The position numbers and the translations under genes are program-made. A DNA stretch of 64,000 bases from Pseudomonas oryzihabitans (lineage in GTDB: Bacteria > Pseudomonadota > Gammaproteobacteria > Pseudomonadales > Pseudomonadaceae). The notes under the pieces were generated by a model that worked only from the letters and a program-made list of their open reading frames with translations, did no database searches and was not told where the DNA came from. This document shows positions 1 through 64,000 of the stretch, one piece after another; the first letter of the stretch is position 1, and every line of letters begins with the position of its first letter. The stretch spans positions 4,536,501-4,600,500 of the forward strand of contig NZ_CP017024.1 in NCBI RefSeq assembly GCF_014522265.1, read 5' to 3'.

Positions 1-1928
1 AATTCGGCGGGCGCCAGTCGACCGCGGGCGGGATGATTCCAGCGCACCAGCGCCTCGGCGCCCAGCAAGCGCTGGCCATTGGCGGCGAAGCGCGGCTGGA
101 AGTCCAGCTCGAATTCCAGTCGCTGCAACCCCAGGCGCAACTCGGTCTCCAGCTGGCGCCGCTCGAGGATGCGCTGATTCATGGTGGGCTCATAGAACCT
201 CAGGGTGTTACGCCCCGCCGCCTTGGCTTCGTACAGGGCGATGTCGGCATAGCGCAGCAGATCCTCGGCACCATGGCCATCCTGGGGCGCCCGGGCGATG
301 CCGATACTCGCCCCGATGTTGATGTCGTGCTCGTCGATGCGCATGGTCCGGCCGATGCCCTCCAGCATCCGATTGCACAGCACGCTCACCTGCTCGGCGC
401 TCAGGCAGCCATTCACCGCGATGACGAATTCATCGCCGCCGATGCGCGTGACCAGATCGCCTTCGCGCACGCTGGCGCGCAACTCCCGGGCGACCTGACA
501 GAGCACCTGGTCGCCGGCGCCATGGCCGAGGGCGTCGTTGACCGGCTTGAAGCGGTCCAGGTCGAGGGCCAGCAGATGCAGCGGCTGACTGGCGTTGACG
601 CCCTCGGCGAAGCGCTGCGCCAGGTAGCGGTGCAGTTGATGACGGTTGGCCAGTCCGGTCAGGGCATCGTGCTGGCTGATGTGTTCGATGCGCGCCTTGG
701 CCTCGATCTCCTCGGTCACGTCGCACACGGTGCCGCGAAAGCCGGCCAGCAGGCCACCGCTGATGATGGGTTGCGCCGTCAGCTGGCAGTACCTGAGCTT
801 GGCCTGGGCGTCGCGCATCTCGCAGCGCAGGGGGCGCCGGGTCCGGCCGGCCGCCAGCGGCGTCCTCGCCACCTCTTCCACCTGGCTCGGCGGATAGCCG
901 AGCAGTTCGTGCAGCGGGCGGCCCAGCCAGTCTTCGCGACTGAAGCCGGTCACCGCCACGAAGCGCTCCGAAAGATAGACCAGCCGCTGCTCGGCGTCGC
1001 TCTCCCAGATCCAGTCGGACGAGGCCTCGGAAACGGTGCGGAAGCGCTGCTCGCTGTGCCTCAGGGCATCTTCGGCCACATCCGTCTGCCGTGCCGCCAG
1101 GCCGATCCGGCGGCGCAGGTACCAGACCAGCAGCAGCGCCAGACCACACATCGCCGCCAGCAACGGCAGGAACTGCGCCAGCAGACCTTGCCCCATGCCA
1201 TGCACCCGCCAGTGCAAGGTCACGGCGATACCCGGATCGGACTTCACCACCAGGGTCGGCCGCTCCGCCACGGCGGGCAGTTCCCCTGGCTCCGCGGTCA
1301 GCCCGGGCAATTCGAAGGTCTGGCCGAGCTGGGCAAGCTTGTCCGGCGTGAGGATGTCGACGAAGACCATGTAGGACAGCCGCTTGAAGTCCTGGTAGGT
1401 GGCATCCGGGCGGATGACCGCGGCCAGCACGCTGGCCGGCTTGCCCTCGATCAGGAAATAGCCCTGGGCATAGCCATCCTTGAGCGAGCGCTCCCGGGCC
1501 TGAGCCAGCAACGGCGCCTGGTCGTCGCCCAGCCAGGTATCCAGTTGCAGCTTGCTGCGACCGCCGCCAACCACGGCATAGCGCGTGACACCAGAGGGCG
1601 CCAGGATGAAGGCGCCATTCACGCCATAGCCGCTGTAGAGGGATGGCCCGACATTGTCTTCTTCGTAGGCCCAGTTGACGTCGACCTTCTTGCCGGTCCG
1701 CGCATAGGCCTCAATCCAGAAGGAGTAATCGGTCAGCACCCGGCCCAGCTTGTCCAGCCGCGTCTCCAGCGCCCGCTGGGCATCCGCCTCGCTGTGATGG
1801 CGTTGCTGCTCATCGATGCGCGCGCACAGGTCGAACAGCATCCACCCGGCCAGGGTGAAGATGAGGGTGACTAGGGCGAAGAAACCCAGGGAGGCCTGAC
1901 GGGCGACGCGATTGAGTTGGGTAGGCAC
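1..1928 (-). CDS. CHASE4-PAS-GGDEF-EAL cyclic-di-GMP protein (3' end outside window)
   Basis: Probable bifunctional diguanylate cyclase/phosphodiesterase of the inner membrane. The frame is open from a GTG at 1928 down to base 1 and continues beyond the window. Reading from the start: an N-terminal membrane helix (ASLGFFALVTLIFTLAGWML), a periplasmic sensor resembling CHASE4 (FWIEAY, later SGYGVNGAFILAP), a second helix near 1170-1130, a PAS domain (EASSDWIWESD), a GGDEF domain with an intact GGDEF signature near 440-426, and the start of an EAL domain (EALVRW near 50). GGDEF synthesises and EAL degrades c-di-GMP; whether the EAL part is active cannot be judged because its catalytic region lies outside. 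The start is uncertain: the GTG has a weak ribosome binding site and a TTG lies six codons upstream. It is divergent from xdhA. Confidence 0.85.
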   Translation of the reverse strand, partial: MPTQLNRVARQASLGFFALVTLIFTLAGWMLFDLCARIDEQQRHHSEADAQRALETRLDKLGRVLTDYSFWIEAYARTGKKVDVNWAYEEDNVGPSLYSGYGVNGAFILAPSGVTRYAVVGGGRSKLQLDTWLGDDQAPLLAQARERSLKDGYAQGYFLIEGKPASVLAAVIRPDATYQDFKRLSYMVFVDILTPDKLAQLGQTFELPGLTAEPGELPAVAERPTLVVKSDPGIAVTLHWRVHGMGQGLLAQFLPLLAAMCGLALLLVWYLRRRIGLAARQTDVAEDALRHSEQRFRTVSEASSDWIWESDAEQRLVYLSERFVAVTGFSREDWLGRPLHELLGYPPSQVEEVARTPLAAGRTRRPLRCEMRDAQAKLRYCQLTAQPIISGGLLAGFRGTVCDVTEEIEAKARIEHISQHDALTGLANRHQLHRYLAQRFAEGVNASQPLHLLALDLDRFKPVNDALGHGAGDQVLCQVARELRASVREGDLVTRIGGDEFVIAVNGCLSAEQVSVLCNRMLEGIGRTMRIDEHDINIGASIGIARAPQDGHGAEDLLRYADIALYEAKAAGRNTLRFYEPTMNQRILERRQLETELRLGLQRLEFELDFQPRFAANGQRLLGAEALVRWNHPARGRLAPAE

Positions 1929-2240
1929 GATAGCGACCTGTGGCAACGGTTGTACGAGGGTGCTGACGGCAGGCGGCCAGGCCGTAATCGTCTGCCTTTA
2001 TATCGGCACTGCTGTGACGGCCTTGAAGCGCCAGCATAAATATTCCGCAGAAACGCAGCCTAGAGCGCTTGTTTTGCACCATTGGCGTGCAACACGGTAC
2101 TGGGCGCGCCAGGACGGCGCGGCCTTGGCCAGGCCGCTTGCCCAAAAACGACAGCAGCGCTCCACTCGACCGGGCAATTGTTGACCTACCGGTCAGCTTT
2201 ACCCACCATCGAGACATTCGAGACCAGGTGGAGAGCGGCC
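1929..2240. other. intergenic region between c-di-GMP gene and xdhA
   Basis: This stretch of 312 bases separates two divergent genes and must hold both promoters. The middle (about 2030-2060) is locally AT-richer. Near xdhA there is an inverted repeat, TGACC-4-GGTCA, at 2182-2195. No convincing coding frame is seen. Confidence 0.5.
2182..2195. promoter_or_regulatory. inverted repeat TGACC-N4-GGTCA upstream of xdhA
   Basis: The arms are five bases with a four-base spacer, about 45 bases before the xdhA start. The position suits an operator for the purine genes. The nine bases ACCGGTCAG in this site recur at 11753-11761, upstream of puuE. This is a guess from symmetry and position only. Confidence 0.3.
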
Positions 2241-3680
2241 GTGATCAGGTTTCTGCTGGACCAGGAGCTGCGCAGCGAAGAGCAGCTCGACCCCAACCTC
2301 ACCGTGCTGCAGTACCTGCGCGAGCGCTGTGGCAAGACCGGCACCAAGGAAGGCTGCGCCTCGGGCGACTGCGGCGCCTGCACGGTGGTGCTGGCCGAGC
2401 CCGATGGCGACCGGTTGCGCTATCGCACCGTCAACAGTTGCCTGACCTTTGTCGCGGCGCTGGACGGCCGGCAGCTGATCAGTGTGGAGGACCTCAAGCA
2501 CCGGGGCCGTCTGCATCAGGTGCAGCAAGCCATGGTCGACTGCCACGGTTCCCAGTGCGGCTACTGCACCCCGGGCTTTGTCATGTCGCTGTTCGCCCTG
2601 CAGAAGAACGTGGCCACGCCGGATGACGCCGCGACCCACGAAGCCCTGGCCGGCAATCTCTGTCGCTGCACCGGCTACCGGCCGATCCTGGCCGCGGCCG
2701 AACAGGCCTGTGCCGGCCGGCAGCCGGATCAGTTCGATGCCCGCGAGCAGCAGACCCTGGAGCGTCTCCAGGCCCTGGCGCCGGCGCCCGCTACGCGCCT
2801 GGAGGGAGACGGTCGACGCTGCCACAGCCCCACCAGCCTGAGCGAACTGGCCAGTCTCTACCTGACCTACCCCGAGGCGCGCCTGCTGGCCGGCGGCACC
2901 GACCTGGCCCTGGAGGTCACCCAGCACCATCGCCGCCTGGAGACCCTGATCTACCTGGGCAACCTGCCCGAATTGCGCGGCGTTACCCTGAGCGACGAGG
3001 TTATCGAGATCGGCGCCGCCACCCCGCTGGCCGATTGCGCCGCCGCCCTGGCCGCCGACTACCCGGACTTCGGCGCCCTGCTGCAGCGCTTCGCCTCCCT
3101 GCAGATCCGCAACCAGGGGACCCTGGGCGGCAATATCGGCAATGCCTCACCCATCGGCGACAGTCCGCCCCTGCTCCTGGCGCTGGGCGCCAGCGTGCTG
3201 CTGCGCCAGGGCGAACGGCTGCGCGAACTGGCCCTTGACGACTTCTTCCTCGACTATCGCCAGACCGCCCTGGAGCCGGGCGAATTCATCCAGGCGGTAC
3301 GGGTGCCGCGGTCACGCGATGGCCTGGTGTTCCGCGCCTTCAAGGTGTCCAAGCGACTGGATGATGACATCTCCGCGGTCTGCGCCGCCTTCGCCCTGGA
3401 GCTGGAGCAGGGCCGCGTCGCCAGCGTGCGCATCGCCTATGGCGGCATGGCGGCCACGCCCAGGCGGGCAGCGCGCTGCGAACAGGCGCTGCTCGGCCAG
3501 CCCTGGAACGCCGCGTCCATCGAGCGCGCCGTCCAGGCCCTGGCCGAGGATTTCGCCCCGCTGTCGGATTTCCGCGCCAGTCGCGAATACCGTCTGCTGA
3601 CGGCGCAGAACCTGCTGCGCAAATGTCACCTGGAAACCACCCAGCCCGCGCTCGCCACGAGGGTCACCGCCCATGTCTAG
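2241..3680 (+). CDS. xdhA: xanthine dehydrogenase small subunit (2Fe-2S and FAD)
   Basis: Electron-transfer subunit of cytoplasmic xanthine dehydrogenase, which oxidises hypoxanthine to xanthine and urate. The 479-residue protein starts with a plant-type 2Fe-2S domain (CASGDCGAC, residues 39-47), followed by a second 2Fe-2S helical domain (CGYCTPGF and LCRCTGY). It continues with a FAD-binding domain of the CO-dehydrogenase flavoprotein type (AGGTDLALE, then RNQGTLGGNIGNASPIGD) and its C-terminal partner domain. The GTG at 2241 was chosen because the iron-sulfur domain begins at once (MIRFLLDQ) and GGTGGAGA lies upstream; longer in-frame extension gives no family sequence. The stop overlaps the start of xdhB by 8 bases, indicating translational coupling. 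Confidence 0.95.
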   Translation: MIRFLLDQELRSEEQLDPNLTVLQYLRERCGKTGTKEGCASGDCGACTVVLAEPDGDRLRYRTVNSCLTFVAALDGRQLISVEDLKHRGRLHQVQQAMVDCHGSQCGYCTPGFVMSLFALQKNVATPDDAATHEALAGNLCRCTGYRPILAAAEQACAGRQPDQFDAREQQTLERLQALAPAPATRLEGDGRRCHSPTSLSELASLYLTYPEARLLAGGTDLALEVTQHHRRLETLIYLGNLPELRGVTLSDEVIEIGAATPLADCAAALAADYPDFGALLQRFASLQIRNQGTLGGNIGNASPIGDSPPLLLALGASVLLRQGERLRELALDDFFLDYRQTALEPGEFIQAVRVPRSRDGLVFRAFKVSKRLDDDISAVCAAFALELEQGRVASVRIAYGGMAATPRRAARCEQALLGQPWNAASIERAVQALAEDFAPLSDFRASREYRLLTAQNLLRKCHLETTQPALATRVTAHV

Positions 3681-6072
3681 CACCCTGCCCGCCCGTACCC
3701 CCGAGGAAATGGCCGCGGCCTTCGCCGCCGGCCTGGCCACCGGCGTCGGCAAGCCGCTCAAGCACGAGAGCGCCGACAAGCATGTCAGCGGCGAGGCCCT
3801 GTACATCGACGACCGCCTGGAGTTTCCCAACCAGTTGCACGTCTATGCGCGGATGAGCGAGCACGCCCATGCGCGGATCAAACACATCGATCTCGCGCCC
3901 TGCTACCAGATCCCCGGTGTGGCCCTGGCCATCACCGCCGCCGACGTACCCGGCCAACTCGACATCGGCGCCGTCTTGCCCGGCGATCCGCTGCTGGCCG
4001 ATGGCGAGGTGCTGTACCTGGGCCAGCCGGTGCTGGCGGTGGCCGCGACCAGCCTCGACGCCGCCCGCCGCGCCGCCCAGGCCGCCCTCGTCGAATACGA
4101 GCCGCTGGAGGCCATCCTTGACGTCAAGGAAGCGCTGCGCCGCGAACACTTCATCTCGCCCAGCCACAGCCATCAAATCGGTGACGCGGCCGCCGCCCTG
4201 GCCGCCGCGCCCCATCGCCTGCAGGGCGAACTGGCCATTGGCGGCCAGGAGCACTTCTACCTGGAAACACAGGTAGCCTCGGTGATGCCCACCGAAGACG
4301 GCGGCATGCTGGTCTATTCCTCCACCCAGAATCCCACCGAGGTGCAGAAGCAGGTGGCCGAGGTGCTGGGGGTGTCGATGAACAGGGTCACCGTCGACAT
4401 GAGACGCATGGGTGGCGGCTTCGGCGGCAAGGAAAGCCAGGCCGGCATGCCGGCGGCGCTCTGCGCGGTGTTCGCCCATCTCACCGGGCGCCCGGTGAAG
4501 ATGCGCCTGCCGCGATTCGAAGACATGCACATGACCGGCAAGCGCCATCCCTTCCACGTCGACTACGACGTCGGCTTCGACGACGATGGCCGACTGCTGG
4601 GCATCCGCTTCGAACTGGCGGGCAACTGCGGCTATTCGCCCGACCTGTCCAACGCCATCATCGATCGCGCCATGTTCCATGCCGACAATGCCTATTTCCT
4701 CGGCAACGCCCAGATCACCGGCCACCGCTGCAAGACCCACCTGGCGTCCAACACCGCCTACCGCGGCTTCGGCGGCCCCCAGGGCATGCTGGCCATCGAG
4801 AACGTCATGGACGCCATCGCCCGCCATCGCGGCCTCGACCCGCTGGAGGTACGGCGGCGCAACTACTATGGCAAGGAGACGCGCAACCTCACCCACTATC
4901 ACCAGGTGGTGGAAGACAACCTGCTCGACGAGATGACCACGGACCTGGCGGCCAGCAGTGACTACCAGGCGCGGCGCGAGGTCATCCGCGACTTCAACCG
5001 GAACAGTCCGGTACTGAAGAAGGGCCTGGCGCTGACTCCGGTGAAATTCGGCATCTCCTTCACCTCCTCCTTCCTCAACCAGGGCGGCGCCTTGGTCAAC
5101 GTCTACACCGATGGCAGCATCCACCTGAACCATGGCGGCACCGAGATGGGCCAGGGGCTCAACACCAAGGTCGCCCAGGTGGTGGCCGAGGTCTTCCAGG
5201 TCGACATAGCCCGCATCCAGATCACCGCCACCAACACCGACAAGGTGCCCAACACCTCGCCCACCGCGGCCTCCAGCGGCACCGACCTCAACGGCAAGGC
5301 CGCGCAGAACGCCGCCCAGACCATCAAGGACCGCCTGATCGACTTCGCCAGCCGCCACTTCCACGTCGGGCCTGAAGAGGTCGACTTCCGCAACGGCCAC
5401 GTCAGGGTGCGCGACCGGCTGCTGAGCTTCGAAGAGCTGATCCAGCTGGCCTATGTCGGCCAGGTATCGCTGTCCAGCACCGGCTACTACCGCACACCGA
5501 AGATTCACTACGACCGCGACCAGGCCCGCGGGCGGCCCTTCTACTACTACGCCTTCGGCGCCGCCTGCTCCGAGGTGCTGATCGACACCCTCACCGGCGA
5601 ATACCGCCTGCTGCGCACCGACATCCTCCATGACGTCGGCGCCTCCCTGAATCCGGCCATCGACATCGGCCAGGTCGAAGGCGGCTTCGTCCAGGGTCTG
5701 GGTTGGCTGACCATGGAAGAACTGGTGTGGAACGATGCCGGCAAGCTGCTCACCGCCGGCCCCTCCACCTACAAGATCCCGGCGGTGAGTGACGTACCTC
5801 CGGACCTGCGGGTGCGGCTGGTGGAGAATCGGCAGAATCCCGAGGCCACGGTGTTCCACTCCAAGGCCGTGGGCGAACCGCCCTTCATGCTTGGCATCTC
5901 GGTGTGGTGCGCCCTGCAGGACGCCGTGGCCAGCGTGGCGGATTACCGCTTCCATCCGGCGCTGGACGCGCCGGCCACCCCGGAACGGGTGCTCTGGGGC
6001 GTGGAGCGCATGCGCCGCCTGGCCGCCGAGCTGCAGACCGCCCCGGTCTCCGCCACGGAGGAGCCCGCATGA
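3673..6072 (+). CDS. xdhB: xanthine dehydrogenase large subunit (molybdopterin-binding)
   Basis: Catalytic subunit carrying the molybdenum cofactor; 799 residues, the usual length. Visible family motifs include the glycine-rich MGGGFGGKES near residue 246, which binds the cofactor, the YRGFGGPQG segment that follows (about residue 363), GGTEMGQGLNTK, and the C-terminal KAVGEPPF with the conserved Glu of the active site. It overlaps xdhA by 8 bases and xdhC by 4 (ATGA), so the three are one transcript. XdhA and XdhB form the (alpha-beta)2 enzyme typical of bacteria, in contrast to the single-chain eukaryotic form. Confidence 0.96.
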   Translation: MSSTLPARTPEEMAAAFAAGLATGVGKPLKHESADKHVSGEALYIDDRLEFPNQLHVYARMSEHAHARIKHIDLAPCYQIPGVALAITAADVPGQLDIGAVLPGDPLLADGEVLYLGQPVLAVAATSLDAARRAAQAALVEYEPLEAILDVKEALRREHFISPSHSHQIGDAAAALAAAPHRLQGELAIGGQEHFYLETQVASVMPTEDGGMLVYSSTQNPTEVQKQVAEVLGVSMNRVTVDMRRMGGGFGGKESQAGMPAALCAVFAHLTGRPVKMRLPRFEDMHMTGKRHPFHVDYDVGFDDDGRLLGIRFELAGNCGYSPDLSNAIIDRAMFHADNAYFLGNAQITGHRCKTHLASNTAYRGFGGPQGMLAIENVMDAIARHRGLDPLEVRRRNYYGKETRNLTHYHQVVEDNLLDEMTTDLAASSDYQARREVIRDFNRNSPVLKKGLALTPVKFGISFTSSFLNQGGALVNVYTDGSIHLNHGGTEMGQGLNTKVAQVVAEVFQVDIARIQITATNTDKVPNTSPTAASSGTDLNGKAAQNAAQTIKDRLIDFASRHFHVGPEEVDFRNGHVRVRDRLLSFEELIQLAYVGQVSLSSTGYYRTPKIHYDRDQARGRPFYYYAFGAACSEVLIDTLTGEYRLLRTDILHDVGASLNPAIDIGQVEGGFVQGLGWLTMEELVWNDAGKLLTAGPSTYKIPAVSDVPPDLRVRLVENRQNPEATVFHSKAVGEPPFMLGISVWCALQDAVASVADYRFHPALDAPATPERVLWGVERMRRLAAELQTAPVSATEEPA

Positions 6073-6893
6073 ACAGCAAACGCGGCTGGCTGGCCTTGCT
6101 GGCCGATTTCGAAGCGCGGGGCGAGCCCTGCGTGCTGATCACCGTGGCCGACGAGCAGGGCTCCACGCCCCGCGAGGCCGGCACCAAGATGCTGGTGGGC
6201 CGGGAAGCGCAGCACCTGACCATCGGCGGCGGCCACCTGGAATACCGCGCGGTGGAGATCGCCCGGGAAATGCTCGCCGCCGGTACGCGCCAGCCGCGCC
6301 TGGAGCGTTTCTCCCTGGCCGCCAGCCTCGGCCAGTGCTGCGGGGGCGTCACTACCCTGCTGTTCGAACCCCAGCTGGCACAGGACGTCCCGGTGATCGT
6401 CTTTGGCGCCGGCCATGTCGCCCGCGCCCTGGTGCCGCTGCTGGCCGGACTGCCTTGCGCGGTGCGCTGGGTGGATTCGCGCGCCCAGGAATTTCCCGCC
6501 GTCCTGCCCGCCGGCGTGGAAAAGTGCCTGACCGACGAGCCGGTCGACGAGATCGCCCGGATGCCGGCGGGTGCCTACTACATCGTCATGACCCATAATC
6601 ACCCCCTGGACCTGGAGTTGACCGACGCCATCCTCGCCCGCGGCGACCATGGCTATTTCGGTCTGATCGGCTCCCGGACCAAGTGGGCCAAGTTCCGCCA
6701 CCGTCTCGCGGCGCGCGGCCACGGCGCCGACCGCCTGGGCACGGTGCGCTGCCCGCTGGGCCTGCCTGAGGTCCAGGGCAAGCTGCCGCTGGAGATCGCC
6801 ATCGCCGTGGCCGGCGAGGTCATCGCCCACTACGGTCGCCAGGCCGAGCAGGCGGATCTGCCCCTGCGCCTGGTCACCGCTACCCCCAAGTAG
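6069..6893 (+). CDS. xdhC: xanthine dehydrogenase accessory protein XdhC
   Basis: Maturation factor that binds molybdenum cofactor, promotes its sulfuration and delivers it to XdhB; it is not part of the final enzyme. The 274-residue protein has the N-terminal XdhC/CoxI domain (VTVADEQGSTPREAGTKM) and a C-terminal Rossmann domain (VFGAGHVARAL near residue 112, then FGLIGSRTKWAKFRHRL). The ATG at 6069 overlaps the xdhB stop as ATGA, fixing the start. Its position as third gene of the operon is the standard one. Confidence 0.95.
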   Translation: MNSKRGWLALLADFEARGEPCVLITVADEQGSTPREAGTKMLVGREAQHLTIGGGHLEYRAVEIAREMLAAGTRQPRLERFSLAASLGQCCGGVTTLLFEPQLAQDVPVIVFGAGHVARALVPLLAGLPCAVRWVDSRAQEFPAVLPAGVEKCLTDEPVDEIARMPAGAYYIVMTHNHPLDLELTDAILARGDHGYFGLIGSRTKWAKFRHRLAARGHGADRLGTVRCPLGLPEVQGKLPLEIAIAVAGEVIAHYGRQAEQADLPLRLVTATPK

Positions 6894-6917
6894 CTCCATC
6901 CTTCATCCGAGATCGTT

Positions 6918-8222
6918 ATGACCGCCATCGCCCATCGCGCCGCCCTGCTCCACAGCCTCGCCGACCCGGCCGAGGTGGGGCTGGACGCCTCCTACGAATA
7001 CCATGCCGACGGCCTGCTGCTGGTCGCGGACGGCCGCATCCAGGCCATGGGCCCGGCCACCGAGCTGCTGCCCACCCTGCCCGCCGGCACCCAGGTCATC
7101 GAGCATCCCGACGCCCTGATCACCCCCGGCTTCATCGACACTCATATCCACTATCCGCAGACCGGCATGATCGCCAGCTACGCCGAGCAACTACTGGACT
7201 GGCTGGACACCTACACCTTTCCCACCGAGGGCGCCTTCGTCGATCCGGCCAAGGCCGCCGAGGTGGCCGAGGTCTTCGTCGGTGAACTGCTGCGCAACGG
7301 CACCACCACCGCCCTGGTGTTCGGCAGTGTCCATCCGCAGTCGGTGGATGCCTTTTTCGAGGTCGCCGAACGCCTCGACCTGCGCATGATCGCCGGCAAG
7401 GTGCTGATGGATCGCAATGCCCCGGACTATCTGCAGGACACCGCCGAATCCGCCTATGCCGACAGCAAGGCGCTGATCCAGCGCTGGCACGGCAAGGGCC
7501 GCCTGCACTATGCCATCACCCCGCGCTTCGCCCCCACCAGCACCCCGGAGCAACTGGAAGCCGCCGGCCGCCTGCTGGCCGAATACCCGGACGTCTACCT
7601 GCACACCCACCTCTCCGAGAATCTCAAGGAGATCGACTGGGTGAAGGCGCTGTTCCCGGAGCGCAGCCACTACCTGGACGTCTACGATCACTTCCAGCTG
7701 CTCGGTCCGCGCTCGGTGTTCGCCCACGGCATCCACCTCTGCGACGCCGAGTGCCAGCGCCTGCACGACACCGGATCAGCGGTGGCGCACTGCCCCACCT
7801 CCAACCTCTTCCTCGGTAGCGGACTGTTCGATCTCGAACGGATGGAAGCCTTCAAGGTCAACGTCGGCCTGGGTACCGACGTTGGCGCCGGCACCAGTTT
7901 CTCGCTGCTGCAGACCCTCGGCGAAGCCTACAAGGTGCAGCAACTGCGTGGCCATCGCCTGCATCCCTTCAAGTCGCTGTACCTGGCCACGCTGGGCGGC
8001 GCCCGCGCCCTGCGCCTGGACGAGCGCATCGGCAGCCTGGCCCCCGGCCACGACGCCGACTTCGTGGTGCTCGACCTCAAGGCCACCCCGCTGCTCGACT
8101 ACCGCCTGCAACAGTCCAAGAGCCTGGAGGAAACCCTCTTCGTCCTCACCACCCTGGGCGACGACCGGGTGATACGGGAAACCCATGCCGCCGGTCGCCG
8201 GGTACACAGTCGCGACGCCTGA
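6918..8222 (+). CDS. guaD: guanine deaminase
   Basis: Zinc amidohydrolase that deaminates guanine to xanthine, the substrate of the XDH encoded just upstream. The 434-residue protein shows the metal motifs of the family: HIHYPQ near residue 75 (HxH), HTHLSE near 230, a conserved His in FAHGIHLCD, and Asp in GTDVGAGTSF near 319. It lies 24 bases after xdhC on the same strand and is probably cotranscribed. An intrinsic terminator follows at 8394-8414. Confidence 0.95.
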   Translation: MTAIAHRAALLHSLADPAEVGLDASYEYHADGLLLVADGRIQAMGPATELLPTLPAGTQVIEHPDALITPGFIDTHIHYPQTGMIASYAEQLLDWLDTYTFPTEGAFVDPAKAAEVAEVFVGELLRNGTTTALVFGSVHPQSVDAFFEVAERLDLRMIAGKVLMDRNAPDYLQDTAESAYADSKALIQRWHGKGRLHYAITPRFAPTSTPEQLEAAGRLLAEYPDVYLHTHLSENLKEIDWVKALFPERSHYLDVYDHFQLLGPRSVFAHGIHLCDAECQRLHDTGSAVAHCPTSNLFLGSGLFDLERMEAFKVNVGLGTDVGAGTSFSLLQTLGEAYKVQQLRGHRLHPFKSLYLATLGGARALRLDERIGSLAPGHDADFVVLDLKATPLLDYRLQQSKSLEETLFVLTTLGDDRVIRETHAAGRRVHSRDA

Positions 8223-8238
8223 TACCCTCACCCCGTAG

Positions 8239-8363
8239 CGTGGAAAACCGCGCAGCGTTTTCCACGGGTGGAGCAAAACGGCACTGTTGGGCTTTGGCGA
8301 TGAAGCCCCCACAACCCAACCTACCCATTACCGTAGGTTGGGCTGAGCGCAGCGAAGCCCAAC
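8239..8363. repeat. intergenic palindromic repeat cluster (GTTGGGCT type)
   Basis: Three imperfect hairpins lie in tandem in the gap between guaD and the flavin oxidoreductase gene. They are GTGGAAAAC/GTTTTCCAC (8240-8265), a GTTGGGCTT/AAGCCC pair (about 8286-8313), and GTTGGGCT/AGCCCAAC (8337-8363). GTAGGTTGGGCT palindromes are common extragenic repeats in proteobacteria, so this is probably a REP-like element. No copy elsewhere in this window was noticed. Confidence 0.55.
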
Positions 8364-8393
8364 AAAACCCACCCCCATCCCATACGCACAAAA

Positions 8394-8414
8394 AACCGCC
8401 CCGAGGGGCGGTTT
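8394..8414. terminator. bidirectional intrinsic terminator
   Basis: AACCGCCCC-GAG-GGGCGGTT hairpin flanked by A's on the left and TTTTC on the right. It can end both guaD (+) and the convergent oxidoreductase gene (-), which stops at 8436. Confidence 0.8.
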
Positions 8415-8435
8415 TCATGTTCAGCCTAGACCGAC

Positions 8436-9533
8436 TCAACTGGTGCGATAGCGCTCCAGCCAGTGGGCGTAGGGCGCCGGCAGCACCCAGGACGGCTGGT
8501 CGACGCCCAGAGCCTTGGCCGCATAGTAGGGCCAGTGCGGATCGGCCAGGTGAGCGCGACCTACCATCACCAGATCCAGTTGCCCATCGGCCACCACCTG
8601 GTTGGCCAGCGCCGGGGTGTCGATGTTCCAGGCCGAGGCCACCTTGAGGCCGGTCGCCTTGCGTACCTGTTCGGTGACGGGTGCCAGCAGACCCGGTCCC
8701 CAGGGGATGTTGGCGGTCGGGGTGGAGAAGCCGATGCTGACACTCAGCAGGTCGAGGCCTTCGCGCTTGAAGCCCTGGGCCAGCTCTATGGATTCGGCCA
8801 GGGTCTCTTCGTCGCGACCGTCGTATTCGATCACGCCGAAACGCGCGGTCAGCGGCAGGTGCTCCGGCCAGACCTGGCGCACCGCGGCCAGGGTTTCCAG
8901 CAGGAAGCGGCTGCGGCCGGCGAGGTCGCCACCGTACTGGTCGTCGCGCTGGTTGGAATGCACCGAGAAGAAGCTCTGCGCCAGGTAGCCGTGGGCGAAG
9001 TGCAGCTCCAGCCACTCGAAGCCGGCCTCATAGGCACGCTTGGCGGCATCGACGAAGTCCTGGCGGACCCGGGCGATGTCGTCCAGGGTCATGGCCTTGG
9101 GCACCTTGGGCAGATTGGCGCCAAAGGCCACCGCGGACGGGGCGATGGTGTCCCAGCCACGGGCGTCGTCGGCGGCGATGTGGTCATCGCCTTCCCAGGG
9201 ACGGTTGGCGCTGGCCTTGCGACCGGCGTGGGCGATCTGGATGCCCGGTACCGAACCGGCGGCCTTGATCGCCTGGACCACCGGCACGAAGGCCTGGGCG
9301 TGCGCGTCCGACCAGATGCCGGTGCAACCGGGGGTGATCCGGCCTTCCGGCGAGACCGCCGTGGCCTCGACGACCACCAGGCCCGCACCACCGCGGGCCA
9401 GGCCGGCATAGTGCACCTGGTGCCAGTCATTGATCACGCCATCGACGGCGCTGTACTGGCACATGGGCGGGATGGCGATGCGGTTGCGCAACGTCACGTC
9501 CTTCAGGGTAAAGGGTTGGAACAATGCGGACAT
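8436..9533 (-). CDS. xenA: NADH:flavin oxidoreductase, old yellow enzyme of the XenA/YqjM class
   Basis: FMN-dependent ene-reductase acting on activated C=C bonds, nitro compounds and other electrophiles with NAD(P)H. The 365-residue TIM barrel closely follows what I recall of Pseudomonas XenA: it begins MSALFQPFTLKDVTLRN, has the class-specific Cys in PPMCQYS, the substrate-binding QIAHAGRKAS, and HFAHGYLAQSFFS. The ATG at 9533 was chosen because it matches XenA and has GGAG upstream; a TTG five codons earlier is less likely. The gene is divergent from an ArsR-type regulator, with an inverted repeat between them. The symbol rests on family resemblance; the natural substrate is unknown. Confidence 0.88.
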   Translation of the reverse strand: MSALFQPFTLKDVTLRNRIAIPPMCQYSAVDGVINDWHQVHYAGLARGGAGLVVVEATAVSPEGRITPGCTGIWSDAHAQAFVPVVQAIKAAGSVPGIQIAHAGRKASANRPWEGDDHIAADDARGWDTIAPSAVAFGANLPKVPKAMTLDDIARVRQDFVDAAKRAYEAGFEWLELHFAHGYLAQSFFSVHSNQRDDQYGGDLAGRSRFLLETLAAVRQVWPEHLPLTARFGVIEYDGRDEETLAESIELAQGFKREGLDLLSVSIGFSTPTANIPWGPGLLAPVTEQVRKATGLKVASAWNIDTPALANQVVADGQLDLVMVGRAHLADPHWPYYAAKALGVDQPSWVLPAPYAHWLERYRTS

Positions 9534-9571
9534 CTGAGCGGTCTCCAATAAGGCGGATGTTGTTTCGTTAT

Positions 9572-9587
9572 TTCGATATTAATCGAA
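9572..9587. promoter_or_regulatory. putative operator between xenA-like gene and arsR-type gene
   Basis: Inverted repeat TTCGAT-ATTA-ATCGAA in a short AT-rich stretch, with looser outer symmetry (GTTAT on the left, ATAAC on the right). It lies in the 92-base divergent gap, where the neighbouring ArsR-family protein would be expected to bind and control both promoters. Confidence 0.55.
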
Positions 9588-9625
9588 CATAACATAATCG
9601 CCAACCCCCGGTGTATGATTAGCGC

Positions 9626-9949
9626 ATGCGCCCTTTCAAACATCCCAGTCCCGACGAATTCTCCCTTGAGCGCCTGTTCCACGCGCTCAGCGATCCCGTA
9701 CGTCTGGACATCGTCCGCTACCTGGCGCGGGTCGCCGAGGCCACCTGTGGCGAACTTGACGGGGGCCGTCCGAAATCCAGCATGTCGCACCACTTCCGCG
9801 TCCTGCGCGACGCCGGCCTGGTACACACCCGCAACGCTGGTACCACGCACATGAACCAGTTGCGGCGCGACGACCTGGATCAGCGTTTCCCCGGGCTGAT
9901 GGCAGCCATCCTGGCGCAGTCTTCCGATCCCGTGATCAAGCCGGACTAG
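9626..9949 (+). CDS. ArsR-family winged-helix transcriptional regulator
   Basis: Small DNA-binding repressor of 107 residues. The helix-turn-helix core reads ALSDPVRLDIVRYL then SSMSHHFRVLRDAGLV, a clear ArsR/SmtB fold, followed by the wing (TRNAGTTHMNQLRR). It lacks the ELCVCDL cysteine pair of metal-sensing ArsR; the only cysteine is in ATCGEL. A non-metal signal, such as an electrophile or oxidant, is therefore more likely, fitting its divergent partner, an ene-reductase. It probably regulates that gene and itself. Confidence 0.85.
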   Translation: MRPFKHPSPDEFSLERLFHALSDPVRLDIVRYLARVAEATCGELDGGRPKSSMSHHFRVLRDAGLVHTRNAGTTHMNQLRRDDLDQRFPGLMAAILAQSSDPVIKPD

Positions 9950-9957
9950 CTCGCTCG

Positions 9958-9984
9958 TGGTGCAGCCTTAGCTGCGAAACCTCG
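9958..9984. repeat. REP-like hairpin after the arsR-type gene
   Basis: GCAGC-CTTA-GCTGC (9962-9975) flanked by GTGGT and GAAACC resembles the short extragenic palindromes that Pseudomonas carries near gene ends. It may also act as a weak terminator. Only one copy was seen here. Confidence 0.35.
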
Positions 9985-10143
9985 GACTTGCCCATCGCTC
10001 TTGCCATCCCGTGCTGGTCGTCGGCTGCCGCTTCGCCTGGTCCGGGCGCCGGGAACTCCGACCTTGCTTTTCCGCTCTTCCCGGTATGAAGGTTGCAAAA
10101 GATAAAAGCAGCACCGACGCTGGACGCTGCCGGGAGGTAGACG

Positions 10144-11190
10144 ATGGGCAAGCACTGGGGATTGGCGACCGCACTCGCAGGTGTCGCCACGTTGCTCGCC
10201 CTCGTACCCAGCCCTGAGCCCATCGCCGAGGCGCGGGGCATCCAGAGGGTCATCGCCTTTGGCGACAGCCTGATGGACTGCGGCACCTTCGGCCACATCT
10301 ACGCAACCAACCCGGGGCGCACCTATCCCCAGGAAATTGCCGACGCCTACGGTATCGAACTGGGCCCCAATCGTCAGGTGGAAGGCTATGGTCACGAGGG
10401 TCCGAGCGATCCCGACGGCCTCTGCTACGCCGAGGGCGGCGCCGTAACCGGCAGCTTCACCGAGCCAGGCTTCGACCACAACGAGGCGCCGCTGGCGTTT
10501 TCCCAGCAGATCCGCAATTTCGAGATGCAGCATGGCCGCTTCCGCCAGCAGGACCTGGTGCTGGTGCAGATCGGCGGCAATGACATCATCGGCCCCTTCT
10601 ACGACAAGACGCTCAAGGCCGCGCTGATGGCTGATGCCCCGCTGACTCCGGAGGTACGCACGCAGGTCGAGGCCCGGATCCGCCATACGGCCCTGAACGA
10701 GGTCAAGCTGCTGCGCTACCTGCTGAGCCTGGGTGCCCAGCGGCTGGTCGTGCTCAACAACACCGACTACGGCAAGGCGCCCTATCTCGAGCCCTGGACC
10801 GAGCAGGTGGCGCAGCGCAATCATGATCTGGTGAAGCTCTACAACGACACCCTGCAGGCCAACCTGCCGGCCGGAGACCGCCTGCTGCTGGTGGATGCAT
10901 ACCGGGTGATGGAAGAGGTCTTCGCCCACTACGGCAACTATGGATTCACCCATGCCGAAGGCGATGCCTGCCTGCCCGGTCGCGAATTCTGCGATCCGGA
11001 CAGCTACGTCGAACCGGGCGCTGACCAGGCCTATATCTTCGGCGCCCGGGGTCATTTCGCCAGCCGTACCCACAGCATGCTAGCCCAGGTGGTGCTGGAA
11101 CGTATCGCCCAGACCTGGCCAGACAGTGCCGTGCCGGACCGACCGCTGCTGGCCAGCGCCCGGTTGGCCAGCGAGCCGACGTTCCACTAG
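10144..11190 (+). CDS. secreted GDSL/SGNH-family lipase or esterase
   Basis: Probable exported serine ester hydrolase of 348 residues. An N-terminal signal-like helix (LATALAGVATLLALVPS) precedes SGNH block I, AFGDSLMDCG, whose Ser is the nucleophile. Block III is seen as QIGGNDIIGPF, and the catalytic His/Asp block at the C-terminus as ARGHFASRTHSM. There is no C-terminal beta-barrel, so it is not an autotransporter of the EstA type; it is closest to the phospholipase/lecithinase group. GGGAGG lies a few bases upstream of the ATG. It stands alone between REP-like sequence and the convergent hiuH. The substrate is unknown. Confidence 0.85.
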   Translation: MGKHWGLATALAGVATLLALVPSPEPIAEARGIQRVIAFGDSLMDCGTFGHIYATNPGRTYPQEIADAYGIELGPNRQVEGYGHEGPSDPDGLCYAEGGAVTGSFTEPGFDHNEAPLAFSQQIRNFEMQHGRFRQQDLVLVQIGGNDIIGPFYDKTLKAALMADAPLTPEVRTQVEARIRHTALNEVKLLRYLLSLGAQRLVVLNNTDYGKAPYLEPWTEQVAQRNHDLVKLYNDTLQANLPAGDRLLLVDAYRVMEEVFAHYGNYGFTHAEGDACLPGREFCDPDSYVEPGADQAYIFGARGHFASRTHSMLAQVVLERIAQTWPDSAVPDRPLLASARLASEPTFH

Positions 11191-11260
11191 CCTGAGCGGA
11201 TCCACGCCCCAGGCTGGTGCCGGCTCCCCCCCTGCGCGCACCGCCGCAGAGCAGTCGTCC

Positions 11261-11632
11261 CTAACTGCCGCGATAGGTTGAATAGCTGTAGGGCGAAACC
11301 AGTAGCGGCACATGGTAGTGCGCCGCCTCATCGGCGATGCCAAAGCGCAGGACCACGGTGTCAAGAAATGCCGGTTCCTCCAGCGTCGTCCCCCGTCGCC
11401 GATAGTAGTCACCCACCGCGAATTCCAGCTCGTAAGTACCCGCCGTAAAGGCTTCGCCCTGCAACAGCGGTGCATCGCCGCGGCCATCGGCATTGGTCCG
11501 CACTTCGCCCAGCGCCTGCCGCAACACCCCATCCAGGCGGTACAGGCGGACGGCGATGTCCGCGCCGGGGCAGCCGCCGGTAGTGTCCAGCACATGGGTC
11601 GTCAGGTAACCGCCAGGGGATGAAACGGACAT
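11261..11632 (-). CDS. hiuH: 5-hydroxyisourate hydrolase (transthyretin-like)
   Basis: Hydrolyses 5-hydroxyisourate, the product of urate oxidation, to OHCU, the substrate of UraD encoded in the divergent operon. The 123-residue protein has the family's N-terminal [11 protein letters not shown] with the catalytic His, the central Arg-containing region, and the signature C-terminus YRGS. GGAG precedes the ATG. There is no periplasmic signal, so it should be cytoplasmic. It faces puuE across a 216-base gap holding two identical palindromes. Confidence 0.94.
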
Positions 11633-11685
11633 GGGAGAACTCCTGCAAGGGGGATGATCCAGCCTAGCAGTTTTCTACCCGCCGA

Positions 11686-11695
11686 TTGTATACAG
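11686..11695. promoter_or_regulatory. TGTATACA palindrome, hiuH-proximal
   Basis: An eight-base perfect palindrome TGTATACA (11687-11694), 54 bases before the hiuH start. The same core occurs at 11811-11818 near puuE. Paired sites at both promoters of a divergent catabolic cluster suggest one regulator, possibly of the GntR family, many of which bind TGTATACA-like sequences. No regulator gene is adjacent. Confidence 0.55.
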
Positions 11696-11809
11696 CCCTT
11701 TGCCCCGCCCTGGCCTAGGGATCATCGTCCTCTAGCGCACCAAAGTCTTCAGACCGGTCAGACCAGTTGGGCAGGATTCTTGCTGGGACTCGGCAAAGGC
11801 CGCCAAACA

Positions 11810-11819
11810 TTGTATACAA
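11810..11819. promoter_or_regulatory. TTGTATACAA palindrome, puuE-proximal
   Basis: A ten-base perfect palindrome TTGTATACAA, 29 bases upstream of the puuE start. It lies where a repressor would block transcription. The hiuH-proximal copy shares nine of these ten bases. Confidence 0.55.
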
Positions 11820-11848
11820 AACATCTCGACTGCCAGGATGCCCTTCCC

Positions 11849-12757
11849 ATGACCTATCCCCGCGATCTCATCGGCTACGGTGCCCAGCCGCCCCACCCGC
11901 GCTGGCCGGGTGACGCCCGCATCGCCCTGTCCTTCGTGCTCAACTACGAAGAGGGTGGCGAACGCAACATCCTGCACGGCGACAAGGAATCCGAGGCCTT
12001 TCTTTCCGAGATGGTCGCCGCCCAGCCGCTGCAGGGCGTACGCAACATGTCCATGGAGTCGCTCTACGAATACGGCAGTCGCGCCGGCGTCTGGCGCATC
12101 CTGGAATTGTTCGCCAAGCACCAGGTACCCCTGACCATCTTTGCCGTGGCCATGGCCGCCGAGCGCCACCCCGAGGTCATCCGCGCCATGGTCCAGGCCG
12201 GCCACGAAATCTGCAGCCACGGCTATCGCTGGATCGACTACCAGTACCTGGACGAAGCCGAAGAGCGCGCCCATCTGCAGCGCGCCATCGAGATCCTTAC
12301 CCGGTTGACCGGCGAGCGTCCGCTGGGCTGGTACACCGGCCGGACCGGGCCCAACACCCGGCGCCTGGTCATGGAGGAAGGCGGCTTTCTCTACGACAGC
12401 GACACCTACGACGACGACCTGCCCTATTGGGAGCCCGATACGCCCACCGGCAAGCCGCACCTGGTGATCCCCTACACCCTGGATACCAACGACATGAGAT
12501 TCACCCAGGTCCAGGGCTTCCATACCGCCGAGCAATTCTTCCAGTACCTCAAGGACGCCTTCGACACCCTCTACGCGGAAGGTGCCAGCGCGCCCAAGAT
12601 GCTCTCCATCGGCCTGCACTGCCGGCTGATCGGTCGCCCCGGCCGCCTGGTGGGTCTCAAGCGCTTCCTTGAATACGCCCAGAGCCATGAGCGCGTCTGG
12701 TTCGCCCGCCGGGTGGACATCGCCCGTCACTGGCACAGGGAGCATCCGCCGGCATGA
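11849..12757 (+). CDS. puuE: allantoinase PuuE (polysaccharide-deacetylase fold)
   Basis: Opens the allantoin ring to allantoate. It belongs to the metal-independent PuuE type, unrelated to the amidohydrolase AllB. The 302-residue protein carries the NodB-like features of Puu[13 protein letters not shown] near residue 30, [15 protein letters not shown], and [18 protein letters not shown]. The ATG at 11849 gives the family N-terminus ([11 protein letters not shown]). It starts the operon puuE-uraD-alc-allA and overlaps uraD by 4 bases. Confidence 0.94.
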
Positions 12758-13266
12758 GCGCCTTCCACACCGTCACGCCCAGCCAGCTGGATCGCGCCGC
12801 CTTCGTCGCGGCCTTCGGCGGCATCTACGAGCACTCCGCCTGGGTCGCCGAGCGCGCCTTCGACGAGGGCCAGCCGCTGCCGGACAGCGTCGACGCCCTG
12901 CATCAGCGCCTCGCCGCCCAGGTCGCCCGGGCCAGTCACGCCGAGCAACTGGCGCTGATCCAGGCACATCCGGATCTTGCCGGTCGCGCGGCCCTGGCTG
13001 GCGAGCTGACCGCCGCCAGCAGTGGCGAACAGGCCGGTGCCGGCCTCGATCAATGCACCCCGGACGAGCTCGAGCGCTTCACCCGCCACAACGACGCCTA
13101 CCGCGCCAAGTTTGGCTTCCCCTTCATCATGGCGGTGAAGGGCAGCAACCGGCACCTGATCCTGGCGGCCTTCGAAGAGCGCCTGCCCAACAGCCCGGAG
13201 CAGGAATTCCAGCGCGCCCTGGCCGAGATCGATCGCATCGCCCTCTTCCGCCTGCAGACCCTCTGA
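12754..13266 (+). CDS. uraD: 2-oxo-4-hydroxy-4-carboxy-5-ureidoimidazoline (OHCU) decarboxylase
   Basis: Decarboxylates OHCU to S-allantoin, following HiuH. The 170-residue, mostly helical protein has the family segments [24 protein letters not shown], and FPFIMAVKG near residue 125. The ATGA overlap with puuE fixes the start. Enzymes for successive steps (HiuH, UraD, PuuE, Alc, AllA) are all encoded within 3.5 kb. Confidence 0.94.
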
Positions 13267-13289
13267 CCCTTCCCCGACAAGAGCACTCC

Positions 13290-14297
13290 ATGAAACGCAC
13301 CTATGCCGCGCCCTTCGAGAAGTACCTCAACCTCGCCGACGCCCGTCTCGGCACCCGCGTCATCAGCGTCACCGACGACTGGTTCGCCGCCGCCGACCGC
13401 ATGCTCCAGCCCCACGAGCCCGAGTGGAAGGAAGGCGTCTACGACGACAACGGCAAATGGATGGACGGCTGGGAATCGCGACGCAAGCGTTTCGAAGGCT
13501 ACGACCACGCGGTGATCCGCCTGGGCGTGCCCGGCTCGATCAAGGGCGTCGACATCGACACCCGCTGGTTCACCGGCAACTATCCGCCCTCAGCCTCCCT
13601 GGAAGCCTGCTTCTGCGCCGAGGGCGATCCGGCCGAAGACGCTGCCTGGACCGAGGTGCTGCCGGCCATCGAGATGCAGGGCAATAGCCACCACTACCAT
13701 GCCATCGCCGATGACCGCCCCTGGACCCACCTGCGGCTAAACATCTTTCCGGACGGCGGTGTGGCGCGCCTGCGCGTCTATGGCATTCCCCATCGCGACT
13801 GGTCGGCCCAGGCCGAAGACGAGGTACTGGACCTGGCTGCCGCGCTCAATGGCGGGCGCGCCCTGGCCTGCAATGACGAGCACTACGGCCGCATGAGCAA
13901 CATCCTCAACCCCGGTCGCGCCGACAGCATGGCCGATGGCTGGGAAACCGCGCGCCGTCGCACCCCCGGCAATGACTGGGTGATCATCGCCCTGGGCCAT
14001 GCCGGCACCGTCGAGGAGATCCTGGTGGACACCCTGCACTTCAAGGGCAACTACCCGGACAGCTGCCAGATCCAGGGCGCCTTCGTCCGCGGCGGTACCG
14101 ATGGCCAGATCGAGACCCAGAGTCTGTTCTGGAAGGAGCTGCTGCCGCCGCAAAAGCTGCAGATGCACCAGGAGCACAGCTTCCGGGAGCAGGTCCGCGA
14201 CCTTGGCCCCATCACTCACGTGCGCCTGAACATCTTTCCGGACGGCGGTGTCAGCCGGCTGCGACTGTTCGGCAAGGTGGCACGGGGCCAGGCATGA
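13290..14297 (+). CDS. alc: allantoicase
   Basis: Hydrolyses allantoate to ureidoglycolate and urea. The 335-residue protein consists of two copies of the allantoicase jelly-roll domain. Each ends with the same NIFPDGGV motif, first near residue 151 and again near 313, and a 23-base DNA stretch is identical at 13740-13762 and 14229-14251. Each half also has a GNYP segment ([16 protein letters not shown]). It overlaps allA by 4 bases. Use of Alc (releasing urea) instead of AllC implies that urea is a product of this pathway. Confidence 0.94.
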
Positions 14298-14794
14298 GTC
14301 GGCCACTGCGCATCGAGCCGCTGACTGCCGAGGGCTTCGCGCCCTTCGGCGAGGTCATCGAGACGGCGGGCCGGGACTGGTATCCGATCAACAACGGCTC
14401 GACCCGGAGATACCACGCTCTGGCCCGGGTCGCGACGGGACCGGCGGACGGCGCGGCGATCATCAGCATCTTTCGCGCCCGGCGCCTGGACTATCCGCTG
14501 ACCATCGCCATGCTCGAACGCCATCCCCACGGCAGCCAGGCCTTCGTGCCGCTGCGCGGCGAACCCTTTCTGGTAGTGGTGGCGCCACCCGCAACGGAGC
14601 CGGATGCCCGCGCCATCCGCGTCTTTCGCGCCGATGGCCAGCAGGGCATCAACTACCACGCCGGGGTCTGGCACCATCCGGTGCTGGCCCTGCGCGACGA
14701 AGATGAATTCCTCATCGTTGATCGCGCCGGCAGCCTGCCCAACTGCGACGAGTTCTTTTTCCCCGCGCAGGAATGCCCGATACTGGCGCTCTAG
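14294..14794 (+). CDS. allA: ureidoglycolate lyase
   Basis: Cleaves ureidoglycolate to glyoxylate and urea. The 166-residue cupin-like protein shows the family start ([19 protein letters not shown]) and the C-terminal [15 protein letters not shown] motif with conserved His residues. It is the last gene of the operon. Its stop shares the palindrome CTAG (14791-14794) with the stop of the convergent transporter gene, so the two genes abut with a 4-base overlap. Confidence 0.93.
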
Positions 14795-15699
14795 GGCCCC
14801 ACCGGCGCGCGCCTGAGTTGCTTGCGCAGCAGGCGCGCACTGTCCAGGCAGACCCAGGCCACCGCCAACCAGATGGGACCATAGGTCCAGATCGCGCCCT
14901 CCGGCAGTTGCTCACCGAGCACATAGAGGGCGACGAACACCAGCAGCGCCGGCTCCACATAGCTGAGGATGCCGAACAGACTCAGCGGCAGCATGCGACT
15001 GGACGCCAGCATGGCGGCGAAGGCGATGGCACTGAGCAGGCCCAGGCCCGGCAGGAGCGCCCACAGCCAGGGCGTCTGCTGCAGGATGGCGCCGGGCGAG
15101 AACCAGTGCAGGGCGAGCAGCGCGAAGGGCAGCAGGCAGCACATCTCCAGGACAAAGCCCGACAGCGCATCCACCGCCATCCAACGGCGCAGGACGAAAT
15201 ACGGCGGATAACCCACCACCGGCAGCAGGCTGACCCAGGACAGCGCCCCGGTCACCCAGACCTCGTTGACCACCCCCAGCAGCGCGCAGACCACCGCTAC
15301 CCGCTGCAGCGGCCGCAGGCGCTCGCCATAGACCAGGCGCCCGGTCAGCACGATGGCCAGCGGCAGCAGGAAGTAGCCCAGCGACATGGCCATGGCCTCG
15401 CCATTCATGGTCGCCCAGACGAACACCCACCACTGGATGCCCATCAGCAGCGCCGCCGCCGGGATGGCCAGGCACAGGCGGGGCTCGCGCACCAGGCGTT
15501 TGAGCGTAGCCCACAGGGCCCTGCCCTCCCGCAGCACCACCACCAGCAGCAGCACCATCGGCAACGACCAGACCACCCGCAGGGCCACGACCTGCAGGCC
15601 ATCCAGCGGCGCCAGCCAGGCGAAGTACACCGGCATCAGCGCGAACAGCACCGACGACAGCACCGAAAGGCCCAGGCCCTTGCCGGACAGCACAGTCAT
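14791..15699 (-). CDS. rarD: EamA/RarD-type drug/metabolite transporter
   Basis: Inner-membrane permease of the DMT superfamily, 302 residues and about ten predicted helices in two EamA repeats. It resembles RarD, with segments such as SVLFALMPVYFAWLAPLDG at the N-terminus and GIQWWVFVWATMNGEAMAMSLGYFLLPL in the middle (quoted here as separate runs GIQWWVFVW and SLGYFLLPL). The ATG at 15699 overlaps the stop of the upstream transporter gene by 4 bases, so the two are cotranscribed and cotranslated. The substrate is unknown; the RarD name implies no proven resistance role. Confidence 0.82.
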   Translation of the reverse strand: MTVLSGKGLGLSVLSSVLFALMPVYFAWLAPLDGLQVVALRVVWSLPMVLLLVVVLREGRALWATLKRLVREPRLCLAIPAAALLMGIQWWVFVWATMNGEAMAMSLGYFLLPLAIVLTGRLVYGERLRPLQRVAVVCALLGVVNEVWVTGALSWVSLLPVVGYPPYFVLRRWMAVDALSGFVLEMCCLLPFALLALHWFSPGAILQQTPWLWALLPGLGLLSAIAFAAMLASSRMLPLSLFGILSYVEPALLVFVALYVLGEQLPEGAIWTYGPIWLAVAWVCLDSARLLRKQLRRAPVGP

Positions 15700-16547
15700 G
15701 ATGGGCGCCCCAGACGATTGATGAACAGTGACAGCAGAATGATCGCGCCGCCCAGCAACAGCCTGGGCAGATCGGCCGGGTGCTGCCAGATCAGCAGGCT
15801 GACCAGCAGCCCGGCCGGCACATGGGCCTCGTTCATGATCGCCAGGGTACCGCCGTTGACCCGCAACGAACCCAGCGTCCACCAGTAGAGGCCGAGCGCC
15901 GTGGCGAAGACGCCCATCCACACCAGCACGCCCCATTGCAGGCCGGTGCTGGGCAGCCGCGCCGGATTGCCGAACAGCAGGAAGGATAGCGCCGCCACCA
16001 GCAGGGCACCGAAAAAGAACAGCCCGAAGTAGCGATGCAGGGCACCCTGCCCGGCATAGGCATGGCCCAGGTGCTTGCACAGCACCTGACCGGCGGCGAA
16101 GGTCAGGTTGGCCACCTGCAGCAACAGGAAGCCGAGCAGATAGTCACCGGTCAGCGGCTGGAAACGGATCAGCGCCGCGCCGCCCACCGCCACCACGGCC
16201 GCCAGCAGCGACCAGAGGCGCAAGCGCCGCTGCCAGGCGTCGTCCAGCAGGGTCACATAGATCGGCGTGAGCACGGTGAACAGCAGCACCTCGGGCACCG
16301 TCAGCACGGCAAAGCTGCGGTACAGGCACAGATAGGTGATGCCGAACTGCAGCGCGCCCGCCGCCATCAGCCCCAGGGCGAAGCGTCCCGGCACCCCGCG
16401 CCAGCGGGTGAACGGCAGGAACAGCACGAAGGCGATGGCCACGCGGACCAGCACGGCGAAATCGCTGTCGACCCGACCGGCGAGGTACTCGCCGATCAGG
16501 CTGAAGGAAAACGCCCAGATGAGGGTGACGAGCAGGAGATAAGGCAT
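15696..16547 (-). CDS. EamA-family (DMT) transporter
   Basis: A second inner-membrane transporter of 283 residues with about ten helices and two EamA repeats (LVTLIWAFSFSLIGEYLAG at the start; GVFATALGLYWWTLGS in the second half). It is the first gene of a two-gene unit with the rarD-like gene. Family members export amino acids, amines or carboxylates. Its position beside the ureide genes could be chance. Confidence 0.85.
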   Translation of the reverse strand: MPYLLLVTLIWAFSFSLIGEYLAGRVDSDFAVLVRVAIAFVLFLPFTRWRGVPGRFALGLMAAGALQFGITYLCLYRSFAVLTVPEVLLFTVLTPIYVTLLDDAWQRRLRLWSLLAAVVAVGGAALIRFQPLTGDYLLGFLLLQVANLTFAAGQVLCKHLGHAYAGQGALHRYFGLFFFGALLVAALSFLLFGNPARLPSTGLQWGVLVWMGVFATALGLYWWTLGSLRVNGGTLAIMNEAHVPAGLLVSLLIWQHPADLPRLLLGGAIILLSLFINRLGRPS

Positions 16548-16621
16548 GGCGGCGACGCACGAAAAAGGTGCGCGACCTTAACGTGCCCGTCGCCGGAGGG
16601 AAACCCCCGGCTCGTCACCAG

Positions 16622-17212
16622 CTAGCGGGTGGCGTTGAGGCCCGCGGGCTCGGCGCCGCTGAGCGCCGCTACCGACTGATTGGCCTGCAGCACATTGTCG
16701 GCGCCCGAGACCAGGGTCTTGGGTTCGGCCACGCCGGCGGCGCGCGACCAGTAGACCTGCTGATTGGAACCGCCCACGGCGATGTCGGCCTGGCTGAGCA
16801 GGGTCAGCCGCGCCTGGGCGCCGTAGCCATAGGCATCGACCTTGGCCAGGCCGTCGCTGCCGCGCACATTGGCCTGCACCTGCTGGTAGCCACCGCCAAT
16901 GCTCAGGCTGGCCACCGCGCCCTTGACCGTGGTGACGCTACCCAGACCATGGATGGTCAGCGCCTGGGCGCTGTCGAGCACCAGCCGATGATGACTGCCG
17001 TAGACGGTCACCGTGCCGCACTGACCTTTCAGCGTCAGGGTATTGCCTTCGCCGGACAGGGACACGTCCCGGCCTTCGCAGTCGAGCGTGCGACTGATGT
17101 TCATGCCGTCGATATCGAGCGGCTCGGCTGCCGCCGCGCGGGATTCCTCGGCCTGGACCAGCAGCGGCGCGATGACCAGACAGCAACCCAGCAACGCCTT
17201 GAATGACGACAT
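16622..17212 (-). CDS. DUF3060-family exported protein
   Basis: Predicted periplasmic protein of 196 residues. A signal peptide (FKALLGCCLVIAPLLVQAEE) is followed by a repetitive beta-rich region. Short strands such as NTLTLKGQCGTVTVYG and HHRLVLDSAQALTIHG recur, as in the DUF3060 domain, whose function is unknown. Two cysteines in the mature part (DCEGRD, GQCGT) could form a disulfide. It is divergent from a LysR regulator across a 172-base gap containing an inverted repeat. Confidence 0.75.
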   Translation of the reverse strand: MSSFKALLGCCLVIAPLLVQAEESRAAAAEPLDIDGMNISRTLDCEGRDVSLSGEGNTLTLKGQCGTVTVYGSHHRLVLDSAQALTIHGLGSVTTVKGAVASLSIGGGYQQVQANVRGSDGLAKVDAYGYGAQARLTLLSQADIAVGGSNQQVYWSRAAGVAEPKTLVSGADNVLQANQSVAALSGAEPAGLNATR

Positions 17213-17303
17213 GAAGACTCCTTGTCTTGCCTAGAGTGGGAAACTCATCGGCTGACTTGGAGGGCGGCGCGGGTGGGACATTTGACCCGCCGCGCGACAT
17301 TTT

Positions 17304-17319
17304 TTCATGCCGTGATGAA
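17304..17319. promoter_or_regulatory. putative LysR-type operator
   Basis: TTCAT-GCCGTG-ATGAA is an inverted repeat with T-N11-A-like spacing. It lies between the divergent LysR gene and the DUF3060 gene, the classical place for a LysR autoregulatory site. Confidence 0.45.
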
Positions 17320-17384
17320 CGCCGCGTTTTCCCAGGGCGACCGCAGGCACTAACATGCGCCCTTTCGTGGCTCCAGAGCGCTCG

Positions 17385-18275
17385 ATGAAGACTCCACGCG
17401 TTTCCCTCGATCAATGGCGGACCCTGCAGGCGGTGGTGGATCACGGCGGCTATGCCCAGGCCGCCGAGGTGCTGCATCGCTCCCAGTCGTCGGTCAGCTA
17501 TACCGTCGCCCGCATGCAGGAGCAGCTCGGCGTGCCATTGTTGCGTTTGGAGGGCCGACGCGCCGTGCTGACCGATGCCGGCGCCGTGCTCCTGCGCCGC
17601 TCGCGCCGCCTGGTGCAGCAGGCCAGCCAGCTGGAGGAACTGGCCTATCACATGGAACAGGGCTGGGAATCCGAGGTGCGGCTGGTGGTGGACGCCGCCT
17701 ACCCGACCCGTCCGCTGCTGCTGTGCTTGCGCGAATTCATGCCGCAGAGTCGTGGTTGCCGCATACGCCTGCGCGAAGAGGTCCTGTCCGGGGTGGAGGA
17801 GGCCCTGCTCGACGGCTCGGCGGACCTGGCGATCACCGGCCTGGTGATCGCCGCCCATCTGGGCGCCTCCCTGGGCAACGTGGAATTCGTCGCCGTCGCC
17901 CATCCCGAGCATCCGCTGCACCTGCTGCAGCGCACCCTGGTGACCGCCGATCTGGAAGAGCAGTTGCAGATCGTCATCCGCGACAGCGGCCGCGCCCAGC
18001 CACGGGATGCCGGCTGGCTGGCCGCCGAACAACGCTGGACGGTGGGTAGCATCAGCACCGCCGCCACCTTCCTGCGCGACGGCCTGGGCTTCGCCTGGCT
18101 GCCGCGGGACGCCATCCAGACCGATCTCGACGCCGGCCTGCTCAAGCCGCTGCCGCTGGAACAGGGCGCCCAGCGCTTCCATCCCTTCCAGCTCTACAAG
18201 ACCCGCCAGCACGAGCTGGGCCCGGCGTCACAGATCCTCATGAACCTGCTGCGCAAGCATGCCCTGCCACGCTGA
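17385..18275 (+). CDS. LysR-family transcriptional regulator
   Basis: DNA-binding regulator of 296 residues. The N-terminal winged HTH is plain ([20 protein letters not shown], then [20 protein letters not shown]), followed by a periplasmic-binding-like effector domain ([26 protein letters not shown]). The ATG at 17385 is preferred since the HTH starts soon after; an ATG ten codons earlier is possible. The candidate target is the divergent DUF3060 gene. The effector is unknown. Confidence 0.87.
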
Positions 18276-18340
18276 CCGTGGCGGGGTGCCAGCCGGGTTG
18301 CTATCGTTCGCCAGTCGTCTCTGCCACTCAAGGATTCATC

Positions 18341-18892
18341 ATGTTCAAAGCCCTGCTTGCCGCCTGCGCCCTGTTCGTCGCCTCCACCACCTGGGCCGCG
18401 GACAATCCGCACGTGCTCATCAGCACCAACAAGGGTGACATCGAGGTCGAACTGGATGCGGCCAAGGCACCGGTCAGCACAGAGAACTTCCTGGGCTACG
18501 TCGACAGCGGGTTCTACAAGGGCACCCTGTTCCATCGCGTCATCCCCGGCTTCATGATCCAGGGCGGTGGCTACACCCGCGACATGCAGGAGAAGCGCAC
18601 CAAGGCGCCGATCAAGAACGAAGCCGACAACGGCCTGAAGAATCTGCGTGGCACCCTGGCCATGGCACGGACCTCGGACGTCAACTCCGCCACCAGTCAG
18701 TTCTTCATCAACGTCGAGAACAATGCCTTTCTGGACCACGGCTCGCGCGACTTCGGCTACGCGGTATTCGGCAAGGTCGTGCGCGGCATGGAAGTCGTCG
18801 ACCAGATCGCCGGGGTCCAGACCACGCGCCAGGGCATGCTGCGCGACATTCCCCGTGAACCGGTGATGATTCTCGCTGCCAAACGGCTGTAG
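18341..18892 (+). CDS. ppiA: periplasmic peptidyl-prolyl cis-trans isomerase (cyclophilin)
   Basis: Folding catalyst for exported proteins, 183 residues. A clear signal peptide ends at TTWA-ADNP. The cyclophilin core has [13 protein letters not shown] (catalytic Arg and neighbouring residues) near residue 66 and [16 protein letters not shown]. The ATG at 18341 was chosen to start the signal peptide; in-frame sequence upstream is not family-like. Confidence 0.92.
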
Positions 18893-18986
18893 CCGACCCG
18901 TCCTGCCGGACGATCCGCTGGCGGTCGTCCGGTTAACCAGGCGAGGCCCCAGTGCGAGACGCCGTCTCCCCCCACAAGGACCCCGC

Positions 18987-20858
18987 ATGATCTTTCGCCG
19001 CTTCGAACGCATCATCGATGCGTTTCGGGAAGCCCCCGATGAAATGCCGCCCACTGGGATCGGCGCCTTCTATCTCCACTTTCTCAAGCAAGCCTGGCCG
19101 GCCTTCGCCCTGCTGCTGGCAGTGGGGCTGATCGGCGCCCTCGTCGAAGTCGCCCTGTTCAACTTCATCGGCCAGATCGTCGACCTCGCGGGCAGTGCGC
19201 CCAACAGCACGGTGTTCTTCCAGGAACACGGTGGGACCCTGATCTGGATGGCAGTGGTCACCCTGGTCATCCGGCCCCTGTTCATCAGCCTGCACGACCT
19301 GCTGGTGCACCAGACCATCACCCCCAGCCTCACCACCCTGATCCGCTGGCAGAACCATCGCTACGTGCTCAAGCAGAGCCTGGGCTTCTTCCACAGCGAC
19401 TTCGCCGGGCGCATCTCCAGCCGTATCATGCAGACCGGTGTTTCCCTGCGCGACTCGGCGGTGCAGGCGGTGGACGCGATCTGGCACGTGCTGATCTTCG
19501 CCGTCACCTCGCTGATCCTGTTCGCCCAGGCCGATGTCTGGCTGATGGTCCCGCTGATCCTCTGGATCGTCGGCTATGTCATCGCCCTCTGGTATTTCGT
19601 GCCCCAGACCAAGGAGCGTTCGGCCATTGCCTCCGAAGCCCGCTCGCAGCTCTCCGGGCGTATCGTCGACGGCTACACCAACATCTCCACCCTCAAGCTG
19701 TTCTCCCACTCGGCACAGGAGGAGCAATACGCCCGCCAGGCCATGGAAGAGCAGACCGAGAAGGCCGAGAGCGCCGCCCGGCTGATCACCGCCATGGGCG
19801 TGACCATCGCCATCCTCAGCGGCTTCCTCATCGCCGGCACCACGGGCCTCGCCCTCTGGCTCTGGCACCAGGGCGTCATCTCGGTGGGGGCCATCGCCCT
19901 GGCCACCGGCCTGGTGATCCGCATCAACAGCATGTCCGGCTGGATCATGTGGGTGGTCAACGGCATCTTCGAGAACATCGGCATGGTGCAGGACGGCATG
20001 AGCACCATCGCCAAGCCGCGCCAGGTTGGCGACGCCCCGGACGCCAAGCCGTTGCAGGTGACCCGCGGCGCGGTGCTGTTCGAGGACATCGCCTTCCACT
20101 ACGGCAAGGGCGCCGGCATCATCGAAGGCCTGACCCTCGATGTCGCTCCAGGCGAGAAGATCGGCCTGGTCGGCCCTTCGGGCGCCGGCAAGTCGACGCT
20201 GATCAACGTGCTCTTGCGCCTCTATGACCTGGAAGGCGGTCGCATCCTGGTCGATAGCCAGGACATCGCCCACGTCACCCAGGAAAGCCTGAGGTGCCAG
20301 ATCGGCGTGGTTACCCAGGACACCTCGCTGCTGCACCGTTCGATCCGCGAGAATCTTCTCTACGGTCGTCCCGAAGCCACTGATGAAGAGCTGCACGCCG
20401 CCCTGCGCAAGGCCAAGGCCGACGACTTCATCGCTCGCATCACCGATGCTCATGGCCGTACCGGGCTGGATGCCCAGGTGGGTGAACGCGGGGTCAAGCT
20501 CTCCGGCGGTCAGCGCCAGCGCATCGCCATCGCCCGCACCCTGCTCAAGGACGCGCCGATCCTGCTGCTGGACGAAGCCACCTCCGCCCTCGACTCCGAG
20601 GTGGAAGCGGCGATCCAGGAAAGCCTGGAAACCCTGATGGAAGGCAAGACGGTGATCGCCATCGCCCACCGCCTGTCGACCATCTCGCGTATGGATCGCC
20701 TGGTGGTCATGGAGCGCGGGCAGATCGTCGAGATGGGCTCCCACGACGAGCTGATCGCCTACAACGGCCTCTATGCCCGTCTATGGCGCCACCAGACCGG
20801 CGGCTTCGTCGGTCACGGCGTACCGGGCAGGCAGCGGGTGCGCAGCAGCTCCAGCTGA
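18987..20858 (+). CDS. ABC-type exporter, fused permease and ATPase
   Basis: Half-transporter of 623 residues that should act as a homodimer in the inner membrane. The N-terminal part has about six helices (ABC transporter type 1, e.g. FALLLAVGLIGALVEVALF). The ATPase follows with Walker A GPSGAGKST near residue 400, signature LSGGQRQR, Walker B ILLLDEATSALD and the H-loop AIAHRLST. It resembles MsbA-like multidrug or lipid exporters. The substrate cannot be predicted. Its last 46 bases overlap the 3' end of a convergent gene, so the SSSS tail may be poorly conserved. Confidence 0.88.
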   Translation: MIFRRFERIIDAFREAPDEMPPTGIGAFYLHFLKQAWPAFALLLAVGLIGALVEVALFNFIGQIVDLAGSAPNSTVFFQEHGGTLIWMAVVTLVIRPLFISLHDLLVHQTITPSLTTLIRWQNHRYVLKQSLGFFHSDFAGRISSRIMQTGVSLRDSAVQAVDAIWHVLIFAVTSLILFAQADVWLMVPLILWIVGYVIALWYFVPQTKERSAIASEARSQLSGRIVDGYTNISTLKLFSHSAQEEQYARQAMEEQTEKAESAARLITAMGVTIAILSGFLIAGTTGLALWLWHQGVISVGAIALATGLVIRINSMSGWIMWVVNGIFENIGMVQDGMSTIAKPRQVGDAPDAKPLQVTRGAVLFEDIAFHYGKGAGIIEGLTLDVAPGEKIGLVGPSGAGKSTLINVLLRLYDLEGGRILVDSQDIAHVTQESLRCQIGVVTQDTSLLHRSIRENLLYGRPEATDEELHAALRKAKADDFIARITDAHGRTGLDAQVGERGVKLSGGQRQRIAIARTLLKDAPILLLDEATSALDSEVEAAIQESLETLMEGKTVIAIAHRLSTISRMDRLVVMERGQIVEMGSHDELIAYNGLYARLWRHQTGGFVGHGVPGRQRVRSSSS

Positions 20859-21430
20859 CGCTGCTGGTCCAGGCCCGGATAGAAGCCTTCGATCTTCTGC
20901 AGGCCACCCAGCCAGCTGCGCTTCTCCACCACGCACTCGAACACCGGGCAGGCAACCTGCCCGGTCTTGCCGCAGTCCTGGTAGTAGCCAAGGCGCTGGC
21001 TCTTCTGCGCCGTACCTTGGAACGGACCCTGGCGCTCCTGCAGCACATAGAAGTCGATATCCGCGGCGCTGCGATGATTCTCCCATTGGAACGCCAGGGT
21101 GCTGGGATAGAAGAGCACCAGCAGGCCTGCCAGCAGTACCCAGAGAATGCCGGCCGTCACCGGCAGCGGCAGACGCGAACGGAAGCGGCGGCCACCGCGG
21201 ATGATCAGCGCGGTCACCACCGTGACCAGCGCCAGGGCGATGCACAGCGACGGCAAGCCGGTGATGACCTGCCCCGCCACGCCGATGTCCAGGCCGCTGG
21301 GCGACGGTACCGTCCGGTAGCCGATCTCCACGCGCTCCCAGCCCACCTGATTGCCGATCAGACCAACGAGACCAAAGACCGCGGCCAGGCCAAGGAGCAC
21401 CCAGAAGGTACGGGGATTGCTGCTGCGCAT
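20813..21430 (-). CDS. membrane protein of unknown function
   Basis: Not recognised. The 205-residue product has three predicted membrane helices ([55 protein letters not shown]) and a C-terminal soluble region with three cysteines ([14 protein letters not shown]). The ATG at 21430 was chosen since helix 1 follows directly and GAGATT lies upstream. It is divergent from queD and its 3' end runs 46 bases into the exporter gene. Confidence 0.72.
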
Positions 21431-21602
21431 AGGGAATCTCGTCCAGACAAAGACCGGGAGACTGCCTAAGCCCGCCGGCGAAGGCAAATCGGAATTCCGC
21501 CGGTCCCGGCGCCTGAAGCCGGAGGTTCGGCAAGCCGCTGTCGAGCTGATAGACTGCCGCCCCGCAGCCGCCACACACCGTGGCCCAACGCGAGTGGTTA
21601 TC

Positions 21603-21959
21603 GTGGAAATTTTCAAAGAATTCGTTTTCGAAGCCGCACACTTCCTGCCCAACGTGCCGGCCGGGCACAAGTGCGGTCGTCTCCATGGGCATTCCTTCAA
21701 GGTAGGCCTGCACCTCGAGGGCGCCATCGACCCTCATACCGGCTGGGTGCGGGATTTCGCCGACATCAAGACCGTCTTCAAACCCCTGTACGAGCGTCTC
21801 GACCACCATTATCTGAACGACATCCCGGGCCTCGAGAACCCCACCAGCGAAGTGCTCGCGCGCTGGATCTGGCAACAGCTCAAGCCTCTGCTACCCGAGC
21901 TCAGCCAGGTTCGCGTCCACGAGACCTGTACCTGCGGCTGCATCTACCGCGGCGACTAA
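21603..21959 (+). CDS. queD: 6-carboxy-5,6,7,8-tetrahydropterin synthase
   Basis: Converts dihydroneopterin triphosphate to 6-carboxytetrahydropterin in queuosine (7-deazaguanine) synthesis. The 118-residue protein has the zinc ligands FEAAHFLP and GRLHGHSF, the catalytic Cys in GHKCG, and the terminal HETCTCGC. The start is GTG at 21603, giving the family N-terminus (M/V)EIFKEF; no ATG fits. The product joins queC/queE/queF-type enzymes encoded elsewhere. Confidence 0.93.
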
Positions 21960-22041
21960 TTCGCCCCTCCCATTCAAGGCGGCGATGGCGGCAGTCATTT
22001 TTCTGCCATAATTCGCGCCTGCCAACTGTCGACGTATCCCC

Positions 22042-23508
<1,467 letters not shown>

Positions 23509-23514
23509 CCCGTA

Positions 23515-23548
23515 CCGACCGAGCGCCGCGCGAGCGGCGCCCGGTCGG
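23515..23548 (+). terminator. hairpin after pit
   Basis: Fifteen-base-pair stem with a single mismatch (CCGACCG-A-GCGCCGC against GCGGCGC-C-CGGTCGG) and a four-base loop, starting seven bases after the pit stop. It has no T-run, so it may be a Rho-independent terminator of low efficiency or an mRNA-stabilising end. Confidence 0.55.
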
Positions 23549-23649
23549 ACCCCTCGTCGGGAAAGCCCGAACAGGATAGCTATTGACGAGTCTACTGAAA
23601 TGTGTCCCAGCAGAGACACCTTTCCGAGACAGCCGTACGGTGAACGTCA

Positions 23650-23832
23650 ATGACTCCTGCGACCTACATCCTTCTCCTGGTACTTGGCTGGCTAGCCCTG
23701 GCGCTGGCCATACTCTGGGCCATGCTGCGTCTGGCACGCCGCGCCAGACCCGTGGCGACGTCCGCGCCCAGGGCGCTGCCCACGGCCATTCCCACCTCCC
23801 CCGTGAGTCCAGGCAAACACCTGGTCTGCTAG
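23650..23832 (+). CDS. small single-span membrane protein
   Basis: Hypothetical 60-residue protein: one membrane helix at residues 6-27 (ILLLVLGWLALALAILWAML) followed by a basic stretch (RLARRAR) and a Pro/Ser-rich tail ending in Cys. The helix plus positive-inside pattern supports a real gene, but the ribosome binding site is weak and no family is recognised. Confidence 0.45.
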   Translation: MTPATYILLLVLGWLALALAILWAMLRLARRARPVATSAPRALPTAIPTSPVSPGKHLVC

Positions 23833-23931
23833 CACTGCGGACGTGACGAGGCCACCTCGACACCTGGGCAGTGTGTGGGGAAAAAGGAAGATTCTTATTG
23901 TTTGAAAGGAAGGGATTCGAACCGACGCGAA

Positions 23932-24141
23932 TCAGGTGAGCAGGGTATTTTCCTGAGCGCTGCGGCTCATCTGCTCAAGGATCTGGTCTTGCTGCTGCGG
24001 GGTCAGGGTATCCCAGCAGTGATGCTTGACGAACAGCCCGGCGCCAAAGGCGACGTACAGCGACAGGGCGACGATGACGAGCGTTTCCAGCCCGACGATG
24101 GCCCAGGAACGGCTCTTGGAAGCATTGTCCTTGGTTTTCAT
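23932..24141 (-). CDS. small membrane protein of unknown function
   Basis: Hypothetical 69-residue protein. A charged N-terminus (KTKDNASKSRS) precedes one membrane helix (IVGLETLVIVALSLYVAFG) and a C-terminal region rich in Gln, Glu and Ser (LTPQQQDQILEQMSRSAQ). GAGG stands a proper distance before the ATG. The tail lies in the periplasm by the positive-inside rule. It is divergent from idh. Confidence 0.65.
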   Translation of the reverse strand: MKTKDNASKSRSWAIVGLETLVIVALSLYVAFGAGLFVKHHCWDTLTPQQQDQILEQMSRSAQENTLLT

Positions 24142-26796
<2,655 letters not shown>

Positions 26797-26834
26797 ACCT
26801 GAAGGCTGCGTCCGCAGCCTGAACGGTTGATTCG

Positions 26835-26862
26835 GCGAACCCCGGCCCTGGCCGGGGTTCGC
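26835..26862 (+). terminator. terminator after idh
   Basis: Perfect 13-base stem GCGAACCCCGGCC/GGCCGGGGTTCGC followed by TGCATTT. A strong GC-rich hairpin with a short T-rich tail, 38 bases after the stop. Confidence 0.7.
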
Positions 26863-26867
26863 TGCAT

Positions 26868-26897
26868 TTGGGACCAACAAAGCTTAAGGCGTATACT
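26868..26897 (+). promoter_or_regulatory. sigma-70-like promoter for the Nudix-mnmA-hflD unit
   Basis: TTGGGA (26868-26873) and TATACT (26892-26897) with an 18-base spacer, directly after the idh terminator and 28 bases before the Nudix start. Confidence 0.5.
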
Positions 26898-26924
26898 GCG
26901 CGATTACCGATAGCGGAGTCCGAG

Positions 26925-27377
26925 ATGGATTGGCACGCCCACGTCACCGTGGCCACCGTGGTGGAAGACGCCGGTCGTTTCCTGCTGGTGGAAGAAGAGA
27001 AGCAGGGTCGCCTGGTGCTCAATCAGCCGGCCGGGCACCTTGAGCCGGGCGAGAGCCTGATCGAGGCGGCACGCCGCGAGACCCTGGAAGAAACCGCCTG
27101 GCAGGTGGAGATCCAGGGCGTGATCGGCATCGGCCTCTATGTGGCGCCAGCCAATGGCGTCACCTACTACCGCACGGCCTTCCATGCCCGCCCCCTGGCC
27201 CACGATCCCGGGCGCGCCCTGGACGCCGATATCACCCGCGCGGTGTGGCTGACGCTCGACGAGATCCGCGCCGAACAGGCGCGGCTGCGCAGCCCCCTGG
27301 TCCTGGACGCCATCGAGAAATACCTGGACGGCCACCGCTATCCCCTGTCGATGATCGTAGATATGAGAGGTTTTTGA
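26925..27377 (+). CDS. Nudix hydrolase (NudJ-like)
   Basis: Nucleoside-diphosphate-linked hydrolase of 150 residues. The complete Nudix box is present: GHLEPGES then [10 protein letters not shown], near residue 39-60, with the catalytic glutamates intact. Close relatives beside mnmA act as phosphatases on HMP-PP or nucleoside tri/diphosphates (NudJ). It precedes mnmA with its stop one base before that gene's GTG, so both are cotranslated. Confidence 0.9.
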
Positions 27378-27378
27378 A

Positions 27379-28488
27379 GTGAACGGCACCCGCGTCATCG
27401 TCGGCATGTCCGGCGGAGTGGATTCCTCGGTCTCGGCCCTCTTGCTCAAGGAGCAGGGCTATCAGGTCGAGGGCCTGTTCATGAAGAACTGGGACGAGGA
27501 TGACGGCACCGAGTACTGCACCGCCAAGGACGACCTGGCCGATGCCCAGGCGGTCTGCGACCGCATCGGCATCAAGTTGCACACAGCCAACTTCGCCGCC
27601 GAATACTGGGACCACGTCTTCGAGCATTTCCTAGCCGAATACAAGGCTGGCCGGACGCCGAATCCGGACATCCTCTGCAACCGCGAGATCAAGTTCAAGG
27701 CCTTCCTCGACTATGCCCTGGCCCTGGGCGCCGAGCTGATCGCCACCGGCCACTACGTGCGTCGTCGCGATGTCGACGGCCAGACCCTGCTGCTCAAGGG
27801 CCTGGATGCCAACAAGGACCAGAGCTATTTCCTCCACGCCGTGGGCGGCGAGCAGCTGGCGCGCACCCTCTTCCCGGTGGGCGAACTGGAAAAGCCCGAG
27901 GTCCGCGCCATCGCCGAGCTGCATGGCCTGGCCACCGCGCGCAAGAAGGACTCCACCGGCATCTGCTTTATCGGCGAGCGCCGCTTCAGCGACTTCCTCA
28001 AGCAGTACCTGCCGGCCCAGCCGGGCGACATCGAGACCACCACCGGCGAGGTCATCGGCCGCCACCACGGCCTGATGTACCACACCATCGGCCAGCGCCA
28101 GGGCCTGGGCATCGGCGGCATGAAGGACGCCGGTGACGATCCCTGGTACGTGCTGAGCAAGGACCTGACGCGCAACGTGCTGATCGTCGGCCAGGGCAAC
28201 GCTCACCCCTGGCTGTTCGCCGAGGCCCTGACCGTCGGCGAGATGTTCTGGGTCAACGACCTGGAGCTCGCCCAGCCGCGCCGCCTCACCGCCAAGGTTC
28301 GCTATCGCCAGCAGGACCAGCCCTGCCGGATCGAGCGCCAGGGCGCCGGCTACCGGGTGGTCTTCGACGAACCCCAGCGTGCCGTGACCCCCGGCCAGTC
28401 GGTGGTCTTCTACGACGGCGACGTCTGCCTGGGCGGCGGCGTGATCGAACACTACCAACCCGCCTGCGCCGAGGCGCCCGCCGCATGA
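27379..28488 (+). CDS. mnmA: tRNA-specific 2-thiouridylase MnmA
   Basis: Adds sulfur to uridine 34 of tRNA Lys, Glu and Gln using ATP and a persulfide relay. The 369-residue protein has the PP-loop [13 protein letters not shown] at residues 8-20, LFMKNWDED, the first catalytic Cys in [12 protein letters not shown], and the second in [12 protein letters not shown]. The GTG at 27379 has GAGAGG upstream. Next comes hflD, overlapping by 4 bases. Confidence 0.96.
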
Positions 28489-29105
28489 ATCGTACCCAGG
28501 AACAACTCATCGCCTTGGGCGGCGTCTTCCAGGCCTCCCTGCTGGTCGACCAGCTGGCGCGCACCGGCCAGGTCGCGGAAGAACCCCTGGCCTGCCTGCT
28601 CGGCAGCCTGCTGGTAAGGGATCCGGGCAGCACCCTGGAGGTCTATGGCGGCAGCGTCGCCCCCTTGCGCGAAGGCCTCGGCGCCCTCTCCAGCACCCTG
28701 GAGCGCAATCCCAACAGCCTGCAGCGCGAGCCTCTGCGCTACGCCCTGGCGATGACCGCCCTGGAACGCAAGCTGGAGAAGCGCGGCGACCTGCTCGACC
28801 TCATCGGCCGGCGCCTCACCCAGATCCAGTCCCAGGTCGAACACTTCGGGGTGGCCCACGAAAACGTCATCGCCGCCTGCGGTGGCCTCTACGAGGACAC
28901 CCTGAGCACCTTCAAGCAGCGCATCCAGGTGCACGGCGAAATGCGCTACCTGCAGCAGTCCGCCACCGCTTCGCGGGTGCGCGCCCTGCTGCTGGCCGGC
29001 ATCCGTTCCGCCCGCCTGTGGCGCCAGCTCGGCGGCCATCGCTGGCAGTTGGTGCTCAATCGCCGCAAGCTGCTCGACAACCTCTATCCCCTGCGCAACA
29101 GCTGA
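28485..29105 (+). CDS. hflD: high-frequency lysogenization protein HflD homolog
   Basis: Peripheral inner-membrane protein, 206 residues, almost entirely helical. Segments [19 protein letters not shown] and [15 protein letters not shown] [17 protein letters not shown] match the HflD/YcfC family. In Escherichia coli it binds lambda CII; the host role is unclear. It is nearly always found between mnmA and purB, as here. The ATGA overlap with mnmA sets the start. Confidence 0.93.
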
Positions 29106-29147
29106 TCCCGGACTGGCCGGCGGCGGTACTACAGCCCCGGCCTTTGC

Positions 29148-30562
<1,415 letters not shown>

Positions 30563-30579
30563 AGATCATCCTTTTTCTA

Positions 30580-30603
30580 CGCCCGGCCTCGCCGGGCGTT
30601 TTT
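30580..30603 (+). terminator. intrinsic terminator after purB
   Basis: CGCCCGGC-CTC-GCCGGGCG followed by TTTTT, a textbook terminator 18 bases after the purB stop. It ends just before the start of the next gene at 30621. Confidence 0.85.
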
Positions 30604-30620
30604 CATTGCGCGAGGTGTGC

Positions 30621-31798
30621 ATGAACCCGGATCAACCCCTGCAACTGCTCGGCGGCCTGACCGCCCGTGAATTCCTCCGCGACTACTGGCAGCAGAAACC
30701 CCTGCTGATCCGCCAGGCCCTCCCGGACTTCCAGAATCCCCTGGAGCCCGACGAACTGGCCGGCCTGTCGCTGGAAGAGGAAATCGAATCCCGCCTGATC
30801 ATCGGCCAGGACCAGACCTGGGAGCTGCGCCGCGGTCCGCTCCCGGAAGACACCTTCGCCGGCCTGCCCGAGCGGGACTGGACCCTGCTGGTGCAATCGG
30901 TCGACCAGTTCGTGCCCGAGGTGGCCGAGGTGCTGGAGTCTTTCCGCTTCCTGCCCAACTGGCGCGTCGACGACATCATGGTCAGCTATGCCGCCCCGGT
31001 GGCGGTGTCGGCCCCCACTACGATCACTATGACGTCTTCCTGCTGCAGGGCCATGGCCGCCGCCGCTGGCGCATCGGCCAGCAATGCACCGCCGACAGCC
31101 CGCTGATCGACGGCCTGGAGCTGAAGATCCTTGCCGATTTCCAGCAGACCGACGAATGGGTCCTGGAACCGGGTGACATGCTCTACCTGCCGCCAGGTCT
31201 GGCCCATGACGGCATCGCCGAAGACGAATGCATGACCTACTCCATCGGCTTCCGCGCGCCCAGCGCCGGCGAGGTGCTCACCCACTTCACCGATTTCCTC
31301 GCCCAGTTCATCCCCGAGGACGAGCGCTACAGCGACGCCGGCTGCGCGCCGGCCAGCGAGCATCCGGCGGAGATCCCGCCCGAGGCCATCGAACGCCTGC
31401 GCGGCCTGATGGAGCGCCACCTGAGCGATGATCGCCTGCTGCTGGCCTGGTTCGGCCAGCACATGACCGAGCCGCGCTATCCGGAGCGGGTCGCCGGGGA
31501 AAACCTCAGCGCCAAGCAGCTGCGCAAGGAACTCGACGAAGGCGCCCTGCTGATGCGCAACCCCAGCGGCCGCATCGCCTGGAGCCGCCTGGAAGACGAG
31601 GTGATGGTGTTCGCCAGCGGCCAGAGCCGTCTGCTGCCCATGCGCCTGCAACCGCTGCTCGACCTGCTATGCTCGGCGGAGGTCTTGCACGAGGCCAATC
31701 TCGCGCCCTGGCTGCAGGACGACGATGCCATGCGCCTGATCCGCGAACTGCTCCAGCAGGGCAGCCTGATCTTCGCCGGAGAAGACGACGACGAGTGA
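30621..31798 (+). pseudogene. roxA: ribosomal protein uL16 arginine hydroxylase (RoxA/YcfD), frameshifted
   Basis: JmjC-type Fe(II)/2-oxoglutarate oxygenase that hydroxylates an arginine of ribosomal protein L16. The first frame (LLGGLTAREFLRDYWQQKPLL) runs to DDIMVSYAAP at about 30997. The expected GGGVGPHYDHYDVFLLQGHG with the HxD iron ligands then continues in the frame one base back. The fault is a run of four C's at 30994-30997 where five would keep the frame. The rest (EPGDMLYLPPGLAHDG with the distal His) is intact to the stop at 31798. With the base restored it would be a normal protein of about 392 residues. Confidence 0.87.
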
Positions 31799-31810
31799 GA
31801 GGGAGCCGCC

Positions 31811-32340
31811 GTGGACGAGTCCTTTGCCGATCTGACCCTGGGCGCCCTGCCCGAACCCCGGCTCGGCCAGGACCTCGCCCTGCGCCTCGAAGGCCTGGAC
31901 GCCCTGCGTGAGCACAGCGTCCGCCTCATCGCTCAAGCCAGCCGCCGGCTGTATATCCAGACCCCTGACCTGGAAGCGCCCCTCTACGACAACCTGGACG
32001 TCGAGGCGGCAATCAAGCGCCTGCTGCTGGGCCATCCGCGGCACCAGGTGCGCATCCTGATCAACGACAGCGCCAGTGCCGTGCGCCAGGGGCATCGACT
32101 CATCGCCCTGGCGCAGCGCCTGACCAGCAATCTGCTGATCCGGCGGCCACCGGCCGATCAGCAACCGGAAGGCAGCTGCCTGATCGTCGACGACCAGGCC
32201 CTGCTGCGCCGCACGGGCAGCGCCCCACCGGCTTCGTCCGCTATGGCGATCGCGCCGCCGTCAAGATTCAGCAGCAGGTCTTCGATCGCCTCTGGGCGAT
32301 CAGCCAGCCGGATCAGGAATTACGGAGGATGGTGCTGTGA
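31811..32340 (+). pseudogene. hypothetical PLD-like/DUF7931-type protein, frameshifted
   Basis: Not firmly recognised. A GTG start with GAGAGGGAG upstream opens a protein whose middle (LYIQTPDLEAPLYDN, VRILINDS, LLIRRP) looks like the domain often fused or adjacent to a GNAT acetyltransferase in pseudomonads. At 32216-32220 the frame breaks: a C seems missing in GGGCAG. The next frame reads QRPTGFVRYGDRAAVKIQQQ and ends at 32340, where the stop overlaps the start of the next gene, as expected for an intact operon. Restored, it would have about 176 residues. Confidence 0.65.
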
Positions 32341-33098
32341 AAGGTCTGCTGGCGCTCCTGCTGCTGTTGACGGCCACCGCCTGGGCCACCCCTCGTACCG
32401 AAGTCATTCCCCTGCAGTACCGCACCGCCGACGACCTGCTGCCCACCCTGCAAGCCGTCATCGGCAGTGAAGGCAAGGTCAACGTCTACGGCAATCAGCT
32501 GATCGTCAACGCCGAGCCGGCCAAGCTGGCGGAGATCAAGAATCTGCTGGCCCAGCTGGATACCCAGCCACGGCGCCTGCTCATCACCCTGGCCACCCGC
32601 GCCGGCAGTTCGGGTGCCAGTCAGGGTTATTCGGTAAACGGCAATGTGCATTCGCCCCAGGTACGCATCATCGAGGACAGCACCGACCAGCAAGAGGATG
32701 GCGCCCAGCGCGTCCAGGTCACCGAGGGCTACCCCGCCTTCATCCGCTTCGGTGCAGACGTGCCGGTGACCACCTACCAGACCTCGCCCTATGGCCAGAG
32801 CTACGCCCAGACCGATTACCGCCGCCTCGAACGGGGCTTTCAGGTCACCGCCCGCCTGAGCGGCAACCTGGTACATCTGGACATCAACAGCGTCGATGAT
32901 CGCGCCGCGGCCATGCGTCCGGGCACGGTACAGACCCAGAGCGCCGCCACCCGTATCAGCGGCCCCCTGGGCCAGTGGCTGGACCTCGGCGGCTTCCGCC
33001 AGCAGGTCGAGGGCGACCAGAGCGGCCTTACCCGCCACTACTCGACCGAGGGCCGTGACGACCGTCAGTTGAGCATTCGCGCCGATCTCGTCGACTAG
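32337..33098 (+). CDS. exported protein with secretin-type N domain
   Basis: 253-residue protein of unknown role with a signal peptide (LLALLLLLTATAWA). The first part of the mature chain (VIPLQYRTADDLLPTLQAVI ... VNVYGNQLIVNAEPAKLAEI, ending in LLAQLDTQPRRLLITLATRA) is a secretin short domain of the N1/NolW type. The rest resembles no pore domain, so it is not a secretin itself. It starts with GTG overlapping the stop of the previous gene. It precedes nuo across an AT-rich gap. Confidence 0.75.
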   Translation: MKGLLALLLLLTATAWATPRTEVIPLQYRTADDLLPTLQAVIGSEGKVNVYGNQLIVNAEPAKLAEIKNLLAQLDTQPRRLLITLATRAGSSGASQGYSVNGNVHSPQVRIIEDSTDQQEDGAQRVQVTEGYPAFIRFGADVPVTTYQTSPYGQSYAQTDYRRLERGFQVTARLSGNLVHLDINSVDDRAAAMRPGTVQTQSAATRISGPLGQWLDLGGFRQQVEGDQSGLTRHYSTEGRDDRQLSIRADLVD

Positions 33099-33163
33099 CA
33101 AATCGGCGAACGGTAGAACTCCTACAGCTGCCAGCAATCTAGGACACAAGGATCCAGCGAATT

Positions 33164-33194
33164 AATTGAGAATAATTCTTATATTCATTCTCAG
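33164..33194. promoter_or_regulatory. Fur-box-like inverted repeat upstream of nuo
   Basis: TGAGAAT at 33168-33174 and ATTCTCA at 33188-33194 form an inverted repeat, and AGAAT-A-ATTCT (33170-33180 region) is nested inside. TGAGAATAATTCT closely resembles the GAGAATAATTCTC core of Pseudomonas Fur boxes. It lies about 70 bases upstream of the putative nuo -35. Iron control of an operon with nine iron-sulfur clusters is plausible, but not shown. Confidence 0.45.
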
Positions 33195-33259
33195 ATAAAC
33201 TTGAAGTTCTGTTTAGTTTGATTCAAAGCAGTCCAATAGAATCTTTTTGGACCAATAAA

Positions 33260-33289
33260 TTTACAGAATGAATCGATAGAGCATAAAAT
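33260..33289 (+). promoter_or_regulatory. putative nuo promoter
   Basis: TTTACA (33260-33265) and TAAAAT (33284-33289) with an 18-base spacer, in the AT-rich gap before nuoA. Transcription would start near 33296, about 60 bases before the ATG. Confidence 0.5.
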
Positions 33290-33299
33290 CCGTCTGTCT

Positions 33300-33316
33300 T
33301 GCGACACCGTGTCGCA
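33300..33316. promoter_or_regulatory. 17-base palindrome in the nuo leader
   Basis: TGCGACAC-C-GTGTCGCA: perfect eight-base arms around one base, at the predicted start of nuo transcription. The one-base centre favours a protein-binding site over an RNA hairpin. The binding protein is unknown. Confidence 0.5.
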
Positions 33317-33355
33317 CTGATAGCGCCTGATACCCAATAATTAAGGATTCAAAGC

Positions 33356-33769
33356 ATGTCTGAGTCGATCAGCCTACTCACCCACAACTGGAGCTTCGCG
33401 GTATTTCTCCTGGGCGTGGTTGGTCTGATCGGCTTCATGCTCGGAGTCTCGAGCCTGCTCGGCAGCAAAGCCGTGGGCCGCAGCAAGAACGATCCCTTCG
33501 AGTCCGGCATCGTCCCCACCGGGGGTGCCCGTCTCCGTCTCTCTGCCAAGTTCTACCTGGTCGCGATGCTCTTCGTGATCTTCGACGTCGAAGCCCTCTT
33601 TCTCTTCGCCTGGTCGGTGTCCATCCGTGAATCGGGATGGGCCGGCTTCGTGGAAGCCTCCATTTTCATAGCAATTCTGTTGGCGGGTCTTGTCTACCTG
33701 TGGCGAATCGGAGCGCTCGATTGGGCGCCTGCGAGCCGTCGCGAGCGGCAGGCGAAGTCGAAACAATGA
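33356..33769 (+). CDS. nuoA: NADH-quinone oxidoreductase subunit A
   Basis: Membrane subunit of respiratory complex I, 137 residues with three helices ([60 protein letters not shown]). The loop [13 protein letters not shown] is the conserved ND3-type loop, and FDVEALFLF holds the conserved acidic pair. First gene of the 13-gene nuo operon; AAGGA lies upstream of the ATG. Confidence 0.95.
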
Positions 33770-33779
33770 GGCTTTGGCA

Positions 33780-34454
33780 ATGCAATACAATCTCACCCGG
33801 ATCGATCCCGATGCGGCAGTAGACCGCTATCCGGCCGGCCAACGGGAAACCGTTGCCGACCCTATGGAAAGTCAAGTCAACCGCAGCATCTTCATGGGCA
33901 AACTTGAGGATGTCCTGCGGGGCGCGGTCAATTGGGGGCGCAAGAATTCTCTCTGGCCCTACAACTTCGGCCTGTCCTGCTGCTACGTGGAAATGACCAC
34001 CGCCTTCACGGCGCCCCACGACATCGCCCGCTTCGGCGCCGAAGTCATCCGGGCCTCGCCGCGTCAGGCCGACTTCATGGTCATCGCCGGCACTCCCTTC
34101 ATGAAGATGGCCCCGGTCATCCAGCGCCTGTACGAGCAGATGCTGGAACCCAAGTGGGTGATTTCCATGGGCGCCTGCGCCAACTCCGGCGGTATGTACG
34201 ACATCTACTCGGTCGTTCAGGGCGTGGACAAGTTCCTGCCCGTCGACGTCTATGTGCCCGGCTGCCCGCCTCGCCCCGAAGCCTTCCTCCAGGGCCTGAT
34301 GCTCCTGCAGGACTCCATCGGTGAAGAGCGCCGCCCCCTTTCCTGGGTGGTGGGCGACCAGGGTATCTATCGCGCCGAGATGCCTTCGCAGCGCGAGCAG
34401 AACCGCGAGCGCCGCATCCAGGTCACCAACCTGCGCAGCCCAGACGAAGTGTAA
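33780..34454 (+). CDS. nuoB: NADH-quinone oxidoreductase subunit B
   Basis: Peripheral-arm subunit of complex I (224 residues) that binds cluster N2, the last iron-sulfur centre before quinone. The four cysteines are visible: tandem CC in GLSCCYVEM, then GACANSGG and [11 protein letters not shown]. The ATG at 33780 lies 11 bases after nuoA; longer upstream frame is not family-like. Confidence 0.96.
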
Positions 34455-34505
34455 GTCCCCTCCGGGACCTGCACGCTGACGACGATCGATTAGCGACGGA
34501 ACATC

Positions 34506-36290
34506 ATGACCGCAGACACCGCTCTGTCCGCCTCTGCGCTCGCCCCTGCCGGCGATGCGTCGGTGGTTGGCGAACTCCAGGGCCAATTCGGCGCCGACGC
34601 CCTGACCCTGCAAGACACCCGTACCGGCATGCCGGTGATCTGGGTGGCGCGCGAAAAAATCATCGAGGTACTGCGCTTCCTGCGCAACCTGCCCCGCCCC
34701 TACGTCATGCTCTATGACCTGCATGGTGTGGACGAGCGCCTGCGGACCCATCGCCGCGGCCTCCCCAATGCGGACTTCACGGTGTTCTACCACCTGCTGT
34801 CCATCGACCGTAACAGCGATGTGATGCTCAAGGTGGCCCTGTCCGCCAACGACCTGCGCCTGCCCACCGCCACCGGCATCTACCCCAATGCCAACTGGTA
34901 CGAGCGGGAAGTGCTGGACATGTACGGCATCCATTTCGATGGCCACCCGCTGCCCAAGCGCATGCTGATGGCCGACAACTGGCAGGGTCACCCGCTGCGC
35001 AAGGACTATCCGGCGCGGGCCACCGAATTCGATCCCTATGCGCTGAACGCCGCCAAGCAGGACCTCGAACAGGAGACCCTGAGATTCAAGCCCGAAGAGT
35101 GGGGCATGAAGGAACATGCGGAGAATTCCGACTACATGTTCCTCAACCTGGGTCCGAACCACCCTTCCGCCCACGGTGCCTTCCGCATCATCCTGCAGCT
35201 GGACGGCGAAGAGATCGTCGACTGCGTGCCGGAGATCGGCTACCACCATCGGGGCGCCGAGAAGATGGCCGAGCGCCAGTCCTGGCACAGCTACATCCCC
35301 TACACCGACCGGATCGATTATCTGGGTGGGGTGATGAACAACCTGCCCTACGTCCTTTCGGTGGAAAAACTCGCCGGCATCAAGGTGCCGGCGCGGGTCG
35401 AATTCATCCGCGTGATGATGGCCGAGTTCTTCCGCATCAACAGCCACCTGCTGTACCTGGGCACCTATATCCAGGACGTCGGTGCCATGACCCCGGTGTT
35501 CTTTACCTTCACCGACCGTCAGCGTGCCTACAAGGTGATCGAGGCCATCACCGGCTTCCGCATGCACCCGGCCTGGTTCCGTATCGGTGGCGTCGCCCAC
35601 GACCTGCCGCGTGGCTGGGACAAGCTGGTCCGCGAATTCCTCGACTGGATGCCCAAGCGCCTGGACGAGTACGAAAAGGCCGCGATGAAGAACAGCATCC
35701 TCATCGGCCGGACCAAGAACGTCGCCGTCTACAACACCAAGGAAGCCCTGGAGTGGGGTGTCACCGGCCCCAACCTGCGCGCGACCGGTCTCGATTTCGA
35801 CCTGCGCAAGGCCCGCCCCTACTCCGGCTACGAGAACTTCGAATTCGAAGTGCCCATCGCCCACAACGGCGACTGCTACGACCGCGGCATGCTGCGCGTC
35901 GAGGAGATGCGCCAGAGCCTGCGCATCATCGAGCAGTGCTTGCAGCACATGCCGGAAGGCCCGTACAAGGCGGATCACCCGCTGACCACGCCGCCGCCCA
36001 AGGAGCGCACCCTGCAGCACATCGAGACCCTGATCACCCACTTCCTGCAAGTGTCCTGGGGTCCGGTGATGCCGGCTGGCGAAGCCTTCCAGATGATCGA
36101 GGCGACCAAGGGCGCCAACAGCTACTACCTGACGAGCGATGGCAGCACCATGAGCTACCGCACCCGCATCCGGACGCCGAGCTTCCCGCACCTGCAGCAG
36201 ATCCCGGCCGTCATCCGCGGCAGCATGGTGTCCGACCTGATTGCCTATCTGGGCAGTATCGACTTCGTCATGGCCGACGTGGACCGCTGA
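34506..36290 (+). CDS. nuoC: NADH-quinone oxidoreductase fused subunit C/D
   Basis: 594-residue fusion of NuoC (about residues 1-190, 30-kDa type: [19 protein letters not shown]) and NuoD (49-kDa type: [15 protein letters not shown] near 215, [10 protein letters not shown], and the C-terminal [19 protein letters not shown]). Together with NuoB it forms the quinone site. The fused nuoCD is the form found in Escherichia coli and Pseudomonas. It is followed two bases later by nuoE. Confidence 0.96.
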
Positions 36291-36292
36291 GC

Positions 36293-36793
36293 ATGAGCAC
36301 CGAAACCCTGATCCAAACCGACCGTTTCGTCCTGAGCGAAACCGAGCGCTCGGCCATCGAGCACGAGATGCATCACTACGAGGACCCGCGCGCGGCGTCC
36401 ATCGAAGCCCTCAAGATCGTCCAGAAGGAACGTGGCTGGGTGCCGGATGGCGCCATCTATGCCATCGGCGAAGTGCTGGGCATTCCCGCCAGCGACGTCG
36501 AGGGCGTGGCGACCTTCTATAGCCAGATCTTCCGCGTGCCGGTCGGCCGCCACATCATCCGCGTGTGCGACAGCATGACCTGCTACATCGGCGGCCACGA
36601 ATCCGTGGTCGGCGAGATCCAGCGGCAGCTGGGCATCGGCCTGGGCCAGACCACCACCGACAGCCGCTTCACGCTGCTGCCGGTCTGCTGCCTGGGCAAT
36701 TGCGATAAGGCCCCGGCGCTGATGATCGACGACGACACCCATGGCGATGTCCAACCTGCGGGCGTGGCCAAACTGCTGGAGGGATACGCATGA
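36293..36793 (+). CDS. nuoE: NADH-quinone oxidoreductase subunit E
   Basis: 24-kDa-type subunit of the NADH-input module, 166 residues, thioredoxin-like. It binds 2Fe-2S cluster N1a through CDSMTC and CCLGNC, all four ligands visible. [15 protein letters not shown] is a family segment. The stop overlaps the nuoF start by 4 bases. Confidence 0.96.
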
Positions 36794-38139
36794 GACTGAC
36801 CTCCTTCGGGCCTGCCAATAGCATCGCCCGTACCCCCGAGACCCATCCCCTGACCTGGCGCCTGCGTGAAGACGGCGCTCCGGTATGGCTGGAGGAATAC
36901 CAGGCGAAGGACGGCTACGCCGCGGCGCGCAAGGCGCTGACCGCGCTGGCACCCGACGCCATCGTCCAGGAAGTCAAGGACTCCGGCCTCAAGGGCCGTG
37001 GCGGTGCGGGTTTCCCCACCGGCGTGAAGTGGGGCCTGATGCCCAAGGACGAATCCCTCGATATCCGCTACCTGCTGTGCAACGCGGACGAGATGGAGCC
37101 CAACACCTGGAAGGACCGCCTGCTCATGGAGCAGCTGCCGCACCTGCTGGTGGAAGGCATGCTGATCAGCGCCCGGGCGCTCAAGGCCTACCGTGGCTAC
37201 ATCTTCCTGCGCGGCGAATACGTCGACGCCGCCGCCAACCTGCGGCGCGCCGTGGAAGAAGCCAAGGCCGCCGGCCTGCTGGGCAAGAACATCCTCGGCA
37301 GCGGCTTCGATTTCGAGCTGTTCGTCCACACCGGCGCCGGTCGCTACATCTGTGGCGAGGAGACCGCGCTGATCAACTCCCTGGAAGGCCGTCGTGCCAA
37401 CCCGCGCTCCAAGCCGCCCTTCCCCGCCGCCGTCGGCGTCTGGGGCAAGCCCACCTGCGTCAACAACGTCGAGACCCTGTGCAACGTGCCGGGCATCGTC
37501 GCGGGTGGCGTGGACTGGTACAAGAGCCTGGCCCGCGAAGGCAGCGAAGACATGGGCACCAAGCTCATGGGCTTCTCCGGCAAGGTGAAGAATCCCGGCG
37601 TCTGGGAACTGCCCTTCGGCATCACCGCCCAGGAGCTGTTCGAAGACTATGCCGGCGGCATGCGCGACGGCTTCACGCTGAAATGCTGGCAGCCCGGTGG
37701 CGCCGGTACCGGCTTCCTGCTACCCGAGCACCTCTCGGCGCAGATGTACGCCGGCGGCATCGGCAAGGTCGGCACCCGCATGGGCACCGGCCTGGCCCTG
37801 GCCGTGGACGACAGCGTCAACATGGTCTCGCTGCTGCGCAACATGGAAGAGTTCTTCGCCCGGGAATCCTGCGGCTGGTGCACCCCCTGCCGCGACGGCC
37901 TGCCCTGGAGCGTCAAGCTCCTGCGCAGCCTGGAGAAGGGTGAAGGCCAGCAGGGCGATCTCGATACCCTGCTGCAGCTGGTCAACTTCCTCGGCCCGGG
38001 CAAGACCTTCTGTGCCCATGCACCGGGCGCTGTCGAGCCCCTGGGTAGTGCCATCAAGTATTTCCGCGAAGAGTTCGAGGCCGGTGTGCGCAAGGCGCCC
38101 AGCGAACCTCGTCCGACTGCTTCCGCGACCGTGACCTGA
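36790..38139 (+). CDS. nuoF: NADH-quinone oxidoreductase subunit F
   Basis: 51-kDa-type subunit (449 residues) that binds NADH, FMN and cluster N3. Motifs: [15 protein letters not shown] near residue 67 for [24 protein letters not shown], and the 4Fe-4S ligands [12 protein letters not shown] with a fourth Cys in [10 protein letters not shown]. It is followed by an unusually long 140-base gap with a hairpin before nuoG. Confidence 0.96.
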
Positions 38140-38166
38140 GGTTTGGCCCCCTCGGGGGCCGAACCT
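38139..38166 (+). promoter_or_regulatory. hairpin in the nuoF-nuoG gap
   Basis: A 13-base-pair stem (AGGTTTGGCCCCC with GGGGGCCGAACCT, one G-U pair) begins at the last base of the nuoF stop. No T-run follows, so full termination is unlikely. It could attenuate or protect mRNA and set the ratio of upstream to downstream subunits. The rest of the gap to 38279 has a further CCGG-rich region but no frame. Confidence 0.5.
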
Positions 38167-38279
38167 ATCGCTTTCTGGCCGGGCCTGACCTGGCCGGCGC
38201 TGCCACTGGCGACCGCCAGGGCGGCGCGAACGTTTTCCCATTAGCCAGACCCGCCTTGCGCGGGTGAGAAGAAAACCCT

Positions 38280-40997
38280 ATGGCCACTATCCATGTAGAC
38301 GGCAAGACGTACGAGGTCGACGGGGCGGACAACCTCCTCGAAGCCTGCCTGTCCCTGGGGCTCGACATCCCCTATTTCTGCTGGCACCCGGCGCTGGGCA
38401 GCGTCGGTGCCTGCCGCCAGTGCGCGGTCAAGCAGTTCGCCGACGAGAATGACACCCGCGGGCGCCTGGTCATGTCCTGCATGACCCCGTCCAGCGACAA
38501 GACCTACATCTCCATCGAAGACGCCGAAGCCAAGGAATTCCGCAGCTCGGTCATCGAATGGCTGATGACCAACCATCCCCACGACTGTCCGGTCTGCGAA
38601 GAAGGCGGCCACTGCCACCTGCAGGACATGACGGTGATGACCGGCCACAACAAGCGCCGTTATCGCTTCACCAAGCGTACCCACCAGAATCAGGACCTTG
38701 GCCCGTTCGTCGCTCACGAGATGAACCGCTGCATCGCCTGCTATCGCTGCGTGCGCTACTACAAGGACTATGCCGGCGGTACCGACCTGGGCGTCTATGG
38801 CGCCCATGACAACGTCTATTTCGGCCGCGTCGAGGATGGGGCCCTGGAGAGCGAATTCTCCGGCAACCTGACCGAGGTCTGCCCCACCGGGGTGTTCACC
38901 GACAAGACCCACTCCGAACGCTACAACCGCAAGTGGGACATGCAGTTCGCCCCGAGCATCTGCCATGGCTGCTCCTCGGGCTGCAACATCAGCCCCGGCG
39001 AGCGCTATGGCGAACTGCGCCGCATCGAAAACCGCTTCAACGGCTCGGTCAACCAGTACTTCCTCTGCGACCGTGGCCGCTTCGGCTATGGCTATGTCAA
39101 TCGCAAGGATCGCCCGCGCCAGGCCCTGCTGAAGGACGGCAGCCTGGAGACCGGCATCGACGCCGCCCTGGATCGCGCCGCCCTGCTGCTGCGCGGCAAG
39201 AAGGTGATCGGCATCGGTTCGCCGCGTGCCAGCCTGGAAAGCAACCACGCCCTGCGTGAGCTGGTCGGCGCCGAGAACTTCTCCAGCGGCATGAGCGCCC
39301 GTGACCTGGCCAACGTCCGCCTGGTCCTGCAGGTGCTCAAGGACAGCCCCCTGCCCGTGCCGACCCTGCGCGCCATGGAGAAGCACGATGCCGTCTTCGT
39401 CCTCGGCGAGGATCTGACCCAAACCGCGGCCCGCCTGGCGCTGTCCCTGCGGCAGTCGGTCAAGGGCAAGCCCGAGGCCATGGCCGCGGCGCAGAAGATC
39501 CAGCCCTGGCTGAACGCCGCCGTGCAGAACATCGGCCAGAGCGAGCGCAATCCGCTGTTCATCGCCAGCGTCGCCGCCACCCGCCTGGACGACGTCGCCG
39601 ACGCCCGCCTGCATGGTTCGCCGCTGGAACTGGCCCGCTTCGGCCATGCCGTGGCCCATGCCATCGACGCCAGCGCCCCGGCCGTCGACGGCCTGAGCGA
39701 CGAAGTCGCCGAGCAGGCGCGCCTGCTGGCCGAAACCCTGCTGGCGGCCGAACGCCCGCTGGTGGTGTCCGGTACCTCCCTGGGTGAGCCGGCGCTGATC
39801 GAGGCCGCCGCCAACCTGGCCAAGGCCCTGGCCGCCAAGGGCAAGGCCGGCTCTCTGAGCCTGGTGGTGCCTGAAGCCAACAGCCTGGGCCTGGCGCTGT
39901 ACGGCGGCGAGTCCGTCGAAGACGCCTTCGCCGCCCTGGAAAATGGCCAGGCCGACGCCCTGGTGGTGCTGGAGAACGACCTCTATCGTCGCGCCCCTGC
40001 CCAGCAGGTGGATCAGGCCCTGGCCCGCGCCCAGGTGCTGGTGGTGCTGGATCACCAGCGTACCGCCACCGCCCAGCGCGCCGACCTGGTGCTGCCGGCG
40101 GCCAGCTTCGCCGAAGGCGACGGTACCCTGGTCAGCCAGGAAGGTCGCGCCCAGCGCTTCTTCCAGGTCTATGAGCCGAACTACTACGATCCCTCCAGCC
40201 TGGTCCGCGAGGGCTGGCGCTGGCTGCACGCCTTGCGCAACACCCTGGACAACCGTCCGGTGGACTGGACCCAGCTGGACCACGTCACCGACGCCGTGGC
40301 CTCTTCCACGCCGCAGCTGGACGGCATCCGCGATGCCGCGCCCAACGCCAGCTTCCGGGTGAAGGGTCTCAAGCTCGCCCGCGAACCGCATCGCTACAGC
40401 GGCCGCACCTCCATGCGCGCCAACCTCAGCGTGCACGAGCCGCGTGCGCCCCAGGATGCCGACACTGCCTTCGCCTTCTCCATGGAAGGCTATGCCGGCA
40501 GCGTCGAACCGCGTCAGCAGATTCCCTTCGCCTGGTCCCCGGGCTGGAACTCGCCCCAGGCCTGGAACAAGTTCCAGGACGAGGTCGGTGGTCACCTGCG
40601 CGCCGGCGATCCGGGCGTACGCCTGATCGAGCCCCAGGGCGATCGCCTGGACTGGTTCGCCGTCCCGACCGCCGTCGTGCGCGATACCGGGTCCGGCTTC
40701 CAGGCCGTGCCGCTGTACCACCTGTTCGGCAGCGAAGAGACCTCTTCCCGCGCCGAGCCGGTACGCGAGCGCATCCCGGCCGCCTATGTGGCGCTGGCCA
40801 AGGCCGATGCCGACCGCCTGGGCGTCAATGAAGGCGCCCTGCTGCGCCTGCAGGTTGCCGGACAGGAACTGCGCCTGCCGCTGCAGATCAAGCCCGAGCT
40901 GTCGGCGGGCCTGGTCGGCCTGCCCGCCGGCTTCGAAGGGATTCCGGTGGACTTTGCCGGCCTCAGCGTGGAAGGACTGCAGGAGGCCGCGGCATGA
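38280..40997 (+). CDS. nuoG: NADH-quinone oxidoreductase subunit G
   Basis: 75-kDa-type subunit, 905 residues, carrying most of the iron-sulfur chain. N1b ligands are in [15 protein letters not shown] and MSC; N5 in [14 protein letters not shown] with its His; N4 in RCIACYRC and EVCPTG; and N7 in CHGCSSGC with a later Cys in YFLCDRG. The C-terminal part is a molybdopterin-oxidoreductase-like domain without cofactor. The length matches the long NuoG of gammaproteobacteria. It overlaps nuoH by 4 bases. Confidence 0.96.
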
Positions 40998-42004
40998 CCT
41001 GGCTCACCCCCACCCTCATCGCCGTGGTGATCGGCATCCTCAAGGCCATCGTCATCCTCCTGGCGGTGGTCATCTGCGGGGCGCTGCTGAGCTTCGTCGA
41101 ACGGCGTCTGCTGGGTCTCTGGCAGGACCGTCACGGTCCCAACCGGGTCGGTCCCTTCGGCGCCTTCCAGCTTGGCGCCGACATGCTGAAGATGTTCTTC
41201 AAGGAGGACTGGACGCCGCCGTTCGCCGACAAGATGATCTTCAGCCTGGCGCCGGTGATCGCCATGGGCTCGCTGCTGGTGGCCTTCTCGGTCATCCCGA
41301 TCACCCCCACCTGGGGCGTGGCGGACCTGAACGTCGGCCTGCTGTTCTTCTTCGCCATGGCCGGCGTCAACGTCTATGCCGTGCTCTTCGCCGGCTGGGC
41401 GAGCAACAACAAGTTCTCGCTGCTGGGCGCCATGCGCGCCTCGGCCCAGACCCTCTCCTACGAGGTGTTCATGGGTCTGTCGGTGATGGGCATCGTCGCG
41501 GTGACCGGTTCCTTCAACATGAGGGATATCGTCGAGGCGCAGCACCAGGGCTGGTGGTTCATCATTCCCCAGTTCTTCGGCTTCTGCACCTTCTTCATCG
41601 CCGGCATCGCCGTCACCCACCGTCACCCGTTCGATCAGCCGGAAGCCGAGCAGGAGCTCGCCGACGGTTACCACATCGAATACGCGGGCATGAAGTGGGG
41701 CATGTTCTTCGTCGGCGAGTACATCGGCATCGTGCTGATCTCGGCGCTGCTGGTGACCCTGTTCTTCGGCGGCTGGCACGGTCCCTTCCTGGACACCCTG
41801 CCCTGGCTGTCGTTTTTCTGGTTCGCCCTGAAGACCGCCTTCTTCATCATGATCTTCATCCTGCTGCGCGCGTCCATTCCGCGTCCGCGCTACGACCAGG
41901 TAATGGCCTTCAGCTGGAAGTTCTGCCTGCCCCTGACCCTGATCAACCTGCTGGTGACCGGCGCGGTGGTGCTCTATAGCGCCTCGCCGGCCATCGGCCA
42001 GTGA
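40994..42004 (+). CDS. nuoH: NADH-quinone oxidoreductase subunit H
   Basis: ND1-type membrane subunit, 336 residues with about eight helices, joining the membrane arm to the quinone site. Family segments: [20 protein letters not shown] near residue 32, [12 protein letters not shown], and the acidic loop [17 protein letters not shown]. Ten bases separate it from nuoI. Confidence 0.96.
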
Positions 42005-42014
42005 GGTATTCGTC

Positions 42015-42563
42015 ATGATCAAGGAAATCTTGCACGTCCTGCATGGCACCTACACCCAGTTGCGTAGCATCGTGATGGTCTTCGGCCACGCCTTCCGCAA
42101 GCGCGACACCCTGCAATATCCCGAGGAGCCGGTGTACCTGCCGCCGCGTTATCGCGGCCGCATCGTGCTCACCCGTGACCCCGACGGTCAGGAGCGCTGC
42201 GTGGCGTGCAACCTGTGCGCCGTGGCCTGCCCGGTCGGCTGCATCTCGCTGCAGAAGACCGAAGCCGAAGACGGTCGCTGGTACCCGGAGTTCTTCCGCA
42301 TCAACTTCTCGCGCTGCATCTTCTGCGGCATGTGCGAGGAGGCCTGCCCCACCACCGCCATCCAGCTGACCCCGGATTTCGAGATGTCCGAATTCAAGCG
42401 CCAGGAGCTGGTGTACGAGAAGCAGGACCTGCTGATCTCGGGTCCGGGCAAGTATCCGGAATACAACTTCTACCGCGTGGCCGGCATGGCCATCGCGGGC
42501 AAGCCCAAGGGTGCCGCGCAGAGCGAGGCAGAGCCGATCAACGTGAAGAGTCTGCTGCCCTAA
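42015..42563 (+). CDS. nuoI: NADH-quinone oxidoreductase subunit I
   Basis: Ferredoxin-like peripheral subunit, 182 residues, carrying clusters N6a and N6b. Two full 4Fe-4S motifs are visible: [15 protein letters not shown] and [15 protein letters not shown]. It passes electrons towards N2 in NuoB. Confidence 0.97.
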
Positions 42564-42572
42564 GGAGCTGTC

Positions 42573-43085
42573 GTGGAATTCGCCTTCTATTTCTCCGCCG
42601 GGGTGGCCGTCCTGGCCACCTTCCGGGTGATCACCAACACCAATCCGGTGCATGCGCTGCTGTACCTGATCATCTCGCTGCTGGCCGTGTCCATGGTGTT
42701 CTTCGCCCTGGGCGCGCCCTTCGCCGGCGCCCTGGAGATCATCGTCTACGCCGGCGCCATCATGGTGCTGTTCGTCTTCGTGGTGATGATGCTCAACCTC
42801 GGGCCGGTCGTCGCCGAGCAGGAACGCAAGTGGCTGACCCCCAAGATCTGGATAGCTCCGTCGATCCTCGCCGGTGCGCTGCTGGTGGAACTGCTGGTGG
42901 TGCTCGCGCGCACCCCGGGCGGCGCTGCCATCGGTCATACCTCGGTGGAAGCCAAGGCCGTGGGCATCAGCCTGTTCGGACCCTATCTGCTGGCGGTCGA
43001 ACTGGCCTCCATGCTGCTGCTGGGTGCCCTGGTCGCGGCCTATCACCTGGGTCGCAGCGACGTCAAAGACGGGATCGGCGAGTGA
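42573..43085 (+). CDS. nuoJ: NADH-quinone oxidoreductase subunit J
   Basis: ND6-type membrane subunit, 170 residues, about five helices ([56 protein letters not shown]). The [13 protein letters not shown] segment holds the pi-bulge region of the family. It starts with GTG at 42573, preceded by AAGGAG. Confidence 0.95.
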
Positions 43086-43110
43086 GTCGCCAAGGACTGG
43101 AGAACAGCCA

Positions 43111-43419
43111 ATGAACGCCATACCTCTGGAACACGGCCTGGCCCTCGCCGGCGCCCTGTTCGCCCTTGGCCTGGTGGGCCTGATGGTCCGCCGCAACATC
43201 CTCTTCGTGCTCATGAGTCTGGAAATCATGATGAACGCCTCCGCCCTGGCCTTCGTGGTCGCGGGTAGCCGTTGGGGCGCCCCCGACGGCCAGGTGATGT
43301 TCATCCTGGTGCTGAGCCTGGCCGCCGCCGAGGCCAGTATCGGCCTGGCGATCCTGCTGCAGCTCTATCGCCGCTTCCACACCCTCGACGTCGATGCCGC
43401 CAGCGAGATGCACGGATGA
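43111..43419 (+). CDS. nuoK: NADH-quinone oxidoreductase subunit K
   Basis: ND4L-type membrane subunit, 102 residues, three helices. Conserved glutamates of the proton path are seen in SLEIMMNA and [19 protein letters not shown] precedes the ATG. It overlaps nuoL by 4 bases. Confidence 0.96.
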
Positions 43420-45263
43420 ACCTGCTACCCCTCACCTTCGCCTTTCCCCTGGTCGGCTATTTCCTGCTGGCCTTCTCCCGCGGTCGGCTGTCGGAGAATC
43501 TCTCCGCGCTGATCGGCGTGGGTTCGGTGGGCCTGGCGGCGCTGGTCGCCGCCTGGGTCGGCTGGAACTTCCACGTCGCACCGCCCGCCGACGGTCACCT
43601 GACCCTCGTCCTCTGGCAGTGGATGAACGTGGAGGGCTTCGCGCCCAACATGGCTCTCTACCTGGATGGCCTGTCGCTGACCATGCTCGGCGTGGTCACC
43701 GGCGTCGGCTTCCTGATCCACCTGTTCGCGTCCTGGTACATGCGCGGTGAAGAGGGCTATTCGCGCTTCTTCGCCTACACCAACCTGTTCATCTTCAGCA
43801 TGTTGCTGCTGGTTCTCGGCGACAACCTGCTGCTGCTGTACTTCGGTTGGGAAGGCGTGGGCCTGTGCAGCTACCTGCTGATCGGCTTCTACTACAGCGA
43901 GCGCGCCAACGGCAACGCGGCGCTGAAGGCGTTCATCGTCACCCGCGTCGGCGACGTCTTCATGGCCTTCGGTCTGTTCATCCTGTTCATGACCCTGGGC
44001 ACCCTGGACATCCAGGAGCTGCTGCAGAAGGCGCCGGACGTCTTCGCCAGTGGTGATCCGCTGATCGTGCTGGCCACCCTGGCGCTGCTCGGCGGCGCGG
44101 TCGGCAAGTCGGCCCAGCTGCCGCTGCAGACCTGGCTGGCGGACGCCATGGCCGGCCCCACCCCGGTCTCCGCACTTATCCACGCGGCGACCATGGTGAC
44201 CGCGGGCGTCTACCTGATAGCCCGGACCCACGGCCTGTTCCTGCTGGCGCCGGAAATCCTCCACCTGGTCGGCATCATCGGTGCCGTGACCCTGGTGCTG
44301 GCCGGTTTCGCCGCCCTGGTGCAGACCGACATCAAGCGCATCCTGGCCTATTCGACCATGAGCCAGATCGGCTATATGTTCCTGGCCCTGGGTGTCGGCG
44401 CCTGGCAGCCGGCGATCTTCCACCTGATGATCCATGCCTTCTTCAAGGCGCTGCTGTTCCTCGCCTCGGGTTCGGTGATCCTGGCCTGCCACCACGAGCA
44501 GAACATCTTCAAGATGGGCGGCCTGTGGAAGAAGATCCCCCTGGCCTACGCCAGCTTCGTGGTGGGTGGTTCGGCCCTGGCGGCGCTGCCGCTGGTGACC
44601 GCCGGCTTCTACTCCAAGGACGAGATCCTCTGGGAAGCCATGGCCAGCGGTCATACCTACCTGCTCTACGCAGGCCTGGCCGGTGCCTTCCTGACCTCGA
44701 TCTACACCTTCCGCCTGATCTTCATCACCTTCCATGGCGAGGCGCACACCGAGGCCCATGCCGGCCACGGCATCGCCCACAACCTGCCGCTGGCGGTACT
44801 GCTGGTGCTCTCGACCTTTGTCGGCGCGATGATCGTGCCGCCGCTGGCCGGGGTGCTGCCGGAATCCATCGGCCACGCCGGTGGCGAAGCCAAGCACTCC
44901 CTGGAGATCACCTCCGGGGCCATCGCCATCGCCGGTATCCTGCTGGCCGCCCTGCTCTTCCTTGGCAAGCGTTCCTTCGTGAACGGCCTGGCCAAGAGTG
45001 CGCCGGGTCGCTTCTTCGGGACCTGGTGGTATCACGCCTGGGGCTTCGACTGGCTGTACGACCTGATCTTCGTCAAGCCGTACCTGCTGCTGACCCGCCT
45101 GCTGCGTCGCGATCCCTTCGACCAGGCCATCGGCCTGATCCCGATGCTGGCGCGCGGCGGCAACCTGGCACTGAGCATCACCGAGAACGGCCGTCTGCGC
45201 TGGTACGCGGCTTCCATCGTGGGAGGCGCCGTGCTGTTGCTCGGCGCGCTGCTGCTGGCCTGA
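43416..45263 (+). CDS. nuoL: NADH-quinone oxidoreductase subunit L
   Basis: Antiporter-like distal proton-pumping subunit, 615 residues, with about 16 helices including the long lateral helix at the C-terminus. Key residues: [18 protein letters not shown] with the conserved Glu, and [32 protein letters not shown] (runs [15 protein letters not shown] and [11 protein letters not shown]). The start sits in an ATGA overlap with nuoK. Confidence 0.96.
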
Positions 45264-45290
45264 CCCCCTGACTAAGGATAAGTACACGTC

Positions 45291-46823
45291 ATGCTTCTGC
45301 CCTGGCTAATCCTGATCCCCTTCATCGGCGGCCTGCTCTGTTTCCTCACGGAAAAGACCGGCCCGCTGGTGCCCCGCTGGATCGCCCTGTTCACCATGCT
45401 GCTGGAGCTGGTGCTCGGCCTCTGGCTGTGGGCCCACGGCGACTACAGCCTGGCTCCGGCCCCTGGCGCCGAAACCGCCTGGACCGCGGAATTCCAGATG
45501 AACTGGATTCCGCGCTTCGGCATCAGCCTGCACTTCGGTCTCGATGGCCTGTCGCTGCTGATGATTCTGCTCACCGGCCTGCTCGGTGTGCTGGCGGTGA
45601 CCTGCTCCTGGCGCGAAGTACAGCGCCACGTCGGCTTCTTCCACCTCAACCTGCTGTGGATCATCGGTGGCGTGGTGGGGGTGTTCCTGGCCCTGGACCT
45701 GTTCCTGTTCTTCTTCTTCTGGGAAATGATGCTGGTGCCGATGTACTTCCTGATCGCGCTGTGGGGCCATAGCTCCGCGGACGGCAAGAAGAGCCGCATC
45801 ACCGCTGCCACCAAGTTCTTCATCTTCACCCAGGCCAGCGGCCTGATCATGCTGGTGGCGATCGTTGCCCTGGTGCTGGTGAACTACGGTGCCACCGGCG
45901 TCCTGACCTTCGACTACGAAGACCTGCTGCAACTGCAGCTGGATCCCAAGCTGGAATACCTGCTGATGCTGGGCTTCTTCATCGCCTTCGCGGTGAAGCT
46001 GCCGGTGGTGCCGCTGCACTCCTGGCTGCCCGATGCCCACGCCCAGGCGCCGACCGCCGGTTCCGTCGACCTCGCCGGCATCCTGCTCAAGACCGCCGCC
46101 TACGGCCTGCTGCGCTTCGCCATCCCGCTGTTCCCCAACGCCTCGGCGGAATTCGCGCCGATCGCCATGTGGCTGGGCATCATCGGCATCTTCTACGGCG
46201 CCATCCTGTCGTTCGCCCAGACCGACATCAAGCGCCTGGTGGCCTACTCCAGCGTCTCGCACATGGGCTTCGTGCTGATCGGCATCTACTCCGGCAGCCC
46301 CCAGGCGCTGCAGGGCGTGGTGGTGCAGATGATCGCCCACGGCCTCTCCGCCGCCGGTCTGTTCATCCTCTGCGGCCAGCTCTATGAGCGCATGCACACC
46401 CGTGACATGCGCCAGATGGGCGGGCTCTGGGCGCGGCTGCCCTACCTGCCGGCCCTGAGTCTGTTCTTCGCCTCGGCCTCGCTGGGTCTGCCGGGTACCG
46501 GCAACTTCGTCGGCGAATTCCTGATCCTGCTGGGCGCCTTCCCGGTGGTGCCGATGATCACCGTCATCGCCACCTTCGGCCTGGTGTTGGCCTCGGTCTA
46601 TTCGCTGATCATGATCCACCGCGCCTACTTCGGTCCGGCCAAGGCCGAAGGCGCCCTGCCGGGTCTGAACGCACGGGAGCTGTCGATGCTGCTGCTGCTT
46701 GGCGTGCTGCTGGTGCTGCTCGGCGTCTATCCGCAGCCGGTGCTGGATACCTCGGCCGCGAGCATGGCCGGTGTCCAGCAGTGGCTCGGCGAAGCCTTCT
46801 CCTCTCTCGTTTCCGCCCGGTAA
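45291..46823 (+). CDS. nuoM: NADH-quinone oxidoreductase subunit M
   Basis: Second antiporter-like proton-pumping subunit, 510 residues, about 14 helices. The conserved Glu is in [19 protein letters not shown] near residue 145, and the channel Lys in [20 protein letters not shown] near 235. It lies 27 bases after nuoL. Confidence 0.96.
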
Positions 46824-46830
46824 GAGCGCC

Positions 46831-48282
46831 ATGACCTTTACCTACGAACACTTCATCGCCCTCCTGCCGATCATCATCACCGGCTTCACCGCCGTGGTGG
46901 TGATGCTGGGCATCGCCTGGCGGCGGGATCACACCATCATCCCGACCCTGGGCGTGATCGGTCTCAACCTGGCCCTGCTGTCCTGCATCCCGGCCCTCGG
47001 CGTCGGTGCCATCGATGTCACCCCGATGTTGCGCATCGACGGTTTCACCTGCTTCTACATGGCGCTGATCCTGATCGCCACCCTGGCCTGCATGACCCTG
47101 TCGCATGCCTATATGGAAGGCTATCCGGGCAACCGTGAAGAGCTGTACCTGCTGCTGCTGATCTCTGCCACCGGTGGTCTGGTGCTGGTGGCGGCGCAGA
47201 ACGTCGCCGGCCTGTTCATCGGCCTGGAACTGCTGTCGGTACCGGTCTACGGCCTGGTGGCCTACAGCTACTTCAATCGCCGTTCCCTGGAAGCCGGCAT
47301 GAAGTACCTGGTGCTGTCCGCCGCCGGCTCGGCCATCCTGCTGTTCGGCATGGCCCTGCTCTACGCCCAGTCCGGCAGTCTGAACTTCGCCGACATCGGC
47401 ATGCAGATGGACGCCCCGGCGAGCACTGGCCTGCTGATGGAAATCGGCCTCGGCATGCTGATCGTCGGCCTTGGCTTCAAGCTGTCGCTGGTGCCCTTCC
47501 ACCTCTGGACCCCGGACGTCTACGAAGGCTCCCCGGCTCCGGTCGGTGCCTTCCTGGCCACCGCCAGCAAGGTTGCCGTCTTCGCCGTGCTGGTGCGGGT
47601 GTTCCAGACCATGCCCATGGCCACCGAGGACGGCTGGCTGCACGATGCCATCGCCTTCATCGCCATCGCCTCCATGCTGGTGGGCAACCTGCTGGCGCTG
47701 ATGCAGAGCAACCTCAAGCGTCTGCTGGGTTATTCCTCCATCTCCCACTTCGGCTATCTGCTGGTGGCAGTGGCCTCGGGCGAAGGCCTGTCGATGGAAG
47801 CCGTGGCGGTCTACCTGGTGACCTACGTCTTCACCAGCCTGGGCGCTTTCGGCGTGATCACCCTGATGTCCAGCCCGAGCAACGGTCAGCGTGACGCCGA
47901 TGCCCTGTTCGAGTACCGCGGCCTGTTCTGGCGCCGTCCGTACCTGACCGCGGCGCTGACGGTGATGATGCTGTCCCTGGCCGGCATTCCGCTCACCGCC
48001 GGTTTCATCGGCAAGTTCTACGTCATCACCGTGGGCGTGGAAGCGGGCATGTGGTGGCAGACCGCGGCCATCGTGCTGGGCAGCGCCATCGGCCTGTTCT
48101 ACTACCTGCGCGTGATGGTCACCCTGTACCTGACCGAGCAGGGCCTGCAGCGCCACGATGCGCCAATGAACTGGGGTCAGCGCGCCGGTGGCGTGATGCT
48201 GATCGCCATTTCCATCGCGACCTTCATCCTTGGCGTCTATCCGCAGCCGCTGCTGCAACTGGCGCAGCTGACGGTGTTCTGA
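46831..48282 (+). CDS. nuoN: NADH-quinone oxidoreductase subunit N
   Basis: Third antiporter-like subunit, 483 residues, about 14 helices. Family motifs: GLELLSVPVYGLVAYSYF with the conserved Glu, GFKLSLVPFHLWTPDVYEG near residue 215, and LLGYSSISHFGYLLVA. Last gene of the nuo operon; a terminator hairpin follows. Confidence 0.96.
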   Translation: MTFTYEHFIALLPIIITGFTAVVVMLGIAWRRDHTIIPTLGVIGLNLALLSCIPALGVGAIDVTPMLRIDGFTCFYMALILIATLACMTLSHAYMEGYPGNREELYLLLLISATGGLVLVAAQNVAGLFIGLELLSVPVYGLVAYSYFNRRSLEAGMKYLVLSAAGSAILLFGMALLYAQSGSLNFADIGMQMDAPASTGLLMEIGLGMLIVGLGFKLSLVPFHLWTPDVYEGSPAPVGAFLATASKVAVFAVLVRVFQTMPMATEDGWLHDAIAFIAIASMLVGNLLALMQSNLKRLLGYSSISHFGYLLVAVASGEGLSMEAVAVYLVTYVFTSLGAFGVITLMSSPSNGQRDADALFEYRGLFWRRPYLTAALTVMMLSLAGIPLTAGFIGKFYVITVGVEAGMWWQTAAIVLGSAIGLFYYLRVMVTLYLTEQGLQRHDAPMNWGQRAGGVMLIAISIATFILGVYPQPLLQLAQLTVF

Positions 48283-48299
48283 TCCAGAGCGTCGCCCAC

Positions 48300-48321
48300 G
48301 ATCCCCGCCTCGGCGGGGATC
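48300..48321 (+). terminator. terminator after the nuo operon
   Basis: Ten-base perfect stem GATCCCCGCC/GGCGGGGATC with a two-base centre, followed by GTCGTTTCT, 17 bases after nuoN. Confidence 0.7.
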
Positions 48322-48341
48322 GTCGTTTCTGGGGTCACGGC

Positions 48342-48474
48342 TTGTTTGAAAAGTCGCCGAGCGAAGGTCAGGCAAGGCAAAAATCCGTGAGGAAGCGCAG
48401 TTTACGAGTGGTAAATGAGCATTCCGAACGGATTTTTAACGCTGCATGACCGAGCGCAGGCACTTTTCAGACAA
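48342..48474. repeat. 133-base imperfect palindrome (MITE-like)
   Basis: The ends are TTGTTTGAAAAGT and the complement of TTGTCTGAAAAGT (12 of 13 bases match). Inner segments also pair: AAAAATCCGT appears in both arms, and GTTTAC lies opposite GTAAAT near the centre. It carries no gene. Such whole-length palindromes with terminal inverted repeats are typical of miniature mobile elements; only one copy is in this window. Confidence 0.6.
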
Positions 48475-48564
48475 AGCCGCCGCCCTTGGCAGGGTCGCGC
48501 CCCGACCGCTACCCTCGACGCCCCACCCTGCTTCCCTGTCCCTTCCTGGAGACCCTTTTCTCCC

Positions 48565-50598
48565 ATGCCTGCGTTGAAACCTCTCACCCTCGCCATCGGC
48601 CTGCTGCTCGGCAGCCAGGCCTTCGCCGCCCCGGTTTTCGACGTCACCGAACTGGGTGACCCGGCCACCGCCTGCAGTGACCTCGACATCTTCGTCAATG
48701 AAAAATGGGTCGCGGCCAATCCGATCCCGCCGGACAAGTCACGCTGGGGTTCCTTCATGGCCCTGGGGGAAAAATCGCTCAACGACCAGCACGCCATCCT
48801 GCAGCGCGCCGCCCGCACCGCGGATCGCGCGGCAGCGGGCTCGGTGGAGCAGAAGATCGGCTGGCTGTATCGCTCGGGCATGGACGAGGCCGCCATCGAG
48901 CGCGCCGGCTATCGGCCGATCCAGGCGCAACTGGCGACCATCGACGGGTTGCGCACCACGGCTGATGTCGTGAAGTACCTCCAACAGAGCTTCGCCCGTG
49001 GCGACATGCAGGTGTTCTCCTTCGGCTCCGGCGCCGACTATCAGAACGCCAAGCAGCAGATCGCCTACGCCTACCAGGGCGGCCTGGGCCTGCCCACGCC
49101 CGACTATTACACCGAAGCCGACTACGCCAAGCTGCGCCAGGCCTATCTCGGCCACATCGCCCGGCTGCTGGTGCTGACCGGAGTGCCCAAGGCCAAGGCG
49201 GCCGCCCAGGCCGAACTGGTGCTGGCCTTCGAAAGTCGCCTGGCGCGGGCTTCCGTCAAGCCGGTGGAGCTGCGCAATCCGGAGAACCAGTATCACTACC
49301 TGAGCTTCGCCGAAGCCAACAAGGTCACGCCGCATTTCGACTGGCAGGCCTTCTTCGCCAGCCAGGGCGTCACCGGCCAGCAGGGCTTTTCGCTGTCCCA
49401 GCCGGGCTTCTTCGCCGAATTCGACCGGATGCTGGCCGAGACTCCCGTCGAGCAGTGGCAGGCCTATCTGCGTGCCCATGTGATCGACGACGCTGCGCCG
49501 CTGCTGTCCAGGCCTTTCCAGCAGGAAAGCTTCGAATTCAACCAGAAGACCCTGAGTGGCCAGCAGCAGCAGAGCGAACGCTGGAAACGGGTGCTGCGCG
49601 CGGTCAACGGCGCCATGGGCGAAGGTCTCGGCCAGCTCTATGTGCAGGAGCATTTCTCGCCCCAGGCCAAGGCGCGGGCCCAGGAGCTGGTGGACAACGT
49701 GATGCTGGCGCTCAAGGCGCGCATCGAGCAGCTCGACTGGATGAGTCCGGAGACCAAGCAGAAGGCGCTGGCCAAGTGGGACAGCTTCCTGCCCAAGATC
49801 GGCTATCCCGAGCGCTGGCGCGACTGGAGCGGCCTGACGCTCAAGCCGCAGGGCTTCTATGCCAACCTGGAAGCCGCCTCGCGCTTCAACTATCGCCATG
49901 ACCTGGACAAGATCGGCAAGCCCACCGACCGCCAGGAATGGGGCATGTACCCGCAGACGGTCAATGCCTACTACAGCCCCACCGACAACACCATCAACTT
50001 CCCCGCCGCCATCCTGCAGCCGCCGTTCTTCTATCCGGACGGCGACGATGCCATCAACTACGGCGGTATCGGCGCAGTGATCGGTCACGAGGCCAGCCAT
50101 GGTTTCGACGACCAGGGCAGCAAGTTCGACGGCGCCGGCAACCAGGTGGACTGGTGGACCCCGGCCGATCGCAAGGCCTTCGAAGCCCGCACCGGCAAAC
50201 TGGTGGAGCAGTTCGACAACTACCAGCCGCTGCCGGATCATCCGGAGCTGCACGTCAACGGCAAGCTCACCCTGGGCGAGAACATCGGCGATCTCGGCGG
50301 CATCAATGCGGCCTACGACGCCCTGCAACTGGCCCTGGCGAAAAAGCCGGAGGAAGCCAACCGGAAGATCGATGGCTATACCCAGCAGCAGCGCTTCTTC
50401 CTCAACTGGGCGCGGGTCTGGCGCGGTTCGATCCGTGAAGAGCAGGCGCGCCTGTTCCTCAACACCGACCCCCATGCGCCCATGAGATTCCGCGCGCTTG
50501 GCGCGCCGTCCAACATGCCGTCCTTCGCCAAGGCGTTCAGCTGCAAGGCGGGTGATGCCATGGTCCGGCCGGACGAGAAACGCGTGGAAATCTGGTGA
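48565..50598 (+). CDS. M13-family (neprilysin-like) zinc metallopeptidase
   Basis: Exported oligopeptidase, 677 residues, with a signal peptide (LTLAIGLLLGSQAFA). The M13 zinc site is complete: GHEASH (HExxH) near residue 509, and GENIGDLGG near 572, which gives the third ligand Glu and Asp. NAYYSPTDNTINFPA is the substrate-binding NAYY motif, and the C-terminus ends in a Trp as in the family. The ATG at 48565 has GGAGA upstream and starts the signal peptide. It is likely periplasmic. It stands alone after the nuo operon. Confidence 0.93.
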   Translation: MPALKPLTLAIGLLLGSQAFAAPVFDVTELGDPATACSDLDIFVNEKWVAANPIPPDKSRWGSFMALGEKSLNDQHAILQRAARTADRAAAGSVEQKIGWLYRSGMDEAAIERAGYRPIQAQLATIDGLRTTADVVKYLQQSFARGDMQVFSFGSGADYQNAKQQIAYAYQGGLGLPTPDYYTEADYAKLRQAYLGHIARLLVLTGVPKAKAAAQAELVLAFESRLARASVKPVELRNPENQYHYLSFAEANKVTPHFDWQAFFASQGVTGQQGFSLSQPGFFAEFDRMLAETPVEQWQAYLRAHVIDDAAPLLSRPFQQESFEFNQKTLSGQQQQSERWKRVLRAVNGAMGEGLGQLYVQEHFSPQAKARAQELVDNVMLALKARIEQLDWMSPETKQKALAKWDSFLPKIGYPERWRDWSGLTLKPQGFYANLEAASRFNYRHDLDKIGKPTDRQEWGMYPQTVNAYYSPTDNTINFPAAILQPPFFYPDGDDAINYGGIGAVIGHEASHGFDDQGSKFDGAGNQVDWWTPADRKAFEARTGKLVEQFDNYQPLPDHPELHVNGKLTLGENIGDLGGINAAYDALQLALAKKPEEANRKIDGYTQQQRFFLNWARVWRGSIREEQARLFLNTDPHAPMRFRALGAPSNMPSFAKAFSCKAGDAMVRPDEKRVEIW

Positions 50599-50671
50599 GG
50601 GATCAGGGGCGTCCGGTGGTCGGGTATCGCTTTTGCATCGCCGGTCTCCTCTCCTCTCTGGCGCCCCCTAC

Positions 50672-52342
50672 ATGCCTCTAGAACTCGCCTTCGCCGAAGC
50701 CACTGCGACCGGTCCGCGCAAGGAAAACCAGGACGCCTTGCGCAGTGTCCAGCCCAGCGCGGCGCTGGCGGCGACCAAGGGGCATCTGTTCGCCCTCGCC
50801 GATGGCGTCAGCGGCTGTCCCGACGGTGGCCTGGCCGCCCGCGCCACCCTCCAGGCCCTGGCCCAGGATTACTATTCCACGCCGGAGACCTGGCCGGTGG
50901 CCCAGGCCCTGGAGCGGTTGCTGCTGGCGCAGAATCGCTGGCTGCAGGCTGCGGGCAATGGCCAGCCACTGCTGACCACCCTCACCGCCCTGGTGATCCG
51001 CGGGCGGCGCTATACCCTGGCCCACGTCGGCGACTGCCGCGCCTACCGCTGGCACGGCGACCGGCTGAGCTGCCTCACCGTCGACCACGTCTGGCAGCAG
51101 GCCGGCATGCAGCATGTGCTGACCCGCGCCCTGGGCCTGGAGAACCACCTGGTGGTGGACTTTCGCGAAGGCGAGCTGGAAGCCGGCGAAACCCTGCTCC
51201 TGGTGAGCGACGGCGTCTGGGCCGCGCTGGGTGAAGACAGCATGAGGCGCATCCTGGTCGATGGCGTCGCGGAGCTGGAGGCCACTGCCCAGGCCCTGGT
51301 GGCCGGCGCCCTGCATGCCGGTGGCCAGGACAACGCCAGCGCCCTGCTGGTACGGGTCGACCGCCTCCCTGACGTGTCCCTGGCCGATACCCTGGCCAGC
51401 GCCGATACCTGGCCGCCGTTGCCGGCGCTCAAGCCCGGCCAGCACTTCGAAGGCTGGACGGTGGTGGAGCGTCTGGCCGAGTCGCGGCAATCGCTGCTCT
51501 ACCGGGTCAAGGACGAGGGCGGCCGTCCCTGGCTGCTCAAGACCCTGCCCGCGGCGCTGCAATTCGACACCCTGGCCGGTCATGCCCTGCTCATGGAGGA
51601 GTGGTTCCTGCGCCGGGTCGCCGGGCGCGCCTTCGTCGAGGTCCATCCGTTGCCGCGGCGGGCGCATCTCTACTTCGTGCAACGGGAATATGCCGGTCGT
51701 ACCCTGGCGCAGCAGCTACGCAGCGAAGGCCCCCTGGCCCTGGCCGACTGGCTGGACGTCGCCTCCCGCCTGCTGCGGGCCCTCGGCCAGCTGCACAGGC
51801 GCAACATCCTTCACCGCGACATCAAGCCGGACAACCTGCATCGCGGCCAGGATGGCGAATTGCGTCTGCTGGACTTCGGCCTGGCCTATTGTCCGCAGCT
51901 GTCCGAGGATCTGCATGACAGCCCGGGCACTCCCAGCTACCGGGCGCCGGAGTCCCTCGAGGGCGCCGAGCCCAGTCCGGCCCAGGATCTCTATGCGACC
52001 GGGGTGACCCTCTATCAGCTGCTCACCGGTGGCTATCCCTACGGCGAGGTCGAGCCCTTCCAGCGGCCACGTTTCGGCGCGCCGGCCAGTGCCCTGCGCC
52101 GGCGTCCGGATGTACCGGCCTGGCTCGACGACTGGCTGCAGCGCGCCGTGGCGGTCGACCCCGCCGATCGCTTCGAAACCGCCGAGGAAGCCCTGCTGCT
52201 GCTGGAGCAGGGCGAGCGTCAACCCCTGGCCCGCCCGCTGCCGCTGCTGCAGCGCGATCCCCTGCGCACCTGGCAGATCGTGGCCGCCTGTTCGCTACTG
52301 CTGAATCTGCTGCTGGTGCTGCTCTGGCTCTATCGGCACTGA
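50672..52342 (+). CDS. PP2C phosphatase fused to Ser/Thr protein kinase, membrane-anchored
   Basis: Signalling protein of 556 residues. The N-terminal PP2C domain (residues 1-240) has its metal-binding acids in KENQDA, ALADGVSG, HVGDCRAYR, VSDGVW and GGQDNAS. The kinase domain (about 270-520) has the ATP-lysine in WLLKTLP, catalytic HRDIKPDN, DFGLAY and an APESLE. A C-terminal helix (IVAACSLLLNLLLVLLWLY) anchors it. The same fusion lies beside nitrate assimilation genes in P. aeruginosa (PA1782), suggesting a role in nitrogen control that has not been shown. Here the nirBD/nasC genes that should follow are absent and cobA comes next. Confidence 0.92.
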   Translation: MPLELAFAEATATGPRKENQDALRSVQPSAALAATKGHLFALADGVSGCPDGGLAARATLQALAQDYYSTPETWPVAQALERLLLAQNRWLQAAGNGQPLLTTLTALVIRGRRYTLAHVGDCRAYRWHGDRLSCLTVDHVWQQAGMQHVLTRALGLENHLVVDFREGELEAGETLLLVSDGVWAALGEDSMRRILVDGVAELEATAQALVAGALHAGGQDNASALLVRVDRLPDVSLADTLASADTWPPLPALKPGQHFEGWTVVERLAESRQSLLYRVKDEGGRPWLLKTLPAALQFDTLAGHALLMEEWFLRRVAGRAFVEVHPLPRRAHLYFVQREYAGRTLAQQLRSEGPLALADWLDVASRLLRALGQLHRRNILHRDIKPDNLHRGQDGELRLLDFGLAYCPQLSEDLHDSPGTPSYRAPESLEGAEPSPAQDLYATGVTLYQLLTGGYPYGEVEPFQRPRFGAPASALRRRPDVPAWLDDWLQRAVAVDPADRFETAEEALLLLEQGERQPLARPLPLLQRDPLRTWQIVAACSLLLNLLLVLLWLYRH

Positions 52343-52386
52343 AGACCTCGCGGCGTCATGCCCTCCTTTGCAGCACGCTGCGCCCA

Positions 52387-52411
52387 AAAGGGGCAGCCCG
52401 CTGCCCCCTTT
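52387..52411 (+). terminator. terminator after the kinase gene
   Basis: AAAGGGGCAG-CCCG-CTGCCCC(C)TTT, a ten-base stem with one bulged C, 44 bases after the kinase stop. The A/T ends make it a probable short intrinsic terminator, isolating the promoter that follows. Confidence 0.55.
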
Positions 52412-52447
52412 CCAGCGGTAAACCGCCGGAAAGAACGGATCTGCGCC

Positions 52448-52464
52448 TTGGCACGAAGCCTGCA
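52448..52464 (+). promoter_or_regulatory. sigma-54 promoter upstream of cobA
   Basis: TTGGCACG...CTGCA matches the -24/-12 consensus (TGGCACG-N4-TTGCA) with one change, and the invariant GG (52450-52451) and GC (52462-52463) are exactly 10 bases apart. Transcription would start near 52475, just before the two stem-loops. Such promoters need an activator, probably NtrC; no clear NtrC site was found in the 100 bases upstream. Confidence 0.8.
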
Positions 52465-52481
52465 AATCCTCAGACAACACA

Positions 52482-52527
52482 GGTCTTTCTTCAACGGCGA
52501 GGAAAGACCCTCCGGACAAAGGCGTCC
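52482..52527 (+). ncRNA. ANTAR-type antitermination leader (NasT/NasR-responsive)
   Basis: Two adjacent stem-loops. P1: 11-base stem GGTCTTTCTTC/GAGGAAAGACC (52482-52492 with 52499-52509) with hexaloop AACGGC. P2: GGAC/GTCC (52514-52517 with 52524-52527) with hexaloop AAAGGC. Both loops have A at position 1 and G at position 4, the hallmark recognised by ANTAR proteins. P2 shares bases with the 5' arm of the terminator, so the two cannot form together. In Pseudomonas and Azotobacter NasT acts on such leaders when nitrate is present. This is read by eye; no covariance model was run. Confidence 0.78.
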
Positions 52528-52558
52528 CAGCTGCTTGCAGCGGGACGCCTTTTTTTTT
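52518..52558 (+). terminator. leader terminator before cobA
   Basis: GGCGTCCC...GGGACGCC (52521-52528 with 52542-52549), with an inner CTGC-TT-GCAG stem and AAA/TTT extension, followed by nine T's at 52550-52558. It is a very strong intrinsic terminator 38 bases before the cobA ATG, so without antitermination little cobA mRNA would be made. Confidence 0.9.
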
Positions 52559-52596
52559 GCGTTACAGTCGCCACCCTGGAAACGAGAGGTCACTAC

Positions 52597-53343
52597 ATGA
52601 GTGGGAAAGTCTGGTTGATCGGTGCCGGCCCCGGCGATCCCGAGCTGCTGACCCTCAAGGCGGTGCGCGCCCTAGGCGAAGCCGAGGTGGTGATGATCGA
52701 TGACCTGGTCAATCCGGCGGTGCTCGAACACTGCCCGAACGCCCGGGTGATCCGCGTCGGCAAGCGCGGCGGCTGCCGCTCCACGCCCCAGGCCTTCATC
52801 CACCGGCTGATGCTGCGCTATGCCCGCCAGGGCCGTTGCGTGGCCCGGCTCAAGGGCGGCGATCCCTGCATCTTCGGTCGTGCCGGCGAGGAGGCCGAAT
52901 GGCTGGCCGCCCGTGGCGTCGCCAGCGAGATCGTCAACGGCATCACCGCCGGCCTGGCCGGTGCCACCGCCTGCGGCATCTCCCTCACCCTGAGGGGCGT
53001 GGCCCGCGGCGTAACCCTGGTCACCGCCCACACCCAGGACGACACGGCGCCCAACTGGGCCGCCCTGGCCGCCACTGGTACCACGCTGGTGGTCTACATG
53101 GGCGTCGCGCGCCTGGCCGAGATCCAGCAGGGCCTGCTGGATGGCGGTCTCACGCTGACCACACCGGTGGCCATGATCGAGAACGCCTCCCTGCCCAGCC
53201 AGCGCGAATGCCGCTCGACCCTGCAGGAGCTGCAGGTGGACGCCACGCTCTTCCAACTGCGCAGTCCGGCGATCCTGGTGATCGGCGAGGTGGTGGGTCA
53301 GGCGGCGCTGCAACAGGCGCTGGGCTTCGCGGCTCAGGCCTGA
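52597..53343 (+). CDS. cobA: uroporphyrinogen-III C-methyltransferase
   Basis: Methylates uroporphyrinogen III twice with SAM to precorrin-2, on the way to siroheme and cobalamin. The 248-residue protein has the SUMT motifs WLIGAGPGDPELLTLKA at the N-terminus, RLKGGDPCIFGRAGEE near residue 86, and GITAGLAGATACGI. In pseudomonads this copy is the last gene of the nitrate assimilation operon, supplying siroheme for nitrite reductase. Here it is directly behind a sigma-54 promoter and an ANTAR leader, with no nir/nas genes. No operon partner follows. Confidence 0.94.
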   Translation: MSGKVWLIGAGPGDPELLTLKAVRALGEAEVVMIDDLVNPAVLEHCPNARVIRVGKRGGCRSTPQAFIHRLMLRYARQGRCVARLKGGDPCIFGRAGEEAEWLAARGVASEIVNGITAGLAGATACGISLTLRGVARGVTLVTAHTQDDTAPNWAALAATGTTLVVYMGVARLAEIQQGLLDGGLTLTTPVAMIENASLPSQRECRSTLQELQVDATLFQLRSPAILVIGEVVGQAALQQALGFAAQA

Positions 53344-53722
53344 ACCGCGCGTCCCTTCGCCGCGGTCGACCCAGGACGTCAACCGCGGCCTTACCCGCCC
53401 AGACATACGCCGGTAGCGGTCTCGTCACCAGGACGTTCGCCAGGCAAGCCCTCTTCTGCGCATCTGGCCATCGTCCAGTCTCCTCTCGCGCAAGGTTGCG
53501 CGCAGCAGCCCCCTGCCTTGTCCGCCCCCTGGGCACAGACCCAACGTCCGTTCTGCCATCAAGCTGACCGCTTATATCTTGACGTCATAGACCCGTCCAT
53601 TTTTTATAAGGTCAGTTATCAGAATTTATTTCGGGACGGAGAAAAAAGTGATGTAATTCACACTGTATAGGGGATGGCTTTTTGCTATCTACCCAACCAG
53701 TCGCCCGTTTCGCTCGATCAAG
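53344..53722. other. intergenic region before the exopolysaccharide locus
   Basis: About 380 bases. The first 230 are GC-rich and show nothing clear. The last 150 (from about 53570) are markedly AT-rich, with TTGACG at 53579-53584 and TTTATA/TATAAG at 53603-53610 as a possible promoter for the locus downstream. Confidence 0.5.
53579..53610 (+). promoter_or_regulatory. putative promoter of the exopolysaccharide locus
   Basis: TTGACG as -35 and TTTATA (18-base spacer) or TATAAG as -10 within the only AT-rich stretch near the locus. It would give a leader of over 100 bases before the first small frame. Confidence 0.4.
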
Positions 53723-53872
53723 ATGATCATGAACGTCCACGCCTCGTCCCTGAGCTTTTCCGTCTTGCGGCTCTTGCACCCGGCCTTTGCCGTGCCCGGT
53801 CGCGTCATTCGACACGTGCTGGAAGCCATTGGCGCAGTCCAGCGCACGGCTCGCGCCGAGGTCCGACCATGA
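53723..53872 (+). CDS. possible 49-residue leader protein coupled to the epimerase gene
   Basis: A short frame ATG ATC ATG AAC ... ending in TGA that overlaps the epimerase ATG by 4 bases. The product (start MIMNVHASSLSFSVLRLLHP) has a weakly hydrophobic middle and a basic end; no family is recognised. The stop-start overlap suggests translational coupling, but the ribosome binding site is poor and it may be chance. Confidence 0.35.
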   Translation: MIMNVHASSLSFSVLRLLHPAFAVPGRVIRHVLEAIGAVQRTARAEVRP

Positions 53873-54897
53873 AGGTGCTGGTAACTGGTGCGGCGGGATT
53901 CATCGGCGCTCACCTGACCCGTCGCCTGCTGCTGGATGGCCATGAGGTGGTGGGCCTGGACAGCTTCAACGACTACTACTCGCCGCAACTCAAGCAACGG
54001 CGGCTGGCGTGGATCTCGGCGGAAGCCGGCGACTTTCCCTGCTATCGACAGGACATCGGCGATCTGGACGCCCTGCTTCAGCTGTTCTCGCGTGAACGCC
54101 CTACGGCGGTGGTCCATCTGGCGGCCCAGGCTGGGGTCCGCTATTCACTGGTCAACCCGAGCGCCTATCTCGACAGCAACCTCAAGGGTTTCCTGCATAT
54201 TCTCGAAGCCTGTCGCCACCATCCGGTCGAGCATCTGCTGTTCGCCTCGTCCAGTTCGGTATATGGCGCCAATGGCGCGACGCCCTATGCCGTCGCCGAC
54301 CGCACCGACCATCCCCTGTCGCTCTACGCCGCCAGCAAGAAGGCCAATGAGCTCATGGCGCACAGCTATAGCCATCTCTACCAGCTGCCGACGACCGGAC
54401 TGCGTTTCTTCACCGTCTATGGCCCCTGGGGCCGACCCGACATGTCACCGATGCTGTTTGCCAAGGCCATCGTCGAGGGCCGTCCGATCCGTCTGTTCAA
54501 CTTCGGCGAGCATCAACGCGACTTCACCTACGTGGACGACATCATCGAGGCCCTGGTTCGGCTGCTGCCCGCCGCCCCAACGCCAAATCCCGACTGGGAC
54601 GACCAGGCACCGGACCCGGCGGCCAGTCGTGCGCCCTGGCGGCTCTACAACATCGGCGGCAATCGCCCGGTGCACCTGCGCCGCTACGTGGCCCTGCTGG
54701 AAGAGTGCCTGGGGCGCAAGGCGGAACTGGAGCTGCTGCCCAGACAACCGGGGGACGTCCTGCACACCTTCGCCGACTGCAGCCCCCTGGAGGACGCCAC
54801 CGGCTTCGCGCCTCAGGTGGCACTCGAAGACGGGCTGCGCCTCTTCACGGACTGGTTTCGTACCTATCACGGTCTGGCGGCGAGCATCGCCAGCTGA
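53869..54897 (+). CDS. NAD-dependent sugar epimerase, UDP-glucuronate 4-epimerase type
   Basis: Short-chain dehydrogenase-type enzyme of 342 residues, probably making UDP-galacturonate from UDP-glucuronate for the polysaccharide. The NAD motif TGAAGFIG is at residues 7-14, followed by LDSFNDYYSPQLKQRRL, which is characteristic of UDP-GlcA 4-epimerases. The catalytic SSS and YAASK (Tyr/Lys) are near 125 and 148. The ATG at 53869 starts the Rossmann fold directly. First main gene of the locus. Confidence 0.87.
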   Translation: MKVLVTGAAGFIGAHLTRRLLLDGHEVVGLDSFNDYYSPQLKQRRLAWISAEAGDFPCYRQDIGDLDALLQLFSRERPTAVVHLAAQAGVRYSLVNPSAYLDSNLKGFLHILEACRHHPVEHLLFASSSSVYGANGATPYAVADRTDHPLSLYAASKKANELMAHSYSHLYQLPTTGLRFFTVYGPWGRPDMSPMLFAKAIVEGRPIRLFNFGEHQRDFTYVDDIIEALVRLLPAAPTPNPDWDDQAPDPAASRAPWRLYNIGGNRPVHLRRYVALLEECLGRKAELELLPRQPGDVLHTFADCSPLEDATGFAPQVALEDGLRLFTDWFRTYHGLAASIAS

Positions 54898-54917
54898 CCG
54901 GCATCTGGAGCCCGCTA

Positions 54918-55682
54918 ATGCAATCGGATCCTTTCTCCAAAGACCTTGCCGACCTCACCCACGGCCGCGCCGAGCCGCGCCGGGAACGGCGCAATCCGGC
55001 CTTGCGCGCCCGTATCGACCAGGCGCTGGCCAAGCAGGACCGTAGCTGGCTGACCGGCCGCACCGGTGGCCGCTCCTGGGCGCTGTCGCGTAGCAAGCGG
55101 CTGACCTCGGCGCTCCTGGCCCTGTTGCTGCTGCTGCTCTTGTCGCCGTTGCTCATGGTGGTGGCGGTATTGATAAAGACCAGCGATCCGGGGCCGATAC
55201 TCTTCGTACAACAGCGCACCGGCTTTCGAGGTCGTCGTTTCGGTATGTACAAATTTCGCACCATGGTGGCCGATGCCGAAGCGCTCAAGAGCTCGGTCCG
55301 GCATCTGAACAAGCACGGCGCCGATGCCATAGATTTCAAGGTGGACAGGGATCCGCGGATCACGCCGGTCGGTCGCTGGCTGCGCCGCACCAGCATCGAC
55401 GAACTGCCCAATCTGCTCAACGTGGTCCGCGGCGACATGCGCCTGGTCGGGCCGCGCCCCACCTCCTTCAAGGCCGACACCTATCTGCCCGGTCATCTGG
55501 TTCGGCTGAGCATCTATCCGGGGATCACCGGCCTCTGGCAGGTATCGGGTCGCAGCGACCTGGGCTTCGACGACCGCGTGCAACTGGACATGCAATACAT
55601 CGAGCAGCAGAGCCCCTGGTTCGACCTGCGCATCCTGCTCAAGACGCCCCTCAAGGTCCTCGATGGTCAAGGAGCCAGTTGA
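54918..55682 (+). CDS. polyprenyl-phosphate sugar-1-phosphate transferase (priming enzyme)
   Basis: Initiates the repeat unit by moving a sugar phosphate onto undecaprenyl phosphate at the inner membrane. The 254-residue protein has a basic N-terminal region, one helix (SALLALLLLLLLSPLLMVVAV) and the catalytic bacterial sugar transferase domain with KFRTM, SIDELPNLLNVVRGDMRLVG and PGITGLWQV. It lacks the four extra helices of WbaP-type enzymes. TGGAG lies before the ATG. Confidence 0.92.
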   Translation: MQSDPFSKDLADLTHGRAEPRRERRNPALRARIDQALAKQDRSWLTGRTGGRSWALSRSKRLTSALLALLLLLLLSPLLMVVAVLIKTSDPGPILFVQQRTGFRGRRFGMYKFRTMVADAEALKSSVRHLNKHGADAIDFKVDRDPRITPVGRWLRRTSIDELPNLLNVVRGDMRLVGPRPTSFKADTYLPGHLVRLSIYPGITGLWQVSGRSDLGFDDRVQLDMQYIEQQSPWFDLRILLKTPLKVLDGQGAS

Positions 55683-55683
55683 C

Positions 55684-56313
55684 ATGCCGCTTTCCCCTCC
55701 CGTCTCGCCCAGCGAGGTCAACCTGGCCAGTACCGTCATGGACAAGGATCAGCGTGTGGTCCTGCTCACCGCGGCCAACACCGGCAGCGGCGTGACCACC
55801 AGCGCCATGGCCCTGGCCAACGAACTCGCCCGTTCCAGCCGCGGTCGCGTCTTGCTGGTGGATGCCAGTTTTTCGGCCACGGCCCTGAGTCGCCAATTGG
55901 AACTGACCGGCCACCCCGGCTTTCTCGATCTGCTGCTGGAAACGCCGACACCGGTGCTGGACGCCTGCATCCATAGCCGGCCCGAGTGGGCGTTCGACGT
56001 TCTCGGCAGCGGCCATATCGAACGCCACAACGACCGCTTGCCACCCGAGGCGCTCCAGGGCCTGTTCGACGAACTGCGACAGCGCTATCGCTTCGTAGTG
56101 ATCGACGCCGCCGCCATCTATTCGCCCGCCGACACCCTGGCCATCAGCGCCCTGGTCGACGGCGTGATACTGGTGATCAAGGCCGAAGAAACCCGTTGGG
56201 AAGTCGCCCAGGCCGCCGTCCAGCGCCTGACCCAGGCAGCGGCCAAGGTCATCGGCTGCGTCTTCAACGAGCGCAAGTACTACATGCCCAAGTGGGTCTA
56301 CGACCACCTGTAG
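55684..56313 (+). CDS. CpsD/BY-kinase-like ATPase with altered P-loop
   Basis: Relative of the ATPase half of bacterial tyrosine kinases that control polysaccharide length, 209 residues. The fold markers are present: LLTAANTGSGVTTSAMALANELA-region at residue 27 on, VLLVDASFSATALSRQL (Walker A'), and FVVIDAAAIYSPADTL (Walker B). The P-loop reads NTGSGVTTS, with Val in place of the invariant Lys. The C-terminal YYMPKWVY has only three tyrosines. It may be inactive as a kinase. GGAG sits upstream of the ATG at 55684; an ATG at 55663 is possible. Confidence 0.8.
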   Translation: MPLSPPVSPSEVNLASTVMDKDQRVVLLTAANTGSGVTTSAMALANELARSSRGRVLLVDASFSATALSRQLELTGHPGFLDLLLETPTPVLDACIHSRPEWAFDVLGSGHIERHNDRLPPEALQGLFDELRQRYRFVVIDAAAIYSPADTLAISALVDGVILVIKAEETRWEVAQAAVQRLTQAAAKVIGCVFNERKYYMPKWVYDHL

Positions 56314-56330
56314 CCAACGCGGTCCCCGTC

Positions 56331-57392
56331 ATGAAAACCCGCTTCCTCGCCTTTGCGTTCCTGACCCAGCTGGTGGCCTGCACCCAGGTGCCCGATGCTC
56401 AGAATTTGCCGGTGGACATCCTGACCGCCCCCACCGCCGACAATCAGCTCACCACGGTGATGCCGGTGCAGCAGACCCTGCGCCCGCAAGACGTGCTCGA
56501 TGTCATCTTCCATATCAGCTTCAGCAGCCCAACGGCCTATCGCATCCAGCCGACCGATCAGGTCGAGGTGCTGTTCACCAGCGCCCCGGAACTCAATGGC
56601 ACGCGCATCGTTATGCCGGACGGCGTGGTCGAATTGCCCTATGTGAATGGCGTGAAGATCGGCGGCCTGACGGTGGACGAGGCCCGCACCCAGATCATGC
56701 GCAGCTACGCCAAGGTGCTCCGGCGTCCCGACATCACCCTGTCGGTCCCACGCCTGCTGGCCGGGGAAGAAAATCTGCGCATGACGCTCAACCACCCGGG
56801 CTACGGACTCAGCCGCGAGATCACGGTGGGCGCCGATGGCACGGCTAGCTTTCCGCTGCTGGGCAATCTCTCAGTCCGCGGCCTGACCGTCAGCCAACTG
56901 AGCGCCGAACTGGATCGCCGCTACGCCGAACAGACCGGGCGGATGAAGGTGGACGTACTGCTCAAGAGCACCGCACCCAACGAAATCTATGTGCTGGGCG
57001 AAGTCGTGCAGCCCGGCGCCTACCCGATCCGTCGGCCCATCTCGGTGCTGGAGGCGCTCACGCTGGCCCGCGGCGCCACCCCGGGAGCCAAGCTGAACTC
57101 GGCGGTGATCATGCAGCGGCAGGGCGACCACGTGGTGGCGCGGGTCTATGACCTGGCCAACCTGCTCGATGGCAAGGCCGCAGCCTTCGCCTATCTGCGC
57201 CCGGACGACCTGCTATTCATCCCCAAGACGCGCCTGACTCGCGCCGCCCAGTTCACCAAGCAGCTCGCCGATGTGCTGTTGTTCCAGGGCGTCGGCATCG
57301 GCCTCTCCTATCGCCTGGACAACAAGGGCGACACCGTCTACCGCCAGCAGGAAGACACCACGACCACCTCCGCCACCGGAACCTCCCGCTGA
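56331..57392 (+). CDS. polysaccharide export lipoprotein (Wza/OPX-type)
   Basis: Outer-membrane export channel component of 353 residues. A lipoprotein signal ends in LVAC, with the acylated Cys followed by Thr. The chain has the polysaccharide export domain (YRIQPTDQVEVLF, then LPYVNGVKIGGLTVDEARTQI), a second similar stretch (ITVGADGTASFPLLGNLSV), and SLBB-like segments (YVLGEVVQPGAYPIRRPISV). It is followed at 11 bases by the inner-membrane partner. Confidence 0.92.
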   Translation: MKTRFLAFAFLTQLVACTQVPDAQNLPVDILTAPTADNQLTTVMPVQQTLRPQDVLDVIFHISFSSPTAYRIQPTDQVEVLFTSAPELNGTRIVMPDGVVELPYVNGVKIGGLTVDEARTQIMRSYAKVLRRPDITLSVPRLLAGEENLRMTLNHPGYGLSREITVGADGTASFPLLGNLSVRGLTVSQLSAELDRRYAEQTGRMKVDVLLKSTAPNEIYVLGEVVQPGAYPIRRPISVLEALTLARGATPGAKLNSAVIMQRQGDHVVARVYDLANLLDGKAAAFAYLRPDDLLFIPKTRLTRAAQFTKQLADVLLFQGVGIGLSYRLDNKGDTVYRQQEDTTTTSATGTSR

Positions 57393-57402
57393 CAGGCCGA
57401 AG

Positions 57403-58995
57403 ATGACCAAGATGGATAATTATCTCCATGAATTCCTGCGGGTGTTCTTTGCCAACAGCCGCCTGATCAAGCGGGTGTTTCTGGTGTTCGCCCTCGCCAC
57501 CCTGGTGCTGGCGGTGTTGTTACCCAAGCAGTACGACATCTCCGGTCAGGTCATCGTCCAGTCGAAGAAGCTCTCGCAGAGCGATCCCAATGCTGTGCTC
57601 ACCCCGGATGCGGACAAATACCTGCCGCTGACCCTGGCCGACATGGAAACCGAGAGCGACATTCTGCGCTCGCCCACCCTGATTCGCAGCACCCTGGCCG
57701 AACTGGTCGCCGAAGGGCGCTACGAAGTGCGGCCGACACTGCTGCAACGTTTCTTCCTGTCACCGTTCAAGCGTCTGGTGCTGACTCCACTGCGGACGGC
57801 GGTGCTCGAACCCCTGCAACGTCTCCTCGGCGGCGCGCCCACGCCGCCCAAGGAAACCCTGCTGGACGAATACACCGATGCGGCCATCAAGAATCTGAAG
57901 ATCGCGACCCTGCCAGGCTCCAATGTGATCTCGGTGGATTTCAAGACGCGGGATCCCGGCCAGGGCACCCTGCTGGTCGATCGGCTGTTGCACAACTATC
58001 TGGAGCGACGGCGCGCCCTGCAATCCAACGACCTGCCGGAGGCCTTCTACGAAAAGAAGAAAGCGCAATACGGCGAGCGCCTCGATGCCCTGGAAAATCA
58101 GCGTATCGCCCTGCTGCAGAGCACCAATGCCGTGGATCCCAAGGAAGAAACCACCTTTCGCCTGGATGCCATCAGCACCGAAGAGACCGCGCTCAACAAC
58201 TATCGCGACCGCTACCTGGAAGGCCAGCGCTGGCTGGACTATCTGAAAAGGAATCTGCAGGAAGCCAAGAAGCGGCGCCCCAACGACTACGCCTTTCCCT
58301 TCAGCTTCACCAATACGGTCAACGGCGTCGCCTATGAGGACAGCGAGATCAAGCAGCTGAGCGATCAGCTGATCCAGCAGATATCCCGCTACGGTAATGC
58401 CGCCGACGTCTTCCAACCCGGCAGCGCGCCCATGCAGCAACAGCGCGCCCAGATCGACCGGACCCACCAGCAGTTCCTCAAGATCGTGGCGAACCGGATC
58501 CATGAACGTCAGGCCAACCAGCAGACCTTGCAGGCGGTGATCGAGCAGAAGACGGCGCGCATCGCCGATTACAAGGCGCGGGTACGGCAACTGCAGGACA
58601 TCGAAGGCCGGCTGCGGCAGCTGGACACGGAGATCGACGCTCTGCACAAGGCCTTCTTCACCTACACGCAGCGCTATGAAGAGAGTCGCGATCTCAACCT
58701 GCTGGAAAATCTGCCCTCCAACGCCCGCATCCTGAGCACGCCCCACGAACCTACCCAGGCGGCTTTCCCGCGGCCGCTCCAAGTGGTGCTGCTGGGCCTG
58801 CTGACCGGCCTGCTGCTGGCCGTCGCCCTGGGCTACATCCGCGAGGTCTTCGATCATCGCTTCAAGCATCCCAATCAGATCTCCCGGCATCTGGACCTGC
58901 CCGTGCTGATGGTGCTCAACAATCAGCGGCGCGTGATGGGCAATCCCTATCGCCGCGGTTCCCTGCGCTGGCTCTGGCATTGTCTATGGCGCTGA
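57403..58995 (+). CDS. chain-length determinant/GumC-like inner-membrane protein
   Basis: Wzz/GumC-type polysaccharide co-polymerase, 530 residues. Two helices (FLVFALATLVLAVLLP near residue 30 and VVLLGLLTGLLLAVALGYI near 475) flank a long periplasmic coiled-coil-rich region (residues 200-450). PRPLQ before the second helix matches the family. No ATPase domain follows; that role is probably the separate upstream gene. The start at 57403 could also be 57412. Confidence 0.88.
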   Translation: MTKMDNYLHEFLRVFFANSRLIKRVFLVFALATLVLAVLLPKQYDISGQVIVQSKKLSQSDPNAVLTPDADKYLPLTLADMETESDILRSPTLIRSTLAELVAEGRYEVRPTLLQRFFLSPFKRLVLTPLRTAVLEPLQRLLGGAPTPPKETLLDEYTDAAIKNLKIATLPGSNVISVDFKTRDPGQGTLLVDRLLHNYLERRRALQSNDLPEAFYEKKKAQYGERLDALENQRIALLQSTNAVDPKEETTFRLDAISTEETALNNYRDRYLEGQRWLDYLKRNLQEAKKRRPNDYAFPFSFTNTVNGVAYEDSEIKQLSDQLIQQISRYGNAADVFQPGSAPMQQQRAQIDRTHQQFLKIVANRIHERQANQQTLQAVIEQKTARIADYKARVRQLQDIEGRLRQLDTEIDALHKAFFTYTQRYEESRDLNLLENLPSNARILSTPHEPTQAAFPRPLQVVLLGLLTGLLLAVALGYIREVFDHRFKHPNQISRHLDLPVLMVLNNQRRVMGNPYRRGSLRWLWHCLWR

Positions 58996-60062
58996 AGCGG
59001 CCACCCGTGGTGCACCTGATCCATAGCGGCGGCTTCTATGGCGCCGAGCGCATGCTGCTGGATCACTGCCTGCACGTGCCCGGTCGCCATGAGGTGGTTT
59101 TCTTCCAGCCGCCTGCCGAGTTACTGGACCGCTTTCGTGCAGCGGGTGTCCGCTGCACCGACTGCGGCGGACTGATCGCTCTGCTGCGCCTCTTGCGCGG
59201 TCGGGCGGTAGTGCTCAACGCCCACAATTTCAAAGCGCAGGTGTTCGCCTGGCTGGCTGCCCGACACCTGGGCCTGCCGCTGCTGCTCACCCAGCATGGC
59301 TTCACCCCGCGCAGTCGCAAGCAACGCCTCTATACGCGTCTGGCGCTGGCCATCGCCGGCAGCCGGGCAGTCACTCGGGTCATCTGCGTATCCCGTGCCC
59401 TGGCCCGCCTGCATCAGGCCCACGGCATCGCCGGCGAGCGCCTGAGCGTGATCCCCAATGGCCTGCCACCCCTGGGCGAGTCCCTGCCGGACACTCCGGC
59501 AGAGGCACAGAGCGCCATGCGGATCGGCTTCATCGGTCGCCTGAGTAGCGAGAAGGGACCGGATCTCTTTCTCGATGCGGTGATACCACTGTGCCAGGCA
59601 CGGCCCGGGCTGCAGGCGGTGATGCTGGGAGACGGCCCCGAGGCGCCGCGCCTGCGGGAGCGCCTAGTCGCCGCGGGTCTTGCCGAGCGGATCAGCTTGC
59701 CGGGTTACCAGAGCGACAGTCAGGCCTGGCTGCGCCAGCTCTCGGTACTGGTGCTCAGCTCGCGGACCGAGGGTACCCCACTGATCCTGCTCGAAGCCAT
59801 GCGCGCCGGAGTGCCCATCGTCGCCTTCGCCGTCGGCGGCGTACCCGACATGCTCGAACATGAACGCAGCGCCCTGCTGGCACCGCCCGGCAGCACCCTC
59901 CAGCTCGCGGCCGGCATCGCGCGCCTGCTCGAAGCTCCTGCCTTGGCGCAGTCCCTGGCCCGGGAGGCGCGGCTACGCCAGAAGCAGGACTTCCATCTAC
60001 CGCTTCTGGTGGCCGCCTGGCTGCAGGTCTATACCCAGGCCAGCCGAGGGCTGGCGCCGTGA
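58986..60062 (+). CDS. glycosyltransferase family 4
   Basis: Retaining glycosyltransferase of 358 residues with a GT-B fold. N-terminal HLIHSGGFYGAERM binds the acceptor side; the donor domain has GFIGRLSSEKGPDLFLDA, VMLGDGPEAPRL, and the E-x7-E motif RTEGTPLILLEAMRAGVP. It overlaps the previous gene by 10 bases. Sugar specificity is unknown. Confidence 0.9.
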   Translation: MALKRPPVVHLIHSGGFYGAERMLLDHCLHVPGRHEVVFFQPPAELLDRFRAAGVRCTDCGGLIALLRLLRGRAVVLNAHNFKAQVFAWLAARHLGLPLLLTQHGFTPRSRKQRLYTRLALAIAGSRAVTRVICVSRALARLHQAHGIAGERLSVIPNGLPPLGESLPDTPAEAQSAMRIGFIGRLSSEKGPDLFLDAVIPLCQARPGLQAVMLGDGPEAPRLRERLVAAGLAERISLPGYQSDSQAWLRQLSVLVLSSRTEGTPLILLEAMRAGVPIVAFAVGGVPDMLEHERSALLAPPGSTLQLAAGIARLLEAPALAQSLAREARLRQKQDFHLPLLVAAWLQVYTQASRGLAP

Positions 60063-61428
60063 GCGTAGCCCTGTTCGGTATCCTGCTCGGCGCGCTCAGC
60101 CTGGGCCTGCTGGCAAGTCCCTGGCCGTTCCTTGCGCCCCTGGCGCTGCTCGGCCTGGCGGGTCTGGCCATACTGGTGCGGCGTCCGGCCTGGGGGCGGT
60201 GGGCCTGCTCGCCCTGGTGCCCTTCGAGGACCTGGTCAGCGAAGGTGCGGTCAGCGCACCCAAGCTGATCGGTGGAGCCATGCTGGCCGTCCTGGCGCTG
60301 CGCCTGGTGGTGCGCCAGACCCCGCTGCGTGACCTGCGCAGCAATCTCTGGCGGCTGCTGGTGCTGTTCCTGATCTGCACCGCCCTCAGCCTGATCTACA
60401 GCGAACGTCCGGATGCCTCGGTAGGCAATCTTCGCGAATTGTTCATTGGCATGGCGCTGTTTCCCATCACCCTGCTGGCGCTACGGGACTTCGATCTCTT
60501 CTGGCTGTGTCGACTGGTGGTACTCGGCGTGGCCACGACCTGCCTGCTGAGCCTGCTAACCAAGGGTCATGAGGTGGGTGGACGAGCCATCGGCCTGCTC
60601 AGCGACGCCAACTATTTCGCGCTGCTCATCGCCGTGGCCCTGCCACTGGCGATCCTGCTGCTCCTGCACGAGCGCCAGCCGGTGCTCCGGCTGCTGTGGA
60701 TCCTCTGCCTGGTCCTGCTCGGCATCGGCCTGGTCAAGACCGACTCGCGCTCGGGCCTGATCGTTGCGGTTGCAACCCTGCTGATCGGTCTCTGGCACCA
60801 CCGCCCTCGGCTGCGCCGGGTACGGCCACGGCATCTCGGCTTCATCCTGCTAGGCGCGGCGCTTGCGCTGACCACGGCGGTCACCGTCCTGCCTGATGCC
60901 TACCTCGAGCGTATCGCCTCTCTGAGCAGCCTCGGCGAGGGCATCAATCCGCAAGAAGATCCGTCCCTGGGGCGACGTGCTTCCTATGTCGTGGTGGGCG
61001 AGGCGATGATCGCTGCCAAGCCCTGGTTCGGTACCGGCCCCGGCACCTTTCCCTATCACTATGCGCAAACCGGCTATGCCAGTGCCTACTCCATGGGCCT
61101 CAAGGTCCCTGACCTCTACCGCCGTGCGCACAACACCTATCTTGAGCTTTTCAGCGAGTTTGGCGTACCCGCCGGCCTGCTGTTCGTCGGCCTGATCGGC
61201 AAGGCGCTCTACAATTGCTACCGGGCCGGCGCCCTGCGCGGCCGCCAGGGGCAGGGACGACAGGCCGATCTCGCCGTGCATCTGGGCCTGAGCCTGCTGG
61301 CGGTAGCCCTGTTCATGGCCTTTCTGAGCATTCCCAACCACAAGTATTTCTGGGCGCTCCTGGCGCTCTCCAGCATCCTGCGCGACAGCGCCACACGCGC
61401 CCCCGCGGCCACGGGCGCATCGGCATGA
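60059..61428 (+). pseudogene. O-antigen ligase/Wzy-like membrane protein, frameshifted
   Basis: Probable polymerase or ligase of the O-antigen ligase superfamily with about 11 helices. It starts with GTG at 60059, overlapping the stop of the previous gene by 4 bases, reads through LFGILLGALSLGLLASPWPF to RRPAWG near 60195, then continues in the frame one base back as AVGLLALVPFEDLVSEG. A run of five G's at 60192-60196 should be six. The rest, including the WaaL-type periplasmic loop (FGTGPGTFPYHY, RAHNTYLELFSEFG), is intact to the stop. Restored length is about 456 residues. Confidence 0.82.
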
Positions 61429-62372
61429 GCTTGAGCATCGTCATCCCGCTGTTCAACGAGGCGCGGCATATCGAGCGCACCCTGCTAGCAGTGGCTCGCG
61501 CCGCGCGGCGGGCGGGGCTGGAGCCGGAGATCCTGGTGGTCGACAACGGCTCCACCGATGCCGGCCCGGCGCTAGCCCAGGCCCTGGGTGCTCGGGTGCT
61601 CGATGGGCGCGGCCTGAGCATCGCCGGGCTGCGCAACCTGGGCGCCGCCAGGGCTCACCATGGCGAACTGGCCTTTCTGGACGCCGACATCGAGGTGCCG
61701 GACGACTGGCTGCTGATCTGGCAACGTGAGCGCAGTGCTGGAGCGGATGCCTTTACCCTGGATTGCCTGGCCCCTGCCGAGGCGCCCTGGTATGCCCGGG
61801 CCTGGCAGCGGCGCAGTCTGGGCAGCGCGCGCAGGCGTTGGCGTAGCTGGCTGCCGACGCCGGCGCTGTGTCTGTCGCGTGTTTGGTTCGAGCGGGTCGG
61901 TGGCTTCGACGATAGCCTGCGCACCGGCGAAGACAAGGACCTGGGGCTGCGCCTGCACGCCCTGGGTGCGCGTCAGCTGGCCATCCCGGCACCCACGGTT
62001 CTGCACTGGGGCTACGAGGCCTCCTGGCACGAGTGGCTAGGCAAGGAACTGTGGCGCCAGAGCGGGCACCTGTCCAGGCGCCCTGTCCGCCTTGGCCTTT
62101 GGCGGTTCTCCCTGCTCTGCCTGGGCGCCGCCGGCTGCTCGTTGCTGGCGCTGCTCGGCGGACTGCTTGGCTCGCCTGGCTTGCTGGCTACGGGTCTTAC
62201 GGCGACGCTGGTACTGCCGCTGGCGTTGGCCCTGCGCCAGACGCTCGGGCAACGCCAGCCACTCCTGGTGCTGCAACTCTGGCTGCTGCATGGTATTCGC
62301 CTGCACCTGGGCGCGGTGGCCACCCTGCTGCAGCTGTTCAAACGCAATGTAAGGAGGCCGCGTCGTGGCTGA
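61425..62372 (+). CDS. glycosyltransferase family 2, membrane-associated
   Basis: Inverting GT-A transferase of 315 residues. The nucleotide site is SIVIPLFNEARHIERTLLAV, and DXD-like residues are in LAFLDADIEVP. ERVGGFDDSLRTGEDKDLG is the acceptor/catalytic region. Two C-terminal helices (FSLLCLGAAGCSLLALLGGL and the next) hold it to the membrane. It overlaps the neighbouring genes by a few bases on both sides. Confidence 0.87.
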   Translation: MSLSIVIPLFNEARHIERTLLAVARAARRAGLEPEILVVDNGSTDAGPALAQALGARVLDGRGLSIAGLRNLGAARAHHGELAFLDADIEVPDDWLLIWQRERSAGADAFTLDCLAPAEAPWYARAWQRRSLGSARRRWRSWLPTPALCLSRVWFERVGGFDDSLRTGEDKDLGLRLHALGARQLAIPAPTVLHWGYEASWHEWLGKELWRQSGHLSRRPVRLGLWRFSLLCLGAAGCSLLALLGGLLGSPGLLATGLTATLVLPLALALRQTLGQRQPLLVLQLWLLHGIRLHLGAVATLLQLFKRNVRRPRRG

Positions 62373-63498
62373 ATGGATCTTCTGGGCGAGCGTCGCCGTG
62401 CCCCTCTATGCCTACCTCGGCTACCCCCTGGCCATCACCTGCGGCGGCTGGCTGACGCCTCGTCGGCCTCGTCTCGTTGCGCCGCCCCTGAGTGTCTCGG
62501 TGGTGATCGCCGCCCACAACGAGGCCCGCCACATCGAGGCCAAGCTCGCCAGCCTGTTGAGCCAGACCTATCACCCCACGGCGCTTGATATCCTGGTCGC
62601 CAGCGATGGCTCCACGGATACCACCGTGTCCCTGGCACGGGCCTTCGCCAGTGACCAGGTACGGGTGCTGGACCTGCCGCGGATCGGCAAGGCTGCGGCG
62701 CTCAACGCCGCCGTGGCCGAGAGCCGTGGGGAAATTCTGGTCTTTACCGATGCCGACAATCGCTGGGCGCCGACCACCCTGGCCGAATTGCTCGGTCCCC
62801 TGGCGGATCCCCAGGTGGGCGCCTGCGGTGGCAATTTGCGCATTCTCGAAACGGGCACCGGCCTGAGCCTGGGGGACAGCCTGTACCGGCGCTACGAGGC
62901 CTGGTTGCGCCAGGCGGAAGATCGCCTGGGCTGCACCGTGGCTGCCGACGGCGCGCTGCTGGCATTACGTCACGAGCTGTTCAGTCCGATCCCGGGCGAG
63001 GTCAACGACGACTTCTTTCTCAGTACCTGCGCCCCGCTCGCGCAGCGCCGCATTGCCTACGTGGATTCCGCGCGGGTGCTCGATCAGGGGGTGGATGCGC
63101 CGCAGCACCAGTTCCGCCGTCGTCTGCGGGTAACCATCGGCGGTCTGCAAAGCCTGGCGCAGCGCAAGGCGCTGCTCAATCCCTTTCGGTATGGCCGCTA
63201 TGCGCTGGCGCTGCTCAGCCACAAGCTGCTGCGCCGCCTGGCGCCGCTCGCGCTGCTGCCGCTGCTGGCCAGCAATCTGCTGCTGCTCGCCACGCCGTGC
63301 TACCAGCTGACCCTGGCCGCCCAATTGCTGGCCTATGGCAGTGCCCTGCTCGGCCTGCTGGATCGTCAGGGTCGTTTGCCGCGCCCCTTTCGCCTGGCGG
63401 CCTTTCTGCTGGTGACCCTGGCCGGCATGGCCGTAGGGCTGGTGCAGTTCCTGGCGGGCCGGCGCCATACGCTGTGGAATCCGGAGCAGAATCGCTGA
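62365..63498 (+). CDS. membrane glycosyltransferase family 2
   Basis: Processive-type or membrane-bound GT-A transferase of 377 residues. An N-terminal helix (WIFWASVAVPLYAYLGYPLA) precedes the catalytic domain (VSVVIAAHNEARHIEAKL; VASDGSTDTT; VFTDADNRW). The end has three helices. It resembles IcaA-like or hyaluronan synthase-like enzymes but lacks a visible QxxRW motif. GTG start with AAGGAGG upstream. Confidence 0.85.
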   Translation: MAEWIFWASVAVPLYAYLGYPLAITCGGWLTPRRPRLVAPPLSVSVVIAAHNEARHIEAKLASLLSQTYHPTALDILVASDGSTDTTVSLARAFASDQVRVLDLPRIGKAAALNAAVAESRGEILVFTDADNRWAPTTLAELLGPLADPQVGACGGNLRILETGTGLSLGDSLYRRYEAWLRQAEDRLGCTVAADGALLALRHELFSPIPGEVNDDFFLSTCAPLAQRRIAYVDSARVLDQGVDAPQHQFRRRLRVTIGGLQSLAQRKALLNPFRYGRYALALLSHKLLRRLAPLALLPLLASNLLLLATPCYQLTLAAQLLAYGSALLGLLDRQGRLPRPFRLAAFLLVTLAGMAVGLVQFLAGRRHTLWNPEQNR

Positions 63499-63499
63499 C

Positions 63500-64000
63500 A
63501 TGACGCCCCAGGCACTGCTCAAGCAACTGGTCGGCGGACTCTATCTGGCGACCCTGGCCCAGCGCCAGCTGCGAACCGCCGGCACCATCCTCATGCTGCA
63601 TCGGGTCTTGGCCAATGACCAGTTGGCCAGTCCGCCGCACCGCGCCGCCCTGTGCCTGGGCCAGCCGACCTTCGCCCGCCTGCTGGACTGGATCGGCGCG
63701 CATTTCGACTGCGTGCCCCTGGAAGAACTGCTGCAGCCGGGCGCTGGCCGACGCCCCCGCCTCGCCCTGACCTTCGACGACGGCTGGCGCGACAACGCCG
63801 AGCTGGCCTTTCCCCTGCTGCGCCAATGGGGCCTGCCGGCCAGCATCTTTCTGTCCACCGACCATATCGGTACCGGCAAGCCGTTCTGGTGGGAGGCCAT
63901 CGGCGAATTGCTCTGGCAAGCGCCCGATAACCATGCCGCCGGCCCCTTGCTCGCCCGGCTCGCCGAGCTCGACCACCGGGCTCCCGCACGACTCCTGCAA
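63500..64000 (+). CDS. polysaccharide deacetylase (5' part, continues beyond window)
   Basis: The frame opens at ATG 63500 and has no stop by 64000, giving 167 residues. ALTFDDGWRDNAELAFPLL is the NodB-homology motif 1 with the metal-binding and catalytic Asp residues, followed by GLPASIFLSTDHIGTG. It should trim or modify the exopolysaccharide, or deacetylate a sugar unit. It follows the previous stop at once. Confidence 0.87.
   Translation, partial: MTPQALLKQLVGGLYLATLAQRQLRTAGTILMLHRVLANDQLASPPHRAALCLGQPTFARLLDWIGAHFDCVPLEELLQPGAGRRPRLALTFDDGWRDNAELAFPLLRQWGLPASIFLSTDHIGTGKPFWWEAIGELLWQAPDNHAAGPLLARLAELDHRAPARLLQ

Follow-up and report, generated by a model that had tools for sequence, protein, structure and literature searches.

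The cobA locus and its upstream leader

The window, by which we mean the whole 64-kb stretch of Pseudomonas oryzihabitans DNA analyzed here (the genome is one contig of 5,047,357 bases), carries a cobA gene 97% identical to that of P. oryzihabitans NBRC 102199, whose product scores above the cut-offs of both NF004790 (331.2 bits) and TIGR01469 (290.7 bits). Upstream of it on the same strand lies a gene for a PP2C phosphatase fused to a Ser/Thr kinase, homologs of which also stand beside the nas/cobA loci of relatives. The features of the region are as follows, in window positions:

50498–52342, plus strand: PP2C phosphatase–Ser/Thr kinase fusion gene, the upstream neighbor (Pfam PP2C_2 and Pkinase above cut-off; start codon unsettled)
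52390–52407, no strand assigned: GC-rich inverted repeat 3′ of the kinase gene, possibly the end of the upstream unit (from sequence alone)
52449–52464, plus strand: −24/−12 sigma-54-type promoter TGGCACGAAGCCTGCA (TGGCA and TGC columns invariant in 25/25 aligned leaders)
52474–52560, plus strand: leader RNA, its putative 5′ end about 12 nt past the −12 GC
52482–52509, plus strand: hairpin P1, 11 bp, loop AACGGC with A1 and G4 (sequence, covariation, conservation)
52514–52527, plus strand: hairpin P2, 4 bp, loop AAAGGC with A1 and G4, antiterminator (invariant in 25/25 leaders)
52521–52558, plus strand: intrinsic terminator overlapping P2, with nine T (sequence, fold, covariation)
52583–52589, plus strand: likely ribosome-binding site CGAGAGG (sequence)
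52597–53343, plus strand: cobA, uroporphyrinogen-III C-methyltransferase, 248 aa (NF004790 and TIGR01469 above cut-off)

The elements that the initial annotation had read in this interval are indeed there, namely a sigma-54 GG-N10-GC spacing at 52450–52463 (GG at 52450–52451, GC at 52462–52463), two hexaloop hairpins that each present A1 and G4, and, directly downstream of the leader, cobA, as both the sequence and the protein family matches indicate. P1 pairs 52482–52492 with 52499–52509 (11 pairs) around its loop at 52493–52498, P2 pairs GGAC at 52514–52517 with GTCC at 52524–52527 around 52518–52523, and the terminator arms, 52521–52534 and 52537–52549 with a bulged A at 52529, lead into nine T at 52550–52558. 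The proposed exclusivity of the second hairpin and the terminator is likewise upheld by folding: since the short RNA (52474–52532) folds as P1 plus P2 (−21.5 kcal/mol, z −3.57) and the full RNA (52474–52560) as P1 plus terminator (−42.5 kcal/mol, z −6.19), with the terminator alone at −26 kcal/mol (z −5.34), we regard the two as alternative structures.

Comparison with Rfam, which the initial annotation had recommended, returns two NasT-type leader models, P11 (RF00625; 52437–52549, 60.2 bits, E 1.1e-11, model positions 1–139 end to end) and narK (RF03032; 52450–52528, 31.4 bits), yet both matches stay below their gathering scores of 70 and 43.2, respectively. Because of the former shortfall, we term the leader a divergent relative of P11 rather than a filed member of the family. 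It combines GGACAAAGGCGUCC as hairpin 2 with a hexaloop hairpin 1 and an overlapping terminator, the combination by which we recognize P11/NalA leaders, and it shares the AACGGC hexaloop and a GACAAAG segment with the narK leader; unlike the P11 model, it has no counterpart of 16 model positions between P1 and P2. R1, a model built from alignment A2 of 25 leaders, matches it at 115.7 bits, the training set having included the window leader itself. Furthermore, a scan whose rule requires two A..G.. hexaloops and an overlapping terminator returns one match in the window, both strands included, namely this leader, against 2 matches in 100 order-1 Markov resamplings; the scan is not blind, the rule having been relaxed after a first, stricter version (no match in the window and a single one in 20 resamplings) overlooked the bulged terminator. 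The same bulged terminator is also overlooked by a simple terminator scan of 52330–53680, which returned 0 terminators. Another riboswitch, such as a cobalamin riboswitch, was rejected on the six Rfam matches between 51000 and 54000 (E up to 10), which belong to other families: P11, narK, a plasmid ctRNA model placed on the terminator, and three eukaryotic families at chance level.

Conservation and covariation of the hairpins

Covariation was scored over 25 leaders in alignment A2, P1 of three luteola-group rows having been misplaced in an earlier alignment, A1. Nine of the 11 P1 pairs have changed on both sides, with 57 two-sided-change cells against 19.9 in shuffles, and 91.2% of P1 cells are paired against 41–51% when the partners are slid, a comparison in which derivation of the structure from the window sequence favors the unslid version. 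P2 is the same in every leader and is therefore uninformative by covariation; the A1 and G4 columns of both hexaloops are equally invariant (25/25). For the terminator, 19 cells show two-sided change against 5.6 in shuffles, with a number of pair types that is not above the shuffles.

Among ten oryzihabitans-group genomes, mean pairwise identity reaches 0.97 in P1, 1.00 in P2, 0.98 in the terminator (52519–52549) and 0.92 in the −24/−12 element. Lower values hold for the upstream DNA (0.52), the start region (0.62), the four-base linker (0.78), the stretch from the leader to the ribosome-binding site (0.68), 52583–52596 (0.81) and the 137 fourfold sites of cobA (0.80).

NasT, other leaders in the genome and the supply of siroheme

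The look for nasT and nasS elsewhere in the genome that the initial annotation had suggested leads to a NasS-like protein with an ANTAR protein next to it. The single ANTAR protein detected with PF03861, at ~4.738 Mb, carries a receiver domain and is NasT, 100% identical over 189 residues to the NasT of another sampled genome (G008); adjoining it is an NMT1-like protein, a NasS candidate by position whose best NCBIfam match lies below the cut-off. Both rpoN and ntrC are encoded as well.

As judged from sequence features, the genome holds four separate leader-bearing units, cobA, nasA, nasC and nirBD, of which a whole-genome R1 search gave three and a search of its own stretch gave the nasC leader. 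The narK leaders in front of nasA, which encodes a NarK-family transporter, and of nasC score 55.2 and 60.0 bits, above the cut-off of 43.2, in contrast to the narK match of the window leader. The nirBD and nasC units lie at ~2.93 Mb, away from the window cobA:

L061:5303–9334, minus strand: nasC, 1343 aa, in which a NasC-like nitrate reductase of the molybdopterin type continues into a CysJ-like flavodoxin/FAD/NAD reductase; divergent from nirBD
L061:9689–9874: nirB leader (R1 38.2 bits; dual hexaloop also detected by the hexaloop scan)

The nirB–nirD unit combines a sigma-54-like promoter with a dual-hexaloop leader, divergent from nasC, and the nasC and nasA leaders have GG-N10-GC, the full TGGCA being absent. 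Leaders of the same type precede nirB and nasC in two further genomes (G002 and G009). Since NirB of this genome and its counterpart at the luteola locus share 36% identity, we consider the former another type at another place. About 1.8 kb past the 3′ end of nasC lies a selenocysteine tRNA gene (L061:3424–3515; L066:2226–2317).

Two proteins of the genome exceed the TIGR01469 cut-off: the window CobA and CysG, the latter complete (464 aa, N-terminal domain intact; NF007922 671 bits against a cut-off of 400) and with no R1 leader match within 3.7 kb around its gene. The initial annotation had held that siroheme and precorrin-2 synthesis itself would be switched by nitrate; the additional presence of a complete CysG with no leader match around its gene makes the claim too strong, so that nitrate would boost siroheme synthesis rather than switch all of it. 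Weaker TIGR01469 matches at 2.19–2.20 Mb suggest cobalamin genes, and because CysG and CobA are the only two proteins above the cut-off of this SUMT family, nitrate gating could possibly extend to vitamin B12.

Promoter and activator

The best NtrC-like site at the window cobA promoter scores 10/12, within the range of 8 to 10 found for eight oryzihabitans-group cobA promoters (seven relatives 8–9), and three luteola-group promoters reach 10 to 11; of 500 random pieces 220 nt long, 12 have a best score of at least 10, and the sequence makes no convincing case for the NtrC site that a promoter of this kind ought to require. An extract of PMC3973561 describes P. protegens NalA as having kept its sigma-54 boxes, palindromic NtrC motifs being absent. 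In P. putida KT2440 under nitrogen limitation, data excerpted from PMC7801951 list cobA as up 7.37-fold and nasA 14.64-fold in the wild type, and still 7.69-fold and 12.43-fold in the rpoN mutant. That cobA induction survives the loss of rpoN in P. putida means that sigma-54 dependence is not to be assumed across the genus Pseudomonas; the KT2440 cobA, for its part, seems to follow nasA and a kinase gene, a promoter arrangement different from that of the window.

The leader and cobA among relatives

A P11 search of 57 relatives, run with stricter filters that may lose weak matches, detects the leader in all 13 sampled genomes of the oryzihabitans–luteola genus. In 10 of these cobA directly follows it, and the remaining three (P. 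duriflava, P. asuensis and P. luteola; G001, G004, G012) carry P11 leaders at two places, in front of a nirB-type gene and in front of cobA. Leader and NasT occur together in 25 of 36 sampled Pseudomonadaceae genomes, where P11 matches at E 2.1e-8 or better and the best NasT match is 72–100% identical, and both are missing from the other 11, in which P11 gives no match or one with E > 0.1 and a NasT is not detected at E 1e-20. Within a sample of the order, cobA is found at E 1e-60 in 4 of 115 genomes, all four of them Pseudomonadaceae.

We surveyed cobA loci with R1 in the best 80 of 568 relatives, which are the nearest cobA genes rather than a census. A NasT-type leader lies upstream on the same strand in 79 of the 80, counted by position; the eightieth locus (L126) begins inside nasC and cannot be judged. 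The leader is <200 nt from cobA in nine loci (L071–L077, L089, L110), all of the oryzihabitans–luteola group, so that, among the best 80 of 568 relatives, just one genus shows cobA with its own leader. Elsewhere it stands 1.2–1.4 kb upstream (6 loci; 6/6 checked have an N-terminal NirB-like gene between), 4.0–4.4 kb upstream (19 loci; the 8 checked by tblastn all have N-terminal NirB and then NasC) or >5.5 kb upstream (40 loci, in 7 of which the leader match is truncated at the end of the locus; the 4 checked all have full NirB and then NasC). The last five (L113, L116, L144, L145, L148) give no more than weaker matches of the narK-like kind (25–33 bits) before nasA-kinase-cobA, and the hexaloop scan detects a leader in four of them. 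These loci resemble the window in that cobA is apart from nirBD with a NasT-type, narK-like leader upstream, but there the leader precedes nasA, ~3 kb upstream, and cobA has none of its own.

The origin of the oryzihabitans cobA leader may lie in a deletion between two leaders or in the retention of a second leader of its own, and both readings stand on the sequences: its identity is 0.51–0.60 to luteola-group cobA leaders and 0.54–0.62 to luteola-group nirB leaders (six leaders compared), and a tree of the 25 leaders, with weak inner support, does not join the two cobA leader groups.

Several neighboring arrangements are worth recording. At the NBRC 102199 locus, the kinase gene and the cobA leader are separated by genes for a likely nitrate ABC transporter (L071:2598–5759; substrate-binding protein, permease and ATPase, as read from translations), which have a NasT-type leader to themselves; these genes are absent at the window site, where the kinase gene adjoins. 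At L078, L079, L092, L096, L102, L105 and L063:12085–13569, a P11 leader is followed by a gene like the N-terminal half of NirB, which aligns over 334–443 of 813 residues, does not include the siroheme half and precedes cobA or nasC; all eight further loci checked have N-terminal-only NirB before nasC, and the protein is perhaps an electron donor for NasC. Finally, weak P11 matches in two genomes from other families of the order (L034 in G042, E 0.035; L035 in G040, E 0.055) carry a TGGCA-type element and a T-run, in genomes whose NasT is 37–38% identical, and are likely distant leaders.

A model for NasT-dependent control of cobA

We take 52449–52558 to be, very likely, a leader of the NalA/P11 type that places cobA under NasT-dependent antitermination. 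When nitrogen is short, transcription would be started at about 52475 by sigma-54 RNA polymerase, together with an activator that is probably NtrC. When nitrate and nitrite are lacking, NasS would hold NasT, P2 would melt into the terminator, and transcription would stop at the nine T to release an RNA of ~85 nt. In the presence of nitrate or nitrite, freed NasT would grip P1 and P2 via their A1/G4 hexaloops and thereby block the terminator, allowing cobA to be transcribed. CobA could then add precorrin-2 for the siroheme of assimilatory nitrite reductase beyond the supply from CysG, and cofactor supply probably rises with nitrate in this way.

Most components of this scheme have precedents in the literature, as far as extracts of the respective papers go: the NasS–NasT mechanism (PMC3795266), dual-hexaloop antitermination with A1 and G4 in the loops (PMC3369931), the joint action of NasT, NalA and sigma-54 with NtrC at nirBD (PMC12830290), NasT in other organisms (PMC6759348, PMC7261876) and P. 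putida cobA as a putatively NasT-regulated gene (PMC7801951). The NasR-nasF and EutV leaders likewise rely on ANTAR-protein antitermination at hexaloop hairpins, according to the same kind of excerpts (PMC3369931, PMC3795266), but with other regulator proteins and other target genes.

As Romeo reportedly described in 2012, NalA is the leader of the nirBD-PA1779-cobA operon of Pseudomonas aeruginosa. Rfam lists NalA as P11. The window shares with that system the sigma-54 promoter, the hairpins, the overlapping terminator, the NasT antiterminator and a cobA in the operon, yet no nitrite or nitrate reductase gene stands between leader and cobA. Regulation of cobA by NasT as part of longer units has been published or proposed before, and the switch itself is of a known kind; what is unusual is that cobA has a stand-alone leader in all 13 sampled genomes of the genus and that nasA, nasC and nirBD each have one as well in the genome of the window. 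A NasT leader on cobA alone is undescribed in the titles and abstract beginnings of the open-access papers listed, which is weak evidence of absence.

The leader might instead be a relic, left with no useful regulation after the loss of nirBD-nasC between it and cobA, and the gene order of relatives, in which nirB-type genes, nasC and cobA come after a P11 leader, would accommodate such a history, nirB and nasC lying elsewhere in this genome. A relic should hardly keep its hairpins and terminator at 0.97–1.00 identity in ten genomes when cobA fourfold sites fall to 0.80 and the upstream sequence to 0.52; moreover, all 13 sampled genomes of the genus retain the cobA-adjacent leader, including the three that also have a nirB leader. 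We accordingly rejected the relic on its conservation in ten genomes and consider it very improbable. Slightly less probable still is that the terminated RNA acts in trans as a small RNA with cobA downstream by accident, even though Rfam types P11 as "Gene" with the description of a Pseudomonas sRNA and NalA is termed a small RNA in the excerpted PMC3973561: what is conserved is the dual-hexaloop antiterminator with its overlapping terminator, and the start region and linker vary. Also against the small-RNA reading, a sigma-70-type promoter of cobA's own, a candidate likewise dropped, was undetected in 52330–53680, a weak negative with 0.1 expected in shuffles.

The least probable alternative, with hardly any chance in our estimate, is that another ANTAR protein reads the leader or that the leader answers to a signal other than nitrate. 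The genus Pseudomonas does have other ANTAR proteins, such as AmiR (extract of PMC3369931), and c-di-GMP is reported to lower NasT binding in P. putida (extract of PMC12830290); against another reader, PF03861 yields one ANTAR protein in the whole genome, next to the NasS candidate. The leader on cobA alone is a real, conserved and probably working NasT antitermination switch.

More tentatively, and as a possibility rather than an expectation, the cobA of the oryzihabitans–luteola group could be an autonomous member of the NasT regulon, which in the genome of the window would have been split into units of one step each (a transporter, a nitrate reductase, a nitrite reductase and a cofactor enzyme), all with a switch of their own, such that nitrate would gate precorrin-2 for siroheme and possibly for vitamin B12, and repeated leaders may mark sites of nirBD-nasC loss. 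An RNA switch on a cofactor gene alone makes cofactor supply versus enzyme demand testable with no enzyme genes in the transcript, and the locus would exemplify how an antitermination regulon disperses through leader copies. The arrangement also suggests reading Rfam P11 as a cis-acting leader in place of its present type "Gene".
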